A DNA stretch of 64,000 nucleotides from an uncultured Desulfomonile sp. GTDB lineage: Bacteria; Desulfobacterota; Desulfomonilia; Desulfomonilales; Desulfomonilaceae. The notes under the pieces are model-generated. The model made no database searches, was not told where the DNA came from, and was given only the letters and a program-made list of their open reading frames with translations. The translations under genes and the position numbers were made by a program. Of this stretch, positions 1 to 64,000 are shown piece by piece. Location of the stretch: positions 1 through 64,000 of the forward strand of contig CAJBEZ010000033.1 of the NCBI GenBank assembly GCA_903952205.1, in the 5' to 3' direction. The first letter of the stretch is position 1; every line of letters begins with the position of its first letter.

Positions 1-313
1 AAGAGGGGCAAATTGGACAACTCTTAAGAGAATTCCCTTTTGGGCCGCTCCTGCGGTCCAACATTCGTGAGCCCATGGCTGCGCCGTGGGTTCTTTCGGT
101 TTGTTTCCGATTTCCCCCCCGGGGGTCGAAATGACATTGGTTCGTCCCCATAGCGTCGCTATGGGCTATTATGTGTGACCCCTCCGGGGTCAAAAACAAC
201 CAGTGTTGATCGCGCGTCCGCAATAGCCCGGGAGGGGGCCGCATAATTCGTTTTTCCAATTCCCTCCGAAAATAAACAGCGCAGAAATTTTGAGAACGAT
301 TTATGAAACTTAG
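1..313. repeat. Gene-free stretch filled with REP-like palindromes
   Basis: No credible gene is seen. The stretch holds a CCCATGGC-TGC-GCCGTGGG near-palindrome (72-90), a fragment matching the right end of the ~140-bp composite repeat described at 1033 (about 108-135), and a two-hairpin unit: CCCATAGC-GTC-GCTATGGG (147-165), an 11-base spacer, then GACCCC-TCC-GGGGTC (177-191). Near-identical copies of the two-hairpin unit occur at 2640 and 3843. The stems and 3-base loops are seen directly; calling them REP/BIME-like is inference. Confidence 0.7.
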
Positions 314-592
314 GTGATCAATGGCATCAAAGATAGGGAACTTGAGAAATTTTTTCAGGGGAAACCTTCGAAAATTCCCGTTGGTATAAGAAATACTCTC
401 AGGCGGAAACTAGACTTCCTTGCGCAAGCCCAGTCCCTTGAAGATCTAAGATCAATGCCGGGCAATCATCTAGAAAAGCTGCAAGGAGACAGACAGGGGC
501 TATCGAGTATTAGGGTCAATGACCAATGGCGGCTCTGTTTTTTGTGGACACCAATCGGGGTTGACGATCTGGAGCTTGTAGATTACCATTAA
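314..592 (+). CDS. higB: HigB-type (RelE superfamily) toxin
   Basis: A 92-residue protein with the layout of the HigB plasmid-maintenance killer family, ribosome-dependent mRNA interferases. Seen are an N-terminal KDRELEKFF helix, a central KLDFLAQAQSLEDL helix, and the typical QGLSSIRVNDQWRLCF strand block that carries the basic catalytic region. The frame opens with GTG at 314. The toxin lies before its antitoxin, the usual higBA order, with a 19-base gap. It is full length for the family and shows no damage, in contrast to most TA genes nearby. Confidence 0.85.
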   Translation: MINGIKDRELEKFFQGKPSKIPVGIRNTLRRKLDFLAQAQSLEDLRSMPGNHLEKLQGDRQGLSSIRVNDQWRLCFLWTPIGVDDLELVDYH

Positions 593-611
593 GTCATGAT
601 GAGGCGCCATT

Positions 612-935
612 ATGCTATTACCCAACATGAAGCCCACACATCCAGGTGAAATTATACGGGAAGAATTCATGGTTCCGTTGGGCCTTGATGTTGATACCCT
701 TGCAAGCGACCTAGGGATTGCATCTGACACCCTCAATGAAATTATTAATGAAAAAGCCCCGGTAACCGATGAACTGGCTCGCAGACTCGCCCTGAGATTT
801 AATACCAGCTCCGCTCTTTGGTCAGGGCTTCAAAGTGAATATTTTCGCCGTAGCGATTCCGCTGGGCGGAAACCAGTCTCTCTCAAGAAGAAATCCATCA
901 AGTCCGCCAAAACAAATTTTACCATGACTGGATGA
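612..935 (+). CDS. higA: HigA-type antitoxin (HTH)
   Basis: A 107-residue protein beginning with the family signature MKPTHPGEIIREEFMVPLGL and an XRE-type helix-turn-helix (DTLASDLGIASDTLNEIIN, about residues 28-47), followed by the usual ELARRLALRFNTSSALWSGLQ segment. It binds DNA, represses its own operon and neutralises HigB encoded just upstream. The start could be ATG 612 or the internal ATG at 627, which better matches the family N-terminus. The basic tail (KKKSIKSAK) is longer than in many HigA proteins. Confidence 0.88.
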   Translation: MLLPNMKPTHPGEIIREEFMVPLGLDVDTLASDLGIASDTLNEIINEKAPVTDELARRLALRFNTSSALWSGLQSEYFRRSDSAGRKPVSLKKKSIKSAKTNFTMTG

Positions 936-996
936 TATGGCCACGTCGTGGGTGTTGGGGGTGTAGGGAATTTCGCGACACAGATCATATTCGACA

Positions 997-1017
997 GTGG
1001 GTACGGCCCACGCTACG
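997..1017 (-). repeat. GTAG-type REP hairpin
   Basis: On the minus strand the sequence reads GTAG, one base, then the stem GTGGG/CCCAC with a 5-base loop. A close relative (TGGGC/GCCCA stem) lies at 3659. A GTAG tetranucleotide 5' of a hairpin is the known hallmark of REP sequences processed by RAYT (TnpA-REP) proteins. No RAYT gene is in this window. Confidence 0.55.
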
Positions 1018-1032
1018 CAAGATCACACCCAT

Positions 1033-1173
1033 GTCCTCTCGACAGAGCCTTGTGACGAGAGATCTAACCAGGGCTCAAGATTTTGAGCCCCTACCCGGCA
1101 TAATCGCCTCTACGTTAAAGGTTTAAGCGTATAAGCCGCCGGGTTGGATTGATCTCCCAAGGGTCGAAATGAC
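1033..1173 (-). repeat. Composite ~140-bp repeat, copy A1
   Basis: One of three full copies (others 2454-2592 and 3693-3831) and two truncated ones (2813, 5227). The two ends are imperfect inverted repeats, reading inward GTCATYTCGAC...GAGARATCYAACC, so the unit looks like a small terminal-inverted-repeat element. Inside is the hairpin GGGCTCAAGATTTTGAGCCC (1071-1090) followed by CTAC, which is GTAG-hairpin on the minus strand. This copy has the most substitutions of the three. It contains no open frame worth reporting. Confidence 0.7.
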
Positions 1174-1194
1174 ATTGGGTGTGGCCCGGCAAGG

Positions 1195-1356
1195 TCAAAT
1201 ATCGTTCTCAGATAGACCAGCAAATTTTAGCAAATGAAGTAAGAGGCCGCGCTTGAGGGGTTTGGCTCCGTGAATAGGAACCGAAAGACGAGTTGTCAGG
1301 CCTGTTTTACCATAAATGTGATGACTCCCATTTATGCGCAGGAGGCGCCAGCCATT
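1195..1356 (-). pseudogene. hicA: HicA toxin remnant, 5' end missing
   Basis: The 53 readable residues match the body of HicA (double-stranded-RBD-like mRNA interferase), including the GSHHIY motif with the catalytic histidine and the VPIHG...LKRG...LLKFAGL region. HicA normally starts about ten residues before the NGW motif with its own ATG. Here the segment upstream is the out-of-frame 3' end of hicB, and no suitable start lies at the expected place (only a distant ATG at 1413, inside hicB). The gene therefore seems to have lost its start by a short deletion that fused it into hicB. Confidence 0.7.
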
Positions 1357-1547
1357 TCGATCACACGGGCGGAATCGCCATAAGATGGTTGATCCACAGA
1401 CACGGACAGACAAGCCTCAACAGCCTCTCGGACATTTTTCAGGAGTTCTTCAATGTTGTCGCCCTGGGTGGCGCAACCTGGGATAGCGGGGACCTCCGCC
1501 CAATATCCGCCTTCTTCAGCTTCGTGTATTACAATTTGCAGTTTCAT
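1332..1547 (-). CDS. hicB: HicB-type antitoxin, probably truncated at its 3' end
   Basis: A 71-residue HicB-fold protein (MKLQIVIHEAEEGGYWAEVP, then the IPGCATQGDNIEELLKNVREA motif) of the short class without a DNA-binding tail. The start at 1547 has a GGAG motif 8 bases upstream. The last codons (RVIEMAGASCA) run out of frame through the NGW codons of the hicA remnant, so the true C-terminus and the hicA start have probably been deleted together. The antitoxin core looks intact. Confidence 0.75.
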   Translation of the reverse strand: MKLQIVIHEAEEGGYWAEVPAIPGCATQGDNIEELLKNVREAVEACLSVSVDQPSYGDSARVIEMAGASCA

Positions 1548-1602
1548 AGGACCGACTCCGTATTTGTCATTCCGGTGTATTATACAGCAATTTGAGCAAA
1601 CA

Positions 1603-1640
1603 ATGAAATACAGGGCGGACACGCGGGTCCGCCCCTACGG
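1603..1640 (-). repeat. GTAG-type REP hairpin (GGGCGGAC stem)
   Basis: The sequence GGGCGGAC-ACGCGG-GTCCGCCC (1613-1634) is a perfect 8-bp stem followed by CTACGG, i.e. GTAG directly 5' of the hairpin on the minus strand. A diverged copy with the same leading bases (AATACAGGGCGGACACGC) is at 4027-4060. It lies between the hicB start and the DUF2442 gene. Confidence 0.6.
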
Positions 1641-1694
1641 CGCCGTGGTATAAGCCAACCGCTAATATTTCATGGCATGACCTTACGCTTTGAA

Positions 1695-1952
1695 TCAGGA
1701 AAGCACCCACTCCCCGTTCCTGCTTATTGCGCCATACATCGCGTCGGGAGCCAGATCGACACATCCCGGCCAGGACACAAATCCCTCAGTTACTCGTATT
1801 TGTTCAAAAATATTTGGATCAGCCAACGTGGCAAAGACCCCGTGAAGATGTGTAGGTAGTATCTTCACCCTCCCTGAGGCGCCATCCGCAAATTTGACTG
1901 TAAATTCCAAATGCTCTGTTATTTTTACTTCTACAACATCGTAATAGGTCAT
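1695..1952 (-). CDS. DUF2442 family protein
   Basis: An 85-residue protein starting MTYYDVVEVKITEHLEFTVKF with the family pattern of a strand-rich N-terminus followed by FADGASGRVKI and a WPGCVDLAPDAMY segment. DUF2442 proteins commonly follow DUF4160 proteins, as here, and the pair is usually regarded as TA-like; the biochemical role is not known to me. The open frame extends to 2024 but would overlap the DUF4160 gene; the ATG at 1952 fits the family length. Confidence 0.78.
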   Translation of the reverse strand: MTYYDVVEVKITEHLEFTVKFADGASGRVKILPTHLHGVFATLADPNIFEQIRVTEGFVSWPGCVDLAPDAMYGAISRNGEWVLS

Positions 1953-1965
1953 TGTTCCCAACCTC

Positions 1966-2226
1966 TTACTGAAGTGGTTCGATGGGACGGGGAACATGAT
2001 GTTCCCTGCACAGTTCCCAGTCATGCAAGAGTTCAGTCTGATGAAGTTCAGTCCAGTCCAGGACTAATTCAAGAGCCCTTCTGGGTAATCTCCCTTCTGC
2101 CAACGCCACAGACTCGATATCTATTGTCGCCTTATACTCTCCGTACTGAGCGTGAAAATGGGGCGGACCATGGTCGTCGAAAAACATTCTGATAACAATC
2201 CCGTAGAATATGCTAATAGTTGGCAT
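1966..2226 (-). CDS. DUF4160 family protein
   Basis: An 86-residue protein with the DUF4160 signature MPTISIFYGIVIRMFFDDH followed by PPHFHAQYGEYKATIDIES and a C-terminal RALELVLDWTELHQTELLHDW helix. It sits 13 bases upstream of the DUF2442 gene on the same strand, the usual pairing. The role is unknown; a toxin-antitoxin-like module is a common suggestion rather than an established fact. Confidence 0.8.
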   Translation of the reverse strand: MPTISIFYGIVIRMFFDDHGPPHFHAQYGEYKATIDIESVALAEGRLPRRALELVLDWTELHQTELLHDWELCREHHVPRPIEPLQ

Positions 2227-2332
2227 GATTCATGTCTCTATTGATTGTTGTTCCAGGTATCCCTCAATCGCCGTATTGTTACCGCCCACGAAGCGTACCA
2301 TATTTGGCTCCCGGCATCAACTCGTCCGTTCA

Positions 2333-2431
2333 CCTTCACCGGCGACGCAAGGATGTGGCTTGACCCACGGGATTGAAATCCTTCCTTGCGCCCGCCGCAA
2401 AGATGTCTTGTATAGAAATATAGGCGGATGA
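2333..2431 (+). pseudogene. Collapsed antitoxin-RelE locus (two internal deletions)
   Basis: This is a shrunken copy of the intact antitoxin/relE locus at 4684-5204. Bases from 2333 match the antitoxin around 4769-4793, then jump to match the toxin start at 4935, read for 38 bases with 3 differences, then jump to the toxin's last codons (from 5174). The missing pieces are 141 and about 201 bases; the second junction has a CCG microhomology. The residual toxin frame (THGIEILPCARR joined to KDV..YRNIGG) stays open. The flank after the stop also matches, including the start of repeat A. Confidence 0.8.
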
Positions 2432-3015
2432 GCCGTAAGTTCAGTGGGGTATTGTCATCTCGAGCCAGCCTTGCGACGAGAGATCCAACCAGGGCTCAAG
2501 ATTTTGAGCCCCTACGGCGCATAATCGCCTCTACGTTACAGATTTCAGCGTGTAAGCAGCCGGGTTGGATTTCTCCCGGGGGTCGAAATGACATTGGGGG
2601 GCATTTCCTGGTGGCGAATAACCCCCGCAGGCATTCGTCCCCATAGCGTCGCTATGGGCTATTATGTGTGACCCCTCCGGGGTCAAAAACAATTCGTGTT
2701 AACCGCACGTCCGCAATAGCCCCGTATGGGGCGGCGTCAGAATAGCCCATGGCAGCGGCGTGGGTGTTGGGCGGGGAATGTCATTGCCCGTGGGCGTGGT
2801 GTGGCCACCAATGTCATCTCGACAGAGCCTTGCGACGAGAGATCCAACCAGGGCTCAAGATTTTGAGCCCCTACGGTTGCGGTTAATCTTTGTTCTTGCG
2901 ATTTGGCGCGTCCCACTCCCGCCCATTGGCTAGCTGATCCCTGATATTGCAATAGGCGGCTAATGCGCATAATATGATGCAAGACCTTGAATGTTAACCA
3001 GAAGGGTAACGAAAA
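2432..3015. repeat. Repeat-only stretch (A2, B2, A3 copies)
   Basis: No gene is seen. In order it holds composite repeat A2 (2454-2592, with hairpin GGGCTCAAGATTTTGAGCCC at 2492-2511), the two-hairpin unit B2 (2640-2684), further shared sequence ending in a CCCATGGC-type palindrome arm (to about 2766), and a truncated A copy (2813-2875, hairpin 2851-2870). B2 is followed by about 75 bases nearly identical to those after the copy at 3843. The last ~140 bases show no repeat match and may carry the promoter of the gene at 3016. Confidence 0.7.
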
Positions 3016-3270
3016 ATGGAAACGACACTGACCGCCGTAGAAAGGACAGGAACGATCAATGAACATCACGAATTGCAACTGGACGGCGCCCTTCCCATCC
3101 CAGGCCCCAAGCGTGTACGTGTCATTGTTATGTATTCAGCGGCTGATCAGAGCGACGAAATCGAATGGTTTCATGCGGCTTCCCAAAATCCCGCCTTCGA
3201 CTTTTTAAAAGACCCTGGAGAGGATATCTATACCCTGATTGACGGGAAACCATACCATGACGAAGTATAA
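3016..3270 (+). CDS. Antitoxin-like partner of a PemK/MazF-type toxin
   Basis: An 84-residue protein with an N-terminal swapped-hairpin-like segment (TAVERTGTINEHHELQLDG) and a C-terminal part ending ...DIYTLIDGKPYHDEV. Proteins of this layout commonly precede PemK/MazF mRNA interferases, and here the toxin frame starts 14 bases before this gene's stop. No Pfam-level assignment can be made by eye. The antitoxin itself looks complete although its partner carries a stop codon. Confidence 0.65.
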   Translation: METTLTAVERTGTINEHHELQLDGALPIPGPKRVRVIVMYSAADQSDEIEWFHAASQNPAFDFLKDPGEDIYTLIDGKPYHDEV

Positions 3271-3601
3271 AGTTGTTCTCGTCCCCTTCCCCTTCGATGA
3301 CCTTTCCAGCGCCAAAGTTCGTCCCGCCGTGTGCCTTAGTTAACTGATCGGGCCGTATGACCACGTCATATTGGCTTTCATCACAAGCTGCATTCCAGCG
3401 GGCCTTCTGAAAACCGACTTAGTCATTGACTCGAAGGACCCGGACTTTGCCTCAACAGGGCTACGGGTTTCCTCCACACTTCAACTGCACCGCTTGATGA
3501 CAGCTACAAAATCAATTCTGTTGCGTGAACTCGGTTCATTGGCGCCGGCGATGCAAGCTCAGGCGCAGACAAAACTCCGAGGTTTATTTGATTTGGATTA
3601 G
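3257..3601 (+). pseudogene. PemK/MazF-family toxin interrupted by an in-frame stop
   Basis: The frame from ATG 3257 reads MTKYKVVLVPFPFDDLSSAK then VRPAVCLS, the conserved start of PemK/MazF endoribonucleases, then meets TAA at 3341-3343. The same frame continues without a break to 3601 (ILAFITSCIP..., ...STGLRVSSTLQLHRLMTATKS...), matching the rest of the family. A single base change (for example GAA to TAA) would explain it. Either the toxin is inactivated, leaving a 28-residue peptide, or the stop is read through or a sequencing error. Confidence 0.8.
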
Positions 3602-4244
3602 GTCGGCCCGTAGCCGACAATTCGGCATGGTACATATTCGATGGCGGGGCAAACCATGGTGGGCACGGCCCACTACGCAAGATCACATACATGTCATCTC
3701 GACAGAGCCTTGCGACGAGGGATACAATCAGGGCTCAAGATTTTGAGCCCCTACGGCGCATAATCGCCTCTACGTTACAGATTTCAGCGTGTAAGCAGCC
3801 GGATTGGATTTCTCCCGGGGGTCGAAATGACATTGGTTCGTCCCCATAGCGGCGCTATGGGCTATTATGTGTGACCCCTCCGGGGTCAAAAACAATTCGT
3901 GTTAACCGCACGTCCGCAATAGCCCAGTATGGGGCGGCGTCAGAATAGCCCATGGCAGCGGCCCCCCGGCGTTGCCGGGGGCTAAATTATGTAACCCCCT
4001 GCGGGGGTACAGATATGCATACAACGAAATACAGGGCGGACACGCAGGGCCGCCCCTACGCCAGGACGGAATTGTCGGGCACAGCCCGACCTACGGGACA
4101 ATGCAAGGCGGCGGGAATATGATTTGGTTTGATCGCCCCCAACGGGGGCATAATATGTTAGCCCATGGCAGCGCCGTGGGTATTGGCGGGGGGTTATTTT
4201 CATTTCGAGCTGGTGTTTGTCTTGTCACCACGTCGCGGAGTTAG
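3602..4244. repeat. Dense REP/BIME-like cluster
   Basis: No gene is seen. In order: a GTAG hairpin (3659-3677, minus strand), composite repeat A4 (3693-3831, hairpin 3731-3750), two-hairpin unit B3 (from 3843), two-hairpin unit C (CCCCCGGC-GTT-GCCGGGGG 3963-3981, then ACCCCC-TGC-GGGGGT 3994-4008), GTAG hairpins at 4034-4060 and 4074-4095, and an inverted two-hairpin unit D (GCCCCC-AAC-GGGGGC 4135-4149, then CCCATGGC-AGC-GCCGTGGG 4162-4180). Stems differ between units while pairing and loop sizes are kept. Confidence 0.75.
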
Positions 4245-4438
4245 TCAGGCCACCTTAAACTGCAATGTCGCACAGTCCGGCGCCTTCTTGGAAGCGTCAA
4301 GGATTTCCAGGCCGACAAGGTCACCCTCCTCATCGTAATCCAGGATAACGCCATTTTTCCTTCATCGCTCTCCGCAACTGTTCCATGTTTGAAGACTATC
4401 GTAAGAGTGTCCGTCTTGGAATCATACGTCACGTTCAT
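4245..4438 (-). pseudogene. DUF2283 family protein, frameshifted
   Basis: The first 29 residues (MNVTYDSKTDTLTIVFKHG..VAESDEGK) match the DUF2283 family. After a run of five A bases the family continuation (GVILDYDEEGDLVGLEILDA and KKAPDCATLQFKV) lies in another frame, ending with a stop at 4245-4247. Restoring one A to the run rejoins the two halves. DUF2283 proteins are often antitoxin-like partners of small RelE-like proteins; no partner is seen here. A homopolymer sequencing error is a real alternative. Confidence 0.7.
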
Positions 4439-4683
4439 TGTTGGACTCCATGTTTCTCCAGTTTACTAGTTTTGTAGGCTGTCACTATTACTGGAGGATT
4501 ACGATCAACATCAACAAATATTCTTAATAAAGTTGTTTGTCAGAGTGGTGTCGCAGCCTATTTTACACAGAATTGTTTTTTTTGCTAATGTCCTCTATCA
4601 CTCGCCGTTCCCCTTGACCGGCAATCGGAAATCATTTACATTTGTACTACATGTACTAATTGTACTCAAAAGGAGACCGCCTA

Positions 4684-4938
4684 ATGATACGCGAAGCAGC
4701 CAGCAATGTCAGGAAAGATTTTGCGGAAGCCCTGAACCGTGTCGCATTCGGCGGTGAACGGATAATTCTTCACCGGCGAGGCAAGGACGTGGCAGTCCTT
4801 GTCCCTATGGGCGATCTCGAACTCCTTGAAGAAATAGAGGATATTTTAGATTCCAGGGAAGCGGCGTTGAGAATCGCTAACCCTAATGAAGCTCCAATTC
4901 CTTATGAGCGTGTTCGTAAAGAACTGGACTTAGGTTGA
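4684..4938 (+). CDS. Phd/YefM-family antitoxin
   Basis: An 84-residue antitoxin beginning MIREAASNVRKDFAEALNRV and continuing with GGERIILHRRGKDVAVLVPM, the classic Phd/YefM N-terminal DNA-binding fold, followed by an acidic helix (LELLEEIEDILDSREA) and a toxin-binding tail. The start at 4684 has an AAGGAG ribosome site at the usual distance. The stop overlaps the TTG start of the toxin (TTGA), so the two are translationally coupled. It should autorepress the operon and neutralise the adjacent RelE. Confidence 0.85.
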   Translation: MIREAASNVRKDFAEALNRVAFGGERIILHRRGKDVAVLVPMGDLELLEEIEDILDSREAALRIANPNEAPIPYERVRKELDLG

Positions 4939-5204
4939 CCTACGGGATTGAAATCCTTCCTTCCGCACGCCGGGAACTTCTAGCGGTTCCCAAACGCGAA
5001 CAGAGACGGATTGACGAAAGAATCCTCGCTCTGGCCGATGATCCCCGCCCATCAGGGGCAAAATCTCTCGTGGGACAAAACAATCTTTATCGGATTCGGG
5101 TCGGCGACTACTGTATAATTTACAGGATACAGGATCACTATTTATTGATACTGGTTGTCAGAATTGGCCACCGCAAAGATGTATATAGAAGTATAGGCGG
5201 ATGA
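4935..5204 (+). CDS. RelE/ParE-family toxin
   Basis: An 89-residue RelE-superfamily protein (YGIEILPSARRELLAVPKRE...) with the helical pair and then the strand block LYRIRVGDYCIIYRIQDH and a C-terminal VVRIGHRKDVYRS, where the basic residues and tyrosine of the catalytic face normally lie. The start is TTG at 4935, overlapping the antitoxin stop. Full length for the family. A collapsed copy of this same locus lies at 2333-2431. Confidence 0.87.
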   Translation: MTYGIEILPSARRELLAVPKREQRRIDERILALADDPRPSGAKSLVGQNNLYRIRVGDYCIIYRIQDHYLLILVVRIGHRKDVYRSIGG

Positions 5205-5546
5205 GCCGTGGGTTCAGCGGGGGATCGTCATCTCGACAGAGCCTTGCGACGAGAGATCCAACCAGGGCTCAAAATTTTGAGCCCCTACGGCGCCGCATGC
5301 CCCCGGGGTAAAAAATCCGCGTTGGTGAAATACCCAGCCAGCCCCGAACGGGGCGGCGTCAGAATAGCCCATGGCAGCGCCGTGGGTATTGGGGGGAATG
5401 GAAAATTCGCCGGAGGATCTAACGGGTTCATTCACATCCACATAGAATTCCACTGATGGCCGTCCTCCCATGGCACCGCCGTGGGTATTTGGGAGCATAG
5501 TGTCGCCGACCGGCGGATCATCAATCAAACACCCTCTTGATTTTTT
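5205..5546. repeat. Repeat stretch between relE and tRNA-Arg
   Basis: No gene is seen. It holds a truncated composite repeat A5 (5227-5290; hairpin GGGCTCAAAATTTTGAGCCC at 5265-5284 followed by CTACGG), a short GCCCC/GGGGC palindrome (about 5341-5354), and two CCCATGGC-NNN-GCCGTGGG palindromes (5368-5386 and 5467-5485) whose loops differ (AGC, ACC). An apparent frame across 5470-5748 on the plus strand is a false protein created by the antisense of the tRNA. Confidence 0.65.
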
Positions 5547-5622
5547 TGGTACCCCCGGCAGGAATCGAACCTGCGACCTGCGGATTAGGAATCCGTCGCT
5601 CTATCCCCTGAGCTACGGGGGC
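5547..5622 (-). tRNA. tRNA-Arg (anticodon CCT)
   Basis: The minus strand folds as a full cloverleaf: acceptor GCCCCCG/CGGGGGT, D arm GCTC...GAGC, anticodon stem around the loop TTCCTAA (anticodon CCT, reading AGG), and T arm with GGTTCGATTCC. The 3' CCA is encoded (5549-5547). The length is 76 bases. The repeat-rich accessory patch ends right beside this gene, but no integrase or attachment-site duplication was seen. Confidence 0.96.
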
Positions 5623-5735
5623 TTTGAAATGAACCAATACGGATGTAGCGTTTTAATGTATTTTACGTTATGCTTTTATGTCAAATCATTTATTCTTTTT
5701 TTCACTATAAACGGACTCCGGAAACACATTGCCGC

Positions 5736-6083
5736 ATGTTTTCAATAGAGGCTACAATTAAACCATTTAAACTCGATGATGTCAGGGAGACCCTGGTTGA
5801 TCTGGGCGTTGGCGGTATGACCGTTACAGAGGTGTTGCGCCAGACGCCGCCCCAGAGACGTGAGCGCAGATTCTCCGACGCGCAATCCGGAACGGTCGAT
5901 TTGTCGCCTCACATAAAAATTCAGGTGGTGGTCCCCGACCGGCTGGTTGAGTCTGTGATAGAAACCCTTTGCATATACGGGTCATCCGGCAAACTTGATG
6001 ATGGTCTTGTCACGGTCAGCCGCGTAGAATCAGTTGTCAGAGTCCGGACCGGCGAAAAAAACGATGACGCTCTTTCGACCTGA
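5736..6083 (+). CDS. P-II family protein without the uridylylation tyrosine
   Basis: A 115-residue P-II-like protein: MFSIEATIKPFKLDDVRETL at the start, GVGGMTVTEV before the T-loop, HIKIQVVVPDRLVESVIETL after it, and a C-terminal GKLDDGLVTVSRVESVVRVRTGE, the usual P-II C-terminal signature. The T-loop (QTPPQRRERRFSDAQSGTVD) aligns with a serine where GlnB/GlnK carry Tyr51, so classical uridylylation is not expected. No glnA or amtB lies nearby. Possibly a nucleotide/2-oxoglutarate sensor with another partner. The start at 5736 is chosen by family length; its ribosome site is weak. Confidence 0.85.
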   Translation: MFSIEATIKPFKLDDVRETLVDLGVGGMTVTEVLRQTPPQRRERRFSDAQSGTVDLSPHIKIQVVVPDRLVESVIETLCIYGSSGKLDDGLVTVSRVESVVRVRTGEKNDDALST

Positions 6084-6105
6084 GATATTCTCAATCCGAC
6101 GGAGT

Positions 6106-6444
6106 TCAGATTCTTTCGAGATCACACTGATCGTGAAAATTTTCGGCAGTCTCTTTTAAAACCGCCGCGAAATCTTCTTCGGTCTCAACCTCAATAATCA
6201 ATTCTCCGTCATCAAATGTCTTGAGTCTGCCAAACTTTTCGAAAATTTCTATGGCTTTTTGGGGACTGACGGTTATCCATCCTTTCATTCTACTGAGAAG
6301 TTCCCGTCCCTTGAATTCGCGTTCTATCGTTAAATCTATCTGGCGGTTTTTACCGAACCACCCCAGGATTGCCGGCGCCGCTACCCTCGGCGTTACAGGA
6401 TCATGCATCGCTGCGCAACGGAACCAGATTCGCGCTCTAATCAT
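6106..6444 (-). CDS. Hypothetical protein, 112 residues
   Basis: I do not recognise a family. The protein starts at ATG 6444 with a strong GAGGAG ribosome site 6 bases away. It has a mixed N-terminus with two histidine/cysteine residues, a central KGWITVSPQKAIEIFEKFG segment and an acidic C-terminal helix (VETEEDFAAVLKETAENF). No signal peptide or membrane segment is visible. It converges on the P-II gene and is divergent from the carboxypeptidase gene at 6544. Confidence 0.6.
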   Translation of the reverse strand: MIRARIWFRCAAMHDPVTPRVAAPAILGWFGKNRQIDLTIEREFKGRELLSRMKGWITVSPQKAIEIFEKFGRLKTFDDGELIIEVETEEDFAAVLKETAENFHDQCDLERI

Positions 6445-6504
6445 ATTCGACTCCTCTAATTGCTACAAAGTTAAATGTCTTCCAAAATAAACTGAAGTAT
6501 GGTA

Positions 6505-6532
6505 TATAATGCCTCATTAACTGACTAGTTAA
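6505..6532 (+). promoter_or_regulatory. Putative -10 box and operator of the carboxypeptidase gene
   Basis: TATAAT at 6505-6510 fits a sigma-70 -10 element; no good -35 box is seen 17 bases upstream. It is followed at once by the perfect inverted repeat TTAACT-GACT-AGTTAA (6517-6532), which would lie around the start of transcription and just before the AGGAC ribosome site, a position suited to a repressor. Confidence 0.3.
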
Positions 6533-6543
6533 ACAGGACAAAA

Positions 6544-7623
6544 ATGTCAAATCACACTATATCCTCGCCCGCTGGGATTAAGGGTTTTGTTTCGCTTATA
6601 AAGTTTTATGTAATTGGTATAATTATATCTTTCTTTCTGATATCCGGATACGGGACCAACGGGTTGTGTATTGCGGCGGATAGGCCGTCCAAGTCGGCCG
6701 CGGTGACCAAAAAGTATCGCAAGAATGTTTATCATCCCAAGCCCCTTAAGAAGTCCTCGTTAAAGCCTTCAAAGACCAGGAATGTCAAACCCGTTTCCAC
6801 AGGGGTCCAGGCAAAAGCGGTTTATTGTATCAATCTAGCAAATAACCAGACGCTAATAACCAAGAACGCCGACGAAAAACTGCCGATAGCAAGTCTCACA
6901 AAACTGGTTACAGCTCTGCTGACTCTCGATCACATGCCTCTGGACAAGCCTATTATCATTCCGGAACACATTAAAAAAGTCCCTAAATCAGTTGTCGGCT
7001 TGAAGCCGGGCGACACATTGAGTGTTGAAGACCTTTTGCGAGGCATGTTGATAAGTTCGGGGAACGATTGCGCTGAGGCCCTGGCATGCGCTTTCCCCGG
7101 TGGAAAACCCGGATTTATAGCAGCCCTGAACAAAAAGGCGCGGAGCCTTGGAGCGACAAACACCAAGTTCTTTACCCCGAGTGGACTGGACAAGAAAATA
7201 CCAAACTCTTCCAATGATGACAAAGATCCGGAAGTTGACACCAATGTTTCAACGGCAAGGGAAATGGCGAATATTACCAGAATAGCGTTCGCCAACAATA
7301 CCATAAGGTCCATAAGTAAGACGACATCATGTGTACTGGCGAGTAAGCTTAACCCGCAGGGCTATCATATAAGAAACACTAACAGGCTATTGCGCGACAA
7401 CCTGCCTGTTGTCGGAGGTAAAACCGGTTTCACTGTCCGCGCCGGTCATTGCCTCACTTCTGAATTCTCTCCCGGCAAAGAACGGTTGGTAATAGTTGTT
7501 TTAGGCAGCCCGGATCATTTCAGGGACACTCGTCTCCTATACGTAAAGGCCCTCAAGCAATCCCAGAACCAATCAAACCCTGTAGCGGCACCGGCCCGTT
7601 CAGCCCAGGCTACGACTAACTGA
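6544..7623 (+). CDS. D-alanyl-D-alanine carboxypeptidase (peptidase S11, PBP5/6-like)
   Basis: A 359-residue penicillin-binding protein of the S11 family that trims the terminal D-Ala from peptidoglycan pentapeptides in the periplasm. All three active-site motifs are visible: SLTK (residues 117-120), SGN (172-174) and KTG (293-295). An N-terminal hydrophobic segment (about 20-38) is a signal peptide or anchor, followed by a lysine-rich linker (about 45-85). The usual C-terminal membrane-binding domain of PBP5 is absent; the protein ends in a short Ser/Ala/Gln-rich tail. It ends facing the histidine kinase gene. Confidence 0.93.
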   Translation: MSNHTISSPAGIKGFVSLIKFYVIGIIISFFLISGYGTNGLCIAADRPSKSAAVTKKYRKNVYHPKPLKKSSLKPSKTRNVKPVSTGVQAKAVYCINLANNQTLITKNADEKLPIASLTKLVTALLTLDHMPLDKPIIIPEHIKKVPKSVVGLKPGDTLSVEDLLRGMLISSGNDCAEALACAFPGGKPGFIAALNKKARSLGATNTKFFTPSGLDKKIPNSSNDDKDPEVDTNVSTAREMANITRIAFANNTIRSISKTTSCVLASKLNPQGYHIRNTNRLLRDNLPVVGGKTGFTVRAGHCLTSEFSPGKERLVIVVLGSPDHFRDTRLLYVKALKQSQNQSNPVAAPARSAQATTN

Positions 7624-7654
7624 AGGGAATTGCAAAGGCAGGACAAATAGACTG

Positions 7655-9226
7655 TCATTCTTTTGGCAGTGTAAATAGAAAGTTTGTCCATCGTCCCACT
7701 TCCGATTCACACCACAAACTGCCGCCGTGGGCTTCAATAATCCTCTTTATATTGTATAGACCAAGACCTGTGCCTCGTTTGGAACGGGTTATTTCATTTG
7801 GGATTCTGTAAAATTTCTCAAATACTTTTTCCCTTTCTTCCGGCTCTATTCCGGGTCCTTCGTTCCAAACATTGAACATCAATTTTTCGCCTAGATCTAC
7901 AACTCCGTAGGCTACCCTTCCGCCGGGATTTCCATATTTCAGCGCATTGCCGAAAAGATTTCTGTATACAATCTCAAGAAGCCTTGGGTCCCCGTAAACA
8001 GGGATATTCCCAACTCCTCCCATGCTATTGTCGTAACTGTCGAAGGAATTCGGATATCGTTCTTTTATCCCTAGCATGGCCGGCAAAACTATTTGCTCAT
8101 AAAAATTTTCAATTTTCTCTTTACGTATCTGAAACTCACCCTGTTCAAGGTCCGCCATGGTAAGAAAATCTTTGCTCATGGCTTCGAGAAATTTGGAATG
8201 GTGATAGACAATTTCCAACTGTTCGCAACGTTTTTGTTCTGTTTCAGTATCGAGCAGTCTTTTGACAAACCCACTTATTACAATCAGAGAATTTTTGTTT
8301 TCATGGTTAATAAAATTAATGGCTTCCCTGTAATTCTTGTTAAGTCTTTCAAGTTCCCTTCTTGTTGCGTTTTCTCTGGCCACGTCTTTGCTGATTCCGA
8401 CGGTGCCCAGGACTCTGCCTTCGTTATCTTTTAAAAGAGAGAGGGTCAAAGAGATCTCGACTACTTTGCCGTCTTTTCTCATGAGTTTGGTCTTGTAGTT
8501 TTTTATTCCACCAGAGTTTTGAACTTCTTCAAGTATTGCATCTCTTTCGGAGGCATTTACCCACACCTCATTGATTTTATGTCCCTGGATTTCTTCAGAT
8601 GTATAACCCAATAAGTTTTCCGCCGCAGGATTGAATTCAACGATTCTGGAACCCAGGTCGGTGGTCACTATCATATCCGCCGATGATCTCAATATTCCTT
8701 CCAGATATCCGCTTTGACTCGCCAGGGCTTCGGTTCGCCTCCACATTTCCTGGGAGAGATTTGCGGCCAGCTTTCTATAACGCTCTTCAGAGCGTCTCAA
8801 CATCTGATCCAGCTCATCAACCTCTATCTGACGGCCAATTAATTCAGCGACTTCCTGCAGGAAATACTCGTCTTCAGGAAAAATTTGCTCAGCTTTGTCA
8901 TATTTTACGCAGACCCTGCCTCGAATCACATTTTCGACTTGAATATTCTTTACGAATACGGCCCCGTCGAGATCCTTGGAAATTTCCCCAAAAATTTGGT
9001 CGCCGGCTTCAATCCACGTTGCGACTCCCGCCCGATTGCCTAACAGAAGTGTCAGGTGGGGAATCAAGGAACAAATTTTCTTTTCAAAAGGTTCTTTACC
9101 AACGAGACTTCGACCTATGGCCAGCAATAGCTTAAATTTGCCCAACAATTTGCCCAACAGCAGGGAAGTTGGAAACTCAATTGATTCGTCAAGACACTGG
9201 GTCTGTTGGCTTTCTGGTTTGGTCAT
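7655..9226 (-). CDS. PAS-domain sensor histidine kinase
   Basis: A 523-residue cytosolic kinase with no membrane segment. Residues about 50-135 look like a degenerate GAF-type sensor region, 140-170 a coiled linker, and 175-285 a PAS/PAC domain (VEFNPAAENLLGYTSEEIQG; VGISKDV). The H-box is FINHENKNSL with His308, followed by the N-box (Asn427), G1 box (NEGPGI) and G2 box (GTGLGL). No response regulator is adjacent, so it is an orphan kinase whose partner is elsewhere. It is divergent from the nucleotidyltransferase gene at 9422. Confidence 0.92.
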   Translation of the reverse strand: MTKPESQQTQCLDESIEFPTSLLLGKLLGKFKLLLAIGRSLVGKEPFEKKICSLIPHLTLLLGNRAGVATWIEAGDQIFGEISKDLDGAVFVKNIQVENVIRGRVCVKYDKAEQIFPEDEYFLQEVAELIGRQIEVDELDQMLRRSEERYRKLAANLSQEMWRRTEALASQSGYLEGILRSSADMIVTTDLGSRIVEFNPAAENLLGYTSEEIQGHKINEVWVNASERDAILEEVQNSGGIKNYKTKLMRKDGKVVEISLTLSLLKDNEGRVLGTVGISKDVARENATRRELERLNKNYREAINFINHENKNSLIVISGFVKRLLDTETEQKRCEQLEIVYHHSKFLEAMSKDFLTMADLEQGEFQIRKEKIENFYEQIVLPAMLGIKERYPNSFDSYDNSMGGVGNIPVYGDPRLLEIVYRNLFGNALKYGNPGGRVAYGVVDLGEKLMFNVWNEGPGIEPEEREKVFEKFYRIPNEITRSKRGTGLGLYNIKRIIEAHGGSLWCESEVGRWTNFLFTLPKE

Positions 9227-9331
9227 CTCGGATTCTCTTTATCGTAGTTTGAGACTCTAGTCAATCATTGGAGGCACGGGTAAACCGATATAAAGACATT
9301 CTCTTACGGCATGATGGGCAATTTTATGCGC

Positions 9332-9361
9332 TTGATACTGATAAAACAAAAGTGGTAATAT
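9332..9361 (+). promoter_or_regulatory. Putative sigma-70 promoter for the rml-like operon
   Basis: TTGATA (9332-9337) and TAATAT (9356-9361) are separated by 18 bases and lie about 60 bases before the first gene at 9422. This is the best match in the 195-base divergent intergenic region; activity is inferred only. Confidence 0.35.
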
Positions 9362-9421
9362 TAAAAGATTATTGAACATAGACGCAAGAAACCTAATTCT
9401 GCCCTTAGAAGGAGTTTTCCC

Positions 9422-10150
9422 ATGAAGGGTGTCATACTGGCGGGAGGTTTGGGCACGAGGTTGAACCCTCTGACAAAAATTACCAATAAGCACCTTCTGC
9501 CTGTCTACGATAGGCCCATGATAACTTATCCCGTTGAATGCCTCGTCAAGGCCGGGATAGATGACATTCTGATCGTCACCGGAGGCAATCACCCCGGGGA
9601 CTTTCTCAGATTGCTAGGAAACGGCGGCCGGTACGGGGTAAAAAACATAGGTTATGTCTATCAGGAAGGTGAAGGAGGGATCGCCGACGCTCTCGCTCTG
9701 GCCGAAAATCACGCCGCCGGTGGCAGGGTTTGTGTCGTCCTCGGGGACAATATACTTGAAAAAACAATTCGAACGGCTGTGGAAGAGTATAGAAAGCAGG
9801 GGAAAGGCGCCAGAATCCTTCTTAAAGAAGTCGATGATCCCCAGCGGTTTGGAGTTCCTGTCCTTGACGGCGACAAGGTCCTGAAGATCATCGAAAAACC
9901 CTCGGATCCGCCGTCAGGCTTTGCGGTCACAGGAATTTACATGTATGATTTTCAGGTCTTTGAATTTATAAAGACATTGAGCCCATCAGAACGGGGGGAG
10001 CTTGAAATAACCGACGTCAATAATCTTTATATCAACCAGGGAACGATGACCTGGTCCAAAATCGATGGGTGGTGGACGGACGCGGGAACATTTGATTCAC
10101 TGTTGAAGGCGTCTAATCTGGTTGCTCACGGAGGAGCCAACAATAATTGA
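9422..10150 (+). CDS. Glucose-1-phosphate thymidylyltransferase-like nucleotidyltransferase
   Basis: A 242-residue sugar nucleotidyltransferase of the short RmlA type. The N-terminal signature GVILAGGLGTRLNPLTKITN with the K..LLPVYDRPMI block binds dTTP and sugar phosphate; VVLGDNI carries the metal-binding aspartate; WWTDAGTFDSLL is the usual C-terminal motif. It would make dTDP-glucose (or another NDP-sugar). A GGAG ribosome site precedes the ATG. It overlaps the next gene (TTGA). First gene of an apparent operon with an epimerase, RmlB and IspG. Confidence 0.88.
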   Translation: MKGVILAGGLGTRLNPLTKITNKHLLPVYDRPMITYPVECLVKAGIDDILIVTGGNHPGDFLRLLGNGGRYGVKNIGYVYQEGEGGIADALALAENHAAGGRVCVVLGDNILEKTIRTAVEEYRKQGKGARILLKEVDDPQRFGVPVLDGDKVLKIIEKPSDPPSGFAVTGIYMYDFQVFEFIKTLSPSERGELEITDVNNLYINQGTMTWSKIDGWWTDAGTFDSLLKASNLVAHGGANNN

Positions 10151-10650
10151 AAATGAATTTAAAAAACAAAAAATTTAAACAACCATTGTCAGCGCCCATT
10201 GATGGAGTAGTTATTCAGCCTTTGAAAGTGGTCCCGGATGAACGTGGCAGACTGATGGAAATCATGAGGCGGGACGATTCATTCTTCTCGGGCTTTGGTC
10301 AGGTTTATCTTTCCACTGTTTACCCTGGAGTAGTTAAGGCATGGCATTACCACCGAATCCAGGATGACAGGTTCACATGTGTCAGGGGGATGGTCAAGGC
10401 TGTTTTATATGACGATCGGGAGGGTTCCAAAACGCGGGGGTCTCTCAATGTGATTTACGTTGGTGAGTTCAACCCGGTCCTTATTGTAATTCCTGCCGGG
10501 GTTTATCACGGGTGGAAATGCGTAAGCGATTACGAGGCGTATGTTATCAATGTTCCCTCCGAGCCATATAATCGTGAAGATCCTGATGAGTTCAGGGTTG
10601 ATCCTCACGAGGGGGAGATACCCTACGATTGGGCCAGGAAGGACGGTTAA
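10147..10650 (+). CDS. dTDP-4-dehydrorhamnose 3,5-epimerase family protein (RmlC-like cupin)
   Basis: A 167-residue cupin. Seen are DERGRLMEIMRRDD, GQVYLSTVYPGVVKAWHYHR (the RmlC-type histidine motif) and VIPAGVYHGWKCVSD. The protein is shorter than typical RmlC and may act on another dTDP-4-keto sugar as epimerase or isomerase. The start is TTG 10147 overlapping the previous stop, or ATG 10153 two codons on. Its place between the nucleotidyltransferase and RmlB genes supports deoxysugar synthesis. Confidence 0.8.
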   Translation: MKMNLKNKKFKQPLSAPIDGVVIQPLKVVPDERGRLMEIMRRDDSFFSGFGQVYLSTVYPGVVKAWHYHRIQDDRFTCVRGMVKAVLYDDREGSKTRGSLNVIYVGEFNPVLIVIPAGVYHGWKCVSDYEAYVINVPSEPYNREDPDEFRVDPHEGEIPYDWARKDG

Positions 10651-10812
10651 TACCGATTCACGTTTGAACTGGTAACTATGCAAACCCCCAATGTTACTTA
10701 TTCGTAAGCGCAATGGAATCAGGATTCATTGTGGGAACCATAGCGTTACAGTTCCACATATCATTGATATAATTGATATTTACATCAGACAAATACTCCG
10801 GAGAAACTGATT

Positions 10813-11832
10813 ATGCGTTTGCTTGTAACTGGGGGATTAGGGTTCATTGGATCAAATTTTATTTTGAGCATGCTCAAGACCTATCAGGATTTGAGCGTTA
10901 CAAATCTGGATTTGATCACGTACGCGGGAAATCTCGAAAACCTGTTAGACGTACAAGATTACGGAAATCGTTACACTTTTATCAAGGGTGACATTACCGA
11001 CAAAAGTTTGGTCAACGAAGTTGTTTCCACCAAGCCTGACGTTTTGGTTAATTTCGCTGCGGAATCGCACGTTGATCGGTCCATACTTGACGCCTCGGCG
11101 TTTCTCAAGACAAATATCATTGGCGTTCAGACGCTTATGGATTGCTGCCGTGAGTATGGTGTCAAGCGATTTGTCCAGATATCGACGGATGAAGTTTATG
11201 GATCTCTTGGCGCAGATGATCCAGCTTTCGTTGAAACGAACATGTTAAAACCCAACAGCCCCTACTCAGCTTCAAAAGCCTCCGCAGACCTGTTGGCGCG
11301 AGCGTATCACAAGACCTACAACATGGATGTTGTAATTACGAGATGTTCCAATAACTATGGACCATTACAATTTCCAGAGAAACTCATTCCCCTGATGATT
11401 ACCAATGCAATTCAGGACCAGGAACTTCCGGTGTATGGGGATGGCCTGAATGTTCGGGACTGGATCCATGTTCTGGATCACTGCAGGGCAATCGACACAG
11501 TGATGAGAGATGGAAAATCCGGAGGGATTTACAATATTGGCGGCTCTTGCGAATATACCAATATCGATATAGTTCGACTTATCCTAACCAAACTCAACAA
11601 ACCATTTTCACTGATCAAATATGTCCAGGACCGACCGGGCCATGATAGACGATATGCCATGAATGCGGCCAAAATCCACGATGAACTTGGATGGGCCCCT
11701 TCGATAGACTTCGAAGAAGGGATAGACGCTACTATTAAATGGTATATAGAGAATGAATCCTGGTGGAGAAAAATAAAATCCGGGGAATATCTGGATTATT
11801 ACGAAAAGTGGTATGGCAATCTAAAGAAATGA
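10813..11832 (+). CDS. rfbB: dTDP-glucose 4,6-dehydratase
   Basis: A 339-residue extended short-chain dehydrogenase/reductase. The Rossmann glycine motif GGLGFIGSNF opens the protein; the catalytic STDEVYG segment and YSASK pair (Tyr and Lys) are present, as are NNYGPLQFPEKLIPL and VRDWIHVLDHC typical of RmlB. It converts dTDP-glucose to dTDP-4-keto-6-deoxyglucose using bound NAD. Full length for the family. A 162-base gap before it holds no gene that I can see. Confidence 0.94.
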   Translation: MRLLVTGGLGFIGSNFILSMLKTYQDLSVTNLDLITYAGNLENLLDVQDYGNRYTFIKGDITDKSLVNEVVSTKPDVLVNFAAESHVDRSILDASAFLKTNIIGVQTLMDCCREYGVKRFVQISTDEVYGSLGADDPAFVETNMLKPNSPYSASKASADLLARAYHKTYNMDVVITRCSNNYGPLQFPEKLIPLMITNAIQDQELPVYGDGLNVRDWIHVLDHCRAIDTVMRDGKSGGIYNIGGSCEYTNIDIVRLILTKLNKPFSLIKYVQDRPGHDRRYAMNAAKIHDELGWAPSIDFEEGIDATIKWYIENESWWRKIKSGEYLDYYEKWYGNLKK

Positions 11833-11844
11833 CTTCAGTCTAAT

Positions 11845-12903
11845 ATGGATATAGTCAGACGAAAAACCAGGCAGATTCAATTGGGCGGAGTTTTGGTCGG
11901 GGGAGACGCCCCTGTTTCCGTTCAGTCGATGACAAACACCAACACTCGCGATGTTAAGCTCACAACACGCCAGATCAAGAGTCTTGAAAGGGCGGGATGC
12001 GATATTGTCCGAGTGGGTGTTCCGGATATGGACGCTGCTCGCTCTATCGGCGGGATCAAATCCGGAATAAGTATACCGCTGGTTGCGGACATCCATTTTG
12101 ATCACAAATTGGCCCTTGAAACTCTGAGACAGGGGGTCGATGGATTGCGTCTCAACCCGGGCAACATAGGGTCCGCCTCCAAGGTCAGGGAGGTAACTCG
12201 AGCCGCCCTGGATCGAAACGTTCCCATACGAATCGGAGTCAATTCAGGCTCACTGGAGAAAAAGCTCCTTGAAAAATATGGGGGATCAACAGCGGAAGCC
12301 ATGGTGGAAAGCGCTCTTGGCCACATTTCCATACTTGAAAAGGAACGATTTGAGATCATAAAGGTCTCATTAAAATCTTCAGACGTAAGGAAAACAATAG
12401 ACGCCTATCGCATGCTTTCGGCACGAGTTAACTATCCGTTGCATCTGGGAATAACAGAGGCTGGAACTCTGATACCAGGATGCGTCAAATCAGCGATCGG
12501 CATAGGGCTGCTTCTTGCGGAAGGGATTGGAGACACTATTCGTGTATCTCTGTCAGCGCATCCAAAAAAGGAAATTGACGCGGGCTTTTCGATTCTCAGG
12601 AGTTTAGGATTAAGAAACTATGGAGTAGATCTCATTTCCTGCCCAACATGTTCAAGGACTGAAATAGACCTTTTGGGGCTTGCGGCTAAAGTGGAAAAAG
12701 CTGTTTCCCGGATAAAGACCCCCATCAAGGTGGCGGTCATGGGATGCGTGGTCAACGGCCCGGGTGAAGCGAAAGAGGCGGATATTGGTATAGCCGGGGG
12801 CAAAGGAAGGGGGATACTCTTTAAAAAGGGGAAAATAGTCGGGACTTATGATGAAAAAGATTTATTGAAAGCCCTGCTGGATGAACTTAAAGAATTTGTC
12901 TGA
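11845..12903 (+). CDS. ispG: 4-hydroxy-3-methylbut-2-enyl diphosphate synthase (flavodoxin/ferredoxin)
   Basis: A 352-residue IspG/GcpE of the two-domain bacterial type: N-terminal TIM barrel (VSVQSMTNTNTRD..., GLRLNPGNIG) and C-terminal [4Fe-4S] domain with the cysteine motifs SCPTCSRTEIDL and MGCVVNGPGEA. It catalyses the next-to-last step of the MEP isoprenoid pathway, converting MEcPP to HMBPP. It follows rfbB by 12 bases, an unusual neighbour for an isoprenoid gene; a link through polyprenyl-phosphate sugar carriers is possible but unproven. Confidence 0.96.
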   Translation: MDIVRRKTRQIQLGGVLVGGDAPVSVQSMTNTNTRDVKLTTRQIKSLERAGCDIVRVGVPDMDAARSIGGIKSGISIPLVADIHFDHKLALETLRQGVDGLRLNPGNIGSASKVREVTRAALDRNVPIRIGVNSGSLEKKLLEKYGGSTAEAMVESALGHISILEKERFEIIKVSLKSSDVRKTIDAYRMLSARVNYPLHLGITEAGTLIPGCVKSAIGIGLLLAEGIGDTIRVSLSAHPKKEIDAGFSILRSLGLRNYGVDLISCPTCSRTEIDLLGLAAKVEKAVSRIKTPIKVAVMGCVVNGPGEAKEADIGIAGGKGRGILFKKGKIVGTYDEKDLLKALLDELKEFV

Positions 12904-13003
12904 CGCCGTTTTCCGTTTGAGCGGGTAACCAACAAGTGACCGCAATAACGGTGGTCCGTCATGGCGATATGTCGCATGTCTGTAGCAAAAACAATGGTCT
13001 GGG

Positions 13004-14062
13004 TTATTCCTGTTCAGTCACAACTTCATCTCCAGACTCCAAGCCTGAAAGAATCTCAATTTTGCCGGCGTCCAGGACTCTACCCGTCCTGACATGACGG
13101 GTCTTGATTTCGCCTTTGTCAACAACTCGCACCGACTCGATCTGCCCCACCGATTTCACTAAACTCGACGGTATCACTATCACCTGGGCGGATACGGTCT
13201 TGAAAGTGAGAATTCCAAACAAGCCGGGAGTTAAGCCTTTGACCTCATGTAAGGGCGCCTTAACAGTTATGGTCCTGGTTTTTTCATCTCTCTGGGGAAC
13301 GACTTCCCTTATCGAGGTGTTCTCCTTGGCCTGCAGTGAGGAAATGGACACTGTCACCGGCGCTCCAACCGCAAGAAAGGGAGCGAACTGTTCTCCTGCG
13401 GCCGCAACCATTTCCAGGGAGTTGGGATCATAAATTGTAGCCAATTCGCGACCTATGGTCGCCAGATCGCCCTGATTAATAGTTCTTTCCGACACTATTC
13501 CATCAAATGGCGCTGTAACGAGTTCATAAGACAGGAACGTTTTCGCCTCTTCCAGGGCTGATTTTGCCTTGTCCACAGCCGCCTTCGCCATTTCGAAACG
13601 TGCTGAAACGTCATCGAATTCTTTCCTGGCTATAGCCTGTCCTTCGAAGAGGACTTTGTAGCGCTCCAGGTCCTGTCTGTTTTTTTCCAGGTCAATATTG
13701 GCGCTTTCCAGAGCCGCCCGGGCCTGAGCTTCGCGCTCTTCCAACTCTCTCGCTTCTATCTTAAGGAGAAGGTCTCCTTTCTTTACAATACTGCCTGCGT
13801 CAACCTTCAACTCCGTGACATATCCACCGACCCGAGCGGCGATTCGGGCTGTGTCTCTGGCCATTACCGTGCCTGAAACAGAGACTTCGCCCGACGTTTC
13901 CACCTGCTCGACTTTAATGGTTTTGACTTGCTCGACACGTTCTTTGGGAAGATTTGTAACACCTCCGGGAACCTTATGGCTAAACCCGCCCTGAATCCAG
14001 ACAAGCAAGAGGATCATGCCCGCCGCCGATATAGCGGCTATCAGCAACTTGATTTTTGTCAT
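13004..14062 (-). CDS. Periplasmic membrane fusion protein (RND/HlyD adaptor)
   Basis: A 352-residue adaptor. An N-terminal membrane anchor (about residues 5-24) is followed by a barrel-sandwich half (GGYVTELKVDAGSIVKKGDL), a long coiled-coil hairpin (about 105-175), the second lipoyl half (LVTAPFDGIVSERTINQGD) and a beta-barrel with membrane-proximal domain. Such proteins bridge an RND or ABC pump to an outer-membrane channel. No pump gene is downstream; the next gene converges, so the partner is absent or elsewhere. It is the last gene of the long minus-strand run. Confidence 0.88.
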   Translation of the reverse strand: MTKIKLLIAAISAAGMILLLVWIQGGFSHKVPGGVTNLPKERVEQVKTIKVEQVETSGEVSVSGTVMARDTARIAARVGGYVTELKVDAGSIVKKGDLLLKIEARELEEREAQARAALESANIDLEKNRQDLERYKVLFEGQAIARKEFDDVSARFEMAKAAVDKAKSALEEAKTFLSYELVTAPFDGIVSERTINQGDLATIGRELATIYDPNSLEMVAAAGEQFAPFLAVGAPVTVSISSLQAKENTSIREVVPQRDEKTRTITVKAPLHEVKGLTPGLFGILTFKTVSAQVIVIPSSLVKSVGQIESVRVVDKGEIKTRHVRTGRVLDAGKIEILSGLESGDEVVTEQE

Positions 14063-14147
14063 CTAACCTCTTTTCAGGCTGAACCAGGGGAACAGCAACA
14101 GGATTTCCGGGTTGGCGCCAAAAAACGTTTATCGTATTCGGTAAGTT

Positions 14148-14603
14148 CTAGTTTTCACTCATGACATAATCATCATATTCGATTTCGAATCTGAGTTTAT
14201 GCTTGGCTTCTTCCTGAGCCAAACCCAGGAATATTTCCTCCAGTTTGTCGTCTCCAGATGTAGAAGCTAAATCAGTATACAGTCTGAAGGCTTTCTTTTC
14301 CTTTTTCATGGCCAGGATCAAAGCCTGCTGATAATCCATTTCAGGTCCAGGTTCCGGGGCGACAAGGTAATCGCCTATTTTCAGATCAAGCGCCTTTTTG
14401 TCGGATGCGCCCCATTTCTTGCCTGACTTGACACCCTCAAGTTTCTTTTTGTGACCCATTTCTTCTGCGGCAAAGTTTTTGAAAATTTCGGTCATCCATG
14501 GTCGATCCATTTTTGCGGACAAATCCATGTAAAAGTCATGCGCTTCCTGTTCATTGTTTATGGCAAAATCCAATATTTCATCGACGGAATTCCATTGTTT
14601 CAT
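14148..14603 (-). CDS. Ferritin-like di-iron protein (rubrerythrin-related, no rubredoxin domain)
   Basis: A 151-residue four-helix-bundle protein of the rubrerythrin/ferritin-like superfamily. The four metal-ligand helices are readable: NNEQEAHDFY, FAAEEMGHKKKLE, KKEKKAFRLY and AQEEAKHKLRFE, giving two ExxH motifs and two single glutamates. There is no C-terminal rubredoxin domain. It likely scavenges peroxide or stores iron in the cytosol, in keeping with Tpx just upstream. Confidence 0.85.
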   Translation of the reverse strand: MKQWNSVDEILDFAINNEQEAHDFYMDLSAKMDRPWMTEIFKNFAAEEMGHKKKLEGVKSGKKWGASDKKALDLKIGDYLVAPEPGPEMDYQQALILAMKKEKKAFRLYTDLASTSGDDKLEEIFLGLAQEEAKHKLRFEIEYDDYVMSEN

Positions 14604-14647
14604 TGCGGTGACCTCCCGGATAGTTTAAATTTTGGGATTCGAATGTC

Positions 14648-15163
14648 TCATTTGATTTTCTTCAATACTTCCAGAGCAGCGTCATAGTTCGGCTCCTGAG
14701 CTATCTCCGGAACAAGTTCAAGATATTGGATTTTCCCTTTACCATCAATAACAAACACTGCCCTGGCCAATAGCCTGAGTTCCTTTATTAGAAGTCCGTA
14801 GGAAAGACCAAAAGAAGTTTCCTTGTGGTCCGAAAGCGTCACGACGTTTTTTACACCCGCGGCTCCACACCACCGAGCCTGAGCAAAAGGCAGGTCCATG
14901 CTGATGGTGAGTATGGCTACGTCACCCCCCAAGGCTATGGCTTCTTCGTTGAAACGGCGAGTGGACATGTCACAGATTGGAGTGTCAAGCGAAGGCACGG
15001 ACGATATCACTATCGGCTTGCCGCTAAATGAGGAAAAGCTCACAGGAGAAAGATCATTTCCCACGACGGTGAAATCGGGGGCAGTGTCTCCGACCTTTAC
15101 CTCGTTTCCAACCAGCGTGAGCGGGTTCCCTTTTATTGTTACCAGGTTGATTCGTTCCGACAT
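14648..15163 (-). CDS. tpx: Thiol peroxidase (Tpx, atypical 2-Cys peroxiredoxin)
   Basis: A 171-residue Tpx with the peroxidatic cysteine in SLDTPICDMSTRRF and the resolving cysteine in ARWCGAAGV. The KVGDTAPDF opening is typical of the AhpC/TSA fold. It reduces hydrogen and alkyl peroxides with electrons from thioredoxin. It lies 44 bases upstream of the ferritin-like gene and downstream of cydB, in the oxygen-defence run. Confidence 0.95.
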   Translation of the reverse strand: MSERINLVTIKGNPLTLVGNEVKVGDTAPDFTVVGNDLSPVSFSSFSGKPIVISSVPSLDTPICDMSTRRFNEEAIALGGDVAILTISMDLPFAQARWCGAAGVKNVVTLSDHKETSFGLSYGLLIKELRLLARAVFVIDGKGKIQYLELVPEIAQEPNYDAALEVLKKIK

Positions 15164-15222
15164 CTAATATTCCTTTCCAAAATTCAGTAATTGATTCTTA
15201 GTTCGGGTTTCGGCGATAGTAT

Positions 15223-16248
15223 CTAATAAGACTCTTTTGAAGCCAACATGGCCTCATCCACTTTTCCCCGGAACAGATAGTAGGCCCAGGTCTGGTAGGC
15301 AATCACAATAGGAACCATCACAATCACCACTCCCAGCATAATCGTCAGGGTCAACTGACTCGAAGAAGAATTGAAGGCCGTCAAACTGAGGGCTGGATCA
15401 ATGCTCGACGGAAACAGGTTCGGGAAAAGGCCTACAACTCCAAAAAGGACCGCTGTTAAAATTGTGGCCCCTGACGCAAACCATGCCTTCCAGAATGATT
15501 CACCGGCTATGAAAAACCTCGTAAGAAGCAACGCCACAACAGTTAAAAGCGGAAGAACAAACAATACCGGATTGGCAAGGTAGTTCTTGTAGAGCGTCGT
15601 AGCGAACCAGGAATAGATGAGGAAGATCACGGCCATGACCAACAGAAAAATCCACAGACCCGACGCCGTCGCTTTGGCTCTTCTGTGCAAAGCCCCATCA
15701 GATTTGATAGCCAGCCATATTGCGCCGTGAACGAGGAACAACGCGACAAAGAGTATTCCTCCCACGAGTCCATAAGGGTTGAGCAGTGTAAGCAGGTTCC
15801 CCTGGAATATAAAGTTCGCGTCAAAGGGAATCCCCTGGAAAATGTTGGCGAACGCGACTCCAAACAGCAACGCGGGACAAAAACTGCCAATGAAAAGGCA
15901 TGCGTCCCAAAATGATTTCCAGGAGGGACTTGATATTTTGTTCCTGAATTCCAATGAGACCGCTCTAATTATAAGAGTGAACAGTATTAGCAACAACGGG
16001 GTGTACAGGGTGCTGAACATAACGGCGTAGGTGGTGGGAAAAGCCGCAAAGGTCACTCCACCCGCGGTGATCAGCCACACTTCGTTACCGTCCCAGAATG
16101 GCCCCATGGAATTGTAAACCACTCTTTTTTCCTTGTCGGTTCGGGCAACGAAAGGGAGAAGGGTCCCCAGCCCAAAATCGAACCCATCAAGCGTGAAATA
16201 GATCGCCCATATCAAACCCCAAAGTAAAAACCATATGGTTTCGAGCAT
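15223..16248 (-). CDS. cydB: Cytochrome bd ubiquinol/menaquinol oxidase subunit II
   Basis: A 341-residue, about eight-helix membrane protein with the CydB start (LETIWFLLWGLIWAIYFTLDGFDFG region), GPFWDGNEVWLITAGG and RTDKEKRVV motifs. With CydA it forms the bd-type terminal oxidase, which in anaerobes removes oxygen and can also decompose peroxide or resist NO. An AGGTGGG-like ribosome site precedes the ATG. It follows cydA by 80 bases. Confidence 0.96.
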   Translation of the reverse strand: MLETIWFLLWGLIWAIYFTLDGFDFGLGTLLPFVARTDKEKRVVYNSMGPFWDGNEVWLITAGGVTFAAFPTTYAVMFSTLYTPLLLILFTLIIRAVSLEFRNKISSPSWKSFWDACLFIGSFCPALLFGVAFANIFQGIPFDANFIFQGNLLTLLNPYGLVGGILFVALFLVHGAIWLAIKSDGALHRRAKATASGLWIFLLVMAVIFLIYSWFATTLYKNYLANPVLFVLPLLTVVALLLTRFFIAGESFWKAWFASGATILTAVLFGVVGLFPNLFPSSIDPALSLTAFNSSSSQLTLTIMLGVVIVMVPIVIAYQTWAYYLFRGKVDEAMLASKESY

Positions 16249-16328
16249 ATTGAGCCCACCTTTCTTTGCAATTCCAGGTCACGAATGTCTTTACAAGCCG
16301 GTCCTAAAATTACCGTTCGAGAAAGTTG

Positions 16329-17633
16329 TCACACTGGTTCCGGGCCATTTTTGGCGTGGCGAGCCATCAGGAAAAAGGCCACAAAACCCAAGAGGGTATA
16401 TACTATTATAAAAGCGGCCAATGAAACCGCAACCTGGGATCCTTCGATCGGGGATGCGGCTTGATTGGTCCTCAAAACCTGGTAAACAATCCACGGTTGA
16501 CGGCCTACTTCAGTCACTATCCAACCCAGAAGAGCCGCTATATATGGAAGCGGAATAGAATACAGCATGATCCTAAGGTACAATGGGCTTGACTCAAGTT
16601 TATTCCTCTTTAAAAAGCCTATTACAGTCAGCAGGACAAAAAGAAATCCGAGTCCGACCATAATTCTGAAAGAGGCAAAAACCAGCGTCACCGGGGGACG
16701 ATCTTCCAATGGCCAGGATTTGAGCCCTTTTACTTCGGCGTCCCAGTCCCCTTGTGTGAGGAAACTCAAAAACTTGGGTATTGTGAACATCTCCACTAAA
16801 TTGCGCTCATTTCTTTCATCCGGTATCACCAGCATGGAAAAACCAACGCCTTTCTGAGTTTCCCAATGAGCCTCGGCGGCCGCGGTTTTTTCCGGCTGAA
16901 GTCTTGACATCTCTTTTCCATTCAAATCACCCATGAAAATTACCCCGACTGAAAATATCAGGGAAAAAACCAGAGCCATTCTGAATGATTTCGTGAAAAA
17001 GCTGACTTCATTTTTACGGAGCAAATGGTAAGCGCTAATGCCCATCACAAAAAAACCGCCGATAACAAAGCCGGAAAATATCGTGTGGAGATAATTTGTA
17101 ATCGCATAAGGTTGGGTGACGACAGCTATGAAATCGGTCAATTCCGCCCTGCCATTCCGAATTTCGTATCCAACAGGGTGCTGCATCCAGGCGTTGGCGG
17201 CTATGATCCAGTAGGCTGAAACATTTGAAGAGATTGCCACTATCCAGATACAGGCGGCGTGCATCTTAGGGCTAAGTTTGTTCCAACCAAAGAACCAGAC
17301 GGCTAAAAAGGTAGACTCCATAAAAAAAGCCACGGTAGCTTCTATGGCCAGGATTGAACCAAAAATGTCACCTACATACTTGGAATATCTTGACCAGTTT
17401 GTTCCAAACTGAAATTCCAGTGTTATGCCGGTTACTACACCTACAACAAAATTTATCAGGAAAAGATGCCCCCAAAACTTCGTCATCCTCTTGTATTCCG
17501 GGTTTCCTGTCTGGACATAGCGAGTCTCCATCATCGCAACGATAATCGCCAATCCCAGAGTCAAAGGAACAAACAGAAAATGAAACAAAGTTGTAGCCGC
17601 GAATTGTAGCCGGGACAAAAAAATGGGATCCAT
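16329..17633 (-). CDS. cydA: Cytochrome bd oxidase subunit I
   Basis: A 434-residue CydA. Seen are RLQFAATTLFHFLFVPLTLG with the haem histidine, the FGSILAIEATVAFFMEST helix with conserved glutamates, NAWMQHPVGY, and the GRQPW motif. The length and the region after residue 230 fit the short Q-loop type. It carries haems b558, b595 and d and oxidises quinol at the periplasmic face. Confidence 0.96.
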   Translation of the reverse strand: MDPIFLSRLQFAATTLFHFLFVPLTLGLAIIVAMMETRYVQTGNPEYKRMTKFWGHLFLINFVVGVVTGITLEFQFGTNWSRYSKYVGDIFGSILAIEATVAFFMESTFLAVWFFGWNKLSPKMHAACIWIVAISSNVSAYWIIAANAWMQHPVGYEIRNGRAELTDFIAVVTQPYAITNYLHTIFSGFVIGGFFVMGISAYHLLRKNEVSFFTKSFRMALVFSLIFSVGVIFMGDLNGKEMSRLQPEKTAAAEAHWETQKGVGFSMLVIPDERNERNLVEMFTIPKFLSFLTQGDWDAEVKGLKSWPLEDRPPVTLVFASFRIMVGLGFLFVLLTVIGFLKRNKLESSPLYLRIMLYSIPLPYIAALLGWIVTEVGRQPWIVYQVLRTNQAASPIEGSQVAVSLAAFIIVYTLLGFVAFFLMARHAKNGPEPV

Positions 17634-17666
17634 GGGAAACTCCTTTTGCTAAACTAGGAGATCAAA

Positions 17667-18293
17667 TTAAGTTTGAAATTCCGTGTCGTCCCGCGCCGGA
17701 TTTTGCAGAAGATCCTTTCTGTCCGCAGTTCCGAGCGCGGCTAGAGCTAAAGCGCTAAGACCCCTGATCGAAGGATCTCCGGATGTCAGGTATTTTGGTA
17801 GATACCTGGAAGCCGACTGAAAAAGTTCCGGGTATATTGTCGATACTCTCGCGATACCCCATATCAAGCCCTTTTGTAATGGTTCGTACTCGAGAAAGTT
17901 TCCTTCTTCGTCGAGATATGAAATTAATATCGAATTATACTCCAGAGCCAGTCTATGACATTGAGCCATAATTTCACCCATGGCCTCGGGAGCGCCCCAG
18001 CCAATTCCCCCGGATTCATCGTTCAAACTCCACATGAGGCGGCGCATTATTACGCGAGCCGCCTCAATGTCATGTTTCGCCAGTTCCGATACGACCACAC
18101 CTATTGCCGTTATGGCTCGCCATTTCACTAATTCATCATGATCCAACAAGAAGGACAACAGAGGATTGATGACCAGCTTCCCCGGAAATGAAGCCAACTG
18201 ATCCAGACTGGAACTGAAATCCATCTCTCTGAGCAGTTCCGAAACCTTTTTCTTCAAGTCTCTGCCCTTTAAACGGTTTGTCCCTGATTTCAT
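17667..18293 (-). CDS. HEAT-repeat protein, DVU0298 family
   Basis: A 208-residue soluble helical protein with HEAT-like repeats (LVKWRAITAIGVVVSELAK; SIRGLSALALAALG). The core SLNDESGGIGWGAPEAMGEI and an LEYEPLQKGLIWGIARV segment match a small family found in sulfate reducers (DVU0298 type), as far as I recall. The biochemical function is unknown. It sits between cydA and the flavodiiron gene, suggesting a role linked to oxygen response or a redox enzyme scaffold. Confidence 0.8.
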   Translation of the reverse strand: MKSGTNRLKGRDLKKKVSELLREMDFSSSLDQLASFPGKLVINPLLSFLLDHDELVKWRAITAIGVVVSELAKHDIEAARVIMRRLMWSLNDESGGIGWGAPEAMGEIMAQCHRLALEYNSILISYLDEEGNFLEYEPLQKGLIWGIARVSTIYPELFQSASRYLPKYLTSGDPSIRGLSALALAALGTADRKDLLQNPARDDTEFQT

Positions 18294-18318
18294 TGTCCGG
18301 AAACTTCATCCTGAAAGA

Positions 18319-19521
18319 CTACGCTGGAACACTTTCATTTATCGCAGCCCCGACTTCACGTCCCAAGTCTACACACTTTTTCAATCCATCGTGATTCGGA
18401 ACAAATTGTTGAGCTATACCCGGACCGAAAACTTTCATTTTCATGTCTTCCATAGCCTTGACCATGTGCTTTACCGACTCGCCACTCCAGCCGTAAGATC
18501 CGAAAGCCGCTCCGAATTTGTTGAGGGGACGTAGACCCTTCATGTAGCAAAGCATGTCCGCCATCTTTGGCAGCATGCCGTTGTTGAGGGTGGAAGATCC
18601 CAACAGGACCGCTTTTGAATCTATAAGCTCGGTGATGATATCGCTTCTATGATCACAGGCAAGGTTCATGATCTTCACGCTTATACCTGATTCAATCAAC
18701 CCGTCCGCTATTGCTTTGGCCATCATCTCGGTACTATGCCACATAGTGTCGTAAATTATTATAGCTTTTCGCTTGCACTCCTGTTTACTCCACCTGTCAT
18801 AGGCCTGCACAATTTGCATCGGGTTGTCTCTCCAGATTAATCCATGATCCGGAGCGATCACGTCTATCTTGAGATTCATTTTCTGGACATCTGCGATGAG
18901 TTTTTGAACCAACCCCGAATATGGGAGAAGGATGTTGGCGTAATACTTGACAGCGTGCCTCATCAACTCTGCGCCGTCAACCTGATCGTTGAATCTTTCC
19001 GTTGTAGCCCAATGCTCACCAAAGGCGTCACTGGATATTAGCAAAGCGTCTTCCTTGATATAGGAAAACATACTGTCCGGCCAATGAAGCATCCGGGTTT
19101 CCAAAAATGTTACTGTCCGCTTACCAAGGCAGATCTCCTGCCCTGTGGCGACGACTTCATACGGCCAATCTTCCCTGTGATAGTGATCCAACAGCGCTTT
19201 ATGGCCTTTTGACGAACAAAATATTTTTTCCGGTTTAATGGCTTCAACTATTTCAGGAATCGAGCCCGAATGATCAGGCTCAACATGATTTACAACCAGA
19301 TAGTCAATTTTTGTGGGATCTATCACTTTGTGGATGTTGTGAAGCAAGTCATTCTTGAAAGGCTTCTTAACCGTATCAAACAGTGTAACTTTGTCATCCA
19401 GAACGAGGTAGGAATTGTAAGTGGTTCCCTTCTTGGTCGAATAACCATGAAAATCCCTAACATCCCAATCAACGGCTCCAACCCAATTTATTCCTTTTTT
19501 TATCTCAACGACTGTGCGCAA
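18319..19521 (-). CDS. Flavodiiron protein (rubredoxin:oxygen/NO oxidoreductase)
   Basis: A 400-residue A-type flavoprotein: an N-terminal metallo-beta-lactamase-like di-iron domain with the HVEPDHSG ligand motif, and a C-terminal flavodoxin domain (AIIIYDTMWHSTEMMAKAI; GSSTLNNGMLP; GSYGWSGESV). It reduces O2 to water and/or NO to N2O with electrons from rubredoxin, encoded just upstream. The open frame reaches 19599, but a TTG at 19521 has GGAGG five bases before it and gives the family N-terminus (VVEIKKGINWVGAVDWDVRDF region), so I take that start. Confidence 0.93.
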   Translation of the reverse strand: MRTVVEIKKGINWVGAVDWDVRDFHGYSTKKGTTYNSYLVLDDKVTLFDTVKKPFKNDLLHNIHKVIDPTKIDYLVVNHVEPDHSGSIPEIVEAIKPEKIFCSSKGHKALLDHYHREDWPYEVVATGQEICLGKRTVTFLETRMLHWPDSMFSYIKEDALLISSDAFGEHWATTERFNDQVDGAELMRHAVKYYANILLPYSGLVQKLIADVQKMNLKIDVIAPDHGLIWRDNPMQIVQAYDRWSKQECKRKAIIIYDTMWHSTEMMAKAIADGLIESGISVKIMNLACDHRSDIITELIDSKAVLLGSSTLNNGMLPKMADMLCYMKGLRPLNKFGAAFGSYGWSGESVKHMVKAMEDMKMKVFGPGIAQQFVPNHDGLKKCVDLGREVGAAINESVPA

Positions 19522-19665
19522 TTTTTCCTCCGGCTTTTTAGACGTTTCCTGCCCTCCAGAAAAGAAACGTAGAAATCCACAATAGTGAGGCTCGATCAAA
19601 TAAATGATCGACGATCAACACCAACCTTAAAAACTTTCCTCTGATCTGGAGGCGAGAAAATTCCC

Positions 19666-19824
19666 CTATTCGGCAGAAAATGAATCTTTGTCGGCTCCAC
19701 AGACGGGGCAGACCCAATCCGCAGGCACATCAGCAAACGCCGTGCCGGGATTCACTCCATTGTCGGGATCTCCCTCAGCGGGATCGTAGACATAACCACA
19801 AACCTGACATACATATTTTTCCAT
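19666..19824 (-). CDS. Rubredoxin
   Basis: A 52-residue rubredoxin, [20 protein letters not shown] at the start and [14 protein letters not shown] near the end, giving the two CxxCG knuckles that hold one iron. The ATG at 19824 has an AAGGAG site. It is the expected electron donor of the flavodiiron protein encoded 144 bases downstream. Confidence 0.96.
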
Positions 19825-19902
19825 AAGATTGACTCCTTTTCATTAGATTAGGCTATTTGCAGCCATTAGTTCCGATATTTCGACGATAAACCCTTCCAAT
19901 CT

Positions 19903-20343
19903 TCACTTTGAAGAGATTTTCTTACCTATTTCCCTGCCATAATCCTGGGCCATCTGCATTCCCCCCTGAATGACGGATGATTTGAGCCTAAGAGGGCCTC
20001 CAATCATATCCATTTTTAGAATATTTTGCATTGTGTCGTATATCCGGTCAGGCGCCTCTCCACTCCAGCCAAATGCTCCAAAGGACGCTCCCACTTTGCC
20101 TTCAAGGTCCAATTTGGCGGCAAGGAATAAGAGTGTCTTCATAGCCTGCATCATTTCCCCGTGATAAGTGGCTGAACCAAAAACGTATGCGTCATAGCCT
20201 TCAAGATCTTCCTGTTTGTTTAATTGCGTGGCGGATATGACTTTCGCGTCGGTTCCCGTAAACCTTATGCCCTCAGCTACAAGATCCGCAATATTTTCAG
20301 TTTGACCGGCCCTGGTGGCAAAAACTATTATAGCCTTAGCCAT
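19903..20343 (-). CDS. Flavodoxin
   Basis: A 146-residue flavodoxin-fold protein beginning MAKAIIVFATRAGQTENIAD, with the phosphate-binding loop T/S-rich motif slightly altered (ATRAGQTEN), GSATYHGEMM and FGAFGWSGEAPDRI, which resembles the flavodoxin domain of flavodiiron proteins. The start at 20343 has a GAGGAG site. It binds FMN and probably shuttles electrons within the oxygen/NO defence genes. Confidence 0.88.
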   Translation of the reverse strand: MAKAIIVFATRAGQTENIADLVAEGIRFTGTDAKVISATQLNKQEDLEGYDAYVFGSATYHGEMMQAMKTLLFLAAKLDLEGKVGASFGAFGWSGEAPDRIYDTMQNILKMDMIGGPLRLKSSVIQGGMQMAQDYGREIGKKISSK

Positions 20344-20460
20344 TTTTCTTACTCCTCTAAAATTGAATCCAGAATTTTTGTTTACGTTAACTTGGGTTCG
20401 CTTCGACAATCGACTCCACGGTATTGTGGAAATTATGTCTTATGCGATTTTGCCCTGCCG

Positions 20461-21069
20461 CTACTTATCCGTTGGCGAAATGGCGTTAAACGGCTCAGCC
20501 CTAACAGCTTTCCCGCCCATTTCAAAAGCGTCTTTTAAAGCCTCCGGGCGATCGAGAATGGCGTTCTTGCCTTCAACTGACTTTACCAAAAGACCGCCTT
20601 CGTAACTTTTGTCCAATGCGTCAAAAAAATACTTTGCGACCAGTTGGGCCCCTTCAAATAGATTTGATCCTTTGGTGGCTCCCACGGCGATCAAATAACC
20701 TCGACCGGAATCGTATTGTCTCCTTTTTTCCGGTGTCTTTTCAATCATTCTTCTGCTCCACAAGGCCTGGCAGCGATCTATGACAGCCTTGGCGCTGGAA
20801 GTGACACCGTAAAAAAACATGGGACTGGCAAGAATAATGACTTCTGACTCGACCAACTTCGGGTAAATCTCGTCCATGTCATCTTTGATTACGCAGACGC
20901 CGGTCTTGTCGCATGCGCCGCATTCATGGCAACCACTAATCTTAAGGTCAAACGAACGAATCGTCTGTGTTTCGGCGCCCAGTGACTGGGCCCCTTTAAG
21001 GGCTTCCTGAAGCAACAGATCACTGTTGCCATTTTTTCTCGGACTGCCGTAAATTCCTAATACCTTCAT
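20461..21069 (-). CDS. Iron-sulfur flavoprotein (Isf-like NADPH-FMN reductase family)
   Basis: A 202-residue flavodoxin-like protein starting MKVLGIYGSPRKNGNSDLLL (FMN loop) with the compact cysteine motif CHECGACDKTGVC, the [4Fe-4S] signature of Isf proteins. ASPMFFYGVTSSAKAVIDR is the usual substrate-side segment. Isf proteins transfer electrons from ferredoxin and have been linked to O2 and peroxide reduction in anaerobes. It is placed between the flavodoxin and a zinc-ribbon gene. Confidence 0.87.
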   Translation of the reverse strand: MKVLGIYGSPRKNGNSDLLLQEALKGAQSLGAETQTIRSFDLKISGCHECGACDKTGVCVIKDDMDEIYPKLVESEVIILASPMFFYGVTSSAKAVIDRCQALWSRRMIEKTPEKRRQYDSGRGYLIAVGATKGSNLFEGAQLVAKYFFDALDKSYEGGLLVKSVEGKNAILDRPEALKDAFEMGGKAVRAEPFNAISPTDK

Positions 21070-21102
21070 TTCACTCTCTATTCCAAAACTTTGTCTGAGC
21101 CA

Positions 21103-21273
21103 TTACTTCAATCTTGAATCCTGACCGGTCATTCCACATTCCGGAATGTAGCATGTCACATTTGTAAATTCACATTTTTCCTTGCACATTGGGCACGTTT
21201 CGGGTGGAGCGATCCCTGGATCGGCTTCCTGAGTGTATCCACATTTTGAACATTTCCATGTGATCTTTTCCAT
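21103..21273 (-). CDS. Small rubredoxin-like zinc-ribbon protein with extra cysteines
   Basis: A 56-residue protein: [20 protein letters not shown], then [11 protein letters not shown] and a tail with two more cysteines ([12 protein letters not shown]). The two CxxC knuckles resemble rubredoxin, but the spacing between them is shorter than in classical rubredoxin and three further cysteines follow. The ATG at 21273 has a strong GGAGG site. It may bind iron or zinc as an electron carrier for its neighbours. Confidence 0.82.
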
Positions 21274-21307
21274 TTTTAATATACCTCCTCCGTCTAAACT
21301 TGATGAA

Positions 21308-22810
21308 TCATTTCTTTTTTACACCGGCAAGGAAATGAAGTGTGTCCAGCATATCCTGGATTGACCTTCCCATAAACCATCGACCCCGATCGAACACCCC
21401 GTAATCAGATCCCAACATGGCGGATGACAGACGCGTGGAATTCCCGTAAAAGAGCCATTGTTCCGTCCAATGTTTTTCAATTGCCTCGTCAAAGGGGTTT
21501 GTCCTGTCGGCAAGTTTTTGATCCCAGGCTTGAGTCAATATTTTTGTGGCGGCAAGCGTCATCTCATCAGATGTTTTAAGAGTATTCTCAAATCGGTCCC
21601 AGTGGCCGTTAACCCATCCAGGAGCATGACAGGACAAACAAATTTTTTGTAGCGTTTCCTTCCGGGTTTTTTGTTCATCCGGTGAAATCAGGAACTCAGC
21701 AGCAGGAACTCCGAGAAAGGTTGTCGGCAGCGGCAATCCATCGGCATTGCGAATTATGGACGTGTCGGGTGATTTCGGATGGGCGTGCGAATAAATTAGT
21801 CCGAACGTTCTCCACGGGAGCCGGTCATTCATCTGATGCGTTCTTTTAGCGATGACTGATCCCTCGGGATTTACCAAAAGACTGACGTGGCATGTCGCGC
21901 ATGTAGGAGCCGAGAAATCCTTACCTAAGGTCCAAGGGACCGATTTAAAATTCCACTCATCTTTTAGGGATGAAAACATCGTCCCATGCTTACTCACGGA
22001 ATAAATTTTGTACCCGGGGACATCGGGCCCTTTATGACATTGGGAACAGGTGTAAGGCTTCCTGGCCATGTGAATGGCAAACTGGTGGCGGGTGTGACAC
22101 GAGGAACACGATCCCCTGCTCCCATCAGGGTTCAATCGACCGACTCCATCATTCGGCCACCCTGAGAGTTCAACAAATTCCATGTCTCCGTAATCGGTGG
22201 TCCGGGTTTTCTTCTTCAGGACCTTCACTTCCGTCCCATGGCAGGCGTAACAGGACTCGTCGCTTGTCTTCTGATTTGGGTCCTTAATGACCGTACCTTT
22301 TTTCACAAATTCCTGAGTTCCGTTTATGGTCGTCATAAGGGTCTGATAGACGGCGTTTTTTGAGAGATTGGTATGAGCGAACGCCATGATGTTCTTCTGG
22401 TATTGAGATTCTTCCACCTGATGACAGACTGCGCAGTCTTTAGGAGTTACTGTCAAATGAACTTTTTGATCATTGTGATTGAATACGTCGCCATGATTAT
22501 CGGGATTGACGGTATGGCACTCAGCGCAACCTACCACGACTTCCTTGAGTTGATCCGGAACGTTCTGGGAGGAAACGCGCCTTTCAAGCTCGGGGCGCTC
22601 CATTCCTTTGGAGGGGGTAATCCTTGAGTGTGCGCTTCGTCTCCAGTCAGCCACTATTGCCGGTGTGACGGAACTATGGCAGGCGATGCAATCCTGAGTC
22701 AAATCGCTCAAGGGCTGATCTTCCGCGTGAGACGGAGGACACAATAAGGTTACGGACAAGACCAAACCCATGGCCGAAAGACATGACAATCTAATTAGGA
22801 ATTTGATCAT
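21308..22810 (-). CDS. Octaheme cytochrome c of the hydroxylamine oxidoreductase family
   Basis: A 500-residue exported protein (signal peptide about 1-29, ending SHA) with eight CxxCH haem motifs: DCIACH, GCAECH, DCAVCH, SCYACH, SCSSCH, TCSQCH, TCATCH and ICLSCH. The stretch [18 protein letters not shown] through the sixth haem is characteristic of the HAO family. Family members oxidise hydroxylamine or, in non-nitrifiers, reduce nitrite, NO or hydroxylamine. Its position among O2/NO-scavenging genes favours a reductive detoxifying role; whether the cross-linking tyrosine is present cannot be settled by eye. Confidence 0.88.
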
Positions 22811-22862
22811 GACCTGACACCACCCACCAGTTAATCCATTGGAATATAAACAGTTATCAGAT

Positions 22863-23471
22863 TTAGTTATTCCCCAATTTCTCGAGCGCCTTAATCAAAT
22901 TCTCGAGTTTTGGCATCTTGTTTATATCGTGAACGTCAATATAACGGATGACGCCTTTCTTATCGATCAAAAACAACGCTCTTTCCGAGACACCGTCACT
23001 TCTTAGAACGCCGAATTTCCCGGCCACCAGGCCATGAGGCCAGAAGTCGGAAGCCACGGGAAACCACAAGGCGCCCATCTCTTGAGTCCATGCATGTAAC
23101 GTAGGAATGTTGTCCACGGAAATCCCAATGACAACGGTGTCAAGTTTCTCGAAAATATCCCTGGCGATATTGTATCCCGGCCACTGTTGTGAGCACACAG
23201 GGGTCCATGCGGCGGGAACAAAGGACAAAACAACATTCTTTGTGTTTCGATATTGATCCAGAGTAACAGAGCCACCGGAGATGTTCGGCAAAGAAAACCC
23301 CGGAGCGATATCGCCTACCTTCAGGCTAGTTGAAGTATCCATCGGTTTGAGGTTTCCTGGATCGTATATCGAGGAATCAGCGGGGGTAGAAGCCCAACAC
23401 GCCCAGAGCGGCGCCAATGCGATTACAAAACCTAGAAAAAATGTTTTTAGCAATATTGTCTTGTCGGACAT
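22863..23471 (-). CDS. Exported peroxiredoxin-like protein (AhpC/TSA)
   Basis: A 202-residue protein with an N-terminal signal peptide (about 1-28) and a redoxin domain: KVGDIAPGFSLPNISGGSVT, then SFVPAAWTPVCSQQ carrying the peroxidatic cysteine position, and RALFLIDKKGVIRYIDVHD. It probably reduces peroxides in the periplasm. It follows the TlpA-like gene by 16 bases and precedes the octaheme gene, so these three exported proteins are likely co-transcribed. Confidence 0.85.
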   Translation of the reverse strand: MSDKTILLKTFFLGFVIALAPLWACWASTPADSSIYDPGNLKPMDTSTSLKVGDIAPGFSLPNISGGSVTLDQYRNTKNVVLSFVPAAWTPVCSQQWPGYNIARDIFEKLDTVVIGISVDNIPTLHAWTQEMGALWFPVASDFWPHGLVAGKFGVLRSDGVSERALFLIDKKGVIRYIDVHDINKMPKLENLIKALEKLGNN

Positions 23472-23487
23472 CAGGACCCTCCCCAGC

Positions 23488-24066
23488 TTAATTAAGCTTT
23501 GCCATAATTTTCTTGAGAAACTCTCCCGACTCTTTTATCTCGCCAACTTTGGTTAGAACAATCTCCAGCTTGCCCGCAGCGGTTGGCTTAACAACCACGA
23601 AGGTTGGGGTGCGAATTTCATCCGACAGGGCTTTCTGAATAGCAAAGTTGTCGTCAGGGATAAGCGGAAACGCAACTTTAAATTTTTCTCTGAAAACATT
23701 CACTTCATAGGGAGTATTTCCCGTTCCTACGCCAAGCATCTTCACTTCATCCCGTAATCCAGGGACCTTCTGAATCAGGTCGTGGAGTTCATTCACGGCA
23801 TGGGCGTCGCGTTGGCAAATGGGACAGTACATGCTGAATATCTGTAAAATCAGTAATCTGGCTTTAACCTGGGGCAGTTTGAAATTTTTACCATCCGACA
23901 ACCCCAGATACTTTTTGTCCGCAAGATTTTCGGGCGAATTAAAGTTGAGGTCCGCCAGGATATCCGCGTTGACTGATATTTGTTTTGACGTGTCGCATAG
24001 CCCTAAACCAGCCACAGTCAACATCAAAAAAATACTCACAGCGCTTACAATGCGCATGCTCATCAT
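23488..24066 (-). CDS. Exported TlpA-like thioredoxin-fold protein
   Basis: A 192-residue protein with a signal peptide (about 1-24) and a thioredoxin fold holding the active-site CPIC (FSMYCPICQRDA) and a cis-proline region (RTPTFVVV). It likely acts as a periplasmic thiol-disulfide reductase, possibly keeping haem-attachment cysteines reduced for the octaheme cytochrome or recycling the exported peroxiredoxin next to it. Confidence 0.82.
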   Translation of the reverse strand: MMSMRIVSAVSIFLMLTVAGLGLCDTSKQISVNADILADLNFNSPENLADKKYLGLSDGKNFKLPQVKARLLILQIFSMYCPICQRDAHAVNELHDLIQKVPGLRDEVKMLGVGTGNTPYEVNVFREKFKVAFPLIPDDNFAIQKALSDEIRTPTFVVVKPTAAGKLEIVLTKVGEIKESGEFLKKIMAKLN

Positions 24067-24105
24067 TTAGGCCTCTTGAACATTTTTTGATTTTATAGGG
24101 ATGAT

Positions 24106-24288
24106 CTAAAACCCTAACGGTTTGAACATCTTCTTGCTAGCTCCACAAATGGGACATTTCCAATCATCCGCAAGGTCTTCAAAAGAAACTCCTTTGGGAA
24201 TTTTACCTTTACGGTCTCCTTTTTCAGGGTTGTACATGTAACCACAGTTCGGGGTTTGGCATTGATAGATTTGCATATCAGCCGCCAT
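24106..24288 (-). CDS. Rubredoxin with a CX4C first knuckle
   Basis: A 60-residue rubredoxin. The second knuckle is normal (DDWKCPICGASKKMF), but the first reads YQCQTPNCGYMYNPEKGD, that is CX4C instead of CX2C. The preferred start is ATG 24288, with GGAGG five bases upstream, rather than the ATG at 24300. An altered first knuckle should change the iron-site geometry and potential. It lies between desulfoferrodoxin and the TlpA-like gene. Confidence 0.9.
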   Translation of the reverse strand: MAADMQIYQCQTPNCGYMYNPEKGDRKGKIPKGVSFEDLADDWKCPICGASKKMFKPLGF

Positions 24289-24369
24289 ATCATCCTCCAT
24301 TAATTCTCAATTTAATGGTCTCCAGAAGCCGTTACGGCTTCCAGACAACCATTGCCGCCAAATTATTAC

Positions 24370-24741
24370 TTATGATTTCCATAGCCCATGGAGATTGCAG
24401 TATTCACGGGCCGTGAATTCGCCCGACACCGGAAAGAAAGCTTCAGGGGCTTCGCCTGGCTTCAGAAACTGTCTATAAGACTTTCCGTCCGCCACTATTT
24501 CTATCCATTCGATGAAATGTTTGTCTTCCATGGGGTGAGCGACACTACCCACTTTTACCTTCAGGCCGCCATCAACAACCTCTTTTACAGGAACATGTTT
24601 TTCTTTTGCCGCGTCTACCGTGTTTTCTTTAAAAATTTTCATTGGCTGGCCGCAACAAACTAGCTGGCCCTGGCCGGTATGAATCATTTCAACGATGTTT
24701 CCGCAAACTTCACATTTGTAAATCTCCAACAATCCAGTCAT
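24370..24741 (-). CDS. dfx: Desulfoferrodoxin (superoxide reductase)
   Basis: A 123-residue two-centre desulfoferrodoxin. Centre I (desulforedoxin-like FeCys4) is formed by [11 protein letters not shown] and LVCCGQPM. Centre II (FeHis4Cys, the superoxide-reducing site) uses [21 protein letters not shown] and the C-terminal CNLHGLW. It reduces superoxide to peroxide in the cytosol with rubredoxin as donor; rubredoxin follows 81 bases downstream. Confidence 0.97.
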
Positions 24742-24847
24742 CTTTTAAATCCTCCATTATATTTGTGTTGCACACTTTAGAATTCGCATATTTAAATTAC
24801 TCAAAAAAGTTAAATTTATCTCAGAACGCAATCGCTTGCAAACCAAC

Positions 24848-25423
24848 TTACCAATTTTCACAAAGTACCTCAAAATATGCCCGTGGGTGAGCACAGGCCG
24901 GACAGGATTCCGGCGCTTCAATTCCTTCATGCAGGTAGCCACAATTTATACAACGCCATACCACAGGCTTGTCTTTTTTGAAAACTTTGCCCGATTCAAT
25001 ATTTCTTAATAGATCAAGGTATCGCTTTTCATGCTGTTTTTCAGCAATACTTACGGCTTCCCAAATGAGCGCCGCCGCCTCAAAACCCTCTGATCTGGCG
25101 ACTTTTGCAAATCCCGGATAGAGTTCAGCCCATTCGAAATGTTCACCGGCGGCCGCCTCTTTTAGATTTTCCGCTGTAGCCGCGATGATGCCAGCGGGAA
25201 AGGCTGCCTGAATTAGAACTTCGCCGCCTTCAAGCTGCTTGAAGAATCGTTTCGCGTGTTCCTTTTCCTGGTTGGCTGTTTCCTCAAAAATTTGGGCAAT
25301 TTGAATCATGCCTTCTTTTCGAGCCTGAGATGAAAAATAGGTGTATCTGTTTCTAGCCTGAGATTCCCCTGCGAAAGACCCCAGTAAATTTTTTTCTGTC
25401 TCTGAACCTTTAATTGACGCCAT
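24848..25423 (-). CDS. rbr: Rubrerythrin
   Basis: A 191-residue rubrerythrin: an N-terminal four-helix di-iron domain (GSFAGESQARNRYTYFS; TANQEKEHAKRFF; EHFEWAELYPGFAKVAR; SIAEKQHEKRY) and a C-terminal rubredoxin domain (WRCINCGYLHEG...SCPACAHP). It reduces hydrogen peroxide. It sits directly downstream of a Fur/PerR-type regulator, the common peroxide-response arrangement in anaerobes. Confidence 0.97.
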   Translation of the reverse strand: MASIKGSETEKNLLGSFAGESQARNRYTYFSSQARKEGMIQIAQIFEETANQEKEHAKRFFKQLEGGEVLIQAAFPAGIIAATAENLKEAAAGEHFEWAELYPGFAKVARSEGFEAAALIWEAVSIAEKQHEKRYLDLLRNIESGKVFKKDKPVVWRCINCGYLHEGIEAPESCPACAHPRAYFEVLCENW

Positions 25424-25483
25424 TTAATAAATCCTCCTGATGATTTGCCATACGATTTAAACCGCACGGATACATTTTGAACA

Positions 25484-25915
25484 CTATCCAGAATTACTTT
25501 CACGCTCTACACAATTTTTCCCGACCAGTCGCTGACTGCGACATTCCGGACAAATACCTTCGAACTCGAGGCGATGCGAAATTATCTCATAATTGCCGGC
25601 AAGAGTCGCCGACTTGTTTAACGAATTCAAAAAGGGGAAATCCAGGTCATCCACCTTGCCACATTTGACGCAACGGACGTGATAGTGGTCGCCTGTCATT
25701 GCGTCGAAACGCTTCTTAGTGCCTGCTGTATCCAGCTTTTGAATCACTTTTGACTCCGCCAGTAATTCAAGATTCCTGTACACAGTCCCCAGGCTGATTT
25801 TGGGAATGCGTTTTCGCACTATCTCGTAAAGTTCATTGGCTGTGGGATGAGTTTTCAATCTTACCAACTCTTCCAATATCACTCTACGTTGAGACGTATC
25901 TCTCAGGTTTCCCAT
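25484..25915 (-). CDS. Fur-family regulator, probably PerR-like
   Basis: A 143-residue Fur-family protein: winged-helix N-terminus (RDTSQRRVILEELVRLKTHP, TANELYEIVRKRIPKISLGTVYRNLELL) and a metal-binding C-terminus (GDHYHVRCVKCGKVDDLDF with CPEC near the end, the structural zinc cysteines). The start at ATG 25915 has GTGAGG six bases upstream and fits the family better than the ATG at 25936. Position next to rubrerythrin and dfx suggests peroxide sensing (PerR) rather than iron uptake control. Confidence 0.87.
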   Translation of the reverse strand: MGNLRDTSQRRVILEELVRLKTHPTANELYEIVRKRIPKISLGTVYRNLELLAESKVIQKLDTAGTKKRFDAMTGDHYHVRCVKCGKVDDLDFPFLNSLNKSATLAGNYEIISHRLEFEGICPECRSQRLVGKNCVERESNSG

Positions 25916-25939
25916 GCCATGCCTCACGGCTATCATTAA

Positions 25940-25954
25940 TAGTAACTGTTACTA
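25940..25954. promoter_or_regulatory. PerR/Fur-type operator palindrome
   Basis: TAGTAAC-T-GTTACTA is a perfect 7-1-7 inverted repeat, the size and AT-rich style of Per/Fur boxes, 25 bases before the chosen regulator start. It would let the regulator control itself and the rubrerythrin/dfx genes downstream. No second copy was seen in front of rbr, dfx or the flavodiiron gene. Confidence 0.55.
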
Positions 25955-26074
25955 ATATAGCCATTCAGTCCGCATTGTCAAGCCCAAGTTTAGACCAAAT
26001 TATGCAGCCCAACCAAACTTTAGTCAAATTTCAGGGATCTGTTTCGCCTTCTTTTTTTATGACTGTTCGTCGGA

Positions 26075-27787
26075 CTATTTTTCAAACAGGTCCATGAAGG
26101 CAAATTTCGAAGAATCAAATAGTCCCTGATCCGTGATTTTTATCTCGGGTATAGGAGTCAGGGCCATAAAAGACAGAGTAGCGAATGGCGCTTCCAGACG
26201 ACACCCTAATTGTCGAGTGGCTGCGCCAAGATTGCGAAGATCGCCGCTGACTTCGGTTATCTGTCTGTCGGACATTAATCCGGCTATCTCGAGAGTCAGT
26301 GACGCGCTCACCACTCCATCACATACAACCGCCAGGCCGCCACCCATCTGCGCCACTGTTTTTACCGCAACCAGCATGTCGGAATCAGTGGCTCCGACCA
26401 CAACGATATTGTGGGAATCATGAGCTACAGATGAGGCGATTGCCCCTCGCTTCAGACCGAATCCCCGTATAAAACCTGTAGCATGAGCGCCGGAGCCGTG
26501 ATGTCGTTCAATCACAGATATCTTGAGCAAATCACGGTCGACATCCGCAGTAATCGAACCATCGACAATACAAGCTTTTTCTATCACTCTCCGGGTAACT
26601 ATTTGTCCGGGAATTACTTCAATTACGTTTATCGATTCTCCTCTGGCGGGTATTCTGAAATCCACTATTTTGTCCCAATTGACATTAAAACTCCTGGGAA
26701 GTGTGCCCGGGCCCTCGCTACGCCATGTCGGCGTCGGGCTTCCTTGTTCAAACACTTTGTTCCCCGAACTGTAGACCTGTTCTATTCCAAAATCGTCCAG
26801 ATCAGAGAGCACAACCAGATCAGCCCTGTAACCAGGTAAAATAGCGCCCAGTCCTTGTAGGCGAAAATAGCGGGCAGGGTTTATTGTGACCAACTGGATG
26901 GCGGTAATAGGGTCTACTCCTTTGCCTCGAACCCTTTTCAGCAAATAATTCAGGTGACCTCGTTCCAGAATGTCATCCGGATGCAAATCGTCGGATACGA
27001 GCATCATATTTCCGGAATTGTGTTTATTCATCAGAGGAATTAAAGAATCGAGGTTCTTGGCGGCCGAACCTTCCCGAATCATTATCCTCATCCCGGCGTC
27101 CAGCTTTTCCGAGGCTTCCTCTGTGGAGCAACATTCGTGGTCTGATCCTATGCCCGCATTCACATAGGCCATGAGATCCTTGCCCGTAAGTCCTGGAGCG
27201 TGACCATCGATTACTTTGTGCTTGAACACTTCGATTTTATCAAGAATGCCTGGGTCCATGAAAAGGACCCCCGGAAAGTTCATCATTTCAGCCAACCCGA
27301 GGATCCTCGGATTGTCCCTGAATGGGACCATATCGTCGGCGTTCAGAGATGCGCCGGATGTTTCAAAAGGCGTTGCAGGAACACACGAAGGAAACATCAC
27401 GTACACCCGCAGTGGAAGATTGGCGCTTGAATCAAGGATATATTGTATGCCTCTTATACCGTGAACATTCGCAATCTCATGGGGATCGGTGATTACGCAT
27501 GTCGTCCCCAAAGGCACGAGGTTCCGAGCTAATTCGGGGATACTTAGCATGCTTGATTCAAGATGGATATGACCGTCAATAAAGCCGGGGGAGACAAACG
27601 CCCCTCCTAGATCAACTCTACGCTTGGCCTCATATTCTCCGAATCCTATGATAATATCTTCATGTATGGCGATAGAAGTCGAATGAATCCGGCCGGAAAA
27701 GACATTAATGACCTTTCCGTTTGTCAGCAGCAAGTCTACTGGTTGATTTCCGATAGCCAGGCCAATCTTTTCCTTGAGGTCCATCAT
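26075..27787 (-). CDS. ade: Adenine deaminase
   Basis: A 570-residue amidohydrolase-superfamily protein with the metal-binding DGHIHLESSML and TDPHEIANVHG motifs, HAPGLTGKDLMAYVNAG, and the C-terminal ADE domain (HGSGAHATGFIRGFGLKRGA, ASSVAHDSHNIVVVG). It deaminates adenine to hypoxanthine. The start ATG 27787 follows GGGAG. It lies 52 bases downstream of the methylthioadenosine phosphorylase gene, whose product adenine it would recycle. Confidence 0.95.
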   Translation of the reverse strand: MMDLKEKIGLAIGNQPVDLLLTNGKVINVFSGRIHSTSIAIHEDIIIGFGEYEAKRRVDLGGAFVSPGFIDGHIHLESSMLSIPELARNLVPLGTTCVITDPHEIANVHGIRGIQYILDSSANLPLRVYVMFPSCVPATPFETSGASLNADDMVPFRDNPRILGLAEMMNFPGVLFMDPGILDKIEVFKHKVIDGHAPGLTGKDLMAYVNAGIGSDHECCSTEEASEKLDAGMRIMIREGSAAKNLDSLIPLMNKHNSGNMMLVSDDLHPDDILERGHLNYLLKRVRGKGVDPITAIQLVTINPARYFRLQGLGAILPGYRADLVVLSDLDDFGIEQVYSSGNKVFEQGSPTPTWRSEGPGTLPRSFNVNWDKIVDFRIPARGESINVIEVIPGQIVTRRVIEKACIVDGSITADVDRDLLKISVIERHHGSGAHATGFIRGFGLKRGAIASSVAHDSHNIVVVGATDSDMLVAVKTVAQMGGGLAVVCDGVVSASLTLEIAGLMSDRQITEVSGDLRNLGAATRQLGCRLEAPFATLSFMALTPIPEIKITDQGLFDSSKFAFMDLFEK

Positions 27788-27839
27788 GTCTCCCTTTGTT
27801 TCAAAGTCCACCGCTGTCTGAATGCGGCATGGCGTTTTC

Positions 27840-28625
27840 TCAGACCAGGGCCCCTTCAAGGGCCTTCCGGCATGAGCAGTTTTCGAAATTTATTTCAGGC
27901 GCCGCCGCTGTAAAAATTTTCTTCACGTTATCAACGTTATTTTTCATTGTGGACGCTATCATCTCCCATGTTACCGGTTCATCGGAATGACGCCAACAGT
28001 CGTAATCGGTGCTCATGGCAACCGCAGCGTAACATATCCCCGCTTCCCTCGCTAAAATTACTTCGGGTACAGTTGACATGTTGATTATATCGGCTCCCAA
28101 CATACGAAACATGTTGCTTTCAGCTCTTGTGGAAAAGCGAGGCCCTTCGATGGTGACAACCGCTCCTTTAGAATGGGACCTTATTCCCTGTTTTACCGCC
28201 GCATCGATCAGGCATTCTGTAAGCCGTGCGCAAAATGGATCGGCCATTGAAACATGCGCAACCTGATCCCCTTCGTGAAAAGTTAATTTCCGGTTTTTTG
28301 TCCAATCAATAAACTGATCTGGAAATACAAGGTGGCCGGGTTCAATTTCTTCACGCAATGATCCGCATGCTGTTGTCGCTATGATATGGGTAACTCCCAG
28401 TTCTTTCAAAGCCCAGATATTGGCTCTGTAGTTTACTTGCGCAGGCGCTATTCGATGTCCTTTCCCATGGCGATTCATAAGAACGATCTCAGTGGTACCC
28501 AGTTTTCCGATTATTGGGTCCGCTGAAAGATGGCCAAATGGCGTTCCCATTTTGATTGACTTGACTGAAGTTAGAAAATCAGGGTCATCAAAACCTGATC
28601 CTCCAATGATTCCTATTTTTATCAA
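27840..28625 (-). CDS. mtnP: S-methyl-5'-thioadenosine phosphorylase
   Basis: A 261-residue nucleoside phosphorylase: KIGIIGGSGFDDPDFL, the phosphate-site RHGKGHRIAPAQVNYRAN, ATTACGSLREEIEPG, IEGPRFSTRAES and NMSTVPEVILAREAGICYA with STDYDCW, the combination typical of MTA phosphorylases rather than general purine phosphorylases. It splits MTA into adenine and methylthioribose-1-phosphate. I take the TTG at 28625 as start because GGAG lies six bases upstream and the family N-terminus begins there; an ATG exists at 28673. Confidence 0.93.
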   Translation of the reverse strand: MIKIGIIGGSGFDDPDFLTSVKSIKMGTPFGHLSADPIIGKLGTTEIVLMNRHGKGHRIAPAQVNYRANIWALKELGVTHIIATTACGSLREEIEPGHLVFPDQFIDWTKNRKLTFHEGDQVAHVSMADPFCARLTECLIDAAVKQGIRSHSKGAVVTIEGPRFSTRAESNMFRMLGADIINMSTVPEVILAREAGICYAAVAMSTDYDCWRHSDEPVTWEMIASTMKNNVDNVKKIFTAAAPEINFENCSCRKALEGALV

Positions 28626-28795
28626 ATTCTTCTCCTCGATATTCGGTTTAAATAGACGCTTATTCCACGCCATTCACTTTTATGGGCCTGTCTGATTTTC
28701 TTTTCTAAAAAGATTATGGCTTTTCAGCGCTTTATGGATTGACATTACAATATGTTATGCAATAGATTTTGAATTGTAAATGAATTTCAGAGCTA

Positions 28796-30685
28796 ATGAT
28801 CAATTTGGGAGGAACTACGCAACTGCACTCCTTCAAGTTAAATAAAATGGTATTATTGTTCGTTATTGTTGGGGTTTTTTGCTGTTCATCTTCTGCGCTG
28901 ACTGCTGAAAACGAGCCAGGTGGCGTTAGTTCTTTTCTGGGGGTCAAGAAAATGGATCGGGTTGGAAAGTCGAAACCTCAGCCCGACGGTGTTCCTGACG
29001 CGGTTTTTTCCATGTCTTTCAGTACCCCTCTAGCTGATAAGAAAATAGAGGAAATTGAAATCAAGTCATCAAATCCGTCCAAGATGTGGACATCCAACAT
29101 TGGAGAAACCAATTCGGATTTTTTGGGGGTTGCGCTGGCTAAGAGCCCTTCTGATATCTTGAACAGAAAAGAAGGTGAACTGAAGTCACGAACTTTGAAT
29201 GACCAGAATTTACTGTTTTTTGTGACTGATGACGGTCTTTTTTCCAAAGAAAGCCGTAACTATCAGATAAGAGTGGTCTTTACCGATGGGGAAGTATTCT
29301 CGAGCAAGGTCATAGAGGATTCTACCCCAACGGCGGCGCCGGGGACATCAAGCCAAGGTGTCTACCCTGTCAGAATGTCGGCGTTTTTGAAAGGTATTTC
29401 AAATTATGACGCGGTTGGTCCAGACAAGAAAATCGAGGGAGATAACAAGCCGGACGGCCTGTTTGTATTGACTCTGGAGACTAAGGACAGGGAAATTGCC
29501 GCCATAGAGATCAAAAACATAGAAGGTGAAACGGCTTCATGGGACACTATCCCAAATAGCGGGAATCCTCCTATAGGAGTCGCTCTGACATCAGACCCCA
29601 CCAAACTGGTTAATGAACTGGACGGATCTTTTAAGATCAGGGTTAAAGACAAGATTGACCTCAATCTGTACATTGCGGACAAAGGGGTTGTAGAAAGAGG
29701 TAAAACAGACTTCAGGATCAACGTCGCTTTTTCGGATGGACAAATCTACTGGGCCAGGGTTGAAAAGGTTTCTGATGTCGACAAGGGCTCCCCGGAACCT
29801 TCGGGGTCAGAAACCAGTAAGAATCAGGTCAATTTCCTTGGCGAGTGGCTGGGTTTTTTCCCTACTGACGCCGTTGGGCCATATCCTGAAATAAAGCCTG
29901 ATGGAAAACCGGATGCGGTTTTCGGATTGGACATAGACGTCAATCCAAAAAACACGATTACTGGTGTTGAAATCAACAGCGTTACCGGGATCGCGAGAAA
30001 GTGGGGCACGTCAGGGACATCACCGGGCGCCTGGGGTTTGGCCGTAGCTTATCAGAGGGCCCCAACCGCGCTTCTGAACAAACCTGATGGATCCATATCC
30101 ATTCCGATAGACGGACGAACGCAATTCTACATTTACGCTTCCGACCCTGGTGACCTGGCCAAAACAAACCAGGAACTTAGAATCATCGTCCGCCTGGGTG
30201 ACGGCTCCTATTACCAGCAAATGGTCAAAAAGGCCCTTGCGACCACTTCGACTGTGGCTCCGGAGACTGAGTCACGTCCAAAAGCCAAGGGCTTGATAAC
30301 CTGTGAGTTTAGAGGTTTCATAGCCGACCTGGTTAATAATTCTACACACCCGGGCAAAGACGGATATCTTGACGGCACTTTCATCGTTAAACTTCAGGTG
30401 GAAGACAAAAAACTTCTCAGGGTTGATGTGACCGGACCAGATGGGTCAATCCAGTGGTCCAGCGACCCTAAAGCTCCTGTGATGTTTTTGGGCGTCGCCT
30501 TGTACCCAAAAATTTATCAGCTCATAAATGTCAAGCCCGGCCCGTTAAGTGTTCCAGTGACAGGCAGGAGAACCATATACCTTTACGCCGCAGACAATGG
30601 CCTATTGTCCGACCCGAAATCCCGATTGACTGTGACGGCCTTTTTTACCGACAAGACTTCATTATCGGCTGATGTAGTCAAGTGA
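28796..30685 (+). CDS. Exported protein made of four tandem ~140-residue repeats
   Basis: A 629-residue protein I do not recognise. After a signal peptide (about 15-37) come four related repeats (roughly 45-175, 192-330, 347-475 and 497-629). Each opens with a PDGxPDAVF-like aspartate/glycine motif (GKSKPQPDGVPDAVF; GDNKPDGLFVL; EIKPDGKPDAVFGL; KDGYLDGTFIV), has a tryptophan and a GVAL segment mid-way, and ends with a YxADxG and xxFxDG strand pair. The domains look all-beta and may bind calcium through the aspartates. Linkers are Pro/Ser/Thr-rich. An outer-surface or periplasmic binding/structural role is inferred. Confidence 0.75.
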   Translation: MINLGGTTQLHSFKLNKMVLLFVIVGVFCCSSSALTAENEPGGVSSFLGVKKMDRVGKSKPQPDGVPDAVFSMSFSTPLADKKIEEIEIKSSNPSKMWTSNIGETNSDFLGVALAKSPSDILNRKEGELKSRTLNDQNLLFFVTDDGLFSKESRNYQIRVVFTDGEVFSSKVIEDSTPTAAPGTSSQGVYPVRMSAFLKGISNYDAVGPDKKIEGDNKPDGLFVLTLETKDREIAAIEIKNIEGETASWDTIPNSGNPPIGVALTSDPTKLVNELDGSFKIRVKDKIDLNLYIADKGVVERGKTDFRINVAFSDGQIYWARVEKVSDVDKGSPEPSGSETSKNQVNFLGEWLGFFPTDAVGPYPEIKPDGKPDAVFGLDIDVNPKNTITGVEINSVTGIARKWGTSGTSPGAWGLAVAYQRAPTALLNKPDGSISIPIDGRTQFYIYASDPGDLAKTNQELRIIVRLGDGSYYQQMVKKALATTSTVAPETESRPKAKGLITCEFRGFIADLVNNSTHPGKDGYLDGTFIVKLQVEDKKLLRVDVTGPDGSIQWSSDPKAPVMFLGVALYPKIYQLINVKPGPLSVPVTGRRTIYLYAADNGLLSDPKSRLTVTAFFTDKTSLSADVVK

Positions 30686-30823
30686 GTTTCCCAAAAACAT
30701 TTCCCGTCCAAAATTGATTTATGACCGTCTTGACATGCGAAGGACCGTTAGCTATTGTCAAATCCGTTTTGATTTCCTGATTTAGTTATTTAAGAATGGC
30801 CGCTCGTCGGATTGGAGGTCACG

Positions 30824-31486
30824 GTGATTGTCGCCAAACCGAAACCATTTCCAGAAGTGGTTGAAATGTTGAAGTATTTTTCCAAGGTTTTGGTTGCGGG
30901 CTGCGGGACTTGTGTAGCGGTATGCCTTGCCGGCGGAGAAAAAGAAGCGGGATTAATGGCGACGCAACTGGGACTTGTTTTTAGAGATCGTGATTTTAAA
31001 ACTTCGGCGGTTACTGTTGAGCGCCAATGTGACCGGGAGTTCCTAGCTTTATTGAAAGAGCACGTTGCGCAGGCCGACGCTGTGCTATCCCTTGCCTGCG
31101 GGGCCGGAATTCAGTTTCTAGCTGAAATGTATCCTGAAAAGCCTGTTTTTCCTGGGGTGGACACAAGCTTCATAGGGGTTAATGAAGGCGCAGGGGTTTG
31201 GGGCGAGCGCTGCAGAGCGTGCAATCAATGCTACCTCGCGTTAACCGGGGGCATCTGCCCTGTTACAATGTGTGCCAAGGGACTTCTGAACGGACCCTGT
31301 GGAGGTCCTTCCAAAGGAAAATGCGAGACAAGTCCTGATCGTGACTGCGCATGGGTTCAGATAATTGATCGACTTAAAAGCCAATCCCGTCTTGATATTC
31401 TCTCAAAGATTACACCCCCTCGAAATTACAGTCTTGACGAGAACCCCGCAAAGTTGGTTCGGGAAGATTATCAAAAAAGATTTTGA
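30824..31486 (+). CDS. MetV-like methylenetetrahydrofolate reductase C-terminal domain protein
   Basis: A 220-residue cysteine-rich protein of the MTHFR_C (MetV) family: a VAGCGTCVAVCLAGG motif near the N-terminus, a central ACGAGIQFLAE, then RCRACNQCYLALTGGICPVT and CAKGLLNGPCGGPSKGKCE. MetV normally partners MetF in MetFV-type methylene-THF reductases of acetogens and sulfate reducers and carries Fe-S clusters and/or zinc. No metF is next to it here. GTG 30824 with GGAGG five bases upstream is preferred over TTG 30812. Confidence 0.85.
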   Translation: MIVAKPKPFPEVVEMLKYFSKVLVAGCGTCVAVCLAGGEKEAGLMATQLGLVFRDRDFKTSAVTVERQCDREFLALLKEHVAQADAVLSLACGAGIQFLAEMYPEKPVFPGVDTSFIGVNEGAGVWGERCRACNQCYLALTGGICPVTMCAKGLLNGPCGGPSKGKCETSPDRDCAWVQIIDRLKSQSRLDILSKITPPRNYSLDENPAKLVREDYQKRF

Positions 31487-31517
31487 GGCTGATTTTCATT
31501 TAGGAGTTTGAGAGCTC

Positions 31518-32180
31518 ATGAATCTGTCGGATAGCATTCTCAACAGAAAGAGCGTCAGAGCTTTTCTCCCGGACCCTGTTTCTCGCTCTACCGTTTCAGA
31601 GATAGTTGAGTTGGCCCGTTGGTCTCCGTCCTGGGGTAACACTCAACCGTGGGAAATAATTGTAGCGGACGGCGCAAAAGCCAAGCGGCTTGGAGAAGCC
31701 TTCGAGACTGAAGGCAGGAAAAAAACCGCTCCTCGACCTGACATCACTATGCCGTTTGAATTTGCGGGAGTGTACAGGGATCGCTACATGGACCTCGGCA
31801 GGAATCTCCTTAACTCCATGGGCATAGAGCGTGACGACCAAGTAGCCAGGTTGAATCATTACCTGAACATGTACACCTTCTTTGGGGCGCCGACGGTAAT
31901 ATATTTGGTGATTGATGAGGGACTCAATGTTCCCTATGCATGTCTCGACATTGGCTCCATAGGCGTTACAATGTGTTACGCAGCCATGGAATACGGCCTG
32001 GGAACAATATTTCTGGCGGCGTCAGTCCATTTTCCGGATATTGTCAGAGAGATTCTTGATATACCGCAGAACAAGAAACTGATTATAGGCATAGCCATAG
32101 GCTACCCTGACAAGAGTAGGCCGGCAGCTATTTTTCGAAGTGATCGGGCCTCAATTGACGATATTTGCCGGTTTGCTTGA
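31518..32180 (+). CDS. Nitroreductase-family FMN protein
   Basis: A 220-residue protein with the nitroreductase fold: SILNRKSVRAFLPDPVSRST (FMN phosphate contacts), ARWSPSWGNTQPWEIIVADG, a dimer-interface helix, and GLGTIFLAASVHFP with IGIAIGYPD near the C-terminus. It should bind FMN and use NAD(P)H to reduce quinones, nitro compounds or other acceptors; the natural substrate is unknown. It lies 31 bases after the MetV-like gene and may share its transcript. Confidence 0.87.
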   Translation: MNLSDSILNRKSVRAFLPDPVSRSTVSEIVELARWSPSWGNTQPWEIIVADGAKAKRLGEAFETEGRKKTAPRPDITMPFEFAGVYRDRYMDLGRNLLNSMGIERDDQVARLNHYLNMYTFFGAPTVIYLVIDEGLNVPYACLDIGSIGVTMCYAAMEYGLGTIFLAASVHFPDIVREILDIPQNKKLIIGIAIGYPDKSRPAAIFRSDRASIDDICRFA

Positions 32181-32339
32181 CCAGTTGTTAGTTGATTGTC
32201 CGTTTGTTTGTGTCATGATTTTTAATTGACGGATTTCATTAAAAAGGATTAGATCTAGAATTGGATATGGATTGTTGATGGTGATGAGCGAAGTTTCTAA
32301 TTTAAGCGCCATAATTGATTCGGGAGCACAAATAACGCC

Positions 32340-33266
32340 ATGAAACGGCGTGATTTCATTAAATCGATAGGATTGGCAGGGGCTATTTCAATTCTTCCCC
32401 GTGGGACGTCTACAGCGTCTGCGAAGAAGCGAGGCTATAGTCCGTCACTTCAGCCTAATAGCGACAAAACCAATCCCAATATGCCCTTCGCTCTGTGTAG
32501 TAACCCATCCGGTGGCTTCCTGGTTACAGACCCGTCGCTTTACCGAGTCTTCAGAATCACTGGCGCCTTGGAGGTCACGGGATCATTCGGCAGTCCCGGA
32601 TCAGCCCCATCCAGTTTCAATTATCCGAAAGGTATCGCCGTTGACGGAGAGGGCCGCATCTATGTTGCGGATTCGAACAACTGCAGGATTCAAATCTTCG
32701 AACCGTCAGGCGATCTGCTTAAAATAGTCGGTGGTGTTGGATCCATAGGAGGGCTATTCGCTACGCCTCAAGGTCTTTGCATAGATTCTCCCGACAGAAT
32801 GCTGGTAGCCGACACAAGAAACCACAGGATACAGGTTTTTCATTCTTTTGAATTGGCGGCCGTTATTGGCGAACTCGGCGACGCTGAAAATCAATTCCGT
32901 CTGCCGACTGCGGTTCAGGTATCTCCAGATGGAGAAATATTGGTACTGGATAGTAAACACGGCCAGGTAAAATTCTTTGACAAGGACGGAAATTTCAAGA
33001 GGAGTTTTTCCCGAGTGGGAAATGAGGCCGGTATGCTTAACGCGCCTCAGGGCATGGTTCTCGACTCTAACGGCGCAATCCTGATAGCTGACACCGGCAA
33101 CCACAGAGTGCAGAAATTTGATCTCAAAGGAAGTCTGCTCGCTGTATTGGAATTTGACGCCTCCGGATTACCTATTTTCCTGTCCCCGACAGGCATTAGC
33201 GCCAAAGAAGGTTCATATTACGTCGCCGATTCCGGTAGGGGCGCTGTAATTAAAGTTTCAATGTGA
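32340..33266 (+). CDS. Tat-exported NHL-repeat beta-propeller protein
   Basis: A 308-residue protein with a twin-arginine signal (KRRDFIKSIGLAGAISIL) followed by a six-bladed NHL propeller; blade motifs such as FNYPKGIAVDGEGRIYVADS, NCRIQIFEPSG and LIADTGNHRVQKFD repeat with about 45-residue spacing. Tat export suggests folding in the cytosol, perhaps with a cofactor. NHL propellers serve as scaffolds or lyases. It lies just before the redox cluster and may be an associated periplasmic subunit. Confidence 0.85.
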   Translation: MKRRDFIKSIGLAGAISILPRGTSTASAKKRGYSPSLQPNSDKTNPNMPFALCSNPSGGFLVTDPSLYRVFRITGALEVTGSFGSPGSAPSSFNYPKGIAVDGEGRIYVADSNNCRIQIFEPSGDLLKIVGGVGSIGGLFATPQGLCIDSPDRMLVADTRNHRIQVFHSFELAAVIGELGDAENQFRLPTAVQVSPDGEILVLDSKHGQVKFFDKDGNFKRSFSRVGNEAGMLNAPQGMVLDSNGAILIADTGNHRVQKFDLKGSLLAVLEFDASGLPIFLSPTGISAKEGSYYVADSGRGAVIKVSM

Positions 33267-33307
33267 TTCGCCTGCAAGGGCGTTCCTGAGCATTAGGCCG
33301 TTTTTTT

Positions 33308-33643
33308 ATGGACATTGAACAGATCACTTTGTTGTTTCTGATCGCAATATTCGCCCTGGCTGAAATCTACAGGGCAAGGAGATCTGTAAGGGGCATAGTC
33401 ATATCTTTGGAGGAACCCGGACCCTTTAATTTCTTTGGAGAATTTAGGACAGCGGTGGTCAGGCTCTCTTCCGGAAAGAAAGTGGAAGCGAGGATGACAT
33501 CCTGCACGGCATGTTTAGGTAAAATAGAATTGGGTTCAGAAGTAAAGATTTATAGCGCATCGGATGGTTATCAGATTGATCCGGTCTGGTTCAGGTCCAT
33601 TAAGAATTGCGGTGTTACGGATTCGTGTCGCCGTGGGTCATGA
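33308..33643 (+). CDS. Small membrane-anchored hypothetical protein
   Basis: A 111-residue protein with one N-terminal membrane segment (about 6-20) and a soluble strand-rich domain (RGIVISLEEPGPFNFFGEF, AVVRLSSGKKVEARMTSC). Four cysteines follow (SCTACLG and NCGVTDSC), so a metal site or disulfides are possible. No family recognised. It starts 42 bases after the NHL gene and ends 62 bases before the transporter gene. Confidence 0.6.
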   Translation: MDIEQITLLFLIAIFALAEIYRARRSVRGIVISLEEPGPFNFFGEFRTAVVRLSSGKKVEARMTSCTACLGKIELGSEVKIYSASDGYQIDPVWFRSIKNCGVTDSCRRGS

Positions 33644-33704
33644 TCTGTTTTAGTTCCGACTCTGGTTTTGAATCTAAAAGTCATCAAGAATAGCGGAGAC
33701 CTTT

Positions 33705-35408
33705 TTGGAGTTTCTGGGATTCATTACACTTGGAATTTTTATTGTTTTAATGTTGCTGACTCTGTTCGGCTATATTAGAACTCCTGTTCAGACGGTTCTA
33801 GTCTTATCCACCGTCTTATGTCTTATTGTAGGCGGTGTTTTCAGGTTTGTCGCTTATGGTTGGGATTCAGTGGTCTTGCTTCCCAACGAATTCCTCGGTG
33901 GAATAATCCTGCATCCCATAACGGCATTACTAACCGGGTTGTTTCTGGCTGGAGGACTTAAAGCTTCAGGCGGATTCGACGCTTTGAAAGCTATCCTGGG
34001 TTACCTGAGGAGAAGTCCGATTGGTCTGGTCGGAACTCTCGTAATACTGATAAATTTACCCGTCATATCGTCGCTTCCGTGTGGAAGAATTCTGGCGGCG
34101 GCGCTTCTTCCTTTGTTGTTTACTTTTGGATTTGAAGGCGGTTTGGGTATCCTGAGCAAATCGCAACTCATAGTCTTAATTGGAGCGTTTACAAGAAACT
34201 CCATGGGATCATGCGGCCCTTCTCCCATTGGTGGAGTGGGTCAAATTGCTGAGGGTTTCCTGGGGAGCTTTTTTCCAACCGCTTCTGATGGGATACTTAG
34301 GGCTCCCCAGGCATTCGCCCTAATGCTGGGGACAGCCGTGGTGGCTTTGTTTCTAAAGTTTGTAAGCCAAAAGCTCTATCCAAATGATGTAGCGCTGAGA
34401 AACGCTCCTGAGGGCTTTGACATCGGAAAAAACTCCGAGACTCAGGTTAAGGCGCCGATCAAGGGGTTTATCGCTTTGGCAATTTTTGTAACGTCCCTAT
34501 TGATAGCAATATTTCAACCTTTAGGAAAAATGCCGGTCCAGTCCGTTTTGGTCACGGGCGCTCTGTTGATGATTCTGATCTGCCGGATTCGCTTGAATGA
34601 CCTTCTTGAAGGAATAATTTTATTGCCTGTGACTGCAATGGCCGCCGGTTTTTTGGCCGCCGGCGCATTGGCTGCGACTGGCGGATTTACCGCATTGGCC
34701 TCTATGCTGAACAGCCTTGTTTCCATAAAAGCCCTCGGAGTCGCGGGTATGCTTGCCATATTCGTCCAATTCCAGACAATTCTTCCTCTCTCATGCGCCA
34801 GAATACTTACCGCCGCTTTAGTGCCCACTCTTTATCTTTTTGGCCCAGCTCAGTTCAATTTCTTGAGTTGGTCCCAATTGGCCATTGTTATGGCAGCTTA
34901 CATAATTAACGCAACGACTTCCTGTGGCCCGTCCCCTCTGGGCGGTGGAGGCATGATGGGTGAGGGCACGATGAGAGCCGAAACAGGTTTCATCAAAGGC
35001 GCCTATACGTTTGCGTCCATGGCCGTGATGGCTCCCATGGCGGCGATTTTCATGAAATTTCTCAATTTGTCGGTATTCCAGCCGACCGACCCGAGGTTTG
35101 CGAGAGACATAATTATGATTGGGGCGTTTGCAATAGCCATTGCGGGAGTCAATGTGTTTTTCATATTTCTCGGATCGAAAATTTTTAGTCCGGACGCTTC
35201 AAAGAATTTTTGGATTCAACTCGTTGGTTTTTTATTCAGCGGCGCAATAGGCGGAGGTATACTGGCTTTTGCTCTTTTCGAGTTGGAACCGACCAAAATT
35301 CTTCAAGGCGCCTTGGGTGGTATAATCGCTGCGGCTTTAATTGGTCTAATGGTGCCGAAAATGTTGTCGAAAAGGCTTACTGCGACGCTTTCAGGGCCAA
35401 ATGTGTAA
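33705..35408 (+). CDS. Internally duplicated multi-pass transporter-like protein
   Basis: A 567-residue, roughly 12-14-helix membrane protein. Two halves share the same layout: LLTGLFLAGGLKASGGFDAL / MAAGFLAAGALAATGGFTAL, an LPCGRILAAALLP / LSCARILTAALVP motif, and GSCGPSPIGGVGQIAEG / TSCGPSPLGGGGMMGEG. The paired hairpin-like SCGPSP motifs resemble the substrate loops of ion-transporter-superfamily carriers (DcuC, TRAP-M type), but I cannot name the family. Start TTG 33705 follows GGAG. The C-terminal hairpin is echoed by the small gene at 35494. Substrate unknown; an organic acid for the flavoprotein downstream is a guess. Confidence 0.75.
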   Translation: MEFLGFITLGIFIVLMLLTLFGYIRTPVQTVLVLSTVLCLIVGGVFRFVAYGWDSVVLLPNEFLGGIILHPITALLTGLFLAGGLKASGGFDALKAILGYLRRSPIGLVGTLVILINLPVISSLPCGRILAAALLPLLFTFGFEGGLGILSKSQLIVLIGAFTRNSMGSCGPSPIGGVGQIAEGFLGSFFPTASDGILRAPQAFALMLGTAVVALFLKFVSQKLYPNDVALRNAPEGFDIGKNSETQVKAPIKGFIALAIFVTSLLIAIFQPLGKMPVQSVLVTGALLMILICRIRLNDLLEGIILLPVTAMAAGFLAAGALAATGGFTALASMLNSLVSIKALGVAGMLAIFVQFQTILPLSCARILTAALVPTLYLFGPAQFNFLSWSQLAIVMAAYIINATTSCGPSPLGGGGMMGEGTMRAETGFIKGAYTFASMAVMAPMAAIFMKFLNLSVFQPTDPRFARDIIMIGAFAIAIAGVNVFFIFLGSKIFSPDASKNFWIQLVGFLFSGAIGGGILAFALFELEPTKILQGALGGIIAAALIGLMVPKMLSKRLTATLSGPNV

Positions 35409-35493
35409 CTCGAGGCCACGGCGCTGGTTTTAAACCAGGTTTTTTTCGAGACCCTATATAGCTCTAAAGTCGGTTAGAACTGAGAGAAACAAA

Positions 35494-35646
35494 GTGTTAT
35501 TGTGGATTATATTCGCATTCGTCGGCGCTTTATCCGGGCTGATTATCGCGTGGGCGCTGGACATGAGTTCACCGAAAGAGCTCGTTCAGGGAGCTCTTGG
35601 AGGATTGATTGCCGGTTTACTCATGTCGGCAATGTTGCCTCACTAA
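35494..35646 (+). CDS. 50-residue two-helix membrane protein resembling the transporter C-terminus
   Basis: The frame from GTG 35494 encodes two membrane segments (LLWIIFAFVGALSGLIIAWA and GGLIAGLLMSAMLP). It closely follows the last 50 residues of the preceding transporter: the same aromatic opening, GA..G..I..A, and then QGALGG.IA..L...M.P. It therefore looks like a tandem partial copy kept as a separate mini-protein. It could complete or regulate the transporter or anchor the redox complex. It ends 6 bases before the next gene. Confidence 0.7.
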   Translation: MLLWIIFAFVGALSGLIIAWALDMSSPKELVQGALGGLIAGLLMSAMLPH

Positions 35647-35652
35647 TAGGAA

Positions 35653-36201
35653 ATGTGGATGTCGGAAAGCGAAAAACCTTCGCAGATTGGTAAGAATCGC
35701 TCAGATGAGAGCCAACCGCTGATACTCCCAGGTATTCATCGGTACCAGTTTTTTACCAACCTGAAGGATAGAGGGTGGACTCTCAATCTGGATAGAGTCG
35801 CTCTTTTCGGCATTGTTTCAGCTTTGCTCGCAACAACCGTAAAGCCTCTCCTACGCGGCAATCCCGCCACCATCTATTGTTACGAATGCAGGGCGTGTTA
35901 TGCGACTCAAGACAGATGTCCGGTAGGGATATCATTGCAGGCTGAGCTGGTTGTGGCGGGTAGGGCTCTTGATTATGACAGGTTTATCCGGAATGGAGGA
36001 TTGAAGTGTGTGAGGTGCGGCAATTGTCAGAGTTTTTGCGTCCAGTATTTACCGCTACCAAGAATGTTTGAAATTATGCAACAAGAAACTCGGCAAGCTA
36101 TATTAGCGGGAATAGTTCCCCAGGAATCCTTGATACAGGGTCTTCAACAGGGTCTCATTGGTAAGGAATTTATTGATGACGTCGTCAAAGCTATATCATG
36201 A
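35653..36201 (+). CDS. Membrane-anchored protein with two Fe-S cysteine motifs
   Basis: A 182-residue protein with one membrane segment (about 48-65) and two cluster motifs: Cys76-x2-Cys79-x2-Cys82-x6-Cys89-Pro, and Cys119-x2-Cys122-x2-Cys125-x3-Cys129, both ferredoxin-like though the first has an unusual final spacing. The C-terminal ~45 residues are helical with glutamines. It overlaps the next gene by 26 bases. It is likely an electron relay at the membrane surface. ATG 35653 or 35659 can start it. Confidence 0.78.
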   Translation: MWMSESEKPSQIGKNRSDESQPLILPGIHRYQFFTNLKDRGWTLNLDRVALFGIVSALLATTVKPLLRGNPATIYCYECRACYATQDRCPVGISLQAELVVAGRALDYDRFIRNGGLKCVRCGNCQSFCVQYLPLPRMFEIMQQETRQAILAGIVPQESLIQGLQQGLIGKEFIDDVVKAIS

Positions 36202-37204
36202 CCTGTTAGGATTGTTGTGGAATTCTTTAAACTTAAGAGGTGTGCGTCTCTTTCTTTACGCGCTGACCGTTGCGTTAATCTTTCCATCAAGCCGGTTCAT
36301 TCTCGCTGTAGTGGCTATTTTGACTATTGGGTATAAATGGTACAAGGACTATCGACCTCACAAAAATCGTAATTTTTATTATTTTGTTGGTTTTGTGGCT
36401 TTTGTGGCGGTTGGATATGGATTCGCTTTTGTGAACGTCAGGAACGTCAACGAGGGCCAAATTGCGATGAGGCCACTGGGCGCCGCAATCGATCAAGTCA
36501 CTGACGGTGTGTATATTGGGCGGGGTGAGGGTTTCCGCGGTTCCATCGAGGTGGAAGTTGAGGTTAAAGATCACAGGATAAAGGATATCAAAACCCTTGC
36601 ATATCCTGATTTAATTTCGGTTCTCGACAACCAGATTCCCGAATTCAAGAAAGAATTGCTGGCAAATGGGCGCCTTTTTACTCCCCAGCAACCCAAGATG
36701 TTACGAGGGGCGCCAGAGACGCTCACTGGATATTTTAACGCTGTTCAGGACGCCCTGTCGAAAGGTACGCCGAATTTTCCCAAATATAACTGGTTTTCCT
36801 CAATCTTTCTGAACAGCTTCATAGGGCAGGCGCCAAACCGGGTTACCTTGAATGCGCTGGCAATATTGTTCGCCGTATTCATGGTCTTTGAGTATACTCT
36901 TCAGTCAATGTTGAATCCCGGGACTGGGCGTTCGATCAATTGTTACAACTGCGGCTCGTGCGTCGGGGTATGCCCTGTCAAGGAAGTGGAAGGCGTTCAA
37001 ATACCTATGGGGTTAGTCCTTCTCACCAGGCTTGGCGATTATGAAAGGGTCATGGAACTCTCCAAATACTGTGTAGGATGTGGCAGATGCGCTTCGAAAT
37101 GCCCAATCGGGAATTCCGGACCGTTGGTTATTTCAGCGGCGTTTCAGGCGGCTCGGGAAAAAAAAGGGACCGCATTTACAGGCGACAAAGGTAATACCGC
37201 GTGA
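36176..37204 (+). CDS. NosR/RnfG-like FMN-binding and 4Fe-4S membrane protein
   Basis: A 342-residue protein: two membrane segments (about 23-55 and 66-86), a periplasmic FMN-binding domain (about 105-205; GVYIGRGEGFRGSIEVEVEV), a further membrane helix (about 225-243), then two [4Fe-4S] motifs CYNCGSCVGVCP and CVGCGRCASKCP. The layout recalls NosR/RnfG proteins, which pass electrons across the membrane. The flavinylation motif S/T-G-A-T/S-x-T is altered to GAPET with Thr182 kept. Start ATG 36176 has AAGGA upstream and overlaps the previous gene; the stop overlaps the next start. Confidence 0.82.
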   Translation: MTSSKLYHDLLGLLWNSLNLRGVRLFLYALTVALIFPSSRFILAVVAILTIGYKWYKDYRPHKNRNFYYFVGFVAFVAVGYGFAFVNVRNVNEGQIAMRPLGAAIDQVTDGVYIGRGEGFRGSIEVEVEVKDHRIKDIKTLAYPDLISVLDNQIPEFKKELLANGRLFTPQQPKMLRGAPETLTGYFNAVQDALSKGTPNFPKYNWFSSIFLNSFIGQAPNRVTLNALAILFAVFMVFEYTLQSMLNPGTGRSINCYNCGSCVGVCPVKEVEGVQIPMGLVLLTRLGDYERVMELSKYCVGCGRCASKCPIGNSGPLVISAAFQAAREKKGTAFTGDKGNTA

Positions 37205-38250
37205 TGCGTGGAGGCATGGGATATATTTTAATTGGTGTTTTGATCCTGGCGCTGGCCTTAACGGCGGGTGAGGTCTCCATAAGAAGTTTTTCCTGCAAGG
37301 CTTGTCACCAGCGGCAGGCTGAATACGCCCATTGGATGGCTAATCAGTTGAAAGACAAAAACAAAGGTTTTGCTCACGCATTGATCGCTTGCGCTGATTG
37401 CCATATTGAAGGAGGCCCACAAAACACTCCTTTGTCCAGGGGAAGAGCTTTGTTACACGCCATTACCTATTTGGTCCATCAGATCGATCCTCGTCAGCCA
37501 CAAACTACTGGATTGCTGAACAAAACAAGAATTCCCAGCGCTAATTGTGAGTTTTGTCATTTTGCGTCCATTTACAGAAAAGCTGTATATTTGAAAGATT
37601 TACCCGAGGGACTTCGAGAAATTGGGCTGGTCATGGATCACCGAAAGCATTTTATGGTGCGGGATGATACCTGTGCGAAATGCCATGAACGTTATAAACA
37701 GGGCGATAAAAACAGGGCCGACAAAGAGGTTAATTATTCAGAGGTAAATCATCTCGCTTGTGATTCGTGTCATGCTGTTGCGTCACACGACTATCAGAGT
37801 GGTCGACTACTACCTATGACTGATGGGCAATTCATCGAGGCTCGTGAGCTGGCGTGGAAATCGCTGTCGAAAAATCCCAGGTGGATGGTGGCTTTTCCTT
37901 TGGAAAAAAGTTGTAATCGCTGTCACGATGGAAAGATTCATTATAAAACTAAAATATTCCTTTCGGACTGCCGAGTCGGAACTAACTATGAAAACTGTCG
38001 GAAATGCCATCCGATAATGACAAGAGAATATTTTGAAAGATACATTAGAGATCGTGAGGCTGGAAGTCCAGCCATGGAGTCTTTCAAGGGAAGCGACTCG
38101 TCGGACGAATCATCCAGGAACAATGTGACATTCACCTCAAGTTATGACAGTGTAGGTCGGAATTACGGTCGTCCGGACAATCGACTGGAATTGAATTTTC
38201 CCAATTCCAAAATGAATTGGAGCGGCGGACATGCCAACAGTCAGAGATAA
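37204..38250 (+). CDS. Membrane-anchored heptaheme cytochrome c
   Basis: A 348-residue protein with an N-terminal anchor (about 5-22) and seven CxxCH motifs: SCKACH, ACADCH, NCEFCH, TCAKCH, ACDSCH, SCNRCH and NCRKCH. The first four with the anchor recall NapC/NirT-type quinol-oxidising cytochromes; the rest form an added domain. The C-terminal ~60 residues are Ser/Asn-rich and without haem motifs. ATG 37204 (or GTG 37201) overlaps the previous stop; the last 20 bases overlap the next gene. Confidence 0.85.
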   Translation: MRGGMGYILIGVLILALALTAGEVSIRSFSCKACHQRQAEYAHWMANQLKDKNKGFAHALIACADCHIEGGPQNTPLSRGRALLHAITYLVHQIDPRQPQTTGLLNKTRIPSANCEFCHFASIYRKAVYLKDLPEGLREIGLVMDHRKHFMVRDDTCAKCHERYKQGDKNRADKEVNYSEVNHLACDSCHAVASHDYQSGRLLPMTDGQFIEARELAWKSLSKNPRWMVAFPLEKSCNRCHDGKIHYKTKIFLSDCRVGTNYENCRKCHPIMTREYFERYIRDREAGSPAMESFKGSDSSDESSRNNVTFTSSYDSVGRNYGRPDNRLELNFPNSKMNWSGGHANSQR

Positions 38251-38710
38251 ATCTAAAGACATCATCAATCGTGAAGTAGCCGGCACAATCCTTGACACCA
38301 AGGAACCCCCCGTGGCCCGTTTTCGATTACTTTCAAAAGGTATGGAACCGTATCACAGGCTTTTTATAGCCGACCCGAATTCGGATGTAATTGGAGACAA
38401 AGGCTGTTTGGCATGTGGAAACTGTATAGATTCCTGTCCCGTATTGCGAAAGGACCCTAAACGATTCGACAAGACTGCGCAACGGACCTCGTTCGCACTC
38501 GAAGCATGCGTCGGAGAAGATTGCGAGCAGTGCTATTCATGCGTTCTGGCCTGTCCACAGGTCGATACGGCGTATAAGGATTTCATTGTAGATGAGATAG
38601 TGCCGGAAACCATTCAGCCGGCGCCTAAGATTACGTCGCTGGACAATTATTTCATGGGACTCATTGCCCTGATACTGGGAATTATGATTGGGGTTTTCAT
38701 AGCCCGGTAA
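38231..38710 (+). CDS. Tail-anchored protein with two ferredoxin-like Fe-S motifs
   Basis: A 159-residue cytosol-facing protein: CLACGNCIDSCPV and CVGEDCEQCYSCVLACPQ motifs (about 75-120), followed by a C-terminal membrane helix (about 137-157). The second motif has an extra upstream cysteine. It resembles HdrC/SdhB-like cluster domains. It likely connects the membrane part of the complex with the soluble 2Fe-2S/4Fe-4S subunit encoded next. No exact family recognised. Confidence 0.78.
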   Translation: MPTVRDKSKDIINREVAGTILDTKEPPVARFRLLSKGMEPYHRLFIADPNSDVIGDKGCLACGNCIDSCPVLRKDPKRFDKTAQRTSFALEACVGEDCEQCYSCVLACPQVDTAYKDFIVDEIVPETIQPAPKITSLDNYFMGLIALILGIMIGVFIAR

Positions 38711-38753
38711 CTTAGTCTGAACCTGGATCGAGCGACTAGAAAGGATTTGAAAG

Positions 38754-39521
38754 ATGTCTGCGGTCACGCAACAGTTGATGGAAACAGATGATTTGTCGAT
38801 CCGCACGGATTTGATCCCAATTTTCATAATGGGCAAGAAATATGATGTTCCAAGCACCCTGACAATTCAGAAGGCTTTGGAATATGCAGGATATCAACTG
38901 ATAAGGGGTTGCGGCTGCCGTGGAGGAATTTGTGGGGCCTGCGCCACAGTTTACAGGCTTCCAGGGAGCGCCAAGATCAACGTTGGTTTGGCATGCCAAA
39001 CCGTGGTTCTACCCAACATGTATCTCACGATGATCCCTTTCTTTCCAGCAAATCGCGCTGTTTACGATTTGGATGAACTTGAGCCGGACGCACAGACAAT
39101 TCTGAAGTATTACCCCGAATTGGCCAAGTGCATGGGATGCAACACCTGCACTAAATCGTGTCCGATGGAAATTCCCGTCATGGAATATATTTCAGCGGCG
39201 CTCAGAGGGGATATTGAAAAGGCTGCGGAAATTTCCATGTCATGCGTTATGTGCGGGATTTGCGCCGCACGATGCCCTGCGGAACTGGGACAGTACAACA
39301 TCGGAATCATGTGTAGGAGAATAACCGGTAAACATATCAAACCCAGGGCGGATCACGTTTGGGAAATGATAGACAGAATCAACTCCGGCCGTTACGAAAC
39401 CGGATTGAATGAGCTGATCAATTCTGATGTTCAGAAGCTCAGAAGACTCTACGTGGAAAGGCAAACTGAGCCACATACGGGCCATGAAGAATGGACGCCG
39501 GATAACAACAGCAATCTTTAG
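38754..39521 (+). CDS. SdhB/TfrB-like 2Fe-2S plus two 4Fe-4S subunit
   Basis: A 255-residue iron-sulfur protein. The N-terminal domain has a plant-type [2Fe-2S] loop (GCGCRGGICGACA with a later LACQT cysteine). Two further motifs follow: CMGCNTCTKSCP and CVMCGICAARCP. This is the layout of succinate dehydrogenase/fumarate reductase iron-sulfur subunits and of the N-terminal part of TfrB, without the CCG domain. It should carry electrons to or from the flavoprotein encoded 67 bases downstream. Confidence 0.88.
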   Translation: MSAVTQQLMETDDLSIRTDLIPIFIMGKKYDVPSTLTIQKALEYAGYQLIRGCGCRGGICGACATVYRLPGSAKINVGLACQTVVLPNMYLTMIPFFPANRAVYDLDELEPDAQTILKYYPELAKCMGCNTCTKSCPMEIPVMEYISAALRGDIEKAAEISMSCVMCGICAARCPAELGQYNIGIMCRRITGKHIKPRADHVWEMIDRINSGRYETGLNELINSDVQKLRRLYVERQTEPHTGHEEWTPDNNSNL

Positions 39522-39588
39522 AGTTGATACGGTTTAGTCACCCAGGAACAAGTTAACCTCTAAATCATCCTTTTTTATGGAGTCGACC

Positions 39589-41268
39589 ATGGGATATACT
39601 CCAGAATTACTGGAACTCATAAAGAGAGTCGAAAAGACAAGGCCACAGAGAGTAGCCCGGAAAAAAGCTGGAGAAGAATTTCCAGCGCTCACACTGGACG
39701 AGAGAAAGGTCCGACTTGAAAAATATCATCCGGATTATAGAGCTGGGGCGCTCCGTGAACTCAAGGTTGGCCCAAGCAAGGGTTATTCGGTCGCTCAGGA
39801 AATAGCGGATCAATTTGAGGCCAAAAGCCGCATAGACCCGGATAGGATTGATTTGAACGAAGTTCATTATGAAACAGACGTTCTTGTAATTGGAGGGGGA
39901 GGCGCCGGCACAGCGGCGGCGCTCATGGCTGAAGAGGCGGGAGCCAAAGTTATTATCGCCACCAAGCTTCGTCATGGAGACGCAAACACAATGATGGCGG
40001 AAGGTGGCATACAGGCGGCTACAAAAAGTTGGAAAGATTCCCCCTACTTTCATTATCTGGACGTTATGGGGGGAGGACATTTCGAAAATGATCCACTTCT
40101 TGTAAAAACTATGGTCCTGGAAGCGCCAAAGGTTATAGGTTGGCTTGAAAACTTGGGTTGCATGTTCAACAAGTGGCCGGACGGGAAAATGTTCACCCTT
40201 CATGGCGCGGGAACTTGCCGAAAAAGGATGCACTATGCCGGAGACATGACCGGCGCTGAAATAATGCGGACACTACGGGACGAAGCAAGAAACCGCATCA
40301 AGAATATTGGCGTTCTGGAATTTGCTCCTGCGGTTGAGTTACTGCTTGACGAAAAGGGTTCGTGTTCGGGGGCTGTTCTCTATAATCTTGAAACCGAAGA
40401 ATATTTCCTGGTCAAGGCGAAGTCGGTTATCATGGCCACTGGTGGTTCCGGCAGGCTCCACATGCAAAATTTCATGACAACCAATCACTATGGCGCAACC
40501 GGCGATGGGCTTGCCATAGGGTATCGCATGGGAATAAGAGTGCGTTTTCTTCATGCCACCCAGTACCATCCAACCGGCGCGGTCTTCCCGGAACAGGCGG
40601 AAGGGCTCCTTATAACTGAGAAAGTTAGGGGAGCCGGCGCCAATCTTGTTAACATAGACGGAGAACAGTTTGTCTTCGAACGTGAACCTCGTGACATAGA
40701 ATCATCGAGTATCATTCGCGAATGTGAGAAGATCGGAAAGGGGATACCGGTACCCGGGCAAAAGGGCAAATTTGGGGTGTGGCTTGATTCTCCAATGATT
40801 GATCTTCTGGAAGGCGCAGGAACCGTTGAACGCGAATTTCCCGCCAAGTTCATCCTTTTCAAGCGCTACGGAATTGACATATCTCAACTTCCCATGTTGA
40901 TTTATCCAACCTTGCATTATCAAAATGGTGGATTGGAATACAAACCTGATTGTTCAACCGAAATTCCGGGCTTTTTTGTGGCGGGAGAAGTTGGAGGAGG
41001 AGTTCATGGGGCCAATCGGCTTATGGGCAATTCTCTTCTGGATATTTCGGTTTTTGGAAGGTTGGCGGGGCAATCGGCGGGAACGTTCGCAAAGGATAGA
41101 GGCGAGATTGGAGCTCTCAGCGTTGAGCATGTGCGTAAATATCACAGGGAACTAGAAGCTGAAGGAGTACAAACTGATCGGGTTTCACCCATGGTTTTAC
41201 CGGATTATACCAGTCCTGAAGTTAAAAAACGTCAATGGACGACGAATTATGTGGGTTCCTTGAGATAA
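39589..41268 (+). CDS. Fumarate reductase/succinate dehydrogenase-like flavoprotein
   Basis: A 559-residue FAD protein. An unusual ~95-residue N-terminal extension precedes the Rossmann motif (VLVIGGGGAGTAAALMAEEA). Active-site motifs of the family are kept: NHYGATGDG, QYHPTGAVFP with EKVRGAGANLV, YPTLHYQNGG, and GANRLMGNSLLDISVFGR. The histidine that links FAD covalently in SdhA/FrdA (SHT) is replaced (ANT in GDANTMMAEGGIQAA). Expected chemistry is reversible reduction of fumarate or a related unsaturated acid. Start ATG 39589 has GGAG six bases before it; ATG 39577 is also possible. Confidence 0.87.
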   Translation: MGYTPELLELIKRVEKTRPQRVARKKAGEEFPALTLDERKVRLEKYHPDYRAGALRELKVGPSKGYSVAQEIADQFEAKSRIDPDRIDLNEVHYETDVLVIGGGGAGTAAALMAEEAGAKVIIATKLRHGDANTMMAEGGIQAATKSWKDSPYFHYLDVMGGGHFENDPLLVKTMVLEAPKVIGWLENLGCMFNKWPDGKMFTLHGAGTCRKRMHYAGDMTGAEIMRTLRDEARNRIKNIGVLEFAPAVELLLDEKGSCSGAVLYNLETEEYFLVKAKSVIMATGGSGRLHMQNFMTTNHYGATGDGLAIGYRMGIRVRFLHATQYHPTGAVFPEQAEGLLITEKVRGAGANLVNIDGEQFVFEREPRDIESSSIIRECEKIGKGIPVPGQKGKFGVWLDSPMIDLLEGAGTVEREFPAKFILFKRYGIDISQLPMLIYPTLHYQNGGLEYKPDCSTEIPGFFVAGEVGGGVHGANRLMGNSLLDISVFGRLAGQSAGTFAKDRGEIGALSVEHVRKYHRELEAEGVQTDRVSPMVLPDYTSPEVKKRQWTTNYVGSLR

Positions 41269-41274
41269 ACTTAT

Positions 41275-41814
41275 ATGAAGGACACATCGACAAGACAGAG
41301 CTACTTAGCCATCTTATCAGGTTTCCTGGTAAAACTGAGAGATCCGTCTACTTATTGGAGAAGTCAGGCTTTTTATTGGGGAGTTATTCTGATTGCGCTT
41401 ATAGCGTCAGGAGTACTTTTGGGGTTTTTGACCTTGTCAAGTGTTTTCGGGGGAGGAAATGTCTCCTTGCCTGCTGTTGGCTCTCCCGGGCCGGTCGTTT
41501 TCAGGCATTACACACATATGTGGTTTAAAAACGGAAAATACAAAGAATGCAAGACATGTCACGAATCGATCTTTGCTACGCAGCATTATGGGACCTTTGT
41601 TTTAAGAGCCTTGAAAGACTCACCTCCGCTCAAAGTACATATAGGAAAAGACGCTTCGACGCTTTTTGTTCCTGGAACAGTTGTTGAGGATGAAGCGGCA
41701 AGGGTTGATTATAAAGTTCCGAGAGCCTGTTCGACATGCGCTACTGGAACCTGTCATGATGGAAAGGAATCATTCAGTCGGTTTGAGTGCTTGGGTTGCC
41801 ATAAACCAAAATAG
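41275..41814 (+). CDS. Membrane-anchored triheme cytochrome c (c7-like)
   Basis: A 179-residue protein with one membrane helix (about 34-56) and a periplasmic domain with three haem motifs: CKTCHE, CATGTCH (CX4CH, as in class III cytochromes) and CLGCHK. The VVFRHYTHMWF histidines could supply distal ligands. It would pass electrons between the periplasmic pool and the NrfD-type module, in the position QrcA occupies in Qrc complexes. It starts 6 bases after the flavoprotein gene. Confidence 0.82.
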   Translation: MKDTSTRQSYLAILSGFLVKLRDPSTYWRSQAFYWGVILIALIASGVLLGFLTLSSVFGGGNVSLPAVGSPGPVVFRHYTHMWFKNGKYKECKTCHESIFATQHYGTFVLRALKDSPPLKVHIGKDASTLFVPGTVVEDEAARVDYKVPRACSTCATGTCHDGKESFSRFECLGCHKPK

Positions 41815-41846
41815 ATCCGGATGTTGTATAAGAGTCGACAAAACCA

Positions 41847-42581
41847 ATGAAACCAAATGAAACCAATAACACCTCGGAGATTTCGGGTAAAAGTCCGGAC
41901 TCCACATCCCAGGCAAAGCCCAAGAGTTGGGCCATGGTTGTTGATCAGAGAAGATGTATCGGTTGCCATAGCTGCAGTGTGGCCTGTAAGAGTGAAAATA
42001 ATGTACCCTTGGGGTACTGGCGGTCCTGGGTGAAAGGAATCCAGAAAGGTTCTTTTCCCAATGTGAGCAACATGTTTCTAAGGCGTCTTTGCAATCAATG
42101 CGATTCTCCTCCCTGTGTTCAGGTCTGCCCGGTACAGGCGACGGTTAGAAGGCCTGAAGATGGCGTCGTGGTCATGTACTACGGCAAATGCATTGGTTGT
42201 GGAATGTGCGTTTCAGCTTGTCCTTATGACGCCAGGTTTTTTAACCCCATCAGACATACCGCTGACAAATGCGATTTTTGCGCCTCCAGGATCGAAAACG
42301 GATTGCAACCTGCGTGCGTGGAGGCATGTTTGACGAAAGCCCTCTTATTTGGAGATTTATTGGATCCATTGTCTGAAATCAGTCGTGTCCTGTCCACTAT
42401 TCCCACATCAGTAATAAAACCTGAGTTGGGGACACGGCCTAAGGTCTATTATATTCAGGCGGATCATTCACTGAAGGGAAGAATTTCATTCACGGATAAT
42501 TTTGAAGAGGCCATCATCAATTATCGGAACAGTATTCCCAGTCCCGACGCAACATACTGGAAAAATCAGGAACAAAAATAA
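41847..42581 (+). CDS. PsrB/QrcC-like four-cluster ferredoxin subunit
   Basis: A 244-residue protein of the DmsB/NrfC/PsrB family. Cysteine groups read CIGCHSCSVACKSEN, CNQCDSPPCVQVCP, CIGCGMCVSACPYDAR and CDFCASRIENGLQPACVEAC, enough for four [4Fe-4S] clusters, and the WRSWVKG and LRRLCNQC segments are typical. There is no Tat signal, so export would depend on the Tat-tagged catalytic partner. It links the catalytic subunit to NrfD. Confidence 0.92.
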   Translation: MKPNETNNTSEISGKSPDSTSQAKPKSWAMVVDQRRCIGCHSCSVACKSENNVPLGYWRSWVKGIQKGSFPNVSNMFLRRLCNQCDSPPCVQVCPVQATVRRPEDGVVVMYYGKCIGCGMCVSACPYDARFFNPIRHTADKCDFCASRIENGLQPACVEACLTKALLFGDLLDPLSEISRVLSTIPTSVIKPELGTRPKVYYIQADHSLKGRISFTDNFEEAIINYRNSIPSPDATYWKNQEQK

Positions 42582-42585
42582 ACTC

Positions 42586-43476
42586 ATGGATGCGACTGTT
42601 TTATATAACGTGCCTCATGACATTCCGTGGAAGATTTTTATCCCTCTTTATTTCTATTTCACAGGGCTTAGCGCAGGGTCCTTTATACTTTCGACCCTAT
42701 CCACAGTGTTTGGCGTCAAGCGCTTCAAACCTATGGCTTTACCGGCGGCAATTATTTCATTCGTGCTTCTTTTGTTGGCGCCGGCCTGTTTAATACTTGA
42801 TCTTCATCAGCCTTTGCGGTTTTGGCACACGCTGGTTCCTGAATATTTCAATCCAACGTCAGCTTTATCCTATGGTTCGTGGTTGCTGACCCTGTATCCG
42901 ATAGCAAACCTGATTTATATTTATTTCATATACGTTAAGGATGAACGGACGACACGAATCATTGGAACAATAACCGTTCCCCTGGCAATTTTTGTTCACG
43001 CTTACACAGGTTTTGCTTTTGCGCTGGTCAGGGCGAGGGCGTGGTGGCATTCGGCTCTTATGCCGGGATTCTTTCTCACATCCGCGCTTCTTTCCGGTAT
43101 TGCGCTCTTGGTTATTGTCGCTTTAATTATGGACAGATTTCGTAAGGAAAAATTGGAACTGGATTTGTACAAGAGCCTTCGTCTTATGATGATCGGCATA
43201 TTACTCACCGATATCTTTTGGACCGGAAGTTTCTGGCTTACTCTCCTTGTTTCAAATGCTGACGGGCATGCGTCCATACTCTTGGCTCTCCATGAAACAT
43301 TTTATTTGTGGGGCGAGATTGTGGCCGGGATGCTGCTGCCTCTTGCGATACTCGTATATCCGAGAACTGGCAAGAATAAAATGTGGCTCTCTTTTGCCTC
43401 AATATTGATTATTTGTGGTGTTTTTTTAATGAGATACTCAGTGGTTTTTATTGGGTTCGACATCCCATTGAGTTAA
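42586..43476 (+). CDS. NrfD/PsrC-family quinone-interacting membrane subunit
   Basis: A 296-residue, eight-to-nine-helix protein. FIPLYFYFTGLSAGSFILST, the LDLHQPLRFWHTLVPE motif after helix 2 and PLAIFVHAYTGFAFALVRAR match the NrfD/PsrC family. Such subunits oxidise or reduce quinones and, in Qrc and alternative complex III, may help store energy. The start ATG 42586 follows the PsrB-like stop directly; a longer frame from 42502 would overlap it. Confidence 0.92.
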   Translation: MDATVLYNVPHDIPWKIFIPLYFYFTGLSAGSFILSTLSTVFGVKRFKPMALPAAIISFVLLLLAPACLILDLHQPLRFWHTLVPEYFNPTSALSYGSWLLTLYPIANLIYIYFIYVKDERTTRIIGTITVPLAIFVHAYTGFAFALVRARAWWHSALMPGFFLTSALLSGIALLVIVALIMDRFRKEKLELDLYKSLRLMMIGILLTDIFWTGSFWLTLLVSNADGHASILLALHETFYLWGEIVAGMLLPLAILVYPRTGKNKMWLSFASILIICGVFLMRYSVVFIGFDIPLS

Positions 43477-43500
43477 AAACCAAAAAATTAAGAAGCTGGC

Positions 43501-45759
43501 ATGGTTAAAATATCACGTCGAGATTTTGTCAGAATTGCTTCCCTAATGGGAGGAGTATCTCTGTTTGCGGGTTGTTCGTGGTTGGACAAGGAAAACTTGG
43601 TCCCTGAATTTATTAAGGGCGCTCCTGCTGTAGATCCGATAGAGACCATACTGGGCATAGAAACCAAATATACCGTCTGCGCCCTCTGTCCGGGAGGATG
43701 TGGAATAGGTTGCAGAATAGCGCAGGGAGCGTTGGTCAAAATAGGAGGCAACCCGTATCACCCGGTTTCAGCGGCTGAGCCTCTTGGTTTTGTCACTCCC
43801 CTGGAGAAAGCGGCTAAGGTTGGGGCGTCTGTTTGCGCTATAGGATCCAGCGGAATCCAGACACTTTATGATCCTTTCAGAATTCTGAAACCTTTGAAAA
43901 GGTCAGGTTCCAGAGGATCCGGTAAATGGCTGGCAATATCATGGGAGCAGGCGGTTCATGAGATAGTTGGAGGCGGTAACTTATTCGGTGAAGGAAAGAT
44001 TGAAGGGCTAAAAAATATAGGAGCCTCCGGCTCGGGCGCGACTGTGTTGGCGGGTAGAACAGATTGGGGCTCTCAACTCTTCCTGGAAAGATTCGTTTCA
44101 GCTTTCCCAGGGGCGGTTCTTGCCCGTACTGATGATGTCCTCTGGAACAACCGATTAGGAAAAGTGGCCAAAACGGTTTTTGGCCCGGAGTCCGGGTTGT
44201 TGGACGCTAACTACAAGACGGCCAAGTTTTTGCTTGGTTTCGGATTTACTCCTCTGGACTCTGGAAAACCATTGGTTTCGATTGCTCGAGAATTGGCTGA
44301 CTCGCGCCTTAAGGCTTCTTGCATGTCATGGATCGTGGTGGATCCAAGGAATTCGACTTCTGCGTCCAAAGCCGATCAGTGGGTCGCAATTGTTCCTGGA
44401 ACCGACGCTAGATTGGCCTTGGCTATTGCCAAAGCTCTTTTTGAAAAACACCCCGGTGATTTGAAGCGCATTGACGACAAGTTGAAGAAGTTGGCGGATT
44501 CTTGGTCCATGGGATCATTGGTTGAGCCGTGTGGAATTGGCCCCGAAATTGTATACCACATAGCGGACCTGATGGCTAAAGCAGGAGAAAGAACCGCCGC
44601 ATTGTTCGGTCAGGCGATTTTGCGGCAACCTGACGGGGAACTGACCGCAAGATTAATATTGTCACTAAATTCCATGGTTGGGTCTGTGCCCGGTTCTGGT
44701 GGCTTGCTGTGTCTAAACGAAGGATTATTGAATGAGTTGAGAAAATCTCTTACTGGATCAGGCCTCTCGAAACTTGAGCCTCTTCCTCTGCCGAATGAAA
44801 ACAGGTCTGTGATTTTGTGGCGGGCCGACCCTGTTTATTACACCCCCGAGGTAACCGCCAAGGCTCTTTCAGACATAAAGGCCAACCCTCTCATTGTGGC
44901 GATAGATAACGTCATAACCGAAACAGCCGCTCTTGCGGACTATATTCTTCCGGACACCACTTATTTGGAAAGATGGGACCTTTGCGCATTGCCTCCCTCC
45001 TGCGATAAGCCGGGTTACGGCTTCAGATCACCCGTAGTGGGAGGTTTTAACTCCGAATCCGGCGATTATTTCCCAATATTGCCCGAAAATTCCACAATGG
45101 AAGACATTTTGATCAGGCTTGGGGCTTCTTCAGGATTACCTCAATTTGAACCGGATAATAATTGGAAACGGCCCAATTCCTGGGGATTTTATCGTAAGGT
45201 TTTCTCAGCGTCGGCGAATATTTTCGATCAGCAATCGTTCTTCAATGAAATCATACAGCGTGGAGGTATATTCCCTAAGGACACACCGAAGGCGCTGCAT
45301 AAACAGTCAAACGGCGGCGTAGTGAATGTTGTGGATCAGGCCATATCTTTGCCATCTACAAATTCCATTGCGAAAGATGAACTTTGGTTGGTGACATACA
45401 CCTTGCCTTTTCATCGTTCCCCAAGGTCTGGAATCAATTCATGGCTTCTGGAAATTATACCAGAGAACAGGCTCGTCATGAATTGGGACGATGCGGACAA
45501 ACGACATATCAGGCAGGGAGATTTTGTAACTATTCAAAGTTATGATGGCAAGGCTTCATTCAGAATCAGGATACAGTTAGCCTCCGGCATCCGCCCTGGG
45601 GTCGTGGCGATGGCTAAAGGCTTCGGTTATCAGGGGGCAGGCGCTGGCGCCAGCTTAATTGACGGGCTATCCAATCGGGATAAAACTCGAGGAGCAGGCT
45701 TAAACACTCAAATTCTTGGAATTGAGTTCCCCCTAAAGGTAAAGGTGAAGAAGACTTAA
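43501..45759 (+). CDS. Molybdopterin oxidoreductase-family catalytic subunit (Tat-exported)
   Basis: A 752-residue member of the DMSO-reductase superfamily with a Tat signal (SRRDFVRIASLMGGVSLFAG) and an N-terminal [4Fe-4S] motif Cys60-x2-Cys63-x3-Cys67...Cys112, followed by GIQTLYDPFRILKPLK. Cofactor-binding segments such as TAALADYILPDTTYLERWD and the C-terminal VVAMAKGFGYQG barrel are present. At the place where a Cys or Ser usually binds molybdenum (after SAFPGAVLART, about residues 198-215) neither is seen. It may therefore be a QrcB-like non-catalytic subunit or use an aspartate. Substrate not predictable. Confidence 0.85.
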   Translation: MVKISRRDFVRIASLMGGVSLFAGCSWLDKENLVPEFIKGAPAVDPIETILGIETKYTVCALCPGGCGIGCRIAQGALVKIGGNPYHPVSAAEPLGFVTPLEKAAKVGASVCAIGSSGIQTLYDPFRILKPLKRSGSRGSGKWLAISWEQAVHEIVGGGNLFGEGKIEGLKNIGASGSGATVLAGRTDWGSQLFLERFVSAFPGAVLARTDDVLWNNRLGKVAKTVFGPESGLLDANYKTAKFLLGFGFTPLDSGKPLVSIARELADSRLKASCMSWIVVDPRNSTSASKADQWVAIVPGTDARLALAIAKALFEKHPGDLKRIDDKLKKLADSWSMGSLVEPCGIGPEIVYHIADLMAKAGERTAALFGQAILRQPDGELTARLILSLNSMVGSVPGSGGLLCLNEGLLNELRKSLTGSGLSKLEPLPLPNENRSVILWRADPVYYTPEVTAKALSDIKANPLIVAIDNVITETAALADYILPDTTYLERWDLCALPPSCDKPGYGFRSPVVGGFNSESGDYFPILPENSTMEDILIRLGASSGLPQFEPDNNWKRPNSWGFYRKVFSASANIFDQQSFFNEIIQRGGIFPKDTPKALHKQSNGGVVNVVDQAISLPSTNSIAKDELWLVTYTLPFHRSPRSGINSWLLEIIPENRLVMNWDDADKRHIRQGDFVTIQSYDGKASFRIRIQLASGIRPGVVAMAKGFGYQGAGAGASLIDGLSNRDKTRGAGLNTQILGIEFPLKVKVKKT

Positions 45760-45984
45760 CTGATCGATATTCCCCCCGTTTATTGATTTGATCGGCTTCT
45801 TGATATTTTTAGCGATTCGATATTATCAAACAAAATCTGTCCAATCTCAAGTTCAATTCAGTGAACATCCAAAAGCAAAACGTCTTATAATGTAATACCT
45901 CATTTTTTAAATGTATCATTTTCATTTGACATAAGATATTATCTTTGTTACTAGGTTTGCTCAGATTCTACGATGGGGTAGCTC

Positions 45985-47493
45985 ATGTTCTCTTTAAAAT
46001 TGAGAAGGCCTAGCGCTTCAGTAAAAATTCCTAATCATACAATGTTATATGGTATCGTTGTGGCCGCATTAGGTTCATTCATAACTATGGGAGCGGCTAT
46101 AAGGCTTTATGAGCTAAAGGAATTTTTTCCATTAAGACTTCCCGATCAATTTAATGAATTCTTGCTGAATTACGTGCCCTTCATGTTTGGTGTTTTTATA
46201 ACTACTGTGGCCGCCGGAGCTGGGGTCATTGTGGGGTTAAACTGGCTTTTCGGGGGTTTCAAACGGATTTTCAAACTGAAACTGACATTTCAGAATCCAA
46301 AAGAGTTCTATCGACTCAATGATGTCACAGAAGGCCTCCGGGAAGGTAAAATAATAACTTATGAGTCAGCTCCTTCCACGATGTTCTATTTTTTGGGAAA
46401 AATCTGGTCCAATGCGAGATACATATCCCAAATTCCGGGACATATCATCAAATGGAACACAAGATTCATCTGGAAGGTAATAGCTGTAGGCATAGTAATT
46501 CATTTTCTTTTTAAGATATTACAATCAGCTCCTGATTACTTGGCCTCTCTGGGGCTAGGCGCCAACTACCTACTTCCATCGCCTTATCCTTTCTACAAAT
46601 TGCTTCTGATCGTGTGTCTCTTAAAATTGTCTATTTCCTTCCTGTTGATCCCTCTCAAGAAACCTCAGGCGGCAAGGGAGATGGACTCAATGATAGTAGA
46701 AGGAAAAGGACATCCGTCAATATTTTTCTCTATCATTGAAGAGGGCGCCAAGATCTTCTCCCATAGGGGATTGCCTAATAGAGTTATGAGATCTAATCCT
46801 ACCCAGGCTTCCGACGGGGAAACCACTATAGGGTCTTTGATAGAGAGCTTTCCGGAATACGTTAAAACCTCAAACAGGGTAGCGGCGCTATTATGTTTGA
46901 CCCTTGGTTCCGTGATGTGCCTCGTAGGATTCCTGCAGCTTATTCTCATGCAATACCCTAGTTTTTCTGTGGCGTACGATGACTTTTTTAGGATTTACAT
47001 GTTCACCGCTCTGGTCGATATCCTACTAAATGTTCTGGTAATACTTTTTGGTAAGAGCTTCCTTGATCAGGCGCAGGCGCTAATGGCGGTCTATCGTTTC
47101 AAATCCAACCTGGTCTATGTGGAAGCAAAGGGAAATCTTAACTCAGACGGTATTAACGGTCCTAAAAGAAGCAAAGTCGTCCCGTCAGGTTTTGAACCTC
47201 TGAGAGAAGGGGCATTTAATGTTAGGTATTTCTCCGCTGAGGCAATATCAGAATCAGTCACTCCAGAAGGACCACGTGAGCTGATCGGCTTATGTATATC
47301 AGAGGAACTCACAAAACGGGTCACCAACTTAAAGTATATGCCATTTCAGGTTCATTTTGTCGAACGATATCCAAGTTCATGGTCTGAAGTTGAAGTGATA
47401 GAGGCAAACGATACGCCTGTTCCAGCGACTCGTGAATCTCAAATTGGCGCTGTGCTGTCGGAAGAACACCAAACGGCGTGTACAGGCGCATAA
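45985..47493 (+). CDS. Unknown multi-pass membrane protein, 502 residues
   Basis: No family recognised. About six membrane helices are visible (about 20-42, 64-92, 160-180, 203-226, 298-322 and 335-355). Between helices 4 and 5 lies a charged soluble loop, and after the last helix a ~145-residue soluble domain rich in strands (FNVRYFSAEAISES; MPFQVHFVERYPSSWSEVEV). It is preceded by an AT-rich 225-base gap with no gene, so it probably has its own promoter. It may be co-expressed with the PA14-like protein gene that follows. Confidence 0.65.
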   Translation: MFSLKLRRPSASVKIPNHTMLYGIVVAALGSFITMGAAIRLYELKEFFPLRLPDQFNEFLLNYVPFMFGVFITTVAAGAGVIVGLNWLFGGFKRIFKLKLTFQNPKEFYRLNDVTEGLREGKIITYESAPSTMFYFLGKIWSNARYISQIPGHIIKWNTRFIWKVIAVGIVIHFLFKILQSAPDYLASLGLGANYLLPSPYPFYKLLLIVCLLKLSISFLLIPLKKPQAAREMDSMIVEGKGHPSIFFSIIEEGAKIFSHRGLPNRVMRSNPTQASDGETTIGSLIESFPEYVKTSNRVAALLCLTLGSVMCLVGFLQLILMQYPSFSVAYDDFFRIYMFTALVDILLNVLVILFGKSFLDQAQALMAVYRFKSNLVYVEAKGNLNSDGINGPKRSKVVPSGFEPLREGAFNVRYFSAEAISESVTPEGPRELIGLCISEELTKRVTNLKYMPFQVHFVERYPSSWSEVEVIEANDTPVPATRESQIGAVLSEEHQTACTGA

Positions 47494-47518
47494 ATTCATT
47501 TATAGGGTTGCTAAATAA

Positions 47519-47544
47519 GTCGAGGAATTAACAATTTCCCCGAC
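47519..47544. terminator. Possible hairpin terminator after the membrane protein gene
   Basis: GTCGAGGAATT and ATTTCCCCGAC form an 11-bp imperfect stem (9 pairs) around ACAA, 25 bases after the stop at 47493. No T-run follows, so Rho-independent function is doubtful. Confidence 0.25.
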
Positions 47545-47697
47545 CTCTAGCTCTATCAGGGCGCTTGGATACATCCTTGGGAACAGACTGGTTACTAAGA
47601 AGTCTTAGAAATAGAGACTAATCATTTGATTGAGTTCTTTTTTTTCTTTAAACTTGTTTTTGATTTGTCTCTTGTTATGGAAACATGAGGTGGACAG

Positions 47698-49596
47698 ATG
47701 AAGCTATCGATGTTTAGAGTTGTTTCCCTATTAGTCGTTTTAGGCGCCTTATTTGCCGTTGATTTGGTTTTTTCCGAAGATTTCTTGGTAATTAAGAAAA
47801 AAAGCGGGGCTACTCAAAAAATACCTTTAAATTTTTCTCCTGAACAAATTGAATCTTTTCAAGTTGAAACCGCTCCTAAAGGACGGCAAGCCGAAGCAGA
47901 CGCTCCTCGACAAACTCCTTCGGTTTCGGGAACCGAGCCTAAGCCTTCAGCCGAAGAACCTGCGGAGACATCTCTACCATCACTCTTTTCTCAGGAATCA
48001 CAACCATTTAAAAAAGGGCCTCAGTCTGGGCAGGCGGCGCCTCCTTCAGGCCCCACCCGCCAGTTGACTGCGCCTGAAAAAAGCGCTCCGGCCAAACCAG
48101 TCGACCAATCGCAGACAAAACAGGTTCTTGGCGCGGACAAGAGATCAGTTTCCGGTATGACCGCTGAAGATGGCGCAGGAATTCAGCAACCAGCTCCTGT
48201 TCAATCCAGTTTTAGTGTCAGTCTATACAAATTACCGGAAAACATAGCTGCGCTTCCTGATTTTAGCGCATTTAAACCCGTGAAATCTCTGACTGCAGAA
48301 AGAATCTATCTCGACCCGTCGCAGGGTAAGCAAGAACCCGCCGGACTTCCTGAAAAGCTTGATGACATGGGTTTACGATTTATAGGGACATTTCTGGTTT
48401 CCGGAGAGGGTCTTTTCAGATGGAGAATCGAGTCCAAAGATGGTGTCAGGCTGCACGTCGATGACAAAACATTAATTGAGAATGACGGGATTCACCAGCC
48501 TTCTTCCAAAGAAGGTTTTGTTCATCTTGCCGATGGCGTTCACTCAATAATCCTTGATAGCTTCAATTCAAAAGGCTCTCCTTTGCTGAAACTTTTCGTA
48601 CAACCGCCAATGGGTCCGGAACAGGTATTTACAATCAACCAGAGTCTTGTCGGTTGGCAGGAACCGGCCAAGCCATACGATGTGCTCTGGGGTCACATTT
48701 ATTTTGTTCCGCAGGGAAATTTTCCCGATGGTCCGGATTTTAACAAGCTTAATCCAATAGGTCGTTTGATTGCGTCCCAACTTGATATAGAAGGGGGAGG
48801 CTTCCCTGGAATACCCGGCCGAAGGGACATGATTGGATTAAAATATCAGGGATTTTTCAATGTTGAGGGGGCGGGCATTTTTGCTTTTCGCCTTCTGTCG
48901 GACAATTTTGCAAAACTGACAATTGGAAAAAATTCAATCGTCGAATTGCCTAAAGGAACTAAGAGTGACTCCCCAGGCTCGATCGGATGGGCCTTTTTGC
49001 AGCAGGGAAGCTATCCGATAACACTGGAATATTTCCATCCTCAAGGGGAACCAAAACTTCAATTGTTCGTGACACAACCGACAAACCCTGAGGAGTTTTT
49101 TTCACCGGCAAGGAATTTGACGGGCTTTTCTCAGGAGAGTGGAAAACTTAGCCTTATCCCTGCTTTCGTTTATTTTGTGCCGCCAAATACAAGGAAAATG
49201 CCCAATTTCAACAAAATGTCTCCTGCAGGGATGTTCTTCACCAAAGCGATCAATTATCCTATTGACAGAGGATCAAAAGAATTCCCAGGAATTCCAAAAA
49301 GGGAAGAATGGTTCGGAATTCGTTTCTATGTGAAATTCTCTTTATCCGACCAGGAATCCGGTACTTACAAATTCAGAATTGTGAGTAATAACGCCGCTCG
49401 TTTGATTATAGGGAAAAAAATGGTGGTTAACGCTGAAGGTAGTGGAGTGAAAACGGTAAATCAAGCCGGTAGCGCGGAACTAGCCCCGGGGAGCCATGAG
49501 ATGTTTCTCGATTATTTGCAAACCACAGGTCCCAATGGACTTCAACTGTTTATAACCCCGCCCGGAGGAGAAGAGAAAATATTCTCTTTCGAATAA
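47698..49596 (+). CDS. Exported protein with three PA14-like domains
   Basis: A 632-residue protein: signal peptide (about 1-26), a Pro/Gln/Ser-rich low-complexity linker (about 60-165), then three repeats of ~145 residues (about 170-315, 325-475, 485-632). Each repeat carries PA14 features: LRFIGTFLVSGEGLFRWRIE / LKYQGFFNVEGAGIFAFRLL / IRFYVKFSLSD, then S.D..RL.....LIEN..G, and a closing HSIILDSF...L.LFV..P segment. PA14 domains often bind glycans; here they probably serve on the cell surface or in the periplasm. The ATG is preceded by AGGTGG. Confidence 0.78.
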   Translation: MKLSMFRVVSLLVVLGALFAVDLVFSEDFLVIKKKSGATQKIPLNFSPEQIESFQVETAPKGRQAEADAPRQTPSVSGTEPKPSAEEPAETSLPSLFSQESQPFKKGPQSGQAAPPSGPTRQLTAPEKSAPAKPVDQSQTKQVLGADKRSVSGMTAEDGAGIQQPAPVQSSFSVSLYKLPENIAALPDFSAFKPVKSLTAERIYLDPSQGKQEPAGLPEKLDDMGLRFIGTFLVSGEGLFRWRIESKDGVRLHVDDKTLIENDGIHQPSSKEGFVHLADGVHSIILDSFNSKGSPLLKLFVQPPMGPEQVFTINQSLVGWQEPAKPYDVLWGHIYFVPQGNFPDGPDFNKLNPIGRLIASQLDIEGGGFPGIPGRRDMIGLKYQGFFNVEGAGIFAFRLLSDNFAKLTIGKNSIVELPKGTKSDSPGSIGWAFLQQGSYPITLEYFHPQGEPKLQLFVTQPTNPEEFFSPARNLTGFSQESGKLSLIPAFVYFVPPNTRKMPNFNKMSPAGMFFTKAINYPIDRGSKEFPGIPKREEWFGIRFYVKFSLSDQESGTYKFRIVSNNAARLIIGKKMVVNAEGSGVKTVNQAGSAELAPGSHEMFLDYLQTTGPNGLQLFITPPGGEEKIFSFE

Positions 49597-49604
49597 AATC
49601 TATT

Positions 49605-49635
49605 GGGGAGGGTTGGATTTATTCCGATCCTTCCC
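49605..49635. terminator. Strong hairpin between convergent genes
   Basis: GGGGAGGGTTGGA and TCCGATCCTTCCC pair along 13 positions (10 Watson-Crick, 3 G-T) around a TTTAT loop, between the PA14-like gene and truA which converge here. On the minus strand an A/T-rich tract with TTTT follows, so it may serve mainly truA. Confidence 0.45.
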
Positions 49636-49685
49636 GGCCTTCAACATCTTTATGTCATCGAATTCTCAAGGTTGATTCCATTTCA

Positions 49686-50432
49686 CTATTCTGAATATTT
49701 CACAGCCACCAAAAAAAGACCTTGAGGTCTTGCTATGGGTCCTGCCTTGGACCTATCGCATGCTCTAAGGATATCGGCAAAATCTCCGACAGTAATTTTC
49801 CCTAGCCCTACCCTGACTAATGTTCCAACCAGCGACCTCACCATGAAACGCAAAAAACCAGAGCCTTTGATTGTGAACGAAAAAGTATTTCCGACGTCAT
49901 CTTTTTCCCAAAACGCTTCATAGATTTTTCTAACGGTCGATGGAGTTCCCGAGGTTGGCGCCCCAAAAGAAGAAAAATCATGAATCCCAATCAATAATCT
50001 AGAGGCCTCCTGAAGTTTGCCCAAATCAAGAGGATATGCAATCTCCCAGAAGTATAGTCTTTTCAAAGGCGATCTAGTCTGTTGATTGAGAATTTGATAA
50101 CGATAAGTTTTTGAGATGGCTGAGTGCCTCGCGTGGAAATCATCTGAAGCCGCTGAGACGTTCAAAATGCAAATGTCGTCTGGAAGTAGAGAATTGAGGG
50201 CCTTTTTTAGATCATCAGTCGAGTGTTTCCATGGAACCTCAATGTGGATCACTTGACCGATCGCATGAACTCCGGCGTCTGTGCGCCCCGCCCCAAAGAC
50301 TACTATTCTTTCACGAAAAATCCTTGATAAAGCTATTTCAATCTCCCCCTGAACAGTAGTAGCGTTGGGCTGTAGCTGCCATCCATGATAATTGGAGCCA
50401 TCGTATTCCACAACGGCCTTAAGTTTTGGCAT
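49686..50432 (-). CDS. truA: tRNA pseudouridine(38-40) synthase
   Basis: A 248-residue TruA with the catalytic Asp52 in GAGRTDAGVHAIGQV, YDGSNYHGWQ near the N-terminus, and the FSFTIKGSGFLRFMVRSLVGTL motif near the C-terminus. It makes pseudouridine at positions 38-40 of many tRNAs. Full length. First in position of a minus-strand set with pdxT and pdxS; the gap to pdxT is 31 bases. Confidence 0.96.
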   Translation of the reverse strand: MPKLKAVVEYDGSNYHGWQLQPNATTVQGEIEIALSRIFRERIVVFGAGRTDAGVHAIGQVIHIEVPWKHSTDDLKKALNSLLPDDICILNVSAASDDFHARHSAISKTYRYQILNQQTRSPLKRLYFWEIAYPLDLGKLQEASRLLIGIHDFSSFGAPTSGTPSTVRKIYEAFWEKDDVGNTFSFTIKGSGFLRFMVRSLVGTLVRVGLGKITVGDFADILRACDRSKAGPIARPQGLFLVAVKYSE

Positions 50433-50463
50433 GGTTGTTCAATGTTCGCGGAACCCTGAAAAT

Positions 50464-51036
50464 TTAATCCCTATTCGAGATCATCTCCAGAAAGTATGCG
50501 TGAAGTCTGCTGTCGTCGGTCAGTTCAGGATGGAATGAAGTCGCCAGGAATCTGCCTTGCCTGACAGCGACAATAGAGCCGTCTTTCAATTGGCACAGGA
50601 CTTTAACCCCGGAACCAACTCTTGTAACTCTGGGAGCCCTTATAAAAACACCCCTAAAAGGACCTCCCTGCAAATTTTCGATCTCGAGGTTTTCTTCAAA
50701 ACTATCCACCTGGCGACCAAACGCATTCCGTTCGACCGTCATGTCTATCAGACCCAGGATTGGTTGCCGCATTCCGACATCCCTGGCCATCAGGACCAAC
50801 CCTCCACACGTCCCCCAGATTGACCCGGATTTGGCGAATTCTAGAATCGGATCTACTAGGCGATAATCAGTCGCCAGTTTCCCAATGGTAGTGCTCTCTC
50901 CCCCTGGAATGATCAAGCCGTCAAGTCCGTTGAGATGTGACGGCAACCTGACTTCTCTGACCTTTACACCCAATTTCCGGAGGCAAATGCTGTGTTCTTC
51001 GAAATCTCCCTGTAAAGCAAGGACTCCAATATTCAT
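50464..51036 (-). CDS. pdxT: Pyridoxal 5'-phosphate synthase glutaminase subunit
   Basis: A 190-residue class-I glutaminase: MNIGVLALQGDFEEH, IPGGESTTIGKL, the nucleophile Cys77 in WGTCGGLVL, and SFHPELTDD with the catalytic His and Glu. It supplies ammonia to PdxS for vitamin B6 synthesis. Start ATG 51036 has GGTGAG upstream; a longer frame to 51072 would overlap pdxS. Confidence 0.96.
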   Translation of the reverse strand: MNIGVLALQGDFEEHSICLRKLGVKVREVRLPSHLNGLDGLIIPGGESTTIGKLATDYRLVDPILEFAKSGSIWGTCGGLVLMARDVGMRQPILGLIDMTVERNAFGRQVDSFEENLEIENLQGGPFRGVFIRAPRVTRVGSGVKVLCQLKDGSIVAVRQGRFLATSFHPELTDDSRLHAYFLEMISNRD

Positions 51037-51043
51037 GAAACAC

Positions 51044-51925
51044 TCACCATCCTCGAACGGCAAGCCTTTCACCTTCAGCCAACTGTGTGACGCCTATACC
51101 TACCATTGCCTCACCGAGCCCCTTGCTGACTTCAGCCAGTATTTGGGGATCGTTGTAATGAGTTACAGCCTTGACTATCGCCTTTGCCCTGGCAGACGGG
51201 TTGCCGCTCTTGAAAATGCCGGAACCAACAAAGACCCCATCTACGCCTAATTGCATCATCAATGCGGCGTCAGCGGGAGTAGCTAGGCCTCCGGCGGCAA
51301 AATTTACAACCGGCATTCTTCCTTTTTGCGCAGTCTCTATCACCAGATCAAGCGACGCTCCGATTTCCTTTGCATAAGCCGCAAGCTCATCTTCTCTCAT
51401 CGCGCTGATTCTTCGAATTTCTCCGATTACTGATCTGGCGTGCCTGACGGCTTCAACTACATCGCCTGTTCCAGCCTCGCCCTTGGTCCTGATCATTGCG
51501 GCGCCTTCGGCTATCCGTCGTAAAGCCTCTCCAAGATTTCGGCAGCCACAGACAAACGGCACGTTAAACTTCGTTTTATCGATGTGATTCTGCTCGTCCG
51601 CAGGCGTTAGTACTTCACTTTCATCTATATAATCTACGCCGATCGCCTCCAGAATTTGGGCCTCTACAAAATGTCCTATCCGGCATTTCGCCATTACAGG
51701 TATCGTCACAGACGCCATGATTTGCGCTATGAGTTCCGGATCACTCATGCGAGCCACACCACCATGGGCCCTAATGTCGGCGGGGACTCTCTCCAGGGCC
51801 ATAACGGCGCATGCCCCTGCATCCTCTGCTATCCGGGCGTGTTCAGGCGTAACCACATCCATTATTACGCCGCCCTTCAGCATTTGAGCGTGTCCACGTT
51901 TAACTGTTTCTGTTCCTTTTTCCAT
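51044..51925 (-). CDS. pdxS: Pyridoxal 5'-phosphate synthase subunit PdxS
   Basis: A 293-residue TIM-barrel synthase, highly conserved: [55 protein letters not shown] with a catalytic lysine, and [20 protein letters not shown] with [11 protein letters not shown] (phosphate site). It builds PLP from ribose-5-phosphate, glyceraldehyde-3-phosphate and ammonia. It ends 7 bases before the pdxT start. Confidence 0.98.
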
Positions 51926-52076
51926 TTATTTACTCCAACTATTCAACAATCTTGTGAACCTCTACATCGGTTGGAAACAAGAAAGCTGATGAAAGTGCTG
52001 ATATTCTTTAGAATATGCCAGTCTAGCCTGATTTGTGTCCAGGACTACGCATCGGTCAGAATAATTTACTGAGCCC

Positions 52077-52505
52077 CTATTTCTGCTCTTGAATTTTCTT
52101 AATTTCCCCTTCGATGAAGTTCCTGAACGAACCATCCACGGCCATGAGAGTCTCCCATTCATCAGCCAGTTTTGAAGGCTTAATTTTGCATATCCAGCCT
52201 TCTCCATGGGGGTCCGAATTGATCTTTTCGGGTTCATCTTCCAGGGCCGTGTTAACCTCAAGCACTTCACCAGACACCACGGCATAAATTCGTCCGACCC
52301 ATTTTCCCGACTCTATGGATCCATACGGTTTACCTTGTGTCAAAGTGTCGCCTTCTTCGGGTAGATCCACAAAAGTGATTTCTCCCGCCTGCTTGGAGAT
52401 GAATTCACCCGCGCCGGTAATTACTACATCGCCATCCAGTTTGGCCCAATAATGGTTGGTTTCAAACTTTAGATCATCCGGGAAAAAGTAACCTTCCAAC
52501 TCCAT
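52077..52505 (-). CDS. GcvH-like lipoyl-binding protein next to HdrBC
   Basis: A 142-residue protein with the glycine-cleavage H fold. The lipoylation lysine is Lys68 in GSIESGKWVGRIYA, preceded by FVDLPEEGDTLTQGK and followed by SGEVLEVNTALEDEPEKINS and GWICKIK. No gcvT, gcvP or lipoate ligase is adjacent; instead hdrB, hdrC and two hdrA-like genes lie directly upstream on the same strand. This recalls the lipoate-binding proteins (LbpA) of sulfur-oxidising sHdr systems, so a role as sulfur or thiol carrier for the Hdr proteins is plausible. Confidence 0.85.
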   Translation of the reverse strand: MELEGYFFPDDLKFETNHYWAKLDGDVVITGAGEFISKQAGEITFVDLPEEGDTLTQGKPYGSIESGKWVGRIYAVVSGEVLEVNTALEDEPEKINSDPHGEGWICKIKPSKLADEWETLMAVDGSFRNFIEGEIKKIQEQK

Positions 52506-52587
52506 TTTTATCTCCTACTGCTAAGAAAAATCGTATTTCATCCTAAAAGACTGTCCAAACAGACTTAATTGACTAATTGAGAAAAAC

Positions 52588-53463
52588 TCAGCCTTCAACA
52601 ATTTCCAGAAGTTCTTTGGGTTTAATCCTATTAAGTTTAAATCCTAACTCCTCTGATGTCATCCCAAGCGCAAGTCCTAAAACTTGAGGATAGTAAACCA
52701 CTGGCGTCTTAAGGTCAATACCGGTTGATTTAGCGATTTTTTTCTGTTGCCCCTCGTACATTACATTGCAGAACGGACAAACCAAAACCAATGCATGCGC
52801 TCCAGAAGCGGACACTTCCTGCAGCTTGCGAACCGCCATGGCGTTGGCCACCTCTTCGGACATGCCCAGTAATCCTCCACCGCAGCAATCCAAAAGAGAC
52901 GGATAGTTTATCACCTTTGCGCCCGTAGCTGTTATCAAATCCGACAAAGTCCTTGGGACCTCCGGTGAATCAAAACCTACGTTTAATTCAGACGGTTTCA
53001 AATAATGGCATCCGTAATGGGGCGCCAGCGTCACACCATTTAACGGCCTGGTCACCGCTTTGGCAATGCCTTCTATACCTATCTCTTCCCAGAGCAACCT
53101 CATGTAATTTCTTACTTTGACATTTCCGTCCAGACGCAGCCCGAGTGGTTTCAATCGCCTGTTGATCTTTTCGCGTATTTCAGGATTGGTTCTTACCTGA
53201 TGGGCAACCTCGTTTAAAGTTCCTGCGCACGCGTTGCATAATGCGCAAATGTCCAGGTCTTCCCTCTCCGCTAAAGCAAGATTTCTGGCGGCTGTCACCA
53301 TCATATCTTCAACATTGAGTGATTTGAGAGGAAAACCGCAACAACCAAACTCTTCAATATCCCGAAAAGTTATCCCAAGCGCTTTCGCTGTTAGTCTTGC
53401 AGAAACTTCGTAGTTCAGATTTCTTATCGGAACTGTGCATCCTAAATATAAAAGGGTTTCCAT
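52588..53463 (-). CDS. hdrB: HdrB-like CCG-domain protein
   Basis: A 291-residue heterodisulfide-reductase subunit B homologue: two CCG domains with EEFGCCGFPL and LLDCCGGGLLGM, plus LGCTVP, CALCNACAGTL and HYGCHYLKPSE cysteines that build the noncubane [4Fe-4S] clusters. It carries the disulfide- or thiol-reducing site. It is 21 bases downstream of hdrC. Confidence 0.93.
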   Translation of the reverse strand: METLLYLGCTVPIRNLNYEVSARLTAKALGITFRDIEEFGCCGFPLKSLNVEDMMVTAARNLALAEREDLDICALCNACAGTLNEVAHQVRTNPEIREKINRRLKPLGLRLDGNVKVRNYMRLLWEEIGIEGIAKAVTRPLNGVTLAPHYGCHYLKPSELNVGFDSPEVPRTLSDLITATGAKVINYPSLLDCCGGGLLGMSEEVANAMAVRKLQEVSASGAHALVLVCPFCNVMYEGQQKKIAKSTGIDLKTPVVYYPQVLGLALGMTSEELGFKLNRIKPKELLEIVEG

Positions 53464-53484
53464 AAAAATTACCTGCTAAGAACT

Positions 53485-54003
53485 CTACGAATTGTGGAAT
53501 GTGGAGCTATGACCGGGGTCTTTTTCCACAGTTTGGTCCGGCAGTAGAACATCAAAATCCTCGGCGTGTTCTATGATCGGAGGTAGACCAATCTTCAAAC
53601 GTTTTTCGTTCTCAAATTCTCCAACTTCATAAAGTCTTCCATGTTTCTTGAGAAGTGAGCGTTGCGCTGTAAGTCCAGGCGGGATACACGCTTCCTGAGC
53701 GGCAAGATTCTTGATGGCGTACATCACCTCTGTAAAACGCACGTTCTGTGGGCATACCTCCTGACAACCGTAACACGATGAGCACAACCATATAAAATCG
53801 CTTTCCAGGACTTGTTTCTTCATGCCCAAAAGAGCCATTCTGATTATTTTTCGGGGATCATAACGCTTGTCGATGGGTTGAATGGGGCAAGCCGCTGTAC
53901 ATGCCTTGCACCCAAAGCAGGCCTTTAGTCCCTCTCCTCCAGGTTGTTCAGCCACCCTGTGCTTGAATTCCGGATCGAGTTCGTTGAGATTAATTTTGGG
54001 CAT
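53485..54003 (-). CDS. hdrC: HdrC-like iron-sulfur protein
   Basis: A 172-residue soluble protein with two [4Fe-4S] motifs, CFGCKACTAACPIQPID and CSSCYGCQEVCPQNVRF, and the helical FTEVMYAIKNLAAQE segment typical of HdrC. It passes electrons from the HdrA-like proteins to HdrB. There is no membrane HdrE-like domain, so the complex is expected to be cytosolic. Confidence 0.93.
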   Translation of the reverse strand: MPKINLNELDPEFKHRVAEQPGGEGLKACFGCKACTAACPIQPIDKRYDPRKIIRMALLGMKKQVLESDFIWLCSSCYGCQEVCPQNVRFTEVMYAIKNLAAQEACIPPGLTAQRSLLKKHGRLYEVGEFENEKRLKIGLPPIIEHAEDFDVLLPDQTVEKDPGHSSTFHNS

Positions 54004-54043
54004 GGCGTTGTTCCCTTGTCGTAGTGTGACAAAAGTCTCATTT

Positions 54044-55609
54044 CTAATAATGGTGGATCCGACTTTTCAGCTTCATTATTGCTTCTACTACTGTTTCAGG
54101 AGTGTTACCAGCTACGCTCGTAAATTCAAGCCTTTCCGGATCAAAACCCGCCTGATTAAGGATTTCGGCCGCGTAACCAACTCGTCGTTCCGCCAGAGTT
54201 GAGCCATAGATCGACGCGCAGTTGCCCTTGAAACATCCAGCGACTATTACTCCTCGAGCGCCGTCCCTAAAGTATTCAAGAAGTGAAGCGGCGCTCACAT
54301 TCCCTGCGCATTGAAGGGCTATTATTTCAACATCGGATAATATCCCTGCTTTGATTTTTGCTGCGGCCTGTAGCCCGGATTTGGCGCAAACAATTAACTT
54401 GATGGGTCTGGAAACTGTTTCTGTTGAATGCGTGAAATCTCCCAAGGGACGAATCTCTATTGCGCCCATTGGGCATTCTACAACGCACACGCCACAAGCT
54501 CGACAGGATAATGGATCTATTTCGGGCCGTGAGATAAATCCAATTGCTCCATGGGGACACAACCTCAAACATGTAAGACAGAACGTGCATTTGCCATGAT
54601 CAACCGAAGCGACCCCCTTGCCGGACAAATCGGGTTTTTCCATCGACGCTTTCAGGATGGCAACCGTTACAGCCTGCACATCAGCGTTAAGCGATTCAAT
54701 ATCAAAGACTCCTCTGGATGGGCCCACTGCGTAAATTCCGGCCTTCGGGGTTTCCACCCCCTGGAATCTTGATGACTCTGGTTGCAAATAGGGGGCAAAC
54801 GCGGGGGAAGACGGGATAAGATTCAGGATGGGTTTGAGAGAATCCGTGGGGCCGAGAATTTCATCGAACACCATTATGTCAGGCGTCAACTCCATTTGCT
54901 CGCCGAGTAAAGGCTCGACAAAAGTTATCACTGAGCCATTCTCATCCTGATTTATCACAGGGTCGCCGTTGTCAAACTTGAAAAAGACAACCCCTCTCTG
55001 ACGATGATATCTAAATCTGGCGTCAAGTCCTGGAGACGCCACTTTGAGGTTACGCGTGAACACGTACGGCTGAAGTCGGTCCTCTGTTTCGAGGCGATCC
55101 AGGACAGAAACCAGTGTTTCAAACTGAGAAACTTCAGATGAACCCTTTAGGTCAAAAAAGAAAGCGATGTGGCGCCACCGATCTTTTCGCTCCGGCAATC
55201 TACCGCCAGATTTTAAGTAATCTTTAAATTCCGAAAGATTGTAGATCGATTTCGAATCATTAATTGCAAAGGCGTTAATCTTTGATTTTCTATGTGGAGG
55301 CTGTGCGGCTACTATGTAACCAAACTTGGAATGGGTCACGTTCGATGAAGTCTCGATCTGGACGCTAAAATTCCCCATAAATCCTGATATATTCAGTATT
55401 AAACCCTGAACAATCTCTGCTTTTGGGTTTGCGGGATATTTTTCATTCGGTTCAAACAACACTGTAGAGTCAAAAGCATTGTTTTTGAGAACTTCAGCAA
55501 TCCTTATCCCGTATTCGTCGCCCCCCAGGATAAGGACTTTGCTGGACGCCTCTTCTTGAATCCTGTGCACGCCTTTTAAAAATACGGATTGAGTAACCCG
55601 TCCGCTCAC
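54044..55609 (-). CDS. HdrA-like protein fused to an MvhD-type domain
   Basis: A 521-residue protein. The N-terminal half has a degenerate nucleotide fold (KVLILGGDEYGIRIAEVL) and a region without family signatures. Residues about 345-395 hold two ferredoxin motifs, CTFCLTCLRLCPHG and CRACGVCVVECPMG. The C-terminal ~130 residues match MvhD/FrhD-type hydrogenase iron-sulfur domains (IIALQCAGNVSAASLLEYF, GCFKGNCASIYGSTLAERRV) but lack the CNWC motif. It resembles QmoB in plan though shorter. Start GTG 55609 has GGGGAG upstream, three bases after the previous stop. Confidence 0.82.
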   Translation of the reverse strand: MSGRVTQSVFLKGVHRIQEEASSKVLILGGDEYGIRIAEVLKNNAFDSTVLFEPNEKYPANPKAEIVQGLILNISGFMGNFSVQIETSSNVTHSKFGYIVAAQPPHRKSKINAFAINDSKSIYNLSEFKDYLKSGGRLPERKDRWRHIAFFFDLKGSSEVSQFETLVSVLDRLETEDRLQPYVFTRNLKVASPGLDARFRYHRQRGVVFFKFDNGDPVINQDENGSVITFVEPLLGEQMELTPDIMVFDEILGPTDSLKPILNLIPSSPAFAPYLQPESSRFQGVETPKAGIYAVGPSRGVFDIESLNADVQAVTVAILKASMEKPDLSGKGVASVDHGKCTFCLTCLRLCPHGAIGFISRPEIDPLSCRACGVCVVECPMGAIEIRPLGDFTHSTETVSRPIKLIVCAKSGLQAAAKIKAGILSDVEIIALQCAGNVSAASLLEYFRDGARGVIVAGCFKGNCASIYGSTLAERRVGYAAEILNQAGFDPERLEFTSVAGNTPETVVEAIMKLKSRIHHY

Positions 55610-55611
55610 AA

Positions 55612-56844
55612 CTACTCTCCCCTCATGGTGCGATCCAGATATCGTTTGATCTGGGAAGCAGCCAGTATCGCGTGAGAAACGCAGGCGCTTATGGACTTGG
55701 GGCCTTGCGCCGCGCCGGCGACAAAGATTCCTGGATGTCCTGCGTCAACGCCATTGTCATCGGAACCGATGAATCCGTCGCGGTTTTTCCATAGGCCAGG
55801 GAAGCTCCCAGGCAAATCAGGATCTCTTGGGACAATGCCAACGCTTAGAACGACCATATCAAATAGCGCCATTTGCCTTGTTTCATCTCCGCCGTGGTAC
55901 ACAACTCTCGGAAATCCGTCTTCATCAGAGTGGATTTCCGAAGGCATTGCCCTAATGAAATTAATATCACTTTGGGCCCGATCCAATGTTCTGTCAAATT
56001 CCCTCTCGAAAGTCTGAATGTCCATGTAAAAGATTGTTAAATTTATATCGGGATATCTGTTTTTTATTAGACGCGCCAACCGGATGGATACTCCACAGCA
56101 AATTTGAGAACAATAGTTTGTTCCTGATCTTGGATCTCTGCTTCCTACGCATTGTATGAAAGCAATTGATTTAGGCGTTTCGCCAAAAGCCGCTGATTGG
56201 AAATTTCCTGTTCGCAATATCGAATCAAGTTCCAGTGAAGTGATAACTCCAGGGACTCTAGGGTAACCAAATTTCAGTTTTTGAGTGGGGTCATAAGGCG
56301 AAAAGCCGGTACATATTGCTATTGAAGCGACTTCTGTTTCCACTTCCCTGCTTTTTTCCTGGAGTTCAACGGCTCCCTGAGGACATATCTGGGCGCAGAT
56401 TTCGCAGTGGACGCCAATTGAATTGAGGCATTTCTCGTTCGAGATATACAGCCTGGAATCGAACGCCGGATAAAAGAGCGCCCCTTCAACCGGACAGACC
56501 TTGAGACATAATCCGCAGTCATCACATTTATCGCTAACAATCATAGATTTTCGTTGCAGAATCATTGCCTTAAAATCACGGCCATTTTGTGTCAATGAAT
56601 CAACAGTGGAACTTACCATAAGATCCACGTTCTCAGCTTTATGAACCTTGCTGAGATAATCTTCGAGTTGACAGGCGCCGCACTTCTGGCATGTTTGAGT
56701 GGCCTTGCACGCAAAATTTGACACATGGCCACCCATAAATGGGGCCTTCTCAACGATAGTCGAACTGATGCCGAGACATGAGAGTTCCCAGGCCAGGCTA
56801 AGGCCGGTGATTCCCCCACCTATTATGAGCGTTTCTTTTTTCAT
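55612..56844 (-). CDS. HdrA/QmoA-like FAD and Fe-S protein
   Basis: A 410-residue flavoprotein: FAD Rossmann motif (TLIIGGGITGLSLAWELSCL), a cysteine group Cys46, 52, 55, 58 (TCQKCGAC), two ferredoxin motifs (CDDCGLCLKVCP; HCEICAQICP), and the HdrA hallmark FIQCVGSRDP with YCSQICCGVSIRLARLIK. The length fits QmoA and other stand-alone HdrA-like proteins. It and the next protein form the flavin part of the Hdr complex, candidates for electron bifurcation or confurcation. It is the first gene of the minus-strand set. Confidence 0.9.
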   Translation of the reverse strand: MKKETLIIGGGITGLSLAWELSCLGISSTIVEKAPFMGGHVSNFACKATQTCQKCGACQLEDYLSKVHKAENVDLMVSSTVDSLTQNGRDFKAMILQRKSMIVSDKCDDCGLCLKVCPVEGALFYPAFDSRLYISNEKCLNSIGVHCEICAQICPQGAVELQEKSREVETEVASIAICTGFSPYDPTQKLKFGYPRVPGVITSLELDSILRTGNFQSAAFGETPKSIAFIQCVGSRDPRSGTNYCSQICCGVSIRLARLIKNRYPDINLTIFYMDIQTFEREFDRTLDRAQSDINFIRAMPSEIHSDEDGFPRVVYHGGDETRQMALFDMVVLSVGIVPRDPDLPGSFPGLWKNRDGFIGSDDNGVDAGHPGIFVAGAAQGPKSISACVSHAILAASQIKRYLDRTMRGE

Positions 56845-57005
56845 CGTTCCTGATGGCTTCTTCCAGATCGTTGCTTCAGCTTTTGATTATCTATTAACCT
56901 ATAGTAAATTGCTCAAATAGATCAAACAAAAATTATATTAAAACCAAATCATGGATTAACAAATTCCTTTGGAGTATAATATTGAAACAAAGGATAGGGT
57001 GGTTT

Positions 57006-57296
57006 ATGCCAACGCCAAGCACAATTATAGAAATCGAAAAAGAGATTAAAAGCCTATCACCTGACGAACAGTTGATGTTAATGGAAAAACTCGTCAGGCG
57101 GTTACGGGAATCAGGGCTTTCTCAAAAAAAACTGGACTGGAAAAATCTCTATGGTATCGGCAAAGATCTTTGGGGGACTGAAGATACCCAGGAATATGTT
57201 GACAGGTTGAGAGAGGACAGAATGTTACGCTCTCCGAAGAGCTTGCCGCAATCAATAGTGTCTTCATCGACACAGCCCCCATCATCTATTACCTGA
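57006..57296 (+). CDS. Antitoxin-like protein with an out-of-frame tail
   Basis: The first ~72 residues (MPTPSTIIEIEKEIKSLSPD...KLVRRLRESGLSQKK...DTQEYVDRLREDR) look like a helical antitoxin of PIN-type modules. From 57222 on, the frame reads MLRSPKS and a low-complexity tail which is simply the out-of-frame translation of the toxin's N-terminus. The natural stop therefore seems to have been lost by an indel near 57222-57230. Start ATG 57006 is preferred over 56982. Confidence 0.65.
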   Translation: MPTPSTIIEIEKEIKSLSPDEQLMLMEKLVRRLRESGLSQKKLDWKNLYGIGKDLWGTEDTQEYVDRLREDRMLRSPKSLPQSIVSSSTQPPSSIT

Positions 57297-57673
57297 AAGG
57301 TCACCCCGAATTCGGGCCACATGCCAGAGAAGTTGTGATTGCCATTGAATCAGGAAGATTGACAGCGTATTCCTCTGTTCTAACTCTAACTGAGGTCTTG
57401 ATAAAACCGGTAGCCATCAAGGATGTGGCTCTTGCGCAAAAATTCGCTCAATTCATCAAACACGCCAAGCATCTTATCCTTATCGAGATATCAGAAGGGA
57501 TAGCAGAGACTGCCGGCAACTTGAGAGGCCATTACTCTTTTCTTAAGACCATTGACGCTTTACAGGTAGCTGCTGCCCTAGATGTTGGAGCAGAAGCTTT
57601 TCTCACCAATGATACGAAGTTAAGGCAACTTAAGGAATTGAGAGTCATCGTATTGAAAGACTATTTATCTTGA
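57224..57673 (+). pseudogene. PIN-domain toxin lacking a start in frame
   Basis: The frame ending at 57673 encodes a PIN-type ribonuclease: SVFIDTAPIIYYLKGHPEFG (57257-57316) with the first catalytic aspartate, SSVLTLTEVLIKP with the conserved glutamate, and KTIDALQVAAALDVGAEAFL with the later aspartates, ending VLKDYLS. No ATG or TTG stands before the first motif; the earliest start is GTG 57335, which would omit it. A base missing after ATG 57222 would explain this. It is probably inactive unless the sequence is in error. Confidence 0.65.
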
Positions 57674-57735
57674 ACCCATTCCCCTTTGGTCCGCTCACCA
57701 ATTGTCACCAAGGTCTCCGCGGACTTATCGAGAAA

Positions 57736-58485
57736 TCACTTGAACAAAGCTTTTCGGAGTCTGTAGAGAAGTATTGTCATGAAAGAGTGCAGACAGGAGC
57801 AAAAATTAGGAAAAGACAAAGACTTTGCAGTTCGATTTTTGCTTCGAGCCAAATGTTCGACTTGAATTTCTTTGTAGGTGCATCCTTCCGCCAAGCATTG
57901 AAACACAAGGAGTAGTAAAAAGCTGTGTCCTTTAGTATTCGAGTGCCATCTCATAATATTATATCGTTTGTGTAAAACGGCTCCATTCCAGTATGTTATG
58001 CTGTATCCAGTAATCATATTGCATATGATATTGAAAGTTTTCGACAAAAACCGGCGCAACAGGCTCCTGATTCTGGAGAAGTCCGGTATCTCAATAATAA
58101 TGTCAGCTAACTCTCTGCTCTCAAGAATTTTGATCTGAGCGTCGAGAGGTTCAATATTGCCGCCATGAATTGCTCGGAAATATTTGCCATGCCCTTTGAA
58201 TGCGGCTTCAGCGAAGTTAAAGGCAAATCCTTGGTTCACTTCGTTTTCTAATAGGCGAATAGGCAGTGCAGGGGGTTTTTGTATGAAGTTTTGAATCAAC
58301 CTTGGAGATAGGTCAGTAGACGCATCGTCAATAATTAAAATCTCCCACGAGTTCGGTACAACTCTTTGGCATACTTCTACGACATTAGTTATGGTATCAA
58401 CTATGCCATCTTGCTCATTGTAACACGGGATGAAAACTGTGAGTTCAATCGGATTCTGACAACAACTGCTTGATAATTCATTCAT
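57736..58485 (-). CDS. Family 2 glycosyltransferase (dolichol-phosphate-mannose synthase-like)
   Basis: A 249-residue GT-A enzyme: TVFIPCYNEQDGI, the nucleotide-sugar motif WEILIIDDASTDLSPRLIQ and NQGFAFNFAEAAFKG. The usual metal DxD is unclear; the region reads AIHGGNIEPLDAQ, where GDxD would be expected. There is no obvious C-terminal membrane pair. It probably transfers a sugar to a lipid carrier or glycan in the cluster that runs to the window end. Confidence 0.85.
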   Translation of the reverse strand: MNELSSSCCQNPIELTVFIPCYNEQDGIVDTITNVVEVCQRVVPNSWEILIIDDASTDLSPRLIQNFIQKPPALPIRLLENEVNQGFAFNFAEAAFKGHGKYFRAIHGGNIEPLDAQIKILESRELADIIIEIPDFSRIRSLLRRFLSKTFNIICNMITGYSITYWNGAVLHKRYNIMRWHSNTKGHSFLLLLVFQCLAEGCTYKEIQVEHLARSKNRTAKSLSFPNFCSCLHSFMTILLYRLRKALFK

Positions 58486-58817
58486 TTTCTAACTCGATCT
58501 ATAATTGATTTTGCAGGATACGGATTTATTGGCCGAATCCCAGGGGTTTACGAAGAATGTCATTTAGAACCCGATGAGTACCGGGCTCCACGGAAAACGT
58601 CAACTGCGAGCAGTCTCTTCGTTTACATCACAGGACCCTAAAGGAGTCAACGTCAGTAAATCACTGAAGATGTCCAAGTGACCGAAGATCTACTGTGGCG
58701 TTCCAGAAATTAAATGTAATATATTCGAACCGCAAGGTCTTGTCCGCTTACGGTAAAAATGTCACACGAACCTGAGAAACACTATGCTAGACCCCACCAT
58801 CTGGATATCTGATGAAA
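58486..58817. other. Gene-free stretch, nothing identified
   Basis: About 330 bases between the glycosyltransferase and a methyltransferase gene. No credible frame, no RNA gene and none of the repeat families from the left end are seen. It probably holds the promoter of the glycosyltransferase gene. Confidence 0.5.
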
Positions 58818-60005
58818 TCACAACAATTTCTGGAAACATAAATAATGATAAGGTGTGCCCCACATTTGTTTTAAGAGGACTGTCGAGCGATATGCTTGAA
58901 TCAAATCCTCAGCCTTCGAGGCATTCAGGGCCTTGAAAAGCTGCGCCAACTCTGTGCTGAATCGATTGAATTCAACATCAGGATAGGCTTTCAGATATGA
59001 CAGCAGCAATTGGGGAGGAGCTGGACACAAGCCAGAAAATTTTTCTGTGCGGGTAAGTTCAGACATTTCTTGCATGAGTCTTTCGAGTTGAATTATGACG
59101 TCATCACTGGGGGCAAAGCCTATTACGGTCGGGCCCATGCCTGTCAGAAAATAAGGTAACTCGGAATGCCAATTCGCACGGATCTTCTCCAACCGGTCGC
59201 ACGGATCGTCCAGTTTCTTATACCACGTGTAGTGCTTGAAAGTCGACCACATGGGGGAGCTTGAATGGAAGTCTGCTCCAACTTCAGCAAGAATAGGCAA
59301 AACGTCGAGATACGACCACAAATATTTGCTATGATAAAATGGGTTAACCAATGTATCTTTCCACCAACTCTCGAAATTCCGTGATGCTGGGAGTCGAGCA
59401 AAATCATCGAAATATAGGCTTTTGGCTATTGCCAATGATCTCTGACCGTGGACTGAATGTACCCCTGAAAGATTACAAGCGCGAAAAAGTACTAGCCTAC
59501 GCAGCATTTCTAAAAACCCCCCATGCAGATCATTGAAAGAAATGACCCCGAAGGATCCGGGACTGACATAATTTCCGATCCTGCGAAGAGCGTCCTCGCG
59601 ATGATCTAATGTACTTAGAAATCCTTCGGCTATAACCATGTCGTAGACTTCGTTTGTGTCAAAGTCCTCAAGCCGCGAATTTATAATTTTGATCCGACCA
59701 GTAAGGCCAAACTGATCAAAAATAGCCTCAATTCGGGGGATAACCTGCTCATTAGGCTCAACGAGTGTCAGGTTTGCCCCAAACTTCGCAAGAACAAGAG
59801 CATTTTCTCCAGAATTAGGGCCGAATTCAAGCACTGAACGTCCATTCAGCAAAACCATAGGAATACCCAAATGTTTCTCATATAAGTTGCATCTTTTGGC
59901 CAAATGCGAGCGCCATTGCTCCTCGTTTTCCAATGGAATGAGCACGGGGTTGAACCGATTAGATTTGTAGTATTCCAAAAGATTGCTTGCGACTGTCTCG
60001 GTCAT
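58818..60005 (-). CDS. SAM-dependent methyltransferase, 395 residues
   Basis: A class-I methyltransferase: motif I is VLEFGPNSGENALVLAKFGA, followed by LVEPNEQ, a DMVIAEGFLSTLDHREDAL region and PGSFGVISFNDLHGG. The C-terminal ~200 residues are not recognisable and include a TGMGPTVIGF segment. It likely methylates a sugar or peptide-sugar intermediate of the glycan cluster; the substrate is unknown. Confidence 0.82.
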   Translation of the reverse strand: MTETVASNLLEYYKSNRFNPVLIPLENEEQWRSHLAKRCNLYEKHLGIPMVLLNGRSVLEFGPNSGENALVLAKFGANLTLVEPNEQVIPRIEAIFDQFGLTGRIKIINSRLEDFDTNEVYDMVIAEGFLSTLDHREDALRRIGNYVSPGSFGVISFNDLHGGFLEMLRRLVLFRACNLSGVHSVHGQRSLAIAKSLYFDDFARLPASRNFESWWKDTLVNPFYHSKYLWSYLDVLPILAEVGADFHSSSPMWSTFKHYTWYKKLDDPCDRLEKIRANWHSELPYFLTGMGPTVIGFAPSDDVIIQLERLMQEMSELTRTEKFSGLCPAPPQLLLSYLKAYPDVEFNRFSTELAQLFKALNASKAEDLIQAYRSTVLLKQMWGTPYHYLCFQKLL

Positions 60006-60057
60006 CTAACTCTCCAAACGTCACCTCGAGAATTTGAGCGATGTTAAACAAATTTTG

Positions 60058-61224
60058 TCAAGGCTCATTTGCTGGGGGTAACAAGAAATTGACTGTAGGA
60101 TATGCGGCAGCCAAACGTTCGTGCATTGTCTTGGCCATTTTCCAAGGAAACGCAAGATATGCTGACGAATTAGACTTAACTTCCGTCGGATGCCTTATTG
60201 GTCGTCCAAGATGTGTTCTCCCTATCCGGGAAGGGTCTTCATCAAGAAAAAAAGAAAACTTGTCCCCTAAAGCATTGGCTAACCACGTTCCCGCAATTGC
60301 GGTACCAAATATGCCTAGATCTTGGCGCATGCCTACACTCTTAGCATGAAGAACCACCTTCTCAAGCCATTTCAGGCTACCTTCCAAGCCTGCGCTCTGA
60401 TTCTGGACGAAATCCGAAGATCTAAATGATCTATCACCGTCGATGACAGGAACGGCAATTAGTCCTATCTCCTTAGCGATCCATCCCTGAGTAACACGAG
60501 CAACACTAAAACCCGCCTTCACAACAAGGGAAGAAAGAGTGTGCTCCGAAAAATGTGAACAGTGGTCCACTACCATCAGGTCAAACGGATTATCATCGAA
60601 TGAGGACGTTTGCACCAACAGGGCGCCTTCGGCCTTGAGTAGGCAGCGAAGCTGTTCTAGAATTGTTCGCGGATTAGTTAAGTGTTCAATGACATACACC
60701 ATTGTAATCAAGTCAAAAAACTCTTCTATTTGGGCAAGAGACCCACCGTATAGCTCGTAAAATTTTTCGATGTGGGACAGGGCGTCGGCAAATCTAGAGT
60801 CAAGGTCGAAACCGTTGAGTTTCCATTCTGAAAATAATCGGGAAAAGCTTCTTAGAAATGCCCCGTTTCCACAACCAAAGTCTAGGATTTTTCCTTCGCT
60901 TGGTAACATCCATGTCTGTCTAAGGTTTTCCACTAGTTTCATCGAACGAGGCAGTGGCAGTCCATTGTCGAATATTCTCTGTTCTTCCCCTCCCGAGACA
61001 GAGTACATTTCATACTGACCATATATCTTTGATATGTCATCGTTCCAATCTTGATCCAGAAGTTTTTGGACATGGCCGCATCTGGAACATACCGAAAAAC
61101 AGCCACTGTGAGGCCAAGGTTTCAAGTCCGAGGTTACCCCGGGCAATCCTGTTTCCAGAGCTTCATTTATGATTGCAGCACAAGACAGGCACCTAAATCC
61201 TTGTGGATAAAAACTCCTAATCAT
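60058..61224 (-). CDS. SAM methyltransferase with N-terminal zinc motif and C-terminal domain
   Basis: A 388-residue protein of the type often found in deoxysugar clusters. An N-terminal zinc-ribbon-like part has CLSC and CFSVCSRCG. Motif I is ILDFGCGNGAFLRSFSRLF, then YVIEHLTNPRTILEQL. The C-terminal Rossmann-like part (LGIFGTAIAGTWLANAL, FFLDEDPSRIGRTHLGRP) matches the C-methyltransferase C-terminal domain. C-methylation of a dTDP- or CDP-keto-sugar is a reasonable inference. Confidence 0.85.
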   Translation of the reverse strand: MIRSFYPQGFRCLSCAAIINEALETGLPGVTSDLKPWPHSGCFSVCSRCGHVQKLLDQDWNDDISKIYGQYEMYSVSGGEEQRIFDNGLPLPRSMKLVENLRQTWMLPSEGKILDFGCGNGAFLRSFSRLFSEWKLNGFDLDSRFADALSHIEKFYELYGGSLAQIEEFFDLITMVYVIEHLTNPRTILEQLRCLLKAEGALLVQTSSFDDNPFDLMVVDHCSHFSEHTLSSLVVKAGFSVARVTQGWIAKEIGLIAVPVIDGDRSFRSSDFVQNQSAGLEGSLKWLEKVVLHAKSVGMRQDLGIFGTAIAGTWLANALGDKFSFFLDEDPSRIGRTHLGRPIRHPTEVKSNSSAYLAFPWKMAKTMHERLAAAYPTVNFLLPPANEP

Positions 61225-61300
61225 AGCTTAGGCCTCAAAGAAGAGCGATAGGTGTGGATTTAAACGTTCTAGATTGAGAAATCATAGATAACAGCAACGA

Positions 61301-62251
61301 TCATAAAAATCTGCCGGCCAGCGTTTTAGGTGACAAAAAGGCTTTCGAAATTGTCCATTGAACATGCGGAACACTGACTCCAAATGTTGCGAGAATTCCT
61401 TCTGTGTTCAACGTAGTGTTCTCGGGAGGCCTCCAATTCAAGCCAGCGTCCGTCGAATGAATTGGAGTAACCAATTTTTCTGATACCCCGATAGCTCTGG
61501 CCCCTTCTTGGGCAACCTCGGCATAGGAAAGATCCTGGTCAGCGGATACATGGAAAATACCCGAAGACCGAGAGCATACAATCAGTAGCAGGACGTTTAG
61601 AACCGTGGAAAGTGGCACCGGCGCCATGAACATGTTACTGAACGGTTGAATTGGGTAACCATCTTTCAATGATCTCACCCATGAATTTAAGAGACTATCG
61701 GAAGGAGTTAGCACCTTAGTCAGCCTCACTATCGAAGCTGATGCCCCCAAGCTTAGAAAAAATGACTCTGCCTCAACTTTCTGCCTTCCATATTCATTCA
61801 ATGGGCAGGTAGCATCGACATGCATACGAAACGGTTTCGAACCGTCAAAAACATGATTCGTGGACAAGAAAACCTGAAAAATCCCCGCTTCAAATAATTT
61901 TGTTGCCAGTCTTACCGTATTTTCCACATTAACTCTGAAGGAACCTATAGGATCTATAGCACACCTATCAATTTTGGTTATACCTGCACAATGGATAGCT
62001 GTGTTGAGGTTAGAAGGTGGCACCCATGATTCGAGATGTTTCGCATCTGACAAGTCTAAGGTTATTCGAGGCCATTGAAGGTTAATGGAGCGTCGCGTAG
62101 TTCCGAGAACTTTATAGCCCAAAGAAGCAAGAAATTTTAATAAACTCGAACCTATTAAACCATCGCAACCTACTACCATAACTGATCGTTTATTGCACAA
62201 CTCCATTGCTAGCCTCGGGTCAAACCGCCCAGTTAATGCTTTTGGGGGCAT
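61301..62251 (-). CDS. RmlD-like NAD(P)-dependent sugar reductase/epimerase
   Basis: A 316-residue short-chain dehydrogenase: VMVVGCDGLIGSSLLKFLAS (nucleotide loop), IHCAGITKIDRCAIDP, STNHVFDGSKPF and NEYGRQKVEAESF with the Tyr-x3-Lys pair. It resembles dTDP-4-dehydrorhamnose reductase. The 62251 start overlaps the upstream methyltransferase by 19 bases; ATG 62206 is an alternative nearer the Rossmann strand. Confidence 0.85.
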   Translation of the reverse strand: MPPKALTGRFDPRLAMELCNKRSVMVVGCDGLIGSSLLKFLASLGYKVLGTTRRSINLQWPRITLDLSDAKHLESWVPPSNLNTAIHCAGITKIDRCAIDPIGSFRVNVENTVRLATKLFEAGIFQVFLSTNHVFDGSKPFRMHVDATCPLNEYGRQKVEAESFFLSLGASASIVRLTKVLTPSDSLLNSWVRSLKDGYPIQPFSNMFMAPVPLSTVLNVLLLIVCSRSSGIFHVSADQDLSYAEVAQEGARAIGVSEKLVTPIHSTDAGLNWRPPENTTLNTEGILATFGVSVPHVQWTISKAFLSPKTLAGRFL

Positions 62252-62913
62252 ACCCCTAAGGCAAAAAGGAAACTTGCCATAGGATAAAAACCAGTATGAA
62301 CCATCTCATCATTCATTGAGAAAATAAACACATTGTGAAAAAATCGTAACATTAATTCTTTCAGTTCTCTGTGGTCTTTGCAATTTATGTGGCCAGCTTT
62401 ACTTTGAGGAGAGGCATAAGCTTGGGATTGCAGAGATGGGGTTCCTAAGATCATAACACCATCCGTTGATAAGCAACTTACAATATTTGACAAGAACTTG
62501 TCTTCATTGTCTGGATGAATGTGTTCCAAAACGTCAATGGCATAGGCAGCATCAAACCGCGTGTCAATTGGTCCCGACACAAAGTCATGTACAAAGCAGT
62601 CAAATCTCCATTTAGTTTCCATTCTGGATTTAACATCTTCCACAAAAACAGGGTCAAAATCAACGCAGCAGACATAGTCTAATTCTTGCAAAACAAGCCT
62701 CGTACCAAACGCATCGCCGCAACCAACCTCTAGAGCTCTCTTTTTGCCACTCAACATTTTTGCAACAAACTTGTACCTGGCTAAAATAAATGCGAGACGC
62801 CTTGGATCATCATGATAAACTTGGTTTGTCATCAAACCCAAGGAGGTTAAACCCTTTTGGGCAGCCAAATCAATTACGTCCTGATACTGTGGTTCTCTGG
62901 TTTGTTTTCTCAT
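62233..62913 (-). CDS. SAM-dependent methyltransferase, 226 residues
   Basis: A class-I methyltransferase with motif I ALEVGCGDAFGTRLVLQELD, VDFDPVFVEDV and AYAIDVLEHIHPDNEDKF, followed by VMILGTPSLQSQAYASPQS. It resembles UbiG/COQ5-like fold enzymes. It is translationally coupled to the RmlD-like gene. It probably decorates a sugar or glycan end; the substrate is unknown. Confidence 0.84.
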   Translation of the reverse strand: MRKQTREPQYQDVIDLAAQKGLTSLGLMTNQVYHDDPRRLAFILARYKFVAKMLSGKKRALEVGCGDAFGTRLVLQELDYVCCVDFDPVFVEDVKSRMETKWRFDCFVHDFVSGPIDTRFDAAYAIDVLEHIHPDNEDKFLSNIVSCLSTDGVMILGTPSLQSQAYASPQSKAGHINCKDHRELKELMLRFFHNVFIFSMNDEMVHTGFYPMASFLFALGVCPQKH

Positions 62914-62958
62914 TGTCTAAGGCATACTGTAACATAACGGTTATATGAAATGTTCATT

Positions 62959-64000
62959 TTAAGTAAATGTGACCAAGACTCTTCCAGCGGTACCACGTTT
63001 AACAATGTCAATGGCATCGTTGATGTCTTCAAGCCTAAAACTGTGCGTTATTAACCCGTCCAATTTCAGCTTTCCAACGCGCCACAACGTCATTAGCCTA
63101 GGAATGTCTACATGAGGGGCAGCGGTTCCTCCATGTGATCCCGAAAGCACTTTTTTGAAATGGAGGGGCAGCGTGTATATCGAGACTTTGTCCCCCTTCT
63201 TAGGGACACCCACAAGTATAGTTTTCCCATCCGGATGAGTTAGCTCGTAAGCCAACTCAATTACGCGGGGATTCCCTGTAGTATCAACCACCACGTCTGC
63301 GCCATTTGGGCCAACAATGTTGCGAATCTGAGTCTCAAGATCTTGAGTTGTTGAGGAATTGAAGCATTCTGTAGCCCCGAACTTTTTGCCCATTTCCAGT
63401 TTTGCGTCAATCACGTCTACGCCTACTATTGGGTAAGCTGAGGCCATGTCGGCGAATTGAATAATGTTGAGCCCAACGCCGCCAATCCCGAATACTGCGA
63501 CAGATTGACCAAATTTTACATTCGCGTCGTTGTTAATAACCCCTGCAGCCGTTGTAACAGCACAACCGAAAAGCGGTATTATTGTAGGGTCTATGTCTTT
63601 GGGCACAGCGGTCAGGCGGTTTTCGGAAACTACAGCGTATTCATTGAACGTAGTAACCCATCCAGCATTTACGGTCTCTCCCTCCCAATCATATTTTGGC
63701 GTCTCAGATTGGATACCATCACTCGGGCGCCAGTGCATACAAACCGTCTCTCCCTGTTTAACCGTCTTTACTCCTGCCCCAACTTCCATGACCGTTCCCA
63801 CCCCTTCGTGCCCGAGCAGATGCGGCAGGAACTTGTCAGGTCCCTTAGCGCCTTCGATCTCATTGATTTGCGCCCCACAAATACCGCTATACTGGACTTT
63901 CACAAGGACCTGGCCAAAATCCAATTTCCCCGGCATGTTTATTTCTGCGACTACTAGCGGTTTCTGAGTTTCGACAAGTATAGCGGCCCTGGTTTTACTA
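62959..64000 (-). CDS. Zinc-type alcohol dehydrogenase family protein, 5' end outside the window
   Basis: A medium-chain dehydrogenase; 346 residues are visible and the first codons lie past the window edge (the frame is open to 64000 with KTRAAILVETQKPLVVAEIN before the internal Met). Catalytic zinc ligands fit SGICGAQ, GHEG and FGCAVTTAAG; the NAD loop is VFGIGGVGLNIIQFAD. The four-cysteine structural zinc site is missing. It probably oxidises or reduces a sugar-derived alcohol in the glycan cluster. Confidence 0.85.
   Translation of the reverse strand, partial: SKTRAAILVETQKPLVVAEINMPGKLDFGQVLVKVQYSGICGAQINEIEGAKGPDKFLPHLLGHEGVGTVMEVGAGVKTVKQGETVCMHWRPSDGIQSETPKYDWEGETVNAGWVTTFNEYAVVSENRLTAVPKDIDPTIIPLFGCAVTTAAGVINNDANVKFGQSVAVFGIGGVGLNIIQFADMASAYPIVGVDVIDAKLEMGKKFGATECFNSSTTQDLETQIRNIVGPNGADVVVDTTGNPRVIELAYELTHPDGKTILVGVPKKGDKVSIYTLPLHFKKVLSGSHGGTAAPHVDIPRLMTLWRVGKLKLDGLITHSFRLEDINDAIDIVKRGTAGRVLVTFT

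Follow-up and report, generated by a model that had tools for sequence, protein, structure and literature searches.

A GcvH-like lipoyl protein encoded with a split HdrA, HdrC and HdrB in an uncultured Desulfomonile: a probable lipoyl-linked Hdr electron-transfer system

In a window of 64,000 nucleotides from an uncultured Desulfomonile sp. (assembly GCA_903952205.1, contig CAJBEZ010000033.1, positions 1-64,000; the genome is called G000 and the contig C33 below), we found a real and conserved locus that is unlikely to serve glycine cleavage and probably encodes a lipoyl-linked Hdr electron-transfer system. We consider it moderately probable that its HdrABC/MvhD-like complex has as disulfide partner the lipoyl group of a GcvH-fold carrier, here called GcvHx, and not CoM-S-S-CoB. 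The disulfide substrate of the widespread bacterial HdrABC and the second partner of Hdr-type methylene-THF reductase are presented as open problems (PMC8760232, PMC9430772).

Results

Five intact ORFs form a single minus-strand run (window 56844-52077, from ORF reading), with gaps of 2, 40, 21 and 82 bases between them (Table 1). An earlier note on this DNA had described such a five-gene run on one strand with gaps of 2 to 82 bases, and the ORFs and their Pfam/NCBIfam matches agree with it throughout.

Table 1. Features of the operon and of its putative displaced head (window coordinates).
Feature	Position	Strand	Length	Evidence
HdrA-N, FAD part	55612..56844	-	410 aa	phmmer to HdrA 1.1e-66
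HdrA-C+MvhD	54044..55609	-	521 aa	PF02662 5e-23, PF00037
HdrC-like, two [4Fe-4S] motifs	53485..54003	-	172 aa	TIGR03290 3.7e-28, Fer4_8
HdrB-like, two CCG domains	52588..53463	-	291 aa	PF02754 x2; TIGR03288 5.7e-69
GcvHx, GcvH-fold lipoyl carrier	52077..52505	-	142 aa	PF01597 (GCV_H) 4.5e-34
MetV-like (DUF5981)	30812..31486	+		PF12225 1.8e-35; 67% identity to operon copy in G010
Secreted ~600-aa protein, family unassigned	28796..30685	+		55% identity/617 columns to operon copy

The HdrB-like protein aligns over its full length with methanogen HdrB of solved structure (phmmer; 9sfi_C, 9e-58; 5odc_B, 2.5e-55), and the C, CC and CxxC cluster-binding cysteines of both CCG motifs align to those of solved HdrB. 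Having the two CCG motifs of a heterodisulfide reductase subunit, it is predicted to ligate non-cubane clusters. HdrA-N matches the N-terminal part of the HdrA2 model (1.7e-81), keeps all four cysteines of the CVGSRD...YCS..CC site and resembles the HdrA-like protein of Hyphomicrobium denitrificans (6tjr, 1e-36, phmmer). Its best NCBIfam matches are HdrA2 models, and the description "QmoA-sized" in the earlier note holds as a statement on size only. HdrA-C consists of a degenerate TrxR-like N-part, two [4Fe-4S] motifs and a C-terminal MvhD (FlpD) domain (5e-23), the MvhD-like end that had been noted; it matches the C-terminal half of the HdrA2 model, its structural model is of moderate confidence (pLDDT 77) with whole HdrA chains as the closest folds, and its orthologs are 27-63% identical. 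The wording "split HdrA" is fair, because HdrA-N spans HdrA 142-555 and HdrA-C, by sequence, just 428-633 plus MvhD.

According to the part of PMC9430772 in which the criterion is cited, a flavin-bifurcating HdrA has Glu and Lys at the positions of M. thermolithotrophicus E356/K409. This signature was sought in HdrA-N by alignment and is absent: the residue survey gave D207 and R at the 2 sites, and R occupies the K409 site in every Desulfomonilaceae operon ortholog read. Since HdrA is without the E/K signature, simple electron transfer is likelier than bifurcation, which is not predicted at the HdrA flavin.

The lipoyl site of GcvHx reads E65-S-G-K68-W-V-G71; the ESGK site is thus intact, as first noted, and K68 is present. 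In the AlphaFold model (pLDDT 94.6), K68 sits between strands 60-66 and 70-74, and the nearest solved fold is H-protein 1onl (TM 0.85), so that GcvHx is predicted to share both the fold and the lipoyl hairpin of the glycine cleavage H-protein. It differs from that protein in clade, in having KWVG instead of KAxS from the lipoyl lysine onward, and in having no GDC-P partner. K68, W69 and G71 are found in 92/92 aligned GcvHx family members, against mostly K, A or T, and S in ordinary GcvH; because most of the 92 rows were retrieved by the pattern ESGKWVGR, this uniformity is partly a selection effect. The phylogeny was calculated with the lipoyl-site columns and long branches removed, on rows without LbpA reference sequences: a 99/99 branch parts the 92 KW rows from 26 ordinary/other GcvH. 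With all rows, ordinary GcvH forms a 100/100 clade. GcvHx is a member of a separate KWxG family, outside the ordinary GcvH clade.

We also took stock of lipoate proteins and lipoate assembly throughout the own assembly (4.78 Mb, completeness 99.99%). It encodes one GCV_H protein. GDC-P (PF02347) is absent from this genome and from 6 other genomes of the genus, 2-oxoacid dehydrogenase E2 (PF00198) is absent from the own genome, and no own-genome protein comes near the LipA cut-off. Weak LipA-like matches on contigs C60 and C36 look BioB/RimO-like and were set aside as lipoyl synthases, and a PF03099 match on C108, considered as a lipoate ligase, is the biotin ligase BirA (TIGR00121). The remark that no glycine cleavage genes are near can be strengthened, as GDC-P is nowhere in the genome. 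The outcome named beforehand as fatal, an ordinary GcvH together with a gcvTP operon that lacks its own gcvH, did not materialize: the tree places the protein elsewhere, and gcvP occurs in 0/7 genus genomes.

On these grounds it is hardly credible that GcvHx is an ordinary or relic GcvH lying beside hdr by accident, with a glycine cleavage system missed or newly lost, and we rejected that explanation. GcvHx does pass the TIGR00527 GcvH equivalog (118.5 bits, cut-off 115.85), but GDC-P is absent and the tree separates the 2 groups. Moreover, relatives with a working glycine cleavage system have two GcvH-type proteins, an ordinary one encoded beside GDC-P and GcvHx beside hdr, and conservation of the latter spans several families and phyla.

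The means of lipoylation are present. The single LplA/LipB-type protein of the genome is an Lpl fused to DUF116 (G000:C33:142244-143827, PF21948), on the contig of the window; behind it, on that strand, come a LipT-like FAD protein of the GG-reductase type and 2 radical SAM proteins, giving a cluster Lpl(+DUF116)-LipT-LipS1-LipS2 at G000:C33:139129-143827 (L104:3130-7828). The best NCBIfam models for the radical SAM pair are LipS1 (222 bits, cut-off 230) and LipS2 (219, cut-off 270). With both LipS scores below their cut-offs, sLpl, LipT, LipS1 and LipS2 together make up a predicted lipoate-assembly pathway of the lipS1-sLpl-lipT-lipS2 kind that was demonstrated for LbpA (PMC10332631). The search for lipoate-assembly genes elsewhere in the genome, which had been proposed as a check, thus turned up a whole cluster. 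In G056 and L187, GcvHx itself adjoins Lpl-DUF116/LipT/LipS-type genes; in L199 it is separated from such genes by less than 10 kb.

Among the two classes covered, GCV_H and PF00198 E2, GcvHx is the only identified lipoyl protein, and this, together with the complete lipoate pathway, leads us to infer that GcvHx is lipoylated, at K68. Some GcvH proteins have a transfer-only lipoyl role, and GcvHx might instead serve the Hdr complex as a structural subunit or regulator, in unlipoylated or octanoylated form; we regard this as improbable, given that Lys68 is invariant (92/92) and that the assembly cluster is kept in a genome that has no other GcvH and no E2. For dihydrolipoyl dehydrogenase, the best match in G000 (C37, 890 aa) falls below cut-off, and a model for general FAD oxidoreductases gives it a slightly higher score. 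Several relatives, other than those of the window genus, have a dihydrolipoyl dehydrogenase gene adjoining the Lpl gene, so NAD-linked turnover could matter too.

Conservation of the neighborhood, another proposed check, proved strong within the family and beyond. Of the 14 family genomes with GcvHx, own genome counted, 13 show the hdrC-hdrB-gcvH adjacency, as do 3 genomes of other families (G046, G048 and G050); given this recurrence, the arrangement is not due to chance. In G011, the GcvHx gene lies apart from the hdr genes. Other Desulfomonilaceae genera have either a MetV-like gene directly upstream of hdrA, or the order metV, divergent metF, hdrA. Altogether, the operon starts with metV(-metF) in seven further Desulfomonilaceae genomes as well as in loci L139/L149; metV and metF occur together in G011, G015 and G050; and Bacillota loci L176 and L204 read metV-metF-gcvHx-hdrC-hdrB. 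In the genus of the window, metV is 20 kb from the operon and metF is not adjacent. Because orthologs of the plus-strand pair at 28796-31486 precede metV-hdrA in relatives (secreted protein-metV-hdrA in L085, L087, L093 and L094), we read this pair as the displaced head of the block. The own genome also holds a separate mvhD-metV-metF set. An apparent in-frame TGA in metV was considered as a selenocysteine codon and rejected, the TGA being the terminal stop.

To see the family at a larger scale, we scanned 84,980 species genomes with 2 peptide patterns from the ortholog alignment, which yielded 270 GcvHx relatives. The best 80 of 270 were retrieved with their loci, chosen by sequence alone, neighbors not being used; they come from Desulfomonilaceae, Desulfarculaceae, Syntrophaceae, Actinomycetota, Bacillota, Chloroflexota and one Thermoplasmata archaeon. 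A CCG-domain (HdrB/HdrD-type) gene lies within 3 kb of GcvHx in 69/80 loci (median gap 127 bases), with just 3 CCG-domain genes in 343 kb of the outer flanks of those loci. Two kinds of partner occur: HdrB, accompanied by HdrC and HdrA, and a GlcF/HdrD-like protein, accompanied by an FAD-linked oxidase. In other words, the type of CCG partner varies, and the GcvHx-CCG pairing is constant.

This pattern bears on a further explanation, in which the load of GcvHx is a one-carbon or aminomethyl unit, used with MetVF in folate metabolism, and not electrons. The presence of MetV, and in some genomes MetF, in the operon and the retained H-protein fold would suit such a role. We nevertheless judge it very improbable: GDC-P is absent from the genome and the genus, the site is KWVG and not KAxS in every member, and HdrB is the constant partner, which MetF is not.

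Discussion

The closest known counterpart is the sHdr-LbpA system of Hyphomicrobium denitrificans and Thioalkalivibrio, in which sHdr cannot do without lipoyl LbpA (PMC6067878). Both systems encode a GcvH-like lipoyl protein with Hdr-like genes, have an FAD-HdrA without other domains and use LipS1/LipS2/LipT/Lpl maturation genes. The window set differs in its single HdrB and HdrC, its extra HdrA-MvhD protein, its MetV link, its Lpl fused to DUF116 and its occurrence in sulfate reducers; indeed, dsrA is present in the own genome, in line with the earlier view of the host as a sulfate reducer.

One could therefore suppose that the lipoyl arm of GcvHx holds sulfane sulfur, which the Hdr proteins oxidize to sulfite, or the reverse, as in sHdr. 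The pairing of a split FAD-HdrA and HdrB/C with a GcvH-like lipoyl protein, the common LipS1/S2-sLpl-LipT type of maturation, the match of HdrA to 6tjr of H. denitrificans and the dsrA gene all speak for this reading, which we still think unlikely. LbpA has 2 strictly conserved cysteines near its N- and C-terminus, some archaeal LbpAs excepted (PMC6067878). These were sought in the 92-member GcvHx alignment, which has no conserved Cys column (at most 34/92 members share one, 18 members have no Cys, and the window GcvHx has a single one, C106); LbpA references were also sought in plasmid records, with only ordinary GcvH among the matches listed. An sHdr gene set comprises two HdrB and two HdrC with TusA/DsrE nearby, unlike the set described here, and no genes for TusA, DsrE (including DsrE3A) or rhodanese were identified around the cluster or in the windows of relatives examined. 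Furthermore, HdrA-C with MvhD does not belong to sHdr, and in several phyla the family goes together with metVF or with genes for FAD oxidases. The shared maturation pathway shows that the lipoylation routes are of common descent; it does not show that the substrate is identical. By its sequence features, then, the system would work like the sHdr-LbpA partnership while departing from LbpA in the features tested (cysteines, gene set). Of the lipoyl-bound sulfur or thiol substrate that the earlier note had suggested, the thiol half fares better, as a thiol/disulfide electron carrier fits the data best; the specific analogy with sulfur and LbpA is not supported, since the cysteines are not conserved and no sulfur transferase gene was identified among the neighbors.

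Three other systems share parts of the set. Type IV MTHFR (MetVF-HdrCBA-MvhD of Moorella and Sporomusa) likewise has MetV, HdrA with an MvhD-like domain, HdrB and HdrC in an operon and a second redox partner still to be named. Compared with it, our system has an added lipoyl protein gene, often no MetF alongside and an HdrA without the E/K bifurcation residues; as for metV and metF within an hdr/mvhD operon, which define the type, the former is at a distance in the window and the latter elsewhere. Methanogen HdrABC-MvhAGD has in common a full-length HdrB with all cluster cysteines and the HdrA FAD and MvhD [2Fe-2S] domains; here HdrA is split over 2 genes, hydrogenase subunits are missing and the lipoyl protein would replace CoM-S-S-CoB. 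The Ehe cluster of Culexarchaeia, an archaeal membrane hydrogenase context, encodes GcvH with HdrBC and HdrA2B2C2, and the available part of that report proposes GcvH as a disulfide carrier for HdrB, with no argument, in that part, from lipoate assembly or from absence of the glycine cleavage system, unlike here (PMC9723716). GcvHx-Hdr would be a variant of an already known lipoyl-Hdr partnership, new in its makeup.

Our best reading is that GcvHx carries electrons and not sulfur. In methanogens, the two non-cubane clusters of HdrB cleave a disulfide. Because lipoyl-K68 is the sole disulfide cofactor encoded adjacent, electron transfer between GcvHx and HdrB is the simplest link, in keeping with the proposal for Culexarchaeia (PMC9723716) and with the second partner still sought for Hdr-type MTHFR (PMC8760232). 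A lipoyl carrier and its loading genes are kept without GDC-P or E2, and the carrier stands beside Hdr, which suggests that bound lipoic acid is the disulfide of Hdr. Judging from the genes, Lpl(+DUF116), LipS1, LipS2 and LipT would load lipoate onto K68, and the lipoyl arm would present its S-S/(SH)2 group to HdrB, to be reduced or re-oxidized at the paired non-cubane [4Fe-4S] clusters. The electron path would run HdrB-HdrC-FAD (HdrA)-Fe/S-MvhD, and as the partner at its other end we most expect MetV/MetVF-linked C1 metabolism or the respiratory chain, with MetV, a quinone system and NADH as candidates. What we observed for this scheme is the genes with their intact cofactor motifs, the assembly cluster, the lack of the usual lipoyl enzymes, the conserved adjacency and the separate clade; lipoylation, the physical contact between GcvHx and HdrB, the direction of electron flow and the electron partner are what we infer.

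Several observations run against a lipoyl-Hdr reading, among them the separate GcvHx gene of G011, the distance of metV and the non-adjacent metF in the window genus, the dihydrolipoyl dehydrogenase genes beside Lpl in relatives, the LipS1 and LipS2 scores just under their cut-offs and the inactivity of free lipoate in Sporomusa ovata. As reported in the available part of PMC9430772, free lipoate and dihydrolipoate were without effect on the Hdr-type MTHFR of that organism, and no trial of protein-bound lipoyl is reported there. Some CCG partners, too, are GlcF-like, where disulfide chemistry is not established.

The genome resembles a natural knock-out: GcvP, E2 and LipA were not found, while lipoate assembly and one HdrB-adjacent lipoyl protein have been kept. 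If the proposed pairing is true, it would supply a testable substrate for bacterial Hdr complexes, explain the failure of free-lipoate assays and give lipoic acid, besides its roles in carbon and sulfur chemistry, one as an electron carrier in sulfate reducers. More tentatively, and as a possibility that we would not yet call probable, the KWxG lipoyl family, which spans several bacterial phyla and one archaeal lineage, may in general take the place of the CoM/CoB heterodisulfide where these coenzymes are lacking, as a protein-bound disulfide that couples CCG enzymes. HdrB and HdrD/GlcF-like proteins would then be linked with MetVF, with FAD-linked 2-hydroxyacid oxidases and with quinone-linked cytochromes, and many bacterial Hdr complexes would have their missing redox partner in the KWxG family.

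Lipoyl-related genes and neighbours of the operon

The dihydrolipoyl form of GcvHx, the GcvH-fold lipoyl carrier of the operon, has a candidate partner for its re-oxidation in an 890-aa protein encoded on another contig of the same genome. The lipoate ligase that carries a C-terminal DUF116 domain has orthologs at five loci of relatives (L105, L106, L107, L114 and L115), being kept across the family and present in other families too.

The molybdopterin oxidoreductase and the 502-aa protein that follows it, which had no match in Pfam, are kept next to the operon locus across the genus; truA, pdxT and pdxS adjoin the operon in much of the family, with no functional link evident. After gcvHx, six Desulfomonilaceae encode a small conserved protein, absent there in the window genus and also without a Pfam match, whose N-terminal hydrophobic stretch is probably a membrane segment.

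Location of the features discussed (G, genome, G000 being that of the window; C, contig; L, locus from such a genome)
Feature	Location	Remarks
890-aa protein	L239:412-3084 (G000:C37)	N-terminal half dihydrolipoyl-dehydrogenase/mercuric-reductase-like, remainder unassigned
Lipoate ligase-DUF116	L104:6245-7828 (G000:C33:142244-143827)	~520-530 aa, with orthologs
Molybdopterin oxidoreductase (QrcB/TtrA-like), then 502-aa protein	window 43501-47493	
truA, pdxT, pdxS	window 49686-51925	after operon, same strand
Small protein after gcvHx	L087:10441-10935, L088:12206-12730, four more loci	
Long GcvH-like proteins	L225 (G047:C10), L223 (G048:C10), L215 (G010), L218 (G009), L229 (G007)	200-300 aa
Second KWxG lipoyl protein locus	L110:7260-17751, L111, L117, L118	G002, G004, G009, G010

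Other GcvH-like and lipoyl proteins

The long GcvH-like proteins, some of which are encoded in tandem arrays of four, form a deep clade of their own in the tree and are weakly related to the NCBIfam model GcvH_rel_desulf. In four genomes, a second lipoyl protein with a KWxG site is flanked on one side by a CCG (HdrB/HdrD-type)/ferredoxin protein and on the other by a membrane protein of the multihaem cytochrome c/NarI-like type. This locus, which has its own LplA, also includes genes resembling those for lactate racemase and D-lactate dehydrogenase, and it possibly serves a lipoyl-linked lactate respiration.
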